Source of the DNA: Gammaproteobacteria bacterium
Lineage (GTDB): Bacteria; Pseudomonadota; Gammaproteobacteria; UBA6429; Thiohalophilaceae
NCBI GenBank assembly: GCA_030594815.1
Contig: JAUVEN010000017.1
Location: forward strand, 1 to 35,429
DNA length: 35,429 nucleotides
Direction: 5' to 3'
Below the pieces are notes generated by a model. That model was not told the origin of the DNA. It ran no database searches and was given only the letters and a program-made list of their open reading frames with translations. Position numbers and translations under genes: made by a program. Positions 1 through 35,429 of this stretch are shown piece after piece; the stretch's first letter is position 1, and every line of letters starts with the position of its first letter.

Positions 1-1
1 A

Positions 2-346
2 GCAATTATTAATAAAGAAGCTTTTGATGCTTTGCCTGAAGATTTACAGGAAATTGTTTTAACTGCATGTAAGGCAGTAAATCAGGATATGTTGGCTGAG
101 TATACTGCACGAAACAACGCAGCATTAAATACCCTGGTGAACGAACATAAGGTTCAGTTACGCGCTTTCCCTGATGATGTATTAAAAGAGCTACGTAAAA
201 TTTCTGATGAAGTGGTTGCAGAGTTAGCAGTGAAAGATGATACCGCTAAACGTATTTATGCTTCATTTAAAAAATACCGTGAGCAGGTAAATGACTGGCA
301 TGAAATTTCTGAAAAGGCGTTCTTGCGAGCACGTTCGTTAAAGTAA
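2..346 (+). CDS. dctP: TRAP transporter solute-binding protein, DctP family (C-terminal part)
   Basis: The frame is open from the window edge, so only the last 114 residues are seen and the true start lies outside. The text matches the C-terminal helices of periplasmic DctP-type binding proteins: an ALPEDLQEIV segment, then a long amphipathic helix with NNAALNTLV, then a FPDDVLKELRK segment. Family knowledge: DctP proteins capture organic acids in the periplasm and deliver them to a DctQM membrane pair. The ligand cannot be told from this part, and the membrane subunits are not in the window. The gene ends just before a strong terminator, so it is the last gene of its transcript. Confidence 0.85.
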   Translation, partial: AIINKEAFDALPEDLQEIVLTACKAVNQDMLAEYTARNNAALNTLVNEHKVQLRAFPDDVLKELRKISDEVVAELAVKDDTAKRIYASFKKYREQVNDWHEISEKAFLRARSLK

Positions 347-363
347 AAAATATTCACAATATT

Positions 364-402
364 AAAAAGCGGAATCAACTTGTAGTTGGTTCCGCTTTTT
401 TT
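364..402. terminator. Bidirectional rho-independent terminator
   Basis: A 17-bp stem (AAAAAGCGGAATCAACT paired with AGTTGGTTCCGCTTTTT, one G-T pair) surrounds a short loop. It has a T run on the right on the plus strand and, because of the A run on the left, a T run on the minus strand too. It can end both the TRAP gene and the leftward soxXA transcript. Confidence 0.93.
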
Positions 403-407
403 GTTTT

Positions 408-485
408 GTAGGTGGGTTCAAGGAACAACGTGACGGAACCAACTCAGTGAATATTGATGGCTCCACTGCGCTTGAGCCATCCTAC
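408..485. repeat. Intergenic palindromic repeat, GTAGG...CCTAC type
   Basis: The stretch starts with GTAGGTGGGTT and ends with GAGCCATCCTAC, so its ends are inverted. Inside are GGAACC-type and TGGCTC/TGAGCCA arms. It resembles the widespread proteobacterial REP-like elements that begin with GTAGGTTGGGTT. It contains no gene. A related but diverged element lies at 6322-6414. Confidence 0.55.
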
Positions 486-534
486 TTGAGAGTAAGAAGG
501 TATAAGTAAATTATTTTATTTGTAAAAATAGAAG

Positions 535-1314
535 CTAGTATCTTATGGCCGGTGTTTCAATGGGTAAGCCATTACCACGTGAATGGAGATAAAGCTCGAG
601 ATTGATCAGCTCATCTGAGCCTCTGTCAAAAGGTTCTGCCCTGAATGAACGGAAACATTCTTCCATGCGACCATGCAGGCTGGTCATTTTTCCGCTTCCT
701 AATCGATATAAAGGAAAGCCATTACTGTGTCCCTGGCTGAGAACTTGCCCTCGAAGTCGCTGCCCGGCAAATTGATCATGACATACCGCACAAGCCATGT
801 TCATTTGCCCAAAACGTTTGTTGTAGAGTTTTTTACCTTTTTCATAAAAAGGTTTTAGTGCCCCTGTAATATTAACGTTCACTTTCTCACCTCTAGCCAG
901 ATGGCGGACATAGGCTTCTAACTCGACCAGATCAGTACAATCATAAACATAGGGCACATTATCTAGATATTCTTCACCACAAAAATTTATTTGTTCTTGT
1001 AGTGTGAAAGGTTTTTCATACTCTTTATTGTAGACAGGATAGCTGGCAATTTTTTTCAGGTTAAATTTACTACCATTCTCACCATGACAGGTGGCACATG
1101 TTTTATCATTTACACCAAGCCTGTGAAATTCTGTGCGCCCTTCTTCTACTGCAGTCATACCGGGGTTAGCAAATTCATCATCCTGCATTTCTTGTGTAGC
1201 AGGCGTCAGGTATTCATAACCTGACTTAAGGTCACTCGCATGTAAAACATTTGAAAAAAATATTGAAAGCATGCTGCTAACGATTAAAAATTGTTTGTGA
1301 TTTATCATATTCAT
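535..1314 (-). CDS. soxA: SoxA, dihaem cytochrome subunit of the SoxXA thiosulfate-conjugating complex
   Basis: SoxA and SoxX together join thiosulfate oxidatively to the carrier protein SoxYZ in the periplasm, the first step of Sox sulfur oxidation. The 259-residue protein has a signal peptide (about residues 1-26, ending LHA-S). It has two haem-binding CxxCH motifs, CATCH at 73-77 and CAVCH at 175-179, and a cysteine at 220 in a MEECFRSFRAEPF context. That cysteine is the position of the modified active-site cysteine in the family. Cys112 and Cys126 are a likely structural pair. The ATG overlaps the soxX stop as ATGA, so the two are translationally coupled. A second ATG two codons later is also possible. 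No soxYZ, soxB or soxCD lies in the window. Confidence 0.95.
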   Translation of the reverse strand: MNMINHKQFLIVSSMLSIFFSNVLHASDLKSGYEYLTPATQEMQDDEFANPGMTAVEEGRTEFHRLGVNDKTCATCHGENGSKFNLKKIASYPVYNKEYEKPFTLQEQINFCGEEYLDNVPYVYDCTDLVELEAYVRHLARGEKVNVNITGALKPFYEKGKKLYNKRFGQMNMACAVCHDQFAGQRLRGQVLSQGHSNGFPLYRLGSGKMTSLHGRMEECFRSFRAEPFDRGSDELINLELYLHSRGNGLPIETPAIRY

Positions 1315-1781
1315 TTTAATGTCATCAGGTAGGTTATTACATCTTCGGTTTCTTGTGCGGTTAACACGGGTTTACCCCAGAAGTTATCATCAACACGATT
1401 GTTTTCTTTAGGGTTTTTATAAAAGCCGGGCATGATAGTAAAGGGATTAATTTTTTGTTCATCCGCAACGCGTAAACGGATTTGTCCTTTATTTAATCGA
1501 GAAGCGATACCATGTAATGGTGGTCCAACGGTGCCGTGAAAAGATTCTTCCGGTATAGGTAAGCTATGACAGGCAAGGCAGTTACCTTTATCTTGATTAA
1601 TAACAATTTTACGACCACGTTGAGCATTGCCGGTAAAGCCACCTAACGGTTCTTTGATCGCATAGTTTTCTATCTTCCAGGGATAAAAAATTTGTTCAGC
1701 AAAAGAAAGTGAGAGGGCACTGATAGATAGTAATGAAAAAACGATAACAAACACAATCTGTTTACTTATTGTAAATTGCAT
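1311..1781 (-). CDS. soxX: SoxX, monohaem cytochrome subunit of SoxXA
   Basis: This 156-residue protein is the electron-accepting partner of SoxA. It has a signal peptide (about residues 1-28, ending SFA), one CLACH haem motif at 68-72, the GPPLHGI segment common after the haem site in SoxX, and a methionine at 117 in IMPGFY that fits the distal haem ligand. It is the first gene of a two-gene minus-strand unit, with its last codon overlapping soxA by four bases. Upstream, an AGGGA stands about 12 bases from the ATG and the leader is very AT-rich, so a promoter probably lies in 1782-1850. The next gene upstream, msrB, reads in the same direction but is 120 bases away. Confidence 0.95.
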   Translation of the reverse strand: MQFTISKQIVFVIVFSLLSISALSLSFAEQIFYPWKIENYAIKEPLGGFTGNAQRGRKIVINQDKGNCLACHSLPIPEESFHGTVGPPLHGIASRLNKGQIRLRVADEQKINPFTIMPGFYKNPKENNRVDDNFWGKPVLTAQETEDVITYLMTLK

Positions 1782-1901
1782 TGTTGTTAGATTCCCTATT
1801 TATAAAGATTAAATATGTAAAACATGTTTTTATATTATAGTTTTTATAAGGGAGAACTCAAATATTATTATTTTAATTCAGTTGTATGGTGATTTTCAGG
1901 A

Positions 1902-2297
1902 TTAAGATTCTTTTAAATCTAAACAAACAGAATTAATGCAGTAACGTAATCCTGTTGGTTGTGGCCCATCAGGAAAAACATGGCCAAGGTGAGATTTGCA
2001 ATTATTACAATGTACTTCTACTCGCGCCATGCCTAAAGTATTGTCTGTTGTCTCTTCAACCGCATTTTCATTTATTGCTTGGAAATAACTTGGCCAGCCT
2101 GTGCCAGAATCAAATTTAGATTTTGATGAAAATAAATCTGCGCCACAGCCGGCGCAAACATAAGTACCTTCGGTTTTACAATCAGCATACTTGCCAGAGA
2201 ATGGACGTTCAGTGCCATGCTTGCGCATGACTTGATATTGTTCTGCGGAGAGGCTTCCTTGCCATTCCTGTTCGGTTTTTTTTGTTTCGTCTGACAT
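1902..2297 (-). CDS. msrB: Peptide-methionine (R)-S-oxide reductase MsrB
   Basis: MsrB repairs oxidised methionine in proteins using thioredoxin. The 131-residue single-domain protein shows the four zinc cysteines (CAGC at 48-51, CNNC at 97-100), the GTGWPSYF segment, the HLGHVFPDGP segment, and the catalytic cysteine in RYCINS at residue 120. There is no signal peptide, so it is cytoplasmic. It follows mlaC with only five bases between them, so the two are probably co-transcribed. This short form lacks a fused MsrA domain. The call is firm. Confidence 0.96.
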   Translation of the reverse strand: MSDETKKTEQEWQGSLSAEQYQVMRKHGTERPFSGKYADCKTEGTYVCAGCGADLFSSKSKFDSGTGWPSYFQAINENAVEETTDNTLGMARVEVHCNNCKSHLGHVFPDGPQPTGLRYCINSVCLDLKES

Positions 2298-2302
2298 GAG
2301 TC

Positions 2303-2980
2303 TTAATTAGTTTTTATATCTTTTTTTGCGAGCATATTTGAATTTTTTTCTTCAAGCGAAGCAATTAATGCGTCAATACCATCGTTTCTGAATTGTGTTG
2401 CAAAATTATTTTTGTAGGTGGTGATCATACTGATGCCTTCAACTGAAACATCATAAATTTTCCAGCCTTTTTTAGTAAGGTGCATGCGATAGTAAATGGG
2501 AATAGCGGGTCCGGAATCTTGTTGTACTTCACCTCGTACAGTTATCGCTGTTTCACCCTCTTTAAGTTTGGTGGGAAAATATTTAATGAGATCATCTTTT
2601 AAAATTTTATCCTGACCATTTAAATATTCTGATAACGCAGAGGAATAAAAACGTAAAAGTAAAAGACGAAATTGGCGAATAAATTTAATTTTTTGTTCTT
2701 TTTCTGCTCGGCGCCAGTACTTCCCCATGACCATTTTAGAAGCAGCAATAAAATCGAGATGCGGTAGAATAACTTCCTCAACCAGCGAGGTTAGCTTCTC
2801 AGGAGTCTTCTTGATTTCAGCACGACTGTCGTTGATCGAATGCAGCATTTTGATGGTATTAACTTTAATCAATTCACCGGGTGGCTGGATGTTGGCTTGA
2901 GCCTGAGTATTAGCTATAAAGAACAAGGCAAAAATGAGAGCAAATACTCCACTTTTAAGTGTTTGTGGGAAAGTTGACAT
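2303..2980 (-). CDS. mlaC: MlaC-type periplasmic phospholipid-binding protein
   Basis: MlaC proteins shuttle phospholipid between the outer-membrane MlaA complex and the inner-membrane MlaFEDB transporter. The 225-residue protein has a signal peptide ending about residue 28 (TQAQA) and the MlaC features: VEEVILPHLDF, a conserved MGKYWRRA segment, a FRLLLLRFYSSAL helix and WKIYDVSVEGIS near the C-terminus. I chose the ATG at 2980 because GGAG lies six bases upstream of it. An in-frame ATG at 3013 would add 11 residues but has a poorer ribosome binding site. The other mla genes are not beside it. A solitary MlaC-like protein can belong to related ABC systems, so the exact partner is open. Confidence 0.88.
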   Translation of the reverse strand: MSTFPQTLKSGVFALIFALFFIANTQAQANIQPPGELIKVNTIKMLHSINDSRAEIKKTPEKLTSLVEEVILPHLDFIAASKMVMGKYWRRAEKEQKIKFIRQFRLLLLRFYSSALSEYLNGQDKILKDDLIKYFPTKLKEGETAITVRGEVQQDSGPAIPIYYRMHLTKKGWKIYDVSVEGISMITTYKNNFATQFRNDGIDALIASLEEKNSNMLAKKDIKTN

Positions 2981-3141
2981 ATTGAACTCCAAATTTGTAA
3001 TTTTTATGAGCATAATCTCTATTTGTCTAAATATCTGTTAAGTCGTTGTCGTTCTTAAAAGCGGGACAAATATTGCTGCAGTATTATATAGTAGCAAAGA
3101 TATTGCTTTGTTTTCGTTTGGACAAGCACAAATTAAATTAG

Positions 3142-4179
<1,038 letters not shown>

Positions 4180-4290
4180 TAAAATACTCAAGTTTTCAGC
4201 AACATTTTATTAACATAATCTAATGTTTAAAGTGCAAAATTAATTGACATAAAACTGTAACAAAGTGTTTTTAATTGTGTGGGCACTTTG

Positions 4291-4341
4291 TATAATTCGC
4301 GCCATACGAAGACTATAAATTGATACTGAAGGCAGTATCAA
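4291..4341 (+). promoter_or_regulatory. Probable promoter -10 box and leader hairpin of the phosphate-uptake genes
   Basis: A perfect TATAAT stands at 4291-4296 without a good -35 box. About 25 bases further on is a perfect hairpin, TTGATACTG-AAGG-CAGTATCAA at 4320-4341, immediately before the AGAGG ribosome binding site of the DUF47 gene. The absence of a -35 box suggests an activator, but the binding sequence is not clear. The hairpin may be an mRNA leader structure or a DNA operator. Confidence 0.45.
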
Positions 4342-4357
4342 ATCAAGAGGAAAATGT

Positions 4358-5035
4358 ATGGCACGCACAACCATTTCGAGTCTGTTCGGCTCATCTCCCG
4401 TCGCTCCTTTGCAATCTCATATGTCCAGTGTTCAGGAATGTATTGTTGAACTTGTTCCCTTTTTCAAAGCTGTTTTAAAAGAAGACTGGACTGTAGCAAA
4501 AGCGCAACAAAAGAAAATTGCCAAGCTTGAAGGTGAAGCCGATAAGCTGAAGAAAAAGTTACGCTTACATTTACCTAAAAGTTTATTTATGCCGGTCTCG
4601 CGTCGAGACTTACTCGAAGTGCTGACCATGCAAGATAAAATAGCGAATAAGTCTAAAGATATCGCGGGTATTATCATCGGTCGCAAAATGACCTTTCCTA
4701 AAGAAGTCAGTGAAAAGCTAATTGATTTTGTTAAGCGTTGTATTGATGCTTCTAAACAAGCACAAAAAGCCATTAACGAACTTGATGAATTGGTTGAAAC
4801 AGGTTTCAGTGGTCGTGAAGTAAAACTTGTTCAGGAAATGATTAAAACATTAGATGATATCGAATCAGACACGGATAAGATTCAAATAAAAGTGCGCGCT
4901 GCACTCTTTAAAAAGGAAAAGGACTTACCACCGGTAGACGTGATGTTTATGTATCGCGTTATTGATGGGATTGGTGACTTAGCAGATTTATCGCAAAGAG
5001 TCGGCAGTCGTTTAGAACTTATGTTAGCGCGTTAA
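4358..5035 (+). CDS. DUF47/PhoU-like protein, PiT-transporter accessory
   Basis: The 225-residue all-helical cytoplasmic protein belongs to the DUF47 family (TIGR00153), distantly related to PhoU. It has a conserved N-terminal helix, charged coiled segments (about 45-75), DLLEVLTMQDKIANKSKDIA in the middle, and a C-terminal RVIDGIGDLADLSQRVG segment. Family members are routinely encoded before PiT phosphate transporters and are thought to modulate them. Here the PiT gene follows after 12 bases, so they form one operon. The start has AGAGG at seven bases. An ATG four bases earlier is out of frame. The biochemical role is inferred from context. Confidence 0.9.
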   Translation: MARTTISSLFGSSPVAPLQSHMSSVQECIVELVPFFKAVLKEDWTVAKAQQKKIAKLEGEADKLKKKLRLHLPKSLFMPVSRRDLLEVLTMQDKIANKSKDIAGIIIGRKMTFPKEVSEKLIDFVKRCIDASKQAQKAINELDELVETGFSGREVKLVQEMIKTLDDIESDTDKIQIKVRAALFKKEKDLPPVDVMFMYRVIDGIGDLADLSQRVGSRLELMLAR

Positions 5036-5047
5036 GGGAGAGTTGTT

Positions 5048-6313
5048 GTGGAATTAATTACTTCATATGGAACTATCTTCCTTATATTAGCCTGTATCTT
5101 TGGTTTATTTATGGCTTGGGGTATTGGTGCAAATGATGTTGCCAATGCAATGGGTACTTCAGTTGGATCGGGCGCTATTACCATTAAACAAGCTGTTCTT
5201 ATTGCAGCCATTTTTGAATTTGCCGGTGCTTTCCTGGCTGGTGGTCAGGTTACTAAAACCATTCGTAAAGGCATTATTGATGCCGATCTACTTTCAGCTA
5301 CACCGGAGTTATTAGTTTATGGCATGTTGGCCTCATTATTGGCCGCAGGTATCTGGCTATTGGTGGCATCTCGTTTTGGTTGGCCTGTTTCGACTACACA
5401 TACTATCGTTGGTGCGATAGTGGGTTTTGCTGCAGTGGGTATTGGTGTGGATGCAGTGCATTGGGGCAAGGTTGGTACCATTGTAATGAGCTGGGTGATC
5501 TCACCCGCACTCGCTGGTGCCGTGTCCTATTGGCTCTTTCGCAGCGTACAAAAATTTATACTTAATAGAGATGACCCCTTTGAAAGTGCTAAAAAAGTCG
5601 TACCTTATTACGTCTTTCTAACGGGGTTCATTATTGCCTTGGTAACGATGTTTAAAGGCCTTAAACACGTTGGGCTTGAATTAACACCAGTACAAAATTA
5701 TAGCGTTGCACTCGCATTTGGTTTGGTCATCATGTTTATTAGTATGGCATCGATTCGTAAACTTAAAATTGATCCTGAAGCGGATAGAGATTTTCACTTT
5801 GCTAATGTAGAACGTGTTTTTGGTGTGCTTATGGTGGTTACCGCATGTGCCATGGCCTTTGCACACGGTTCAAATGATGTTGCCAATGCAATTGGTCCGG
5901 TTGCAGCTATTGTTGGTATCGTACAAAGTGGTGGCGAAATTGCACAAAAATCAGTGCTACCTATTTGGGTTTTAATTTTAGGTGGTGCAGGTATTGTTGC
6001 TGGTTTATTAATGTATGGTCGTCGCGTCATGGCTACCATTGGTAAGAACATTACTGAGCTCACACCTAGCCGAGGTTTCGCGGCAACCTTAGCAGCGGCA
6101 ACAACAGTGGTCTTTGCTTCTGGTACAGGTCTTCCTATTTCAACTACACATACTTTAGTGGGTGCAGTGTTGGGCGTTGGTTTGGCGCGTGGTATTGGTG
6201 CGCTTAACCTAACCGTTGTGCGTACCATTTTCCTTTCATGGATTGTCACGTTACCCGCCGGAGCTCTGATGTCGATTCTATTCTTCTTCACGCTTAAAGG
6301 TATTTTTAGCTAA
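5048..6313 (+). CDS. pit: Inorganic phosphate transporter, PiT family
   Basis: This is a 421-residue polytopic membrane protein that imports phosphate, usually as a metal-phosphate complex or with a cation. It shows the internal duplication typical of the family: GANDVANA at 27-34 and HGSNDVANA at 273-281, and the paired WPVSTTHTIVGAIVG at 112-126 and LPISTTHTLVGAVLG at 362-376. About ten hydrophobic segments are visible. The start is GTG, with GGGAG seven bases upstream. It is the second gene of the operon with the DUF47 protein. No terminator is obvious after it; an intergenic repeat starts nine bases past the stop. Confidence 0.95.
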   Translation: MELITSYGTIFLILACIFGLFMAWGIGANDVANAMGTSVGSGAITIKQAVLIAAIFEFAGAFLAGGQVTKTIRKGIIDADLLSATPELLVYGMLASLLAAGIWLLVASRFGWPVSTTHTIVGAIVGFAAVGIGVDAVHWGKVGTIVMSWVISPALAGAVSYWLFRSVQKFILNRDDPFESAKKVVPYYVFLTGFIIALVTMFKGLKHVGLELTPVQNYSVALAFGLVIMFISMASIRKLKIDPEADRDFHFANVERVFGVLMVVTACAMAFAHGSNDVANAIGPVAAIVGIVQSGGEIAQKSVLPIWVLILGGAGIVAGLLMYGRRVMATIGKNITELTPSRGFAATLAAATTVVFASGTGLPISTTHTLVGAVLGVGLARGIGALNLTVVRTIFLSWIVTLPAGALMSILFFFTLKGIFS

Positions 6314-6321
6314 ATGAATTT

Positions 6322-6414
6322 GTAGGTTGGCCTTTGCCTACATGGACGTAGGCAAGGGGCGTGAGCAGGAGCGGTAGCTTTAGGCCAACGCGGTGTAGGC
6401 GAATACGCCAAAGC
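6322..6414. repeat. Nested palindromic intergenic repeat
   Basis: GTAGGTTGGCCT opens the element and AGGCCAAC closes its outer arm near 6390. Inside is a second palindrome, TTGCCTAC-ATGGAC-GTAGGCAA. It starts with the same GTAGG(T)TGG text as the repeat at 408. There is no coding. The remaining 110 bases up to aroE hold no clear feature. Confidence 0.55.
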
Positions 6415-6525
6415 TAATTTGTTATGTACTTTTTTATATCTCAGCGTCGGCCTGATACCCTCCAAATAACTTTTGAAGTGGAGCACTATGAAGCCGAGCT
6501 ACAATAGATTGAGCTCAATTAATTA

Positions 6526-7374
6526 ATGAAAGATATTTTCGACTTTGGTAAAAAAATTGATGACTACGCGGTGATGGGCAATCCCATCTCGCATAGCAAG
6601 TCGCCTTCTATTCATACCCTTTTTGCTGAACAAACTCAGCAGTCTATTTTATATACTGCAATCCATGTTGATCTTGGTGGCTTTAAACAGGCCGTTGGCA
6701 ACTTTGCTGCTGCTGGCGGTAAAGGTTTAAATATCACCGTACCGTTTAAACAAGAAGCATGGGACTTGGTTGCAGAGCGCAGTGAACGCGCCGAACGCGC
6801 CGGTGCAGTGAATACCATTAAAATGATGGATGATGGAACCTTGTTTGGTGACAACACTGACGGTGTTGGCTTAGTGAATGACTTAACAGTTAATCATAGT
6901 ATCGAGTTAAAAAACAAAAATATTTTATTAATGGGTGCAGGCGGTGCAGCACGCGGCGTATTGATTCCATTATTAAAACAAAATCTATCTTCATTATTCA
7001 TAGCCAACCGTACTCCGGATCGTGCTAAAGACCTTGCTTCAGATTTTTCAGATGCAGGGAATATAAGTGGTGGTGGTTATGAACATATACCCGATGAAAA
7101 ATTTGATGTTGTGATCAATGCGACGGCAGCGAGTTTACAAGGCGACTTACCACCTCTTCCTGATACATTATTAAACGACAACGCCAGTTGCTATGACATG
7201 ATGTATGCTGCAAAGCCAACACCTTTTATGCTTTGGGCGACAGAACATAATGCAGCTAAGGTATTAGATGGTTTAGGTATGTTGGTAGAGCAGGCTGCTG
7301 AATCATTTTATATCTGGCGTAATGTTAAACCGGAAACAAAAGTAGTGATTAGTCGGCTACGTGAAATACTATAA
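6526..7374 (+). CDS. aroE: Shikimate dehydrogenase AroE
   Basis: AroE reduces 3-dehydroshikimate to shikimate with NADPH in the aromatic amino acid pathway. The 282-residue protein has the shikimate-binding GNPISHSKSP (18-27), the catalytic lysine in NITVPFKQEA (K75), the paired aspartate in DNTDGVGL (D112), the nucleotide loop GAGGAARG (137-144) and the NADP-selecting NRTPDR (161-166). The N-terminus is about ten residues longer than in typical members, which begin near DYAVMGNP. The chosen ATG has only a weak GAG about ten bases upstream, so the exact start is uncertain. It is monocistronic in this window. Confidence 0.95.
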   Translation: MKDIFDFGKKIDDYAVMGNPISHSKSPSIHTLFAEQTQQSILYTAIHVDLGGFKQAVGNFAAAGGKGLNITVPFKQEAWDLVAERSERAERAGAVNTIKMMDDGTLFGDNTDGVGLVNDLTVNHSIELKNKNILLMGAGGAARGVLIPLLKQNLSSLFIANRTPDRAKDLASDFSDAGNISGGGYEHIPDEKFDVVINATAASLQGDLPPLPDTLLNDNASCYDMMYAAKPTPFMLWATEHNAAKVLDGLGMLVEQAAESFYIWRNVKPETKVVISRLREIL

Positions 7375-7399
7375 CCATAAATTTTCTATGGTACTTTTT
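7374..7399 (+). terminator. Weak candidate terminator after aroE
   Basis: ACCATA and TATGGT form a six-bp stem around a seven-base loop that begins at the aroE stop codon. ACTTTTT follows. The stem is short and AT-rich, so this is only a candidate. Confidence 0.4.
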
Positions 7400-7412
7400 A
7401 TATAATCCTTCG

Positions 7413-7465
7413 TTATAAATTACATATTGCAATTCATTCTTTATAAATTGCATATTGCAATTTAT
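7413..7465. repeat. Two tandem copies of an AT-rich palindrome
   Basis: The second copy (7443-7465) is a perfect palindrome, ATAAATTGCA-TAT-TGCAATTTAT. The first (about 7415-7437) is the same with two changes, so its arms are imperfect. The centres are 28 bases apart. The pair lies upstream of the riboswitch and could be a tandem regulator site near its promoter. No factor can be named. Confidence 0.55.
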
Positions 7466-7580
7466 CATTTATTCTTAACAATAAATTTTCTTCATGGTTT
7501 CACATAATAAAATAAAAATGTAGACTTTAATTTCAAGTCGGTAATCCACATTATCAAGCAATTGATTTTTTGTGAAAGAG

Positions 7581-7662
7581 ATAAAGGCAAACTTAGTTGA
7601 AAAGCTAAGCACGCAAAGTCACCGGTCTAAAGGGTAAACCCTATGACAGCGGAACTGCCGGC
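7581..7662 (+). promoter_or_regulatory. Cyclic-di-GMP-I riboswitch aptamer (GEMM-I)
   Basis: The order of conserved blocks matches the GEMM-I class. AAAGGCAAAC comes first, then a stem CTTAGTT/AGCTAAG closed by a GAAA tetraloop (7592-7609), then the conserved CACGCAAAG. After that come the CACCGGTCTAA and TATGAC strands, which form the tetraloop receptor around a small GGG-TAAA-CCC stem, then CAGCGG, and finally AACTGCCGG, whose TGCC re-pairs with the opening GGCA. Known role: this RNA binds cyclic di-GMP and controls the gene downstream. It lies 173 bases before the rhodanese gene on the same strand, with no other gene between. I could not run a covariance search, but the match is close throughout. 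Confidence 0.93.
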
Positions 7663-7685
7663 ACAAAATCGATATTGCTAGATAA

Positions 7686-7780
7686 GCTGAATAATATTTA
7701 TTCAGTCTAAAATCTACACATCTTCAATATTCGTAAACATATATTCAGTAATTCCCAAACGCTAGAAAGCTATTGTTTTT
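7686..7780 (+). promoter_or_regulatory. Probable riboswitch expression platform
   Basis: Past the aptamer are a perfect hairpin, CTGAATAA-TAT-TTATTCAG (7687-7705), and a weaker stem near 7758-7780 (AAC..TAG/CTA..GTT) that runs into six T residues. Either could switch transcription, but neither is a textbook terminator. Whether the ligand turns the gene on or off cannot be read from the sequence. Confidence 0.35.
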
Positions 7781-7834
7781 TAAGGGATGAGTATTAACCT
7801 GTAATTTAGAACATCGGCAAAATAGGTAAATGTT

Positions 7835-8662
7835 ATGAAAAATATTTTAAGTATGGTGGTAGTTTTATTTTTTTGTATATTCAGTATTGCTCATGCGAGT
7901 GATGAAGATTTCCCTGGACGCAAAAAATATCCGGATGTAAAAACATATAGCCAGCAAAAACTACGGGCAAATTTTGATAAAGTTATTATTGTTGATGCTC
8001 GCTCCAGCCTGGAATTTGAAACATTGCGTTTAAAAAATGCGGTAAACATACCTGTTTCAAGTAAATTATTTGAGAAACAAGTTGCAGCACTTCGTGCAAA
8101 AACAAAGAAACCGATCGTTTTTTATTGTAACGGCCATAATTGTTTTAAATCATACATTGCAACAAGAAAAGCTAAATCTGCAAAAATTCGTAATGTATAC
8201 GCATATGATGAAGGCTTGTTTTCCTGGGCTCATAAATATCCAAAGCAATCTGTTTTATTAGGTAGCTCACCAATACAAACAAAAAATATTATTTCTAAAG
8301 CAGCATTTAACAGTCGTTTACTCACACCTGATGACTTTAGTAAGCTTGCATATAAATATGGTTCGAAAAAAATCATATTGGATGTTCGTGATAAATATCA
8401 GCGTGGTGCGGCTGGATTTTTTCCAGGAAAAGAGCGCTGGGTTAGTTTAAACGATAGTGAAAAGCTTAATGCTATAATTAAAAAGGCAGTGAAAGAAAAT
8501 CGCACCTTGTTTATATACGATGAAGTTGGAAAACAAGTCCGTTGGTTACAGTATGCGTTAGAGCAGCATTCAGTAAAGAATTATTATTTTATGAAAAAAG
8601 GTGCTAAAGGTTATTACAAGCAAATGATGCAGGAGTTTGGAATCACTAAAACTGCATTATAA
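7835..8662 (+). CDS. Secreted tandem rhodanese-domain protein
   Basis: The 275-residue protein has a signal peptide (about residues 1-21, ending AHA), so it is likely periplasmic. The first rhodanese domain (about 35-140) has VDARSSLEFE, NAVNIPV and a catalytic-loop cysteine, C98, in FYCNGHNC. The second domain (about 160-270) keeps ILDVRD and the fold, but reads FIYDEVGKQ where the cysteine loop should be, so it is probably inactive. Rhodaneses move sulfane sulfur to acceptors; the acceptor here is unknown. The gene is preceded by a cyclic-di-GMP-I riboswitch and followed by a terminator, so it forms its own regulated unit. AGG lies eight bases before the ATG. A link with SoxXA sulfur chemistry is inference. 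Confidence 0.85.
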   Translation: MKNILSMVVVLFFCIFSIAHASDEDFPGRKKYPDVKTYSQQKLRANFDKVIIVDARSSLEFETLRLKNAVNIPVSSKLFEKQVAALRAKTKKPIVFYCNGHNCFKSYIATRKAKSAKIRNVYAYDEGLFSWAHKYPKQSVLLGSSPIQTKNIISKAAFNSRLLTPDDFSKLAYKYGSKKIILDVRDKYQRGAAGFFPGKERWVSLNDSEKLNAIIKKAVKENRTLFIYDEVGKQVRWLQYALEQHSVKNYYFMKKGAKGYYKQMMQEFGITKTAL

Positions 8663-8692
8663 GAAGGGTACTATTTATACGCTCTGAATTTA

Positions 8693-8737
8693 AAAACAGG
8701 TGCGAGAGAATAATAAATCTTTTGCACCTGTTTTGTT
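8693..8737 (+). terminator. Candidate rho-independent terminator of the rhodanese gene
   Basis: AAAACAGGTGC pairs perfectly with GCACCTGTTTT across a 20-base loop and is followed by GTTT. The stem is good. The loop is longer than usual. Confidence 0.65.
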
Positions 8738-8909
8738 TATAAGTAGGCGTTATTTTTTACAAACAAAATTCCAGGCGTGATTGAAAACAAGGCATCATTT
8801 GCATTTGCTTTTTCTTCAAACTGAAAATCATAGTACACGCCTATTTCTTATTATGAAGTGGCATCCTTAAGTAAATCGTTCTGTTCAATATAATTATGTT
8901 CTAAAAACT

Positions 8910-8998
8910 AAGGGGTCGTGTCTTACAGTTTAGACTTAAATCTAATTGTTTTTAAATATTCTAACACCATGAATGTGATTTGTAAGATGTGACCCCTA
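8910..8998. repeat. Short MITE-like or REP-like element with inverted ends
   Basis: AGGGGTCGTGTCTTACA (8911-8927) and TGTAAGATGTGACCCCT (8981-8997) are inverted ends around about 53 AT-rich bases. The three central mismatches would all be G-U pairs in RNA. The AGGGGTC end is like that of small elements moved by Y1 transposases in gammaproteobacteria. No transposase is present. The rest of 8738-8909 shows only a weak inverted pair (TAGGCGT near 8743, ACGCCTA near 8840). Confidence 0.55.
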
Positions 8999-9004
8999 TA
9001 GCTT

Positions 9005-9451
9005 CTAAGCATTATTACCTTTGATCACAAAATATAAAGCAATTAGAAGCAATACAATCTGAAATTCCATTCCTCCCATAGGGTAATTTTCTGAAGGTAT
9101 AAAATCCCAACGTCCCCAGTGAACCATAGTAATTGCCCCAAGCATAATAGGCACAATAAGTGCGCCACCTAGACGGGTCATCCAGTCATGCATACCGCCA
9201 CCGAGTAGGATTAATATTCCTCCAGCGACTTCAACTAATGCAACCAGAAAAGCTATGTTGACAGATAATTCCATCATGCCGGCAAAACCACCGAGATTCG
9301 TAAATTTCGAAACACCATGAAATAAAAATACACTAGCCAGTGATATTCTTAATAACCAATGTGCATGCTGCGAGTATGAATCAAGATATTTTGAAATACC
9401 GCCTAGATCCTGAAGACCATGGTGATGATGTGTTGCATGTGTATAAGACAT
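9005..9451 (-). CDS. DoxX-family membrane protein with histidine-rich N-terminus
   Basis: The 148-residue protein has four hydrophobic segments (about 33-50, 62-85, 90-110 and 128-145) and the DoxX family pattern: LLRISLASVFLFHGVSKF, then VEVAGGILILLGG, then a loop with HWGRWDF and ENYPMGGMEFQ. Family members sit in the inner membrane. Some belong to thiosulfate:quinone oxidoreductase, others to redox-stress modules, and most are uncharacterised. Residues 4-11 hold five histidines (THATHHHH), which could bind metal. The start has AAGGAG nine bases upstream, but that sequence lies inside a hairpin (9455-9499). The gene is monocistronic on the minus strand. Confidence 0.85.
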   Translation of the reverse strand: MSYTHATHHHHGLQDLGGISKYLDSYSQHAHWLLRISLASVFLFHGVSKFTNLGGFAGMMELSVNIAFLVALVEVAGGILILLGGGMHDWMTRLGGALIVPIMLGAITMVHWGRWDFIPSENYPMGGMEFQIVLLLIALYFVIKGNNA

Positions 9452-9454
9452 AAT

Positions 9455-9499
9455 AAATCTCCTTCTAAATAGAATTCTTACAAGTTAGAAAGGAGATTT
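9455..9499 (-). promoter_or_regulatory. Leader hairpin enclosing the doxX-family ribosome binding site
   Basis: In the minus-strand mRNA, AAATCTCCTTTCTAA (from 9499-9485) pairs with TTAGAAGGAGATTT (from 9468-9455), a 14-bp stem with one bulged base and a 16-base loop. The AAGGAG ribosome binding site is wholly inside the stem, a few bases before the ATG at 9451. Such a stem would block translation until opened. On the plus strand the same hairpin is followed by TTTTTT, so it could also end antisense transcription. Confidence 0.6.
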
Positions 9500-9557
9500 T
9501 TTAATTAGTTCCTGAATATTAATTGATTTGTCTAATAACATACATGTAGGAGTATTA

Positions 9558-9665
9558 TTAATATAACCAACTTCCAATGCGTCTTGAAATTATAAAACTT
9601 GCCCATGCAGTAACATTTAATAAAGCTTCATCATCTGGATGATGAAAACGAAAACATTTTTTCAT
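9558..9665 (-). CDS. Possible 35-residue protein overlapping the gamma-carbonic anhydrase stop
   Basis: An ATG shares bases with the carbonic anhydrase stop codon (ATGA) and opens a frame of 35 codons ending in TAA. The product starts MKKCFRFHHPDDEALLNV and ends GSWLY. It is basic, has two tryptophans and one cysteine, and is not repetitive. The ATGA junction is typical of translational coupling, and the frame covers most of an otherwise empty gap. I do not recognise the family. Without homologues it may be chance. Confidence 0.45.
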   Translation of the reverse strand: MKKCFRFHHPDDEALLNVTAWASFIISRRIGSWLY

Positions 9666-10189
9666 TGTTGATGGCGGTTCTTGAGTTTTACGTAATTATC
9701 AGCTGAATATTTAATAGATTTAATTTCTTCTTCAGATAATTTTCTTACCTTGCGAACTGGGCTTCCCATCCAAAGATAACCTGCTTCAAGATGTTTATTT
9801 GGCGTAACCAGAGAACCTGCACCTATCAAGGTATTTGATTCTATAACCACGCCATCCATAATTGTGGCGCCCATTCCTATTAGGCATGAATCTTTAATAT
9901 GACAGCCATGCAAAATAACACGATGTCCAACGGTAATATTGTTACCCATTTGTAAATCAAAACCACCGGGGTTATAAGGGCCATCGTGGGTAACGTGGAG
10001 TACGGAATTATCCTGAATATTCGTATTATTACCAATCTCAATGCGATTAACGTCACCGCGAATGACGGTAAGTGGCCAGACTGAACTGTTCTCACCGATT
10101 TTAACATCACCTAACACCAGGGCAGTGTTATCAACAAACGTTGTTGCATGGATATCCGGTGTTTTGTTTTCGAAGTTGCGTATCGTCAT
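9662..10189 (-). CDS. Gamma-class carbonic anhydrase family protein (YrdA/PaaY type)
   Basis: The 175-residue protein is a left-handed beta-helix of hexapeptide repeats ([LIV]-G-x-x-x-x), running from about residue 20 to 145, with a C-terminal helix (LSEEEIKSIKYSADNYVKLK). The likely zinc histidines are H65 or H68 (VLHVTHDG), H89 and H94 (VGHRVILHGC), placed as in gamma-carbonic anhydrases. Members act as trimers. Many close homologues have weak or no CO2 hydration activity, so catalysis is not certain. There is no signal peptide. It is followed by a possible small coupled ORF on the same strand. Confidence 0.92.
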   Translation of the reverse strand: MTIRNFENKTPDIHATTFVDNTALVLGDVKIGENSSVWPLTVIRGDVNRIEIGNNTNIQDNSVLHVTHDGPYNPGGFDLQMGNNITVGHRVILHGCHIKDSCLIGMGATIMDGVVIESNTLIGAGSLVTPNKHLEAGYLWMGSPVRKVRKLSEEEIKSIKYSADNYVKLKNRHQQ

Positions 10190-10291
10190 ACGAAAACTAT
10201 AGCGTATTTATGATGCAGTGCACTACTTATTTACCGGACAATGCTAGACTAAATGCCATCCAGACTTATTTTTAAAAGAAGATGAATAACT

Positions 10292-10579
10292 ATGAAAAAA
10301 TTATCCTACGTCCTGTTTTTAACGATGTTTGTTATTGCGGGTTGTGAAACGAATCCATCCAGTGCAAGTGCTCGTCAATGTCAAAGTGGTTTGAAGGTAG
10401 CTAACAAAGAGTTGAACTATGCGAAAACACAAGGGTTTTCTGGAACAGTTGAATATACTAAAGCAGCAGGGTTGCTCACCGCTGCTTCAATTCAATACGA
10501 ATTTGGAAAATATCCAAACTGTATCGATAAAGTAAAACGTGCCAGACGTTTTATTAGAAATTCGCACATTAAAAAATAA
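10292..10579 (+). CDS. Small lipoprotein of unknown function
   Basis: The 95-residue product has a lipoprotein signal, with lipobox VIAGC and lipidated Cys18. The mature part is a short helical hairpin: QCQSGLKVANKELNYAKTQG, then YTKAAGLLTAASIQYEFGKY, then NCIDKVKRARRFI. This layout resembles a single pair of TPR-like helices, as in DUF4398-like lipoproteins. Two cysteines (about 30 and 77) could form a disulfide. The gene is divergent from the carbonic anhydrase and ends at a strong terminator. It is probably tethered to the periplasmic face of a membrane. The function is unknown. Confidence 0.8.
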   Translation: MKKLSYVLFLTMFVIAGCETNPSSASARQCQSGLKVANKELNYAKTQGFSGTVEYTKAAGLLTAASIQYEFGKYPNCIDKVKRARRFIRNSHIKK

Positions 10580-10585
10580 GGACAT

Positions 10586-10624
10586 AAAAAAGCGAAGTGA
10601 GTTTAAACTCACTTCGCTTTTTAG
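10586..10624. terminator. Bidirectional rho-independent terminator between the lipoprotein and gor
   Basis: AAAAAGCGAAGTGAGT pairs perfectly with ACTCACTTCGCTTTTT around a TTAA loop. There is a T run on both strands, and the site sits between two convergent genes. Confidence 0.95.
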
Positions 10625-10640
10625 TTTTTATATTGAAATA

Positions 10641-11990
10641 CTATCGCATTGTTACCAATTCTTCAGAACTGGTTGGGTGAATTGCAACAACATTATCAAA
10701 GTCCTTCTTGGTTGCGCCCATCTTCATTGCAACACCAAAGCCTTGTAACATTTCATCAGCGCCTTTACCGATAATGTGCAGGCCAACTACTTTTTCATTG
10801 GCTCCTACACAAACAAGCTTCATTGCGGTTTGTTGCTTGTGTTCAACCAGGGCATGGTACATCGCAGTAAAGCTGGTTTGATAAATCTTAACGGCATCGC
10901 CATGTTCTTTACGTGCTTCTTCTTCTGTTAAGCCCATTGTTCCAATTGGTGGGTGACTAAACATAACAGTAGGGATATTGGTGTAATCGAGTTTACGCTC
11001 AGGCATGTTATTAAATAAACGATCAGATAAACGTCTGGCGGCATTTATGGCTACCGGAGTAAGTTGTGCTTCACCAATCACATCACCGACGGCATACACA
11101 CCTTCAACATTTGTTTGCTGATATTCATCGGCAGGAATATAACCTTGCTCAGTATATTTAATACCGGCGGCATCTAGATTAAGAGGGGCAGTATTTGGCG
11201 CACGACCAATTGCCCAGACTAATGCATCAATGTTTTCACACACTATTCCACCCTGACAATGAACTGTTAATGTACCATCATCATTTTTATCGATTCTTTC
11301 AACATTTATGCGAGTCATTAAATTTATACCAGCATTGACCATGTCTTCCATTAACGTTTCACGTAACATGGAATCAAAGCTGCCGAGAAAATGTTCACGG
11401 CGTAATAGCATAGATACTTCACTACCGAGTCCGTTTAAAACACCGGCGAGTTCAACTGCTATATAACCAGCACCCACTACAGCCACACGTTTTGGTTGTT
11501 CGGTTAAAGCAAAAAAACCATCAGAAGTGATGCCGTGTTCTGAACCCGGTACATCGGGGACAATGGGATAACCGCCTGGAGAAATGACAATATGATCAGC
11601 AGTATATTGCGTACCATCAACATCAAGCGTATGTGCATCAATGAATTTTGCCGTACCCTGGATGTAATCAATATTGGAATCTTTTAAGTAATTACCGTAC
11701 CAGTCAGTAATGCCTTTAATATAACCCTGACGTGCTTCAACCAGCTTTGCCCAGTTAAAAGCATTTACCTTTACATCAAAGCCGTAGCCTTTAGCATCAT
11801 CAAGAGTCCCAGCAATTTCTGAAGCAAACCACATGACTTTTTTTGGTACACAACCGATATTAACGCAGGTGCCACCGACCGTTTTATTTTCAATTACGGC
11901 TGTTTTCTTGCCATATTCCGCTGCACGTTCACATGCTGATAGTCCGCCGCTACCGGCACCAATAGATAAAAGATCGTAATGTTGGCTCAT
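10641..11990 (-). CDS. gor: Glutathione-disulfide reductase
   Basis: This FAD enzyme reduces glutathione disulfide with NADPH in the cytoplasm. The 449-residue protein shows the FAD loop GAGSGG (11-16), the redox-active pair in [13 protein letters not shown] (C42 and C47), the NADPH loop [11 protein letters not shown] (173-183) followed by an NADP-selecting RREH (197-200), and the second FAD segment YAVGDV. It ends in [12 protein letters not shown], where H438 is the catalytic base contributed by the other subunit. The C-terminal text distinguishes it from dihydrolipoamide and mercuric reductases. It is a single gene on the minus strand, with GAGAC shortly before the ATG. Confidence 0.95.
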
Positions 11991-12112
11991 AATAGTCTCG
12001 TTGCTTGTCTGAATAGAATACCTGATGAAATATCAGGGTATGTTTTACTGTTACCCTATTATAAAGGAATGTAGAATCAACGCCCTAATTAAATAGCTGG
12101 GAAGGCAAAAAG

Positions 12113-12433
12113 ATGAGCAATGACATTACATTATCAGACCAATTAATTGATAACTTATACGGCGTAATTTGCCAGCATGATGAATCTGCCAAGCAAAATA
12201 TGATGGTCGCATTGCAATATTTTGCAGCGGTATCGGGTTATATGCTGGGTGATTACCCGGGTTCAGATGAAGAGCGCGAGGAATTAATTGACCAATTAGC
12301 GGCTTTTACTAAAAATGTTTCAGGTGATCGGGCTAACCAGCAACAGCAACCAGCACAACAAGAAGCGCCAGCAGTTGCGGGTAAAAGTACGGCGACTGAC
12401 GATCCCGCTGTTGGAATTTGGAAGCCAGAATAG
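12113..12433 (+). CDS. Conserved-looking hypothetical protein, 106 residues
   Basis: I do not recognise this protein. Residues 1-70 look like a compact acidic helical domain (SDQLIDNLYGVICQHDES, MMVALQYFAAVSGYMLG, SDEEREELIDQLAAFTKNV). They are followed by a glutamine/alanine-rich linker (about 75-90) and a short tail ending DPAVGIWKPE. There is no signal peptide or membrane segment. The start has GGGAAGG upstream. It is divergent from gor and lies 224 bases before a histidine kinase on the same strand, which may be chance. Confidence 0.65.
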   Translation: MSNDITLSDQLIDNLYGVICQHDESAKQNMMVALQYFAAVSGYMLGDYPGSDEEREELIDQLAAFTKNVSGDRANQQQQPAQQEAPAVAGKSTATDDPAVGIWKPE

Positions 12434-12488
12434 GAATCAGGCGAAAAGCTTATTTCGTTGCGATATTTGACATGAGTTTGTGTAAAAG

Positions 12489-12520
12489 CGCTTTATATAG
12501 GAAGATGCTTATATAAAGCG
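12489..12520. repeat. Inverted repeat between the hypothetical gene and the histidine kinase
   Basis: CGCTTTATATA and TATATAAAGCG are perfect 11-bp arms around ten bases. No T run follows, so it is not a normal terminator. It may be an operator or an mRNA structure. The rest of 12434-12657 shows no gene. Confidence 0.45.
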
Positions 12521-12657
12521 TATCAAATAATTGATGTGATTAGATTGAACTAATAAGCCATTTTAAATAATATTTTTGCGTCTTTAGTGAGTGGAAAAAT
12601 AACTCTTTCTATAGCTTTATACTTAATAATAAAAACCACTAATAATTGGGATAGGAC

Positions 12658-13932
12658 ATGGATGAGGCAACTCTAAAATTACTGAAGGAAGAATTAGCTA
12701 AGCAACTCGATTCATACAACTTAAGCGACATTTCTAAAGATATTCTCAATCATAGTACACCTAAAGATAGTGAAAATAAGGTGATTGGGGAGTTTGAAAA
12801 TATTTTATCAGCGAAAAATGAATGGGAATCATGTGTTGATTCACTTGAGCATCAAGCCATTGTGATTCTTGATAAAAATTTAAAAGTTATTCGTGCAAAT
12901 AGAACGATTGAATTATGGGGCTGGCTTGATGTAACAAAAGCGCGGGGTATCCATATTTTAAATTTAATAAAACCTGCAATTGAATATGATCCTGAAAACA
13001 ACTGGATTGATGAATGGTGTCAGTTAGACACGCAATCAAATGTTGAGTGGGTTTCTAATAATTATAAGACTGCAAAAACATATCGGTTTTCATATTATCC
13101 AAATAGAGATATCGAAAGTTTGCACCACAGTTGTGACAGCTATGCAGTAATGCTGATTACAGATATATCAGATCAAAAAATATTAAATGCAAAAGAAAGT
13201 CATATAACTTCGATAGAAGAAAAACCGTCAAAGGATGACAGTGATACCGATTTAATCAGGTTATCAGCTTACCGCTTACACCAACTTGCAAACAGACTTA
13301 TTAGCTCACAAGAAGATGAAAGAAAACGTATTTCTAATGAATTGCATGATGGCTTAGGACAAATACTCTCAGCTTTAAAATACCAGGTAGAATCCGCGGT
13401 TATTGAATCTAAAAATAGCTTACAGTTAAGAAAAATTGATGTTGTTTTATCCGAAATTTTAAAAAATGTGACTTTTGCTTTAAGTGAATTAAGGCGTGTT
13501 TCAGTGAATTTGCGTCCATCATTATTAGAAGATCTTGGTTTATTGATGACATTAAAATGGTTTACCAATGAATATAACAAAGTTTATACAGATTTAAATA
13601 TTGAGTTAACCATTGAACTATCCGAGTTAGATATACCAGATAAAAATAAAAGTGTTATATATCGTATAGTTCAGGAAGCAATGAACAACATTGCAAAACA
13701 CTCTAATGCAAAGAATATATTTATACATTTAATTAAGTCAGAAAAGGGTATTCTTTTACGTATAACGGATGACGGCGATGGTTTTGATTTAAATAAAGTT
13801 AAACAAAATAAAAAGTCTGGGTTGGGTTTGAAAAGCATGGAAGATAGAGCAGTAAGTACAGGTGCAAAGTTTACAATGACTTCAGACTTATCGTCCGGTA
13901 CAGTTATTCAGGTATTTTGGGAGTTTGATTAA
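12658..13932 (+). CDS. Soluble PAS sensor histidine kinase, NarX/DegS (HisKA_3) type
   Basis: The 424-residue protein has no membrane segment, so it should sense an internal or diffusible signal. A PAS-like domain spans about 60-175 (AIVILDKNLKVIRANRTIELWGW). The HisKA_3 phosphotransfer helix is at about 218-285, with the phosphorylated H230 in ERKRISNELHDGLGQ. The ATPase domain is at about 330-424, with N344 (EAMNNIAKHSNA), DDGDGFD (371-377) and GLGLKSMEDRA (388-398). GGGATAGG lies before the ATG. It converges with a NarL-type regulator gene, and the stop codons overlap by two bases (13930-13931). That regulator is the natural candidate partner, but pairing is inferred. Confidence 0.92.
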   Translation: MDEATLKLLKEELAKQLDSYNLSDISKDILNHSTPKDSENKVIGEFENILSAKNEWESCVDSLEHQAIVILDKNLKVIRANRTIELWGWLDVTKARGIHILNLIKPAIEYDPENNWIDEWCQLDTQSNVEWVSNNYKTAKTYRFSYYPNRDIESLHHSCDSYAVMLITDISDQKILNAKESHITSIEEKPSKDDSDTDLIRLSAYRLHQLANRLISSQEDERKRISNELHDGLGQILSALKYQVESAVIESKNSLQLRKIDVVLSEILKNVTFALSELRRVSVNLRPSLLEDLGLLMTLKWFTNEYNKVYTDLNIELTIELSELDIPDKNKSVIYRIVQEAMNNIAKHSNAKNIFIHLIKSEKGILLRITDDGDGFDLNKVKQNKKSGLGLKSMEDRAVSTGAKFTMTSDLSSGTVIQVFWEFD

Positions 13933-14591
13933 GATGGATTTACAAGCCCATTTTGAATAGCATAATTAGTTAAGCTGCTTATACTGTGCAAATCTAATTT
14001 TCTCATTAAGTTCGAACGGTGTTTCTCCACAGTTTTTATACTTATCGATAAGTATTCTGCAATATCTTTACTGCGATGACCTTCAGCAATTAATTTAATA
14101 ACTTCCCTTTCTCTATTAGTTAACCTGTTTAATGGGGTGGCGGGATTGCATGAATTTGATGCGTTTAAGAATCCCGTTATTACATTTCCAGTTATGCTGG
14201 GACTTAAGTAGGTTTTTCCATTAAGTACGGTATTAATTGCAGTTATCAGCTCTTCATGACTATCATCTTTTAATATATAACCATTTGCGCCCGCATTAAA
14301 AGCCATATGTATATGTTCTTCAGTTGCATGCATGGTTAATACTAAACATTTAAGATCGGGCAATCTTTTTTTAAGTTCACGGATTGCATCAGTACCATTC
14401 ATTTTTGGCATTGATAGATCTGTCAGTAATAGATCAGGCTTAATAGCAAGCGCCAGCTTAATGGCATCATTACCATTATCAACTTCAGCAACAACATCTA
14501 AATCTGATTTATTATTTAAAATTGAACGTAAGCCAGCTCTTAGAATCGTATGATCGTCTGCAAGCAGTATGGTGTGATGTTTTTTTTTCAT
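13929..14591 (-). CDS. NarL/FixJ-family response regulator
   Basis: The 220-residue protein has a receiver domain (about 5-120), with acidic residues D12-D13, the phospho-acceptor D58 in LLTDLSMP and K108 in YILKDD. A LuxR-type helix-turn-helix follows at about 157-215 (LTNREREVIKLIAEGHRSKDIAEYL). I placed the start at 14591, where the family N-terminus MKKKHHTILLADDH begins. An ATG at 14663 would add 24 residues unlike a receiver domain, lying inside rfbB. The start is eight bases after the rfbB stop, so it is probably the last gene of the rfb operon, with a weak ribosome binding site. Its likely partner is the convergent kinase. Confidence 0.92.
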   Translation of the reverse strand: MKKKHHTILLADDHTILRAGLRSILNNKSDLDVVAEVDNGNDAIKLALAIKPDLLLTDLSMPKMNGTDAIRELKKRLPDLKCLVLTMHATEEHIHMAFNAGANGYILKDDSHEELITAINTVLNGKTYLSPSITGNVITGFLNASNSCNPATPLNRLTNREREVIKLIAEGHRSKDIAEYLSISIKTVEKHRSNLMRKLDLHSISSLTNYAIQNGLVNPS

Positions 14592-14598
14592 AATTAAA

Positions 14599-15717
14599 TT
14601 AATATTGTTTTTTAATCCAGTCCTGATATTCACCTGACATGACGGAACGCCACCAACTTTCATTTTTTAAATACCAATCAACTGTTTTTTTGATACCGGT
14701 TTCAAAACTTTCTTCAGGTTGGTAGCCAATTTCATTATTACTTTTACTTGGATCGATAGCGTAACGTCTATCATGACCCGGCCTGTCTTTTACGAAGGTA
14801 ATGAGTTCTTTAGCAGACTTACCTTGACATACTGGCGCATTTGGAAATTGTTTTTGTAAGTTATTATCATCTTTGAAACATTGATCAATAAGATCACAAA
14901 CCAAGTTTACAATATCAATATTGGCCCATTCATTTATTCCACCTATGTTATAGGGTTCACCTACACGGCCTTTGCGAATGATGAGATCAATGCCTCTTGC
15001 ATGGTCATCAACATACAACCAGTCACGTATTTGCAGACCATCACCGTAAATTGGTAATGCTTTACTCTCTAATATGTTTGTAATAACTAAAGGAATGAGT
15101 TTTTCAGGAAATTGATATGGACCATAGTTGTTAGAGCAATTTGATATATTGGTATTTAAACCGTATGTTTCCTGATAAGAACGAACAAAAAAATCGGATG
15201 ATGCTTTACTTGCAGCATAAGGTGAATTTGGTGCATAAGGGGTATCTTCACGGAAAGGGGGATCGTTTGCTTCAAGTGTCCCATAAACTTCATCCGTTGA
15301 AACATGTTGAAATAAATGCGACATACCTGGGTTTTCATCTATCCAATATGTTTTAGCTGCTTTTAATAATTCATGTGTACCCTTTACATTTGTTTCAATA
15401 AAAGCATCTGGACCAGTAATGGAACGGTCAACGTGAGATTCTGCTGCAAAGTGAACAATAGTATCAATTTTTTCCTCACGTAATAATTTTACCGATAAGT
15501 TATAGTCTAAAATATCGCCGTGAACAAAACGAAAGTTAGGATTATCTTCAACTGAAGCTAAATTAGCAACATTGCCTGCGTAAGTTAAAGCATCTAGTAC
15601 CGCAACTCGGTTATCAGGGTATGTTTTTAACCAATAATGGACAAAGTTGGCGCCTATAAATCCTGCACCACCAGTGACCAATATATTTTTGGGTATGTAG
15701 ATTTCATTTTTTGACAT
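14599..15717 (-). CDS. rfbB: dTDP-glucose 4,6-dehydratase RfbB
   Basis: This NAD enzyme makes dTDP-4-keto-6-deoxyglucose, the second step of dTDP-L-rhamnose synthesis. The 372-residue protein has the Rossmann loop GGAGFIG (16-22), HFAAESHVDRS, the catalytic TDE (141-143) in VSTDEVYG and YAASK (167-171). It also has the substrate-binding NNYGPYQFPEKLIP and DRPGHDRRYAID segments. It follows rfbD after 16 bases and precedes the response regulator by eight. It is full length. Confidence 0.97.
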   Translation of the reverse strand: MSKNEIYIPKNILVTGGAGFIGANFVHYWLKTYPDNRVAVLDALTYAGNVANLASVEDNPNFRFVHGDILDYNLSVKLLREEKIDTIVHFAAESHVDRSITGPDAFIETNVKGTHELLKAAKTYWIDENPGMSHLFQHVSTDEVYGTLEANDPPFREDTPYAPNSPYAASKASSDFFVRSYQETYGLNTNISNCSNNYGPYQFPEKLIPLVITNILESKALPIYGDGLQIRDWLYVDDHARGIDLIIRKGRVGEPYNIGGINEWANIDIVNLVCDLIDQCFKDDNNLQKQFPNAPVCQGKSAKELITFVKDRPGHDRRYAIDPSKSNNEIGYQPEESFETGIKKTVDWYLKNESWWRSVMSGEYQDWIKKQY

Positions 15718-15733
15718 TTAAATACCGATTAAA

Positions 15734-16612
15734 TTATTTTAATTCTGTTAATACTTGATTCAATGCATCTCGCCAATTTGGCATTTCGATGTTAAAGGTC
15801 GTTTTTAATTTTAAACAATCTAACATAGAATTGCCTGGGCGTTTAGCTGGTGTTGGATATTCAGCCGTTGTTATAGGGTTTATCTTAACCTTTTTATTTA
15901 TAAGCCCCATTTCAAGTGCTTGTTCAAAGATTTCTTTAGCAAAATCATACCATGTTGTTTTTGAGGTTCCACAATAATGGTAGGAACCCCAAATGAGAGT
16001 TTTATTTTTTTGGTACTGATCAACTAATATAATTAGGGTTTTTGCAATATCTTTTGCTGGAGAAGGGCCGCCATATTGATCGGCAACTACATTGAGTTCG
16101 TCTCTCTCTTTACCTAATCGCAACATAGTTTTGACAAAGTTATTACCTTGCGCGCCAAACACCCAGGCAACTCGTAAAATAAGGTGATTGTTTAAAGTTT
16201 GACGAATGGCTTCTTCACCCTGCCATTTACTTTCACCATATATACCTAATGGCGAAACGGTGTCTTTTTCACTATAGGGTTCTGTTTTAGAGCCATCAAA
16301 GACATAATCAGTTGAAATATGCAGAAGAGGAATATGATGTTTTTCACAAGAGCGCGCAATATTTTCTGCACCATGATGATTGATAGCATAGGCTAAATCA
16401 TGTTCTTCTTCAGCTTTATCAACAGCGGTGTATGCTGCAGCATTTATTACTATATCGGGTTGAATGTGATTAATGTAATCTTTAACATTTTGCGCTTGAG
16501 TAATATCTAAATCTGTACGGCCAGCAGCAATAACATCATAGCCTTTTTCTTTTGCAACATATGTGAGCTCTTTTCCAACCTGGCCTTGAGCACCAGTGAT
16601 CAAAATTTTCAT
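15734..16612 (-). CDS. rfbD: dTDP-4-dehydrorhamnose reductase RfbD
   Basis: This enzyme catalyses the last step of dTDP-L-rhamnose synthesis, using NAD(P)H. The 292-residue protein has an N-terminal GAQGQVGKEL nucleotide loop, INAAAYTAVDKAE, the HISTDYVFDGSKTEPYSE active-site segment and a YGESKWQGE catalytic YxxxK. Its ATG overlaps the rfbC stop as ATGA, so translation is coupled. The gene order A-C-D-B is not the A-B-D-C order often found in enteric bacteria, but all four enzymes are present. Confidence 0.96.
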   Translation of the reverse strand: MKILITGAQGQVGKELTYVAKEKGYDVIAAGRTDLDITQAQNVKDYINHIQPDIVINAAAYTAVDKAEEEHDLAYAINHHGAENIARSCEKHHIPLLHISTDYVFDGSKTEPYSEKDTVSPLGIYGESKWQGEEAIRQTLNNHLILRVAWVFGAQGNNFVKTMLRLGKERDELNVVADQYGGPSPAKDIAKTLIILVDQYQKNKTLIWGSYHYCGTSKTTWYDFAKEIFEQALEMGLINKKVKINPITTAEYPTPAKRPGNSMLDCLKLKTTFNIEMPNWRDALNQVLTELK

Positions 16613-17205
16613 TTATCTACTTCCATATCCAGGATAAAATCATTGTAGTCAGGTAATTTGTCATGAGGCTGATCTTTTAGTAATACATTGTTTTTATCTT
16701 TCTCGGAAAGTGAAATCGCTGATGATATGGATGAAGTATTCCAATCAACACCTATATCTGGATCATTCCATAAAATACCTTGTTCAGATTCTGGATGGTA
16801 GTAATCTGTACATTTATAAAGGAAGTCAGCACTTTGGGAAAGAACAATAAAGCCATGAGCATATCCTGGAGGCACATACATCATTCGCATGCTTTCTTCA
16901 TCCAGTTGTGTGCCATACCATTGACCAAAAGTCGGTGAGCCATGTCGTACATCAACCGCGACATCAAAAACACTACCACTTGTAACGCGAACTAACTTAC
17001 CTTGAGTTTGTGTTAATTGATAATGCAAGCCGCGTAATACACCTTGCGTTGAGCGTGAGTGGTTGTCCTGGACAAACTTGGCATTAATGCCAGCAGCTTG
17101 AAGAATATCTTCACGATAGGTTTCGAGAAAAAAACCACGCTTGTCACCAAACACTTTTGGTTCAATAACAATCACACCAGGTAAATGTGTTTTAATAATT
17201 TCCAT
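16609..17205 (-). CDS. rfbC: dTDP-4-dehydrorhamnose 3,5-epimerase RfbC
   Basis: This cupin-fold epimerase acts third in dTDP-L-rhamnose synthesis. The 198-residue protein shows DKRGFFLETYRED, the catalytic histidine segment VLRGLHYQ, VDVRHGSPTFGQWYG and PPGYAHGFIVLS, and a conserved KCTDYYHPESEQGI region containing the active tyrosine. It overlaps rfbD by four bases and lies 38 bases after rfbA. No strong ribosome binding site is seen before its ATG, which may mean coupling to rfbA translation or a weak start. Confidence 0.96.
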   Translation of the reverse strand: MEIIKTHLPGVIVIEPKVFGDKRGFFLETYREDILQAAGINAKFVQDNHSRSTQGVLRGLHYQLTQTQGKLVRVTSGSVFDVAVDVRHGSPTFGQWYGTQLDEESMRMMYVPPGYAHGFIVLSQSADFLYKCTDYYHPESEQGILWNDPDIGVDWNTSSISSAISLSEKDKNNVLLKDQPHDKLPDYNDFILDMEVDK

Positions 17206-17243
17206 ATTTATGAATCTAAATTAAATTGTCTTTAATTGCAGTA

Positions 17244-18107
17244 TTATTTAATTAAGCCCATTAAATAATCACCATAGCCACTTTTTAATAAATGTTTTGC
17301 CAGTGTTTCAACTTGCTCTGCATCAATAAAACCTTGAGCAAAAGCAATTTCTTCCGGGCAAGCGATTTTTAAACCCTGGCGTTCTTCCATGACCTGAATA
17401 AAGTTTGACGCTTGTAGTAGTGATGCATGTGTACCCGTATCCAACCAGGCATAACCACGACCCATCACTTCAACATTAAGATCGCCACGTTCAAGGTAGG
17501 CTTTGTTGACATCAGTAATTTCTAATTCGCCTCTAGGTGAAGGCTTAATATTTTTAGCAATATCAATAACATCATTATCGTAAAAATAGAGTCCGGTTAC
17601 CGCATAATTGCTTTTAGGGTTTTCTGGCTTTTCCTCTAAGTTTATTGCTCGTCCTTTGTCATCAAAGTCAACAACACCATATCGTTCAGGATCTTTAACA
17701 TAATAGCCAAAGACCGTTGCGCCTTTTTCTTTTTGTTTGGCATTTTCCAATAATTTGTCCATACCATGGCCATAAAAAATATTGTCGCCAAGAATTAAAC
17801 TGACGCTATCATTAGCAATAAATTTTTCACCAATGATAAAAGCCTGAGCGAGCCCATCTGGATTAGGTTGCGTTTCATAGGAAATATTGATGCCCCATTG
17901 ATTACCTGAGCCTAATAAATTAATAAATGATTGTTGATCATGAGGCGTGGTGATAATTAAAACATCCTTAATACCGGCAAGCATTAAAACGGATAAGGGA
18001 TAATAAATCATTGGTTTGTCATAAACAGGTATAAGTTGTTTACTTAAAGAATGTGTCAACGGATGTAAACGGGTGCCAGAGCCACCGGCTAGAATTATAC
18101 CTTTCAC
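17244..18107 (-). CDS. rfbA: Glucose-1-phosphate thymidylyltransferase RfbA
   Basis: RfbA joins dTTP and glucose 1-phosphate to dTDP-glucose, the entry step to dTDP-L-rhamnose. The 287-residue protein begins with the nucleotidyltransferase signature [11 protein letters not shown] and [17 protein letters not shown]. It also has [10 protein letters not shown] for metal and sugar binding and [19 protein letters not shown]. The start is GTG, with AGGAG seven bases upstream. It is the first gene of the minus-strand rfb operon, divergent from the EPS locus, and the 206-base gap must hold promoters for both directions. Confidence 0.97.
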
Positions 18108-18143
18108 TTCAAAACTCCTGATGATTTTATAATAGATAACTTA

Positions 18144-18158
18144 TGCTATTTTATAGCA
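18144..18158. promoter_or_regulatory. Short palindrome between divergent rfbA and EPS promoters
   Basis: TGCTAT-TTT-ATAGCA is a perfect inverted repeat 37 bases upstream of the rfbA start. In this position it could be an operator or part of the rfb promoter (TATAAAATAG on the minus strand). No other conserved sequence supports it. Confidence 0.3.
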
Positions 18159-18276
18159 CCTCTAATGTAAGCGGAATAGCTCTATTAGGTATTCTTTCTA
18201 TTTTTACAACGTTAATAGCATTGATAAGGAAAAATAATAATTTTTATCTAAATTACACAATATTAAATTATTAAGC

Positions 18277-18307
18277 TTGCTATGAAATTTATGAATATGT
18301 GTATAAT
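18277..18307 (+). promoter_or_regulatory. Possible promoter of the sugar-transferase gene
   Basis: TTGCTA (18277-18282) and a perfect TATAAT (18302-18307) are 19 bases apart. The -10 box ends only six bases before the ATG at 18314, so transcription from it would start at or beside the start codon. Confidence 0.4.
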
Positions 18308-18313
18308 TGAAAG

Positions 18314-19714
18314 ATGAGAAGCAGTGTAGAACGATATACAACATTATTACCGACGTTACTCTCAGTAACACAATGGTTGATTGCGCCAGTGCTTACAGTA
18401 GCTTCATTTGTGGCCATTTTATCTTATAGTGGTATTGCGCTTGAAGCCCATTACTTAGCCATGTCCGTTATTATCTTTTTACTTTCTCTTATTATTCTGG
18501 AAGAGACCGATTTATTTGATTCTACAACTAGTGCTGATGCACAAAATAGCAATATATTAATTTACTGGGGCGTTATGATTTTTGCTCTGGTTATTATCGG
18601 TTACATCACGAATACAACAGATTTATTTGAAGTGAGTGTTTTATATACCTGGGCATTAGTGACGCCAGTACTTATTCTCATTGTGAACTTTATTTTTAGA
18701 AATCTCTTATTATTAAGTTTGAAATCAGAAGAAAACCAACGAAAGGTTCTTATTGTTGGAGCAAATAAAGAATCTCATAAGCTTGCAGAAAATATCGTTG
18801 AGAATTTAGCCTATGGACTCCATTTAACAGGATATTTTGATGACCGCACAGAAGATAGAACCAGTATATCAATGCCTATTCCATACTTAGGCATAATGGA
18901 TGAGTTACCTGAGTATGTTAAAAAAAATGGCATTGACCTTATTTATATAACTTTGCCAATGAGTCATCAGAAACGTGTTTTAAATCTACTTGACAAGTTG
19001 CACGATACAACTGCATCAGTTTACTTTACCCCAGATATCTTTGTTTATGAATTAATCCAGGCACGAATGGATAATATTGGTGATATGCCTCTCGTTGCGC
19101 TTTGTGAAACCCCTTTTAGTGGTTTAAATGGTGTATTAAAACGTCTTAGTGATATTCTATTTTCTGCATTCATACTTGTTTTAATTTTACCCATATTATT
19201 AATTATCGCTTTAGCGGTTAAATTAACCTCACCTGGACCTGTTTTATTTTCGCAAAAACGTTATGGGCTTGATGGAGAAGAAATTTTTGTTTATAAATTT
19301 CGTTCTATGACTGTCTGTGAAGATGGAGATGACATTAAACAGGCAACACGAAATGATACTCGCATTACGAAATTAGGTGCAGTTTTAAGAAAATATTCAT
19401 TGGATGAATTACCGCAATTTATCAATGTTTTGCAAGGGAGAATGAGTACAGTTGGACCTCGGCCGCATGCTGTCGCACATAATGAAATGTACCGCGGTAT
19501 GATCAAAGGCTATATGATGCGGCATAAGGTCAAACCGGGCATAACGGGTTGGGCACAGGTAAATGGCTACCGGGGTGAAACAGATAAAGTTGAAAAAATG
19601 CAAAAACGCATAGAATTTGATTTGGATTATTTGCGTAACTGGTCTCTCGGGCTTGATGCAACCATTATATTGAAAACAATTGTTACAGTATTTAAGACAG
19701 AAGATACCTATTAA
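18314..19714 (+). CDS. Undecaprenyl-phosphate sugar phosphotransferase (WcaJ/PHPT family)
   Basis: This inner-membrane enzyme moves a sugar phosphate, usually glucose 1-phosphate, to undecaprenyl phosphate and so starts EPS repeat-unit assembly. The 466-residue protein has four N-terminal membrane segments (about 10-130), a nucleotide-binding-like CoA-binding-fold domain (about 143-250, starting KVLIVGANKES), a further membrane segment near 275-300, and the catalytic bacterial sugar transferase domain. That domain has SPGPVLFSQKRYG, YKFRSM, LRKYSLDELPQ, VGPRP and KPGITGWAQVNGYRG. It is the first gene of the EPS locus. The ATG has no clear ribosome binding site and the probable -10 box is almost adjacent. 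The donor sugar is not certain. Confidence 0.95.
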   Translation: MRSSVERYTTLLPTLLSVTQWLIAPVLTVASFVAILSYSGIALEAHYLAMSVIIFLLSLIILEETDLFDSTTSADAQNSNILIYWGVMIFALVIIGYITNTTDLFEVSVLYTWALVTPVLILIVNFIFRNLLLLSLKSEENQRKVLIVGANKESHKLAENIVENLAYGLHLTGYFDDRTEDRTSISMPIPYLGIMDELPEYVKKNGIDLIYITLPMSHQKRVLNLLDKLHDTTASVYFTPDIFVYELIQARMDNIGDMPLVALCETPFSGLNGVLKRLSDILFSAFILVLILPILLIIALAVKLTSPGPVLFSQKRYGLDGEEIFVYKFRSMTVCEDGDDIKQATRNDTRITKLGAVLRKYSLDELPQFINVLQGRMSTVGPRPHAVAHNEMYRGMIKGYMMRHKVKPGITGWAQVNGYRGETDKVEKMQKRIEFDLDYLRNWSLGLDATIILKTIVTVFKTEDTY

Positions 19715-20082
19715 GACAATAACTTCGGGTAAACCCTACCAAAATATGTACATATAAATACAGTGATCTGTTTATATGTATATTCCTCAAGATCCTCCAC
19801 AATAGCTCCAAATTAGCAGGAATTAACATTTAGTAACAAAATAAATAGTTAAATTATTGTATTTAAAGTGATTTTTATTAAGGTTGGTATTTTTGTAAGA
19901 AAATACCTACAAAGAAATCATCAATTCCCTACAAAATCTGCCATAAAAGCTACACAAAAAGTAAATATAGTTATACCCGTAAATGAAACGAAGAACTTAA
20001 TCGTGAAAATATGGGCTACCTCATGCTCTCTAGGGATTCCATATTGGGCATGACAAGTTAAAAATTTTATTAAGGATTTAAA
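19715..20082 (+). other. Intergenic region before epsA with several hairpins, no gene supported
   Basis: The 368 bases contain a hairpin GGTATTTT-TGTAAG-AAAATACC (19886-19907) and a weaker one near 19749-19779 (CATATAAATACAG/CTGTTTATATG). CTACAAA occurs twice downstream (19908 and 19934 areas). These may be regulator sites for epsA. A GTG-initiated 61-codon frame inside it lacks a ribosome binding site and looks non-coding. Confidence 0.4.
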
Positions 20083-20952
20083 ATGCTTGTTCTATCAACA
20101 GAAACTGGTCAAAAATCTCCTGAGTCTGGGCTGAATATGCTCAGTGAAACAATTTACCAGTCAAATTTTATCAGAAGTCATTTTGATTTTTATCAATGGC
20201 AGCAGAAATATGTCAGCAAATTTATACCGCATAATGTATTAATAGCGGCGTGGGGCAACTTTACTAAGGGTTCTCTGCAGTTTGATATTTGTTCAAGCAT
20301 CCCGGAAATACATAATCAACAAGTTTTTGCTGGCTGTTCTGAAATCAAGCCTTTAATGACCGCACTTTTTAGTCAATGGGAAAATAATAACGACAAGTGG
20401 TTTTTTGAAGAAGAGTTTAAATTTTGGGAATTAGGTTTAGACATTCCACCGACTGATAAAATTATGACAGAGTTTTTGTCTATGCGAACTGTGCTTGTTT
20501 ATGGCTTTAGAGATAAGCGCACGAATAGTGAAGTCATTTACGCATTTTTAAATTCTCAACTCATGTATGAAACACAAACATCAGTATTGAGTGCAATCAT
20601 GCCTCATCTTGACGCCGCTTTACGTCGAATCGATTGTTTACCTAATAACAATGAAACCATTGTTGAAATTGCACCTATTCTAAGTGTAATAAGTGAGCGA
20701 GAAGCTGCGGTATTAAACCTTGTTATTCGGGGCGAAAAAAATACTGTTATAGCAGAACACTTATTTATTAGTGTTAATACAGTAAAAAATCATCTAAAAA
20801 ATATTTATAAAAAAATGGGTGTATCTAGTCGCGCGGAAGCTGTTGCTAAATACCTAAATAGTTCGAAAGCATCTGAAAATGTAATGCTTGAAAATAATAA
20901 CGTTCACACTTTATCTGTAGCGCAATCTAAAAATGGCCTGATCGGGTCATAG
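20083..20952 (+). CDS. epsA: EpsA-type LuxR-family regulator of the EPS/exosortase locus
   Basis: The 289-residue protein has an N-terminal domain (about 20-185) without homology I can name in detail, and a LuxR helix-turn-helix at about 202-257 (ISEREAAVLNLVIRGEKNTVIAEHL then VNTVKNHLKNIYKKMG). The length, the HFDFYQWQQKYVSKFIPHN opening and the location in an exosortase EPS locus match the EpsA regulator family (TIGR03020). It has no receiver aspartate, so it is not a response regulator. AAGGA lies six bases before the ATG. It probably controls the EPS genes. Its last codons form the first copy of a repeat seen again upstream of the second sorting-signal gene. Confidence 0.88.
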   Translation: MLVLSTETGQKSPESGLNMLSETIYQSNFIRSHFDFYQWQQKYVSKFIPHNVLIAAWGNFTKGSLQFDICSSIPEIHNQQVFAGCSEIKPLMTALFSQWENNNDKWFFEEEFKFWELGLDIPPTDKIMTEFLSMRTVLVYGFRDKRTNSEVIYAFLNSQLMYETQTSVLSAIMPHLDAALRRIDCLPNNNETIVEIAPILSVISEREAAVLNLVIRGEKNTVIAEHLFISVNTVKNHLKNIYKKMGVSSRAEAVAKYLNSSKASENVMLENNNVHTLSVAQSKNGLIGS

Positions 20953-20984
20953 TCGTCTATTTAATCATTTGCTAAAATTAAAAT
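20937..20984 (+). repeat. Direct repeat, copy 1, upstream of the first VPVPA-CTERM gene
   Basis: CCTGATCGGGTCATAGT (20937-20953) matches CCTGTTCGGGTCATAGT at 21681 with one change. The similarity continues through ATTTAATCATTTGCTAAAATTAA against ATTTAATCCGTTGTTAAATTAA. This copy includes the epsA stop codon. Confidence 0.6.
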
Positions 20985-21012
20985 GAATTGAATTTTAATA
21001 GGATGTAGAAAA

Positions 21013-21672
21013 ATGAAGGCTTCTAATTTAAAAATACACTCAAGCATTATTTCTGCTGTATTCATCGCGATGGTGTTTATGTTTATAGCAAGTGTTTCTC
21101 AGGCCACGACATTAACATTTGAAAACATAACCAATAACAGCTCAGTTCAATTGTCTGAACAATTAACGACAGATGTTAATTCTGTTGGAATCACTGGGGT
21201 TGAGTTCACTTTCTATAATAACGTTGGCATTGCTTCATCTATAACAGATGTATATTTTGACCTTGGAACAAACACGGGTTTATTTTCAGATTTCTCAATT
21301 AGTGATCAATCAGCTGGAGTTTCATTTGATCTGACACCGCAACCAGAAAATTTACCGAGTGGCGAAACAATTAGTTTTTATTCTGATTTTGGCGGCGATT
21401 CAACAGTCCCAACTTCTGATAACGGTGTTAATGCCGCAGGTGAATACATTACTTTCTTAGGTACCTTAGGCAGCGGTTTTTCATATGAGAATGCCTTAGC
21501 CGCTATCCTTGATGGCAGTTTTAGAACGGGTGTGCATATACAAGCAATTGAAGGTGGTGGTGCTGAGGACAGCGATTCATATGTCAACGTAGTACCTGTA
21601 CCAGCAGCAGCATGGTTATTTGGAACCGCATTGTTAGGTTTCTTTGCTACAGGGCGACGTAAAGAAAGTTAA
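21013..21672 (+). CDS. Secreted VPVPA-CTERM (PEP-CTERM-like) protein
   Basis: The 219-residue protein has a long signal peptide (about residues 1-32, ending SQA) and a mature domain low in cysteine and rich in serine, threonine, asparagine and glycine, suited to an extracellular role. The C-terminal sorting signal, from about 193, reads VPVPAAAWLFGTALLG, then a short hydrophobic stretch, then GRRKES. This tripartite form is that of VPLPA-type signals handled by exosortases, and such an exosortase lies 5.7 kb downstream. The middle has no domain I recognise. The protein is presumably cleaved at the signal and released or attached to the matrix. It follows epsA by 60 bases. Confidence 0.9.
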   Translation: MKASNLKIHSSIISAVFIAMVFMFIASVSQATTLTFENITNNSSVQLSEQLTTDVNSVGITGVEFTFYNNVGIASSITDVYFDLGTNTGLFSDFSISDQSAGVSFDLTPQPENLPSGETISFYSDFGGDSTVPTSDNGVNAAGEYITFLGTLGSGFSYENALAAILDGSFRTGVHIQAIEGGGAEDSDSYVNVVPVPAAAWLFGTALLGFFATGRRKES

Positions 21673-21680
21673 TAAAATGA

Positions 21681-21726
21681 CCTGTTCGGGTCATAGTTAA
21701 TAATTTAATCCGTTGTTAAATTAAGA
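21681..21726 (+). repeat. Direct repeat, copy 2, upstream of the second VPVPA-CTERM gene
   Basis: This is the partner of the copy at 20937. Here the TGACC-TGTTC-GGGTCA text also forms a small hairpin after the stop of the first sorting-signal gene. No T run follows. Confidence 0.6.
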
Positions 21727-21781
21727 TTTATAAAATAGTGAAGTAACTAAACAAAAAGTTTGGGGAAGATAGGGGTCGGAA

Positions 21782-22339
21782 ATGAACAAAATTAAAGCAT
21801 TTTTAATTGCAGGATTGTTGAGTTTCTCATCAGTAAGTTTTGCTTCAACCGTTACATATACAGGTTCAACTTTAGATCACGCAGGTAGTATTTCATTAAT
21901 ATCAATGGATGGTGGTGTGACTGTTGGAGGTATTTTTGGTGAAGCTGAAGTTGGGACCGGACTTGGTAGTGTATATTACGATATGACGTTAGATAGTGGT
22001 TCAGCAACAGCAATAGCAATTGGTTCAAGCTTTGATGTTTCAACGTTTACTGTTTTTGATGTGGCATTCTCAGTTTTTGATAGTCTTACTTTTGATGCCG
22101 CTAGTTTGATTGGTTCAGGTGTGAATTCTATATCTGCTTCACTAGATGCTGGTGTAACATATTATCTTCAACTTACTGGTATTGCTGATACTAGCTATAA
22201 TGTTGATGTTGCTGCCGTCCCTGTTCCTGCAGCAGGAATCTTATTTGCTTCAGCATTATTAGGAGCTGGTGCATTTGGACGTCGCAAGAAAAAGACTGCT
22301 AAAAACTCAATGGTTGTAGCTTTTACTCGCGCAAGTTAA
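21782..22339 (+). CDS. Second VPVPA-CTERM protein, with an extended C-terminal tail
   Basis: The 185-residue protein has a signal peptide (about residues 1-21, ending SFA) and a serine/aspartate/glycine/valine-rich mature domain predicted to be beta-rich. Its sorting signal is VPVPAAG (146-152), a hydrophobic segment ILFASALLGAGAF, and a basic RRKKK (167-171). Unusually, 14 more residues follow the basic cluster (TAKNSMVVAFTRAS). AGGGG lies eight bases before the ATG. It is followed by a strong terminator, so it may be expressed at a higher level than the EPS genes behind it. The mature domain matches nothing I know. Confidence 0.88.
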   Translation: MNKIKAFLIAGLLSFSSVSFASTVTYTGSTLDHAGSISLISMDGGVTVGGIFGEAEVGTGLGSVYYDMTLDSGSATAIAIGSSFDVSTFTVFDVAFSVFDSLTFDAASLIGSGVNSISASLDAGVTYYLQLTGIADTSYNVDVAAVPVPAAGILFASALLGAGAFGRRKKKTAKNSMVVAFTRAS

Positions 22340-22359
22340 GTAAAGCTTGTTAGACTATG

Positions 22360-22384
22360 AAAAGGGGCCTATGGCCCCTTTTTT
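22360..22384 (+). terminator. Rho-independent terminator after the second VPVPA-CTERM gene
   Basis: AAAAGGGGCC-TAT-GGCCCCTTTTTT is a perfect GC-rich stem with a T run. It separates the sorting-signal genes from the EPS export genes, which must have their own promoter or depend on read-through. Confidence 0.93.
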
Positions 22385-22410
22385 ACATTTAACTAATAGC
22401 GAAAATTTAA

Positions 22411-22959
22411 ATGAGACTAAATAAAATACTGATTCTTTCCTTGATGCTATATCTGACACCCTTTAGTTTTTTGTATGCTGATGATACCAGTCATTATAAA
22501 ATACGTCAGGGCGATATTCTCGATGTCTCAGTATGGGGTGATGACACCTTGGTCAAAGAAATACGTGTATTGCCTGATGGTCGTATCAGTTTTCCATTAG
22601 CGGGAAATGTTCCTGTAGCAGGGTTCTCATCGTCTGAAATTGAAGAAATTATTACTAAAAAACTTAAAAAATATCTTCCTGATCCTGAAGTCACGGTTAT
22701 TGTTAATAGTACTGATGGAAACAAAGTTTATATATTGGGAAAGGTTAATACGCCTGGTGCAATTCCCTTGCAAGGACCTATGACAGTTTTACAAGCCTTG
22801 AGCATATCTGGTGGTTTTGATCGTTTTGCTGATCTAAGTGAAATTAAAATATTGAGAGGAAATAAAGTGCTTGAGGTTCACTATCTGAACTTAATTCAAG
22901 GCGAGAATCTTGAGTCAAATTATATTTTAGAGGCCAATGACACGATATTAATTCCATAA
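22411..22959 (+). CDS. Short Wza-like polysaccharide export protein (EpsE type)
   Basis: The 182-residue protein has a signal peptide (about residues 1-23), the Poly_export domain (YKIRQGDILDVSVWGDDTL to the DPEVTVIV segment, about 28-100) and one SLBB domain (KVYILGKVNTPGAIPLQGPMTVLQALSISGGF, about 105-180). Such proteins form or line the outer-membrane exit channel for EPS. It is about half the length of E. coli Wza and lacks both the outer-membrane helix and a lipobox cysteine, as is common in exosortase-linked loci. The partner barrel may be the next gene product. The start has no strong ribosome binding site. Confidence 0.92.
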   Translation: MRLNKILILSLMLYLTPFSFLYADDTSHYKIRQGDILDVSVWGDDTLVKEIRVLPDGRISFPLAGNVPVAGFSSSEIEEIITKKLKKYLPDPEVTVIVNSTDGNKVYILGKVNTPGAIPLQGPMTVLQALSISGGFDRFADLSEIKILRGNKVLEVHYLNLIQGENLESNYILEANDTILIP

Positions 22960-22979
22960 ACGTTCTTAATAATTAACTG

Positions 22980-24191
22980 ATGCTAATAAATTCTCGTTGT
23001 TATAGATATAACATTATGCTGCCATTTTCTTCACAAAAGTCATTAACAATTAGAGATTGGATCAAGATATCGGTCAAGCTACTATGCTTAATCGTGTCAG
23101 CGAATACATATGCAGTGACACAACAATCATTCACTCTGCCAATTACGCTTGAATATGATAGCAACCCTAGATTCTCTATCACTAATGAGCAACCAGTAAG
23201 ACGTTATAGTTTAACGCCAGAGTACTCTTTTAGAGTCACTCAGGGAATAGATGAATGGTTTGCTACTGCAGGTCTTCATCTTGAGAACTCATCAGATCAA
23301 ACGATTAATCAGGATCGTACCGATCCTTCATTAAACGTTGGTTGGACACATAATTATGAAACCGGTCAGTTTGGCGTGACTGCATTTTTACAAAATCAAT
23401 CAACACGTATATCTGAATTTACGGACAGTGGGCTCGTTGAGTTTTCAGATAATGGGCTTGTTAGTGGCGATAATACTCGTAAAACACGTGCACTGTCGTT
23501 TGAGTGGTTGAATGATTTAAGTGAGAGAACTTCTCTAACAGTCAACAGTAATGTTAATACTACTGTATTTGAGGGGCCGGTTACAGGTCTAATTGGCTAT
23601 CGAAACGAGTTTCTCAATGCGGGACTCAACTATAAGTTGAGTGAGCAAATGGTGGCTGTCACCGAGTTATTTATTTCACAATATACACCTGATGATGTGA
23701 ACAGTGTTAGTAGCCGAACAGCAGGTTTTAATCTTGGGTTTAGATGGAATATAAATGAAAATTTTAATATGAGTCTCAATGCAGGTACGAATGAAACTAT
23801 AAACAATGATCAAAGTAAAAGTCGTTTTAAAAATTGGCAAGCAACATTTAACATGAGTTACATAACCTTATTTACGAGCAGTAGTCTTTTTTTATCAAGA
23901 AATCAATCGCCCGGCGCTACAGGTAGCCTTAATGAGAATAACCAACTTGAAGCTAGCTGGACATATAATTTGAGTGAAGATGATAATTTTTCACTTACAT
24001 ATAGATGGATAGAAAATTTGACCCTAGGCAATATTGAAACAAAAAGTCTAACAACTAAATATATACATGAAATTAATTTATCATGGGGTTTTGTTTTTTC
24101 TGCAACCCACAAAACCAGGGATGATATACTCACTCGCTCATCAAATAATAGTGTAATGGCGAGTATTATATATAATCTTCCGGAATTTTAG
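22980..24191 (+). CDS. Outer-membrane beta-barrel protein of the EPS locus
   Basis: The 403-residue product has a signal peptide (ending near residue 46, NTYA-V) and then a long run of alternating polar/hydrophobic strands rich in asparagine, serine and threonine. The C-terminal residue is phenylalanine (YNLPEF), the outer-membrane insertion signature. It begins its mature part with TLPITLEYDSNPRF, like the TIGR03016/EpsL class of exosortase-locus outer-membrane proteins. Two ATGs are possible, at 22980 and 23016; neither has a good ribosome binding site, and the second gives a more normal signal peptide. It may form the export pore together with the Wza-like protein. Confidence 0.82.
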   Translation: MLINSRCYRYNIMLPFSSQKSLTIRDWIKISVKLLCLIVSANTYAVTQQSFTLPITLEYDSNPRFSITNEQPVRRYSLTPEYSFRVTQGIDEWFATAGLHLENSSDQTINQDRTDPSLNVGWTHNYETGQFGVTAFLQNQSTRISEFTDSGLVEFSDNGLVSGDNTRKTRALSFEWLNDLSERTSLTVNSNVNTTVFEGPVTGLIGYRNEFLNAGLNYKLSEQMVAVTELFISQYTPDDVNSVSSRTAGFNLGFRWNINENFNMSLNAGTNETINNDQSKSRFKNWQATFNMSYITLFTSSSLFLSRNQSPGATGSLNENNQLEASWTYNLSEDDNFSLTYRWIENLTLGNIETKSLTTKYIHEINLSWGFVFSATHKTRDDILTRSSNNSVMASIIYNLPEF

Positions 24192-24205
24192 GTAACAGAA
24201 ATAAT

Positions 24206-25798
24206 ATGAGTAATAGTGAAATAAATACGGAATACGAATTAACATTATTCGATTATTTCGAGATAGTACGGCGACGTGCCTTTTTAATGATTGCTGTTTT
24301 TATCATTGTTATAGTTACTGCATCGGCATTTGCCATTTTGCTTCCACCTGTATATCAATCTTCAGGCACAATTCTGATTGAGTCGCAACAAATATCAAAA
24401 TCAATTATTGCAAGTAGTGTGACGGGTTTTGCCAGCGAGCGTATCGAAGTTGTTAAACAACGCGTCATGACACGTGAAAATATGTTGCGAATTATTAAAA
24501 AATATAACCTGTTTAGCTCTAAAAATGAATCTCGAGTAATTTCTGTTCTTATCGATGATTTTAAAAAGCGCGTTGAGATTATTATGCTTAGTTCTAGCCT
24601 GGGTGGAGGTTTTAGGCGTGGTCAGGCAAACATCGCATTTAGTATTTCATTTGTAGATCGTCATCCAGAACTGGCCTACAGTGTAACTAATGAATTAGTT
24701 ACCTTGTTTTTGGAAGAAAACATCAAGTCGCGTGTTGAGCGTGCGACGGAAACTACTCAGTTTTTAAGTCAGGAAGCGAATCGACTTAAAAAAGATCTGG
24801 AAAAAATGGAGAGTTTGGTAGCGACTTATAAACAGGAACATTCGAGCTCATTACCTGAAAATCTGGCTTTAAAATCTTCAATTCTACAACGTACTGAAGT
24901 AACCCTGGCTAATTTGGATAGAGATTATCAGGCGACAGGAAATGAATTACAGCGGCTTGAGTTTGAGCTTATTGCAGCAAAGGCCGGTTTAGAGCCAGCT
25001 GAGACTCCAATAACCAGACTTAAGCAATTAAAGGCAGAATATCGTCAGGCCAGTATTAATTATAAAAACACACATCCGACTATCCGTCTTCTCAAACGTA
25101 AAATAGAAATGCTTGAAAAGAGTGAGGCCACTGAAAATGATAATGATCAATCAGCTGCCAGCATTGGTGTTCTTATTAATAGTGAGTTGATTCTTAGATT
25201 AGAAACACATGTTAAGACCGCGAAGGGACGTTTACAGTCTATAGATAGTCAACGTATCCCCATGCGAAAACAAATCGCAAAGTATGAGAAGCAGATAATA
25301 GAAACACCGCAAGTTGAACTGGGTTTGTCTTCATTGTTGCGTGACCACAATAGTGCGAAAGAGAAATATGAAGAAATTCAGGCAAAACAACTTAACGCAC
25401 AGATCGCAGAAAACCTGGAGGGTGAAAATAAATCTGAACGGTTTAGCTTAATCGATCCACCATTACTTGCTGATAGACCAATAAAACCAAATAGGAAAAA
25501 AATTATTCTTTTAGGAATTTTATTGGCTCTAGCTGCTACGGCTGGGCTGGTATTTTTACTTGAAATGTTGAATCAACGCATTCGTGGTAAAGGGGCATTG
25601 ACTGCTATCTTAGGACATAGTCCATTAGTAGATATACCCTATATAATGACCAGTGACGAACACATAAGGCGTAAGACTTTAATTGTCAGAGGAGTTATAA
25701 GTTTAACGGTGTTGTTAGTTATTTCGTTGATTGTGGTGCACTTTGCTTTCATGGAGCTTGATCTTCTGTTTTATAAAATATTTTCCAGGTTCGGGTAA
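24206..25798 (+). CDS. Wzz/GNVR-type polysaccharide chain-length determinant
   Basis: This 530-residue inner-membrane protein controls EPS chain length and docks with the BY-kinase that follows. It has an N-terminal Wzz segment (LFDYFEIVRRRAF), a first membrane helix (about 31-52), a large periplasmic region with coiled coils (about 190-260 and 330-410), and the GNVR block near 395-430 ending ADRPIKPNRKK. A second membrane helix follows at about 432-452. A third lies near 492-515, with a short C-terminal tail. The extra C-terminal helix is typical of exosortase-locus versions (TIGR03007). It lies 14 bases after the barrel gene. Confidence 0.93.
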   Translation: MSNSEINTEYELTLFDYFEIVRRRAFLMIAVFIIVIVTASAFAILLPPVYQSSGTILIESQQISKSIIASSVTGFASERIEVVKQRVMTRENMLRIIKKYNLFSSKNESRVISVLIDDFKKRVEIIMLSSSLGGGFRRGQANIAFSISFVDRHPELAYSVTNELVTLFLEENIKSRVERATETTQFLSQEANRLKKDLEKMESLVATYKQEHSSSLPENLALKSSILQRTEVTLANLDRDYQATGNELQRLEFELIAAKAGLEPAETPITRLKQLKAEYRQASINYKNTHPTIRLLKRKIEMLEKSEATENDNDQSAASIGVLINSELILRLETHVKTAKGRLQSIDSQRIPMRKQIAKYEKQIIETPQVELGLSSLLRDHNSAKEKYEEIQAKQLNAQIAENLEGENKSERFSLIDPPLLADRPIKPNRKKIILLGILLALAATAGLVFLLEMLNQRIRGKGALTAILGHSPLVDIPYIMTSDEHIRRKTLIVRGVISLTVLLVISLIVVHFAFMELDLLFYKIFSRFG

Positions 25799-25809
25799 TG
25801 GTGTGAAAA

Positions 25810-26712
25810 ATGGATAGAATTAAACGTGCTGTCGAAGCATCGAAATTAGAAGCGTCAAAACGAGCAAAGAAAAACATTCAGCTGGATTATAGTTTACCGG
25901 GGCATATTATTCCGAGTGATGCGCTGAATCAAGTTGTATTGAATAACGAAACATCAGGGAAAGAGGAGATAAAAAAATCTACTTTCACTGAATATGATGA
26001 GGTAAATGTAGAATATAAACGGACTCGAGTAGTACCTCTTAATCAGGATTTCCTGGCAAAAAATCGTATTGTTGCTTTTAATAAAAATAATCATTTGTCA
26101 CTGAGTTTTGATATTTTGCGTACGCAAGTTATTAACAAAATGTTGGAAAATGGCTGGCGTACAATGGCGATCACTTCACCTATACCGGGTTGTGGCAAGA
26201 CAACAGTGTCAATAAATTTAGCAATGAGTATTGCACACCATACCAACAGAACAGCTATGCTGGTTGATTTTGATCTACGTCGTCCCGCTATTTCTAAAAT
26301 TCTTGGTTTACCTGCTGGACCATCGTTGAATAATTTTTTATTGGGTGAGGCGACCATCGCAGAATCATTGGTTAATCCCGGCCTGGATCGATTGGTTATA
26401 TTGCCAACCGCGATGCCGGTTAAAAATTCATCCGAAGTATTGTCGTCGCGTAAAGTTAAAAACATGGTTACTGAGCTTCGTGATCGTTATGCCGAACGTA
26501 TCGTAATTTTTGATTTGCCTCCTTTACTTGGAACTGATGACACAATGATTATGTTATCGCAAGTCGATTGTATTTTGGTTGTGGTTGGTAATGGTATGGT
26601 AGGTAAAACGGATTTAATAGAAAGCATGCGCTACGTTGATTCAGACAAATTACTCGGGACGGTATTAAATAAGTCGAATAGTGTGCAGTCTGATAGAGAT
26701 TATTATTATTAA
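25810..26712 (+). CDS. BY-type tyrosine autokinase of the EPS locus (CpsD/CapB family)
   Basis: The 300-residue cytoplasmic ATPase is a stand-alone bacterial tyrosine kinase. Its motifs are Walker A in SPIPGCGKTT (123-132), Walker A' in LVDFDLRRP (151-159) and Walker B in IVIFDLPP (231-238). The C-terminal tyrosine cluster is DRDYYY, the last three residues being tyrosines available for autophosphorylation. The N-terminal 90 residues are lysine-rich and variable. With the preceding Wzz-type protein it forms the usual split activator/kinase pair that times polymerisation and export. It matches the exosortase-associated subfamily (TIGR03018). Its last 32 bases may overlap the exosortase gene. 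Confidence 0.94.
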   Translation: MDRIKRAVEASKLEASKRAKKNIQLDYSLPGHIIPSDALNQVVLNNETSGKEEIKKSTFTEYDEVNVEYKRTRVVPLNQDFLAKNRIVAFNKNNHLSLSFDILRTQVINKMLENGWRTMAITSPIPGCGKTTVSINLAMSIAHHTNRTAMLVDFDLRRPAISKILGLPAGPSLNNFLLGEATIAESLVNPGLDRLVILPTAMPVKNSSEVLSSRKVKNMVTELRDRYAERIVIFDLPPLLGTDDTMIMLSQVDCILVVVGNGMVGKTDLIESMRYVDSDKLLGTVLNKSNSVQSDRDYYY

Positions 26713-28276
26713 TAAGCCCAAAATATTCAGTGATTTCAGCAATCGATCCCTTTTAATCTTTGGGATAATGTCGTTTGGTTTTGCTTGGTTGCTGTATCAG
26801 TCTGGATTGTTTTTAATCTGGCTGGAAGATGAAGAATACGGCCATGGCATGATGGTGGTTGGTATACTTGTTTATCTTCTTTATCGTAATCGCAACATGC
26901 TACTTACTACGCCGACATCAGTAAGCTGGATGGGGATTCTTGTTTCATTCACTGCCCTTTTGATGTTTTCACTCGGAGAATTATCAGGCATAGCTCCGAT
27001 ACAAATGTACAGTATCTGGTTATTTGCAGTGGCTGCTACTTTTTCTATTGGTGGTTGGGGTTTATTTAGAAAATTACTTGTTCCACTATTTATTATTTTT
27101 CTTCTTATTCCCTTACCGAACGTACTTGGACCTATGTTGACATCACAGTTACAACTGATTTCATCGAAATTGGGGGTATGGGTTATTCGCTTATTTGGTG
27201 GTGTTGTTTTCCTTGAAGGCAATGTTATTGATATGGGTGGCTTTAAATTACTGGTGGCTGAAGCGTGTGCAGGGCTGCGTTATTTATTCCCCTTAATGAG
27301 CATTGGTGCAATTGCCGGTTATTTAATGTGTGCACCAGTATGGATGCGTTGGGCAATATTTTTAGCCACTATTCCGGTTACTATTTTTATGAACAGTTTT
27401 CGCATTGGTGTTACCGGTTTATTAACGGAAGCTTATGGTTCTGGCCATACAGAAGGATTTTTACACTTTTTTGAGGGCTGGGTGGTATTTGTTGCTTCGT
27501 TAGCTATATTGATTATCTTTGTTTGGTTATTGACAAAAATGCTGACCGATTCTCCGGCATTTACAAAAATATTTTCGTTTGATCATGTATTTGATACTAA
27601 GGAAGTCGCTTCTTCTGATAAGAATAACAACTGGCAAACCAGCCCGGCGGTTAAAGTTATGTTGGGCAGTTTAATTATTGCTGTAATAGCATCGAGCCCA
27701 TTTGCAGAGCGTGGAGATAGCACTGTTGCTAGTAAACCTTTTACAAGGTTTCCTGAAATGCTGGGAAAATGGCGAGCGAATGAAAATCGCTTACCTGCTT
27801 CGGTTGTCGAGTCTGCCGCAGCATCAGATTATTATAATGGCACCTTTACTTCTCCAGAAGGTAAAGTAATAAACCTTTATGTTGCATATTATGCAGACCA
27901 AAAGTTGGGCCCGGCGCCACACTCACCAGAACTGTGCATTCCTGGTGATGGCTGGAAAATAACAAGTAATAAACCATTTTTATTAAATGATAAAAAGGGT
28001 GGTTCTATAGAAGTAAATCGGTTAATTATCACCAAAGGTGACCACACAATTGTTACCTATTATTGGCTCAAACAAGGCAAGAAAATTTTCCTACAACAAT
28101 ATATGGCAAGGCTTGATTTAATCTTGTTTGCAATTAAAGAAAACCGTGCTGATGCCGCTTTAATACGAATGGTTAGCGAAGTTCGCAGCAACGAAAAAAT
28201 AGAAGACACAGATACAAGAATGCAAGAGATGGCAACAGAACTATTAGACGTCATTTCTGATTATGTACCTAATTAA
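26681..28276 (+). CDS. xrtD: Exosortase fused to EpsI domain (XrtD-like, VPLPA-CTERM specific)
   Basis: This membrane cysteine protease/transpeptidase is predicted to process proteins carrying the VPVPA-type tail. With the GTG start it has 531 residues. Eight or more membrane segments fill 25-310 and hold the catalytic set: C196 in VAEACAGLRY, R241 in MNSFRIGVTG and H262 in FLHFFEGW. The soluble C-terminal part (about 350-500) is an EpsI/DUF3485 domain, with ADQKLGPAPHSPELCIPGDGW. The fused arrangement and the nearby VPVPA proteins match XrtD (TIGR04152). The start is uncertain: the GTG at 26681 lies inside the kinase gene without a ribosome binding site, and the first ATG is at 26768, at the edge of the first membrane helix. 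Confidence 0.93.
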   Translation: MCSLIEIIIINKPKIFSDFSNRSLLIFGIMSFGFAWLLYQSGLFLIWLEDEEYGHGMMVVGILVYLLYRNRNMLLTTPTSVSWMGILVSFTALLMFSLGELSGIAPIQMYSIWLFAVAATFSIGGWGLFRKLLVPLFIIFLLIPLPNVLGPMLTSQLQLISSKLGVWVIRLFGGVVFLEGNVIDMGGFKLLVAEACAGLRYLFPLMSIGAIAGYLMCAPVWMRWAIFLATIPVTIFMNSFRIGVTGLLTEAYGSGHTEGFLHFFEGWVVFVASLAILIIFVWLLTKMLTDSPAFTKIFSFDHVFDTKEVASSDKNNNWQTSPAVKVMLGSLIIAVIASSPFAERGDSTVASKPFTRFPEMLGKWRANENRLPASVVESAAASDYYNGTFTSPEGKVINLYVAYYADQKLGPAPHSPELCIPGDGWKITSNKPFLLNDKKGGSIEVNRLIITKGDHTIVTYYWLKQGKKIFLQQYMARLDLILFAIKENRADAALIRMVSEVRSNEKIEDTDTRMQEMATELLDVISDYVPN

Positions 28277-28284
28277 TAATTGCT

Positions 28285-28317
28285 TGTCATTCCGGCATGA
28301 ATTAAGACGGAATCCAG
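28285..28317. repeat. Intergenic palindromic repeat (GTCATTCCGG...GGAATCCAG)
   Basis: GTCATTCCGGC and GACGGAATCCAG are inverted with a short spacer. The text resembles the common GTCATTCC...GGAATCC dispersed repeats of many proteobacteria. It lies just after the exosortase gene and could act as a transcript end or mRNA stabiliser. Confidence 0.5.
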
Positions 28318-28349
28318 TTTTTGATTTAGCCGGTCATTGCGCGCCCTGA

Positions 28350-28368
28350 ATATTGTTGCAAACAATAT
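28350..28368. promoter_or_regulatory. Palindrome upstream of the TPR lipoprotein gene
   Basis: ATATTGTT-GCA-AACAATAT is a perfect 19-base inverted repeat, 119 bases before the start at 28487. It may be an operator. No T run follows, so it is not a terminator. Confidence 0.35.
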
Positions 28369-28486
28369 GAAGAAGTACTTTTGGGGTGAGCAATAGCGCG
28401 GCAGTTTTGTACAAGGATGTACTTATGTAACGATGGCAAGGAAGCCAAAGAGTTACCTGTTATTTATACAATTTGGGGTTAGAGTT

Positions 28487-30895
28487 ATGGTTACAAACGG
28501 TTCATCAATATTAAAAAACATTATTTTCAACACTATTCTGGTTCTGAGTTTACTCATTATTTCTGCATGTTCATCTCCTGAAGATAAAGCCAACAAATTC
28601 TATGAAAATGGTATGCAGTTACTTGAAAAGGGCGACCTGGTAAAAGCTAATGTTGAATTTAGGAATGCACTACAATTTAACCGAAAAATGACTAAAGCAA
28701 TTTGGGGGCAGGTGCTAGTTGCAGAAAAAAAAGGCCAACCTCGCCAACAATATAAACTATTAAATGCAGTATTGATAAATGAACCTGAGCATTTACAAGC
28801 GCTGGTAAAATTGGGTCGACTATTGCTACATGCCGGTCAACTTGATAAGGCGCTTGAGAAGAGTGACATGTCAATGAAGATCAACGATCAAGATTTGTCT
28901 GTATTATCTCTACGTGCTGCAGTCATGCTTAAACTTGATGATATACCTGCTGCAGTCAAATTAGCAAAGCAAGCACTCACCAAAGATCCTCTTTATATTG
29001 ATGCACTCATGATTTTGGCAACAGAAAGGCTCACTGCCGGAGATGCAAAAAAAGCGATAGAATATCTTGATCAAGGTTTAAAAAAGAATAACAAAAATGT
29101 CGCTTTACAGCTGATTAAAATCAAAGCGCTGGAAAACTTAGCCAAACTTGATTTGGCCGAAGATGTTTTTATACGTTTGATTAACTATTATCCGAAGGTA
29201 ACGGTTTTTAATACTGTATTGGCACAATTTTATCTTAAGCATGGAAGAAAAGAAGATGCAGAGAAAATATACCGAACAATTGTTGAAAATAACCCGAAGG
29301 ATCTAAAAGCAAAAATTAAACTGGTTCAGTTCCTTAATTCGGTTAAAGGTGCAGATGCAGGTCTAAAACAATTACAGACATTTAGTCAGCAAAACCCGGA
29401 TAGCGATGATCTTAAGTTTGCACTTGTGCAATTCCATCTTTCCCAAAAAGAAGTTGCTCTGGCAAATGAACTGTTAGCAAAAATTATTAGTGAAAAAGCG
29501 GGTACTGAAATTGCTATAAAAGCAAAAAGTATTATGGCAGCTTCTTTGCTGGCAAAAGGCGATAAAAAATCAGCAGAGAAGATTATTAATGAAATATTGA
29601 CGATAGATAAACAGAATCAAAATGGCCTTATTCTCAAAGCTGGTATTGATATCGATCGCCAAAAATATGATGAGGCAATTGGTGCTTTAAGATTAGTTTT
29701 ACGCGATACACCGAATTCAAGCCAGGCGCTGTTTTTTTTAGCAAGAGCGTATAACCTGTCAGGTTCGCCTGAGTTGGCAGATGAGCAATATTTTAAAGCG
29801 TTTAAAACAAGTAAATTTAATGCAACTTACGGCTTAAGTTATGCACAATTTCTTTTAAAACGTAAACAACCTAGACGAGCTGAAAAAATTCTTCAGGATA
29901 CACTTTCGGTTTCTCGAATTAGTTTGCCTGTGTTGAAATTACTTGCTCAGACTCGATTATCATTGGGTGACTGGGTCGGTGCACAACAGGTGGCTGATGC
30001 GATTAAACGGATTGGTGATAAAAGTAATCTTGCAGGTCAAATAAGTAATGCCATTATGGTGGGTAAAAAAGAATATTCTGAAAGTATTGCTTTGCTGAAG
30101 AAAACCTATCAATCCACACCAGAAAACATTCAACCTGTTGTGGCATTGGTGAGAACATATTTATTAGCGGGAAAAACACAGGAAGCGAGCAATTTTCTTG
30201 ATGCTGTAGTCAATGCTAGCCCTAAAAATACCAGTGCGCGTATTTTAAGAGGTCAGCTTTATTCATCTGAGGGTAAAACAGAGCAAGCCATTAATATCTA
30301 CCAGGAAGCGATTAAGAATGATCCAACAAATGCGGCCAGTTATTATCATTTAGCCGTTATCCACATACGTGGGAAAAAATATGAAACTGCCAGTGAAGTG
30401 TTAAATAAGGGGCTGTCCATCGCACCTAAGAGTTTTTCAATTCGTATAACACTCGCGGGTCTCTATGAAAAAACCGGCCAAACTGATAAGGCTATTAAAG
30501 CCTATAAAGACTTGCTTGAAATTAGACCTGATGCCGATATTGTTGCAAATAATTTAGCCAGCATATTGACTGAAAATAGAACAGATAAAGCAAGTCTAAA
30601 TAAAGCATATAATTTATCAAAACGGTTTAAATATTCTGAAGTGCCTCAGTTTAAAGACACCTTTGGCTGGGCGAGTTACCACGTAGGTAAGTATTCAGAT
30701 GCAAATGTATTATTTGAAAGTGCAATACTGCAATTACCGAATATCCCCGATTTTCATTACCACTTGGGCATGAACTATTTAGCAAAAGAAAATAAGGCAA
30801 TGGCGCGTGAAGAGCTGGAAAAAGCATTGAAGCTGGCTGGAGACAAACCCTTCGCAAAAGTAGAAGAAATACGTGCTACGTTGGAAAAATTATAA
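28487..30895 (+). CDS. prsT: PrsT-like TPR-repeat lipoprotein of the exosortase system
   Basis: With the ATG at 28487 the product is 802 residues. I prefer this start because GGGG and AGAG lie just upstream and the lipoprotein signal then has normal length, with lipidated C28 in the lipobox ISAC. An ATG at 28433 has no ribosome binding site. The rest is a long array of tetratricopeptide repeats, for example KFYENGMQLLEKGDLVKANV and ALFFLARAYNLSGSPELADE, about 20 units to the C-terminus. It matches TIGR02917 (PrsT), found in PEP-CTERM loci. It is likely a periplasmic scaffold anchored in a membrane, joining the synthesis or export machines. Its stop shares one base with the next start. Confidence 0.93.
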   Translation: MVTNGSSILKNIIFNTILVLSLLIISACSSPEDKANKFYENGMQLLEKGDLVKANVEFRNALQFNRKMTKAIWGQVLVAEKKGQPRQQYKLLNAVLINEPEHLQALVKLGRLLLHAGQLDKALEKSDMSMKINDQDLSVLSLRAAVMLKLDDIPAAVKLAKQALTKDPLYIDALMILATERLTAGDAKKAIEYLDQGLKKNNKNVALQLIKIKALENLAKLDLAEDVFIRLINYYPKVTVFNTVLAQFYLKHGRKEDAEKIYRTIVENNPKDLKAKIKLVQFLNSVKGADAGLKQLQTFSQQNPDSDDLKFALVQFHLSQKEVALANELLAKIISEKAGTEIAIKAKSIMAASLLAKGDKKSAEKIINEILTIDKQNQNGLILKAGIDIDRQKYDEAIGALRLVLRDTPNSSQALFFLARAYNLSGSPELADEQYFKAFKTSKFNATYGLSYAQFLLKRKQPRRAEKILQDTLSVSRISLPVLKLLAQTRLSLGDWVGAQQVADAIKRIGDKSNLAGQISNAIMVGKKEYSESIALLKKTYQSTPENIQPVVALVRTYLLAGKTQEASNFLDAVVNASPKNTSARILRGQLYSSEGKTEQAINIYQEAIKNDPTNAASYYHLAVIHIRGKKYETASEVLNKGLSIAPKSFSIRITLAGLYEKTGQTDKAIKAYKDLLEIRPDADIVANNLASILTENRTDKASLNKAYNLSKRFKYSEVPQFKDTFGWASYHVGKYSDANVLFESAILQLPNIPDFHYHLGMNYLAKENKAMAREELEKALKLAGDKPFAKVEEIRATLEKL

Positions 30896-31731
30896 TGTAC
30901 GAAAGCTATTATGGGCTGGCAGAGAAACCATTCTCGATTCAACCTGATCCTGAATATTTATTTTTAAGCAAACGACATAGCCTTGCTTATACCATGCTCG
31001 AATACAGTATTCAGAATCATGCGGGTTATACGGTAATTTGCGGTGATATCGGTTGCGGTAAAACCACACTTATCCACCACCTGATGAATAACTATAAATC
31101 GGAATTGACAGTGGGTTTACTATATAACACTCCACAACATGTAGAAGATTTAATGCCATGGATTATGATGTCATTTGGATTATCTCATGAAGGCTTATCT
31201 GATATAGCTATGCATCAACAGTTTCAACAGTTTTTGATTAAAACATTTACTTCTGGAAAAAAGGCAGTTTTGCTTATTGATGAAGCACAGAACCTGACTA
31301 TGAGCGCGTTGGAGTCTATACGGATGCTGTCAAATATCAGTGTATACAAGCATCAATTACTCCAGGTTATTCTGGTTGGGCAGCCACAATTAAAACACAT
31401 GCTCATGCAACCCGAGTTAGAACAGTTTAATCAGCGTGTTTCAGTTGAATTTTTTTTAACACCGTTAAAAATGTCTGAAGTAAAAAAATATATCCAACAT
31501 AGAATAAAAGTGGCAGGGAAAAATGACGAACTCTTCACAGAGGAAGCCTATAAACGTATTGCTGATATCAGTAAGGGAATACCCAGGAAAATAAATATTC
31601 TTTGTGATCTTGCTCTCGTTTATGGTTTTTCATCAGAAGAGAAAAAAATAAGTGTAGATTTAGTTAACGAAGTAATAAAAGACAAAGAACAATATGGTGT
31701 TTTTTCAGGTAAAAATGAGAAATTAGTATAA
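30895..31731 (+). CDS. ExeA-like AAA ATPase of the exosortase/EPS locus
   Basis: The 278-residue cytoplasmic ATPase begins MYESYYGLAEKPFSIQPDP, the standard opening of the ExeA/TIGR03015 family. It has Walker A in GDIGCGKTT (50-58), Walker B in VLLIDEAQ (125-132), and sensor and lid segments (LVGQPQLKHML; GIPRKINILCD). The ATG overlaps the prsT stop (TAATG), so the two are coupled, and the role is probably linked to the PrsT-like lipoprotein. Family members in exosortase loci are called secretion ATPases, but their mechanism is not established. The protein lacks the C-terminal peptidoglycan-binding domain of full ExeA. Confidence 0.92.
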   Translation: MYESYYGLAEKPFSIQPDPEYLFLSKRHSLAYTMLEYSIQNHAGYTVICGDIGCGKTTLIHHLMNNYKSELTVGLLYNTPQHVEDLMPWIMMSFGLSHEGLSDIAMHQQFQQFLIKTFTSGKKAVLLIDEAQNLTMSALESIRMLSNISVYKHQLLQVILVGQPQLKHMLMQPELEQFNQRVSVEFFLTPLKMSEVKKYIQHRIKVAGKNDELFTEEAYKRIADISKGIPRKINILCDLALVYGFSSEEKKISVDLVNEVIKDKEQYGVFSGKNEKLV

Positions 31732-31754
31732 ATAAATTTGTAGGTTAGATAGAC

Positions 31755-33149
31755 GTGAATAATAAAAAAATTGCTGTTATCGGTTTAGGTTATGTTGGTT
31801 TGCCTCTCGCATCATTATGCGCAGTCAAAGATTATCAAGTAGTTGGTTTTGAATCGAATCAAAAAATAGTAGATATTTTATCATGCGGGAAATCGCACAT
31901 TATTGATATCAAGGTTGAGGCTTTATTAAGTAAAGCAAATGATAGCGGTAACTTCCATCCAACAGCAAACAATGAAAAATTAGCGGACTGTGTTGCATAT
32001 CTTATCTGTGTGCCTACTCCTATCAATAGTAATAATGATCCGGATATTAAACCTCTGATTAGCGCACTTGATGTTATTGCTCCATATATTAATAAGGATG
32101 ACTTAATCGTAGTTGAATCAACAGTCTTCCCGGGAACATGTGATGATATTGTCTTGCCTTACCTGGAAGAAAAAACGGGTAAAAAAGTTGGGGTGGATTT
32201 TCAGCTGGCACATTGCCCAGAACGGGTTAATCCTGGGGATGATTTTTGGACAACTGAAAATATTCCGCGTGTGGTTGGCGCAACTACACAAAAAGGTGTT
32301 AAAGCAGCAGCAGATTTATATGTTTCCATTTTAGGTGGAGATTTATTTGATGTTAGAGATATACGAAAAAGTCTGCGACCAAAAATTTCTATTGCTGATA
32401 CAAAAAGTGGCTACGAGATATCTCAACCACCACTGGGCAGTGTGACCATGATGCGGTCAATTCGTGATGCTGAAGCAGTAAAAGCAATGGAAAATACGGT
32501 ACGGGATGTCAATATAGCCTTTGTAAATGAACTGGCGAAAATAAGTGATGTATTAAATCTAGATGTGGTTGATGTTATTGATGGAATGTCAACAAAACCC
32601 TTTGGAAAAGGACCTTTCTTCCCCGGTGCGGGAGTAGGTGGACACTGTATAGCAGTTGATCCTGAATGGTTAAAAGATGCGGCAAAGAGAGCAGGCTATA
32701 TGCCTGAAATTATTCAGTTGGCACGTAATACTAATAACGGTATGCCTGAATATGCTATTTCACTTTTACAAGATGCTTTGAATGAAAAAGCGTTACCTAT
32801 TAAGGGTACTCGAATAACAGTATTGGGCGTTGCGTATAAAAAGAATGTGGATGATGCTCGTGAATCTCCTTTCTTCGAAATACATAATGTTTTAAAGAAA
32901 AAGGGGGCTGAGCTCAGTGTTTATGATAGCTGGATTAGCAAAGAAAATACTTCAGACACTTTAGAAGAAACACTTAAAGGTAGTAAAGCAATATTCATTG
33001 TAACGGATCATGATGATTGTATTAATCAACTAAAAAATATGGATCTTGCAAACCTGGGAATTAAGGTTGTGGTTGATGGGCGTAATTGTTTGGATAGTGA
33101 GTCATTGACTGCGCAAGGTATTTTATATAGAGGGGTTGGTCGACGATAG
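31755..33149 (+). CDS. Nucleotide-sugar dehydrogenase (UDP-glucose/GDP-mannose dehydrogenase family, TviB/WbpA-like)
   Basis: The enzyme oxidises a UDP sugar, most likely UDP-GlcNAc or a related hexosamine, to the uronic acid with two NAD. The 464-residue protein has the NAD loop GLGYVGLP (10-17), CVPTP, ESTVFPGT (121-128), HCPERVNPG (153-161), a lysine in KAMENTVRDVN (K243) and the nucleophile C298 in GAGVGGHCIAVDP. The final VLGVAYKKNVDDARESP matches the UDP-binding domain. About 30 extra residues lie between 196 and 232. The start is GTG. It would supply an acidic sugar to the EPS. The exact substrate cannot be read from sequence. Confidence 0.9.
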   Translation: MNNKKIAVIGLGYVGLPLASLCAVKDYQVVGFESNQKIVDILSCGKSHIIDIKVEALLSKANDSGNFHPTANNEKLADCVAYLICVPTPINSNNDPDIKPLISALDVIAPYINKDDLIVVESTVFPGTCDDIVLPYLEEKTGKKVGVDFQLAHCPERVNPGDDFWTTENIPRVVGATTQKGVKAAADLYVSILGGDLFDVRDIRKSLRPKISIADTKSGYEISQPPLGSVTMMRSIRDAEAVKAMENTVRDVNIAFVNELAKISDVLNLDVVDVIDGMSTKPFGKGPFFPGAGVGGHCIAVDPEWLKDAAKRAGYMPEIIQLARNTNNGMPEYAISLLQDALNEKALPIKGTRITVLGVAYKKNVDDARESPFFEIHNVLKKKGAELSVYDSWISKENTSDTLEETLKGSKAIFIVTDHDDCINQLKNMDLANLGIKVVVDGRNCLDSESLTAQGILYRGVGRR

Positions 33150-33163
33150 CGAATTGATATTTT

Positions 33164-34489
33164 ATGCCTAATACCTTTGCTTACATTGTTTTAATCAGCT
33201 GGCCCCTTATATCGCTAATTTTTTATAAGCGCATGCCAATAGTTAATGCAACTTTTTGGACCATTGTGGGTGGGTTTTTAATATTACCTGTAAAGGTCGC
33301 AATTGACTTCCCATTTATTCCGCCTCTGAATAAAGAAACAATACCTGCTATTGCGGCTTTGATAGGTTGTAAATATATTAAGAAAAGTAAAATAAATTTT
33401 TTCCCTGAAAAAGGGGTAGAAAGATGGTTTATTATTATTCTGCTTATTATTCCTTTTATTTCTATGGTGAATAATCAGGAAACTATTAATTCTATTCGCG
33501 GATTAACCTTTCTTGATTCAATATCAAGTACTGTAAAGCAGTATCTTGTATTACTTCCTTTAATTCTAGGTATGCAATTAATCAAAACCCAAGAAGATCA
33601 ATTGATACTATTTAAGTTGTTAGTTATTTCAAGTTTGTTCTATTCGATACCAATATTATATGAAATAAGAATGAGCCCACAATGGCATACTATGATGTAT
33701 GGCTTTTTCCCTCATAGTTTCCTTCAACAGTACAGAGCTAGCGGGTTTCGAGCAGTGGTTTTTATTGGTCATGGGTTAACGGTGTCTATGTTTGTTGCTA
33801 TTGCGCTTGGTGCCGCAACTGTACTTTTACGAAAAAAGATTAGAATTATAGGACTCTCACCCTGGTTGATTATCATCTTTCTTTTTATGGTATTAGTTTT
33901 GAATAAATCAACTGGACCTTTATTATTAGGATTAGTGCTTTTTTTAACCATTTCATGGGCATCTCAAAATATGATTAGACGAGCATCTTTATTGATTGCT
34001 TTTATTGTTTTATTGTATCCCTTGTTGTTAATGTCAGATATTTTTCCGCATGAAAAATTAATAGCGCTAGCTACTGATATTAATCCTGCACGAGGGGAGT
34101 CTTTAGCTTTTCGTTTCTTACATGAAAATTTATTATTTGAGCATGCCCAGCATAAATTGTTTTTTGGTTGGGGTGGATGGGGAAGAAACAGGTTGGAATT
34201 TTCGGTCACTGATGGGTATTGGATAATAATATTTGGAGTATATGGATTTATTGGATTTGTTGCTTTGTTTGGTTTACTAGTCACAAGTATATGGAAGGCT
34301 GCGAAAACAAGTGTCTTACTTAAAAGTGAAAGTGACAAAAAATTATTACTTGGGCATGCGTTAATCATATCCATAATTATGGTTGACCAGCTACCTAATG
34401 CTTCCTTAAGCGCATGGATGTTCTTATTAGTTGGTGCATTGTTTGGTAGAGTTAGATACATAAAAAATCAAAACATGTTGAATATGTAG
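33164..34489 (+). CDS. Wzy/O-antigen-ligase-like polymerase
   Basis: The 441-residue integral membrane protein has about ten to eleven hydrophobic segments. A larger external loop (about 290-345) holds LATDINPARGESLAFRFLHENLL and FFGWGGWGRNRL. Arginine and glycine residues in such a loop, and the preceding GFRAVVFIGHGLTVSM segment, fit the O-antigen ligase/Wzy polymerase fold. In this locus it probably polymerises the EPS repeat unit at the periplasmic face. A ligase role is the alternative. It follows the dehydrogenase by 14 bases. Sequence in this class is weakly conserved, so the family call is stronger than the function. Confidence 0.8.
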   Translation: MPNTFAYIVLISWPLISLIFYKRMPIVNATFWTIVGGFLILPVKVAIDFPFIPPLNKETIPAIAALIGCKYIKKSKINFFPEKGVERWFIIILLIIPFISMVNNQETINSIRGLTFLDSISSTVKQYLVLLPLILGMQLIKTQEDQLILFKLLVISSLFYSIPILYEIRMSPQWHTMMYGFFPHSFLQQYRASGFRAVVFIGHGLTVSMFVAIALGAATVLLRKKIRIIGLSPWLIIIFLFMVLVLNKSTGPLLLGLVLFLTISWASQNMIRRASLLIAFIVLLYPLLLMSDIFPHEKLIALATDINPARGESLAFRFLHENLLFEHAQHKLFFGWGGWGRNRLEFSVTDGYWIIIFGVYGFIGFVALFGLLVTSIWKAAKTSVLLKSESDKKLLLGHALIISIIMVDQLPNASLSAWMFLLVGALFGRVRYIKNQNMLNM

Positions 34490-34515
34490 TTTTTTAATTT
34501 TTTAGATAATTTAAA

Positions 34516-34677
34516 ATGAAAATATTAGTAGCAGCACCCTTTAATGAGACAGAATGGTGTTGGTTTATTTGAGCTATTAAAATTGCAAAAGAAAATTTAT
34601 TAAATTATCCTGATTTACTTAAATACAATAAAACTTTACCACTTGAATCTGCCGGATGGAAAAAACGAGATAAGTAA
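34516..34677 (+). pseudogene. Short gene remnant with an in-frame stop
   Basis: An ATG opens a frame that reads MKILVAAPFNETEWCWFI, meets TGA at 34570-34572, and then continues in the same frame for 34 codons (ending LESAGWKKRDK) to TAA. The first part looks like the N-terminus of a glycosyltransferase-type protein and the second like a protein C-terminus. Most of the original gene is therefore missing and the rest is interrupted. It lies between the polymerase and a glycosyltransferase, where a full EPS gene would be expected. The identity of the parent gene is unknown. Confidence 0.5.
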
Positions 34678-34682
34678 GATAT

Positions 34683-35429
34683 ATGAATGATATTGCAGTA
34701 ATTGTTATTGGCTTAAATGAAGAAAAATTTCTTGGGGATTGCTTAAATTCAATTTCTTGTTTGTTTCTATCTGAATGTACCCTGGAAATCATCTATGTGG
34801 ATAGTGGTTCAACTGATAAAAGTGTTGAGATTGCAGAATCTTTTTCAAATGTTAAAGTTATTAATCTCAATGACTCTAAACCAAGTGCAGCAAAAGCTAG
34901 AAACCTAGGTGTAACTGTCTCAAATAGTAAATTTATTCAATTTGTTGATGGTGACAGTATATTAGATGAGCTTTGGTTGAAAAAAGCATTGCCAACTTTA
35001 ATTTCTGAGAATTCAATTGGAGCAGTTTTTGGAACGATAGAAGAAGCTGGAGAACAAAGCAATCTTTATATGAAGGTTTGTCGATTTGACTGGTATATAC
35101 CTCCTGGTGATTATCGATTATGCGGAGGTAATGCTTTATGGAAACGTTCTGTATTTGATGAAACTGGCCTATTTGATGGAGGCTTGATTGCCGGAGAGGA
35201 ACCTGATCTTTGTTTTCGGGTAAGACAGAAAGGTTATCGTATAGTATGTATTGATAGCCCTATGGTGAAACATGATTTAGACATGCATTATTTTAAAGAT
35301 TACTGGAATCGTTCGGTTCGTTCGGGAACAGCATATGCAATTATCGCAATGCGTTATCGAAAAACTCAGGAAAAACTGTGGTTTAAGGAAATGACTCGTA
35401 ATTTTGCAGAAGTATTTATCTGGTTACTA
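34683..35429 (+). CDS. Family 2 glycosyltransferase (C-terminus beyond the window)
   Basis: The frame is open to the last base, giving 249 residues of an incomplete protein. It is a GT-A fold enzyme. The sugar-nucleotide segment is IAVIVIGLNEEKFLGDCLNS (4-23), followed by IIYVDSGSTDKSVEIA. The DxD-like metal motif is FVDGDS, and a later GGNALWKRSVFDETGLFDGG and GEEPDLCFRVRQKGYRI contain the acceptor and catalytic region. A membrane-associated C-terminal helix may begin near the end. It probably adds one sugar to the lipid-linked EPS repeat unit. It starts five bases after the remnant at 34516-34677, with a weak ribosome binding site. Donor and acceptor are unknown. Confidence 0.93.
   Translation, partial: MNDIAVIVIGLNEEKFLGDCLNSISCLFLSECTLEIIYVDSGSTDKSVEIAESFSNVKVINLNDSKPSAAKARNLGVTVSNSKFIQFVDGDSILDELWLKKALPTLISENSIGAVFGTIEEAGEQSNLYMKVCRFDWYIPPGDYRLCGGNALWKRSVFDETGLFDGGLIAGEEPDLCFRVRQKGYRIVCIDSPMVKHDLDMHYFKDYWNRSVRSGTAYAIIAMRYRKTQEKLWFKEMTRNFAEVFIWLL

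Follow-up and report, generated by a model that had tools for sequence, protein, structure and literature searches.

In the mobile elements IS10 and IS50, a folded ribosome site protects against transcription entering from outside. According to excerpts from two reviews, the late promoters of phage T4 gene e and I-TevI lie within the 5' strand of a hairpin, the same arrangement as that considered here. For promoters of RpoE, the -35 target is given as GGAACTT in an excerpted review, while excerpts from a Salmonella paper and a Vibrio paper show GGAACTTTT with GTCAAA and GGAACTT with TCAAA, respectively. Excerpted publications also place DoxX-family genes under the control of ECF sigma factors, namely RpoE2 in H. 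influenzae, sigma-E in N. meningitidis and sigma-F in C. crescentus, which by analogy fits a stress role for the gene described below.

That gene lies in a window of 35,429 nucleotides (the whole stretch of DNA analysed, belonging to contig 81 of its assembly) and encodes a DoxX-family membrane protein of 148 amino acids (9005-9451, minus strand; Pfam DoxX PF07681, E 6e-12), with its ATG at 9451-9449. Its Shine-Dalgarno sequence, AAGGAG (9459-9464, minus strand), is enclosed entirely by a 14-pair hairpin, exactly as an earlier note on this DNA had claimed: on the minus strand, the left arm AAATCTCCTTTCTAA (9499-9485) pairs with the right arm TTAGAAGGAGATTT (9468-9455) through 14 pairs and one bulged U, as seen both in the sequence and by folding. 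Among the 140 genes that possess a Shine-Dalgarno sequence across 320 kb of this genome, the gene ranks first for inaccessibility of this sequence and fourth for the energy of the duplex that it forms with upstream bases. Shuffling of the whole region gives a z-score of -1.85, with an equally good fold in 12 of 200 shuffles, and dinucleotide shuffling of the 75-nt leader gives p = 0.05. The hairpin is moderately beyond chance, unusual but not extreme.

Two near copies of the gene illustrate which parts of this leader are retained. One is found on contig 88 of the same assembly (79% protein identity to the window gene) and the other in a sister species, represented by one genome of the same genus (81%); both DoxX genes have 77-78% of their bases in common with the window. 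These two loci share 93% nucleotide identity and the same upstream neighbour, priA, which was named by a family search on contig 88 and by an identical frame tail in the sister species. The assembly is listed with 2.88% contamination, and contig 88 represents a genuine second locus or else a sequence that has strayed in from a relative. Upstream of the start codon, contigs 81 and 88 resemble each other for about 75 nt; the similarity breaks off about 12 nt ahead of the -35 box described below. Just upstream of that box, an AT-rich block, CAATTAATATTCA (9513-9525, minus strand), is invariant or nearly so in the copy alignment; contigs 81 and 88 agree at every base of CAATTAATATTCAGGAACT, CTTTCTAA and AAGGAGAT, with the sister species departing from CAATTAATATTCAGGAACT at a single base. 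The 16-base length between GGAACT(A/T) and TCTAA is constant in all three copies, and conservation is poor between TCTAA and the ribosome site, a stretch that includes a 2-nt indel. Judged from the alignment, this is the pattern of conservation left by a promoter, not by a structured leader. A DoxX homologue of 64% identity in a further genome of the genus (G003) is without the conserved block, and a leader match in G006 was rejected as merely 28 nt over the ribosome site of another gene.

The conserved bases correspond to a predicted sigma-E promoter, GGAACTA-N16-TCTAA, a 28-base layout at 9512-9485 of the minus strand, in which a -35 box (GGAACTA, 9506-9512; GGAACTT in the other two copies, which read GGAACTT-N16-TCTAA) is followed by a 16-base spacer (9490-9505) and a -10 box (TCTAA, 9485-9489). 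The leader contains both a GGAACTT-like -35 element and, about 16 bases on, a TCNNA-like -10 element, as in RpoE/ECF02 promoters. The same layout is found in the E. coli rpoE promoter (GGAACTTTACAAAAACGAGACACTCTAA) and at E. coli rpoH (TGAACTT-N16-TCTGA), the latter being the promoter named P3. Within the genus, rpoH is preceded by TGAACT(T/A)-N16-TC(T/A)(A/T)A in all eight genomes (exactly TGAACTT and TCTAA in five of them), and rpoE by the related GAACTC-N16-TCTA in 7/7 loci examined, an eighth locus outside this count reading the same. The region upstream of rpoE in the genus (L113-L119, L121) is strongly conserved in its own right, with boxes GAACTC and TCTA(T/C) that depart from those of E. 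coli. A cognate sigma factor is also encoded: RpoE-family matches (TIGR02939) occur in all eight genomes of the genus, seven of them, including that of the window genome, above the cut-off, and the window genome's RpoE is 63% identical to that of E. coli.

Among 274 genes (those of the genome stretches compared, together with the window), only the DoxX leader of the window has a site with zero mismatches, and two others have one mismatch. When a matrix was built from the genus rpoE and rpoH sites only, with DoxX excluded, the leader ranked fourth of 274, with 92 of 20,000 random 130-mers scoring as high; on addition of the E. coli rpoE site, with DoxX again excluded, it ranked first, and 5 of 20,000 random 130-mers scored as high. 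A sigma-70 promoter scan listed no site in the DoxX leader. FadE, considered as a second sigma-E target, has one mismatch and was treated as a chance match; it is not known to be a sigma-E gene. Set against these findings are several negative results. Strict motif matches are not enriched in the genome (5 sites versus 5 for the control) or in 40 genomes of the family (12 versus 25), and no good sigma-E site was seen in the bamA upstream regions of seven genomes. Among 76 distant DoxX upstream regions, two (one of them that of the sister species) carry the motif with 0-1 mismatch, versus 1.9 expected, and the promoter is therefore limited to the small group to which the window belongs; most of the distant relatives are without promoter and hairpin alike. 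Overall, the sequence comparisons make it fairly likely that the conserved leader contains a sigma-E promoter.

The position of this promoter alters how the hairpin is to be understood. The 3' half of the spacer is the anti-Shine-Dalgarno stretch, and together with the -10 box it forms the left arm. When both arms are present in a transcript, the predicted probability that the Shine-Dalgarno sequence is unpaired is 0.002 for the window and 0.001 and 0.010 for the other two copies, and the lock proposed in the earlier note holds to this extent; there is no support, however, for a lock on the gene's own mRNA, because the left arm coincides with the predicted spacer and -10 box. From the promoter, which sequence and comparison support, we infer the start site, sigma-E dependence and a read-through lock. 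Transcription would start 4-8 nt past TCTAA, at 9480-9476 of the minus strand and thus within the hairpin loop, so that the promoter's own RNA would be without the left arm. A start downstream of 9485, which the earlier note had named as counting against the hairpin, is therefore what the sequence predicts, and a lock, if the mRNA lacks the left arm as is probable, could act only on read-through RNA from the upstream gene.

We accordingly propose that a sigma-E (RpoE, ECF02-type) promoter, whose spacer 3' half and -10 box double as the left arm, would give a transcript beginning in the loop with a free ribosome site, such that the DoxX protein would be made under envelope stress, while read-through RNA from the upstream gene would hold both arms and be locked against translation, in the manner of gene e and I-TevI of phage T4. 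Such RNA could originate from a gamma-carbonic-anhydrase-like gene (9662-10189, minus strand). Apart from the hairpin, no terminator was found in the gap between this gene and DoxX by a terminator scan and window-by-window folding, and read-through is thus plausible. In predictions at 37 C for the window, contig 88 and the sister species, respectively, read-through RNAs 260-273 nt long give the Shine-Dalgarno sequence an access of 0.002, 0.009 and 0.047, compared with about 0.30, 0.31 and 0.60 in the short RNAs; the value for the short RNA of the window barely varies with the exact start 4-8 nt past the -10 box. On this modelling the read-through lock is possible, and we consider the whole reading, comprising promoter, mRNA devoid of the left arm and locked read-through RNA, to be probable, though by no means secure.

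The strongest alternative is that only the sigma-E promoter is functional, the complementarity between spacer and Shine-Dalgarno sequence being a coincidence without function and no relevant RNA containing both arms. Every item of the promoter evidence applies equally to this explanation. Furthermore, locks do arise by chance: Shine-Dalgarno access below 0.05 is predicted for 5 of the 140 genes, the window gene included, and in the survey described below 12 of 235 controls pass a shuffle test at 0.05. The comparison of copies cuts both ways. Of the compensatory changes in relatives that the earlier note had suggested seeking, the pairing itself is found to be kept (29 of the 30 cells of an aligned 10-pair helix in three copies), but three pairs vary one-sidedly and none two-sidedly, and this lack of two-sided compensation favours coincidence. 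Against coincidence, all three copies preserve complementarity between the spacer's 3' half and the Shine-Dalgarno sequence, with C-to-U changes giving G-U pairs; shuffles of the 16 spacer bases alone reach an equally stable fold in just 5, 3 and 18 per 1000 cases (window, contig 88 and sister species); and the sigma-E spacers of genus rpoE and rpoH, compared by eye, bear no resemblance to an anti-Shine-Dalgarno sequence. Among simulated random descendants, a lock with a probability of 0.003 or less is retained by 67 of 500 for the window leader and 48 of 500 for that of contig 88. The evidence for the lock comes from three copies, two of which are nearly the same in sequence, and is only suggestive of selection. 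We place the explanation by promoter and coincidence just short of an even chance.

A wider view was provided by an unplanned, post-hoc survey of DoxX-family leaders, which arose from asking whether distant relatives keep the gene but not the pairing, the second finding that the earlier note had named as telling against its claim. Of 79 loci, three partial matches (L094-L096) were left out, and 11 of 76 were dropped as having no clear start and Shine-Dalgarno sequence. The ribosome site is locked (shuffle p <=0.05) in 13 of 67 leaders, the window and contig 88 included, versus 12 of 235 controls, which were genes of the same loci with open intergenic leaders. Merging of near copies leaves 10 of 63 locked (Fisher 0.007), and removal of the window's own group 9 of 63 (p 0.017). 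For the remaining 54 of 67 leaders the lock is not significant, so that most distant relatives do keep the gene without the pairing, while the near copies retain it. The distant locked leaders are unrelated in sequence, examples being repeats of 14 pairs in Halochromatium (L038) and of 11 pairs in a Neomarinimicrobiota bin (L071); inverted repeats of unrelated sequence that hide the Shine-Dalgarno sequence were observed before the DoxX genes of L038, L045, L070, L071, L056, L067, L029, L053 and L087. A replication set of nine loci (L004-L006, L016, L186-L190) held three that were new and readable, none locked, which is too few. The excess of locked ribosome sites in the DoxX family is a lead only.

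This excess, together with the strong lock predicted for the long RNA in all three copies, is what speaks for the view of the earlier note, in which the hairpin is part of the main mRNA and acts there as a thermometer or a target for a small RNA or protein. The left arm, however, falls on the spacer and -10 box of the predicted promoter, and folding at raised temperature leaves the helix closed even at 60 C (predicted Shine-Dalgarno access 0.011 in the window), well short of melting in the biological range; on these predictions the thermometer falls away as unlikely. An Rfam scan yielded no cis-regulatory RNA family at gathering score over the hairpin site, the loop is not conserved in the three-copy alignment, and a search of open-licence literature turned up no paper mentioning both DoxX and an RNA thermometer. 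The scan did return a sub-threshold rteR match on the opposite strand (E 0.03). A switch on the main DoxX mRNA is unlikely, and this alternative as a whole is improbable.

Two further explanations carry very little weight. The hairpin might be a terminator for antisense or plus-strand RNA, as the earlier note had suggested on the basis of a TTTTTT run: six T do follow the stem on the plus strand (9497-9502), but the run is missing from both other copies, so that stem and T run are not kept together in relatives, the site is unlisted by a terminator scan (whose rule admits loops of 3-8), and a separate inverted repeat, at 8693-8734, belongs to the plus-strand gene upstream, leaving an antisense stop unsupported and this explanation very improbable. 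Least credible of all is an upstream reading frame (...INIQELIK(K/Q)..F*, open in all three copies, with a TAA stop in the left arm) that ends in the leader and opens the hairpin by being translated, since no ATG, GTG or TTG is available in that frame on contig 88 or in the sister species, for which reason translational coupling was rejected, and the -35 and -10 boxes account for the same bases.

Other features of the window were recorded in passing. A 35-codon open frame (MKKCFRFHHPDDEALL...) in the region 9452-9661 of the minus strand overlaps the stop of the carbonic-anhydrase-like gene. An imperfect inverted repeat, GGGGTCGTGTCTTACA / TGTAAGATGTGACCCC, is located just past the DoxX stop (about 8915-8997), and a different, GACTCCGACC-type repeat precedes the other two DoxX copies (L002, L003); both kinds are presumably REP-type elements. 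A c-di-GMP-I riboswitch (7576-7662, plus strand; Rfam RF01051, 69.8 bits, E 7e-12) precedes a rhodanese-domain gene (7835-8662), and a perfect palindrome followed by T-rich DNA at 10587-10622 forms a strong terminator-like site where two genes converge. A homologue search found no viral or plasmid relatives of the DoxX protein.

In summary, the hairpin is real and is best read as the overlap of a sigma-E promoter with an anti-Shine-Dalgarno stretch. If the read-through lock is true, the promoter bases would double as a translational lock against read-through, affording a near-zero background for a stress gene from one short sequence, and a trick of phages and transposons would be extended to a chromosomal stress regulon. 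A still broader picture, in which a bacterial envelope-stress gene uses a T4-like trick (a sigma-E promoter built from the anti-Shine-Dalgarno arm, with only sigma-E transcripts translatable and upstream leakage silenced) and locked ribosome sites that keep the membrane protein off when unwanted have arisen independently in DoxX-family genes of several phyla, is speculative, and we hold it to be doubtful. More generally, hairpins seen over ribosome sites in raw DNA need a promoter check before they are labelled riboregulators. A search of open-licence literature for a sequestered ribosome site in long or read-through RNA gave no paper that contained all the terms sought.

Compared with the ECF-controlled DoxX genes of Haemophilus, Neisseria and Caulobacter, the window gene is likewise a DoxX-family gene, in this case with predicted control by an ECF sigma factor. 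As far as the excerpted descriptions go, those genes differ in sharing operons with partners whose function is unknown, and a ribosome-site hairpin such as that of the window is not mentioned for them. With the RpoE (sigma-E, ECF02) promoters of gammaproteobacteria the predicted promoter has in common GGAACT(A/T), the 16-base spacer, TCTAA, a cognate sigma factor and an envelope gene downstream; it is distinguished from known RpoE promoters by a spacer complementary to the Shine-Dalgarno sequence of its own gene. The silencing of read-through RNA by an upstream complementary arm, as proposed here, resembles that in IS10 and IS50, where the genes concerned are transposase genes of mobile elements. 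The likeness to phage T4 gene e, soc and I-TevI is that the ribosome site is sequestered in the long RNA and free in the short RNA from an embedded promoter, in the window by prediction, with the difference that the window gene is chromosomal and its promoter would be served by a bacterial stress sigma factor.
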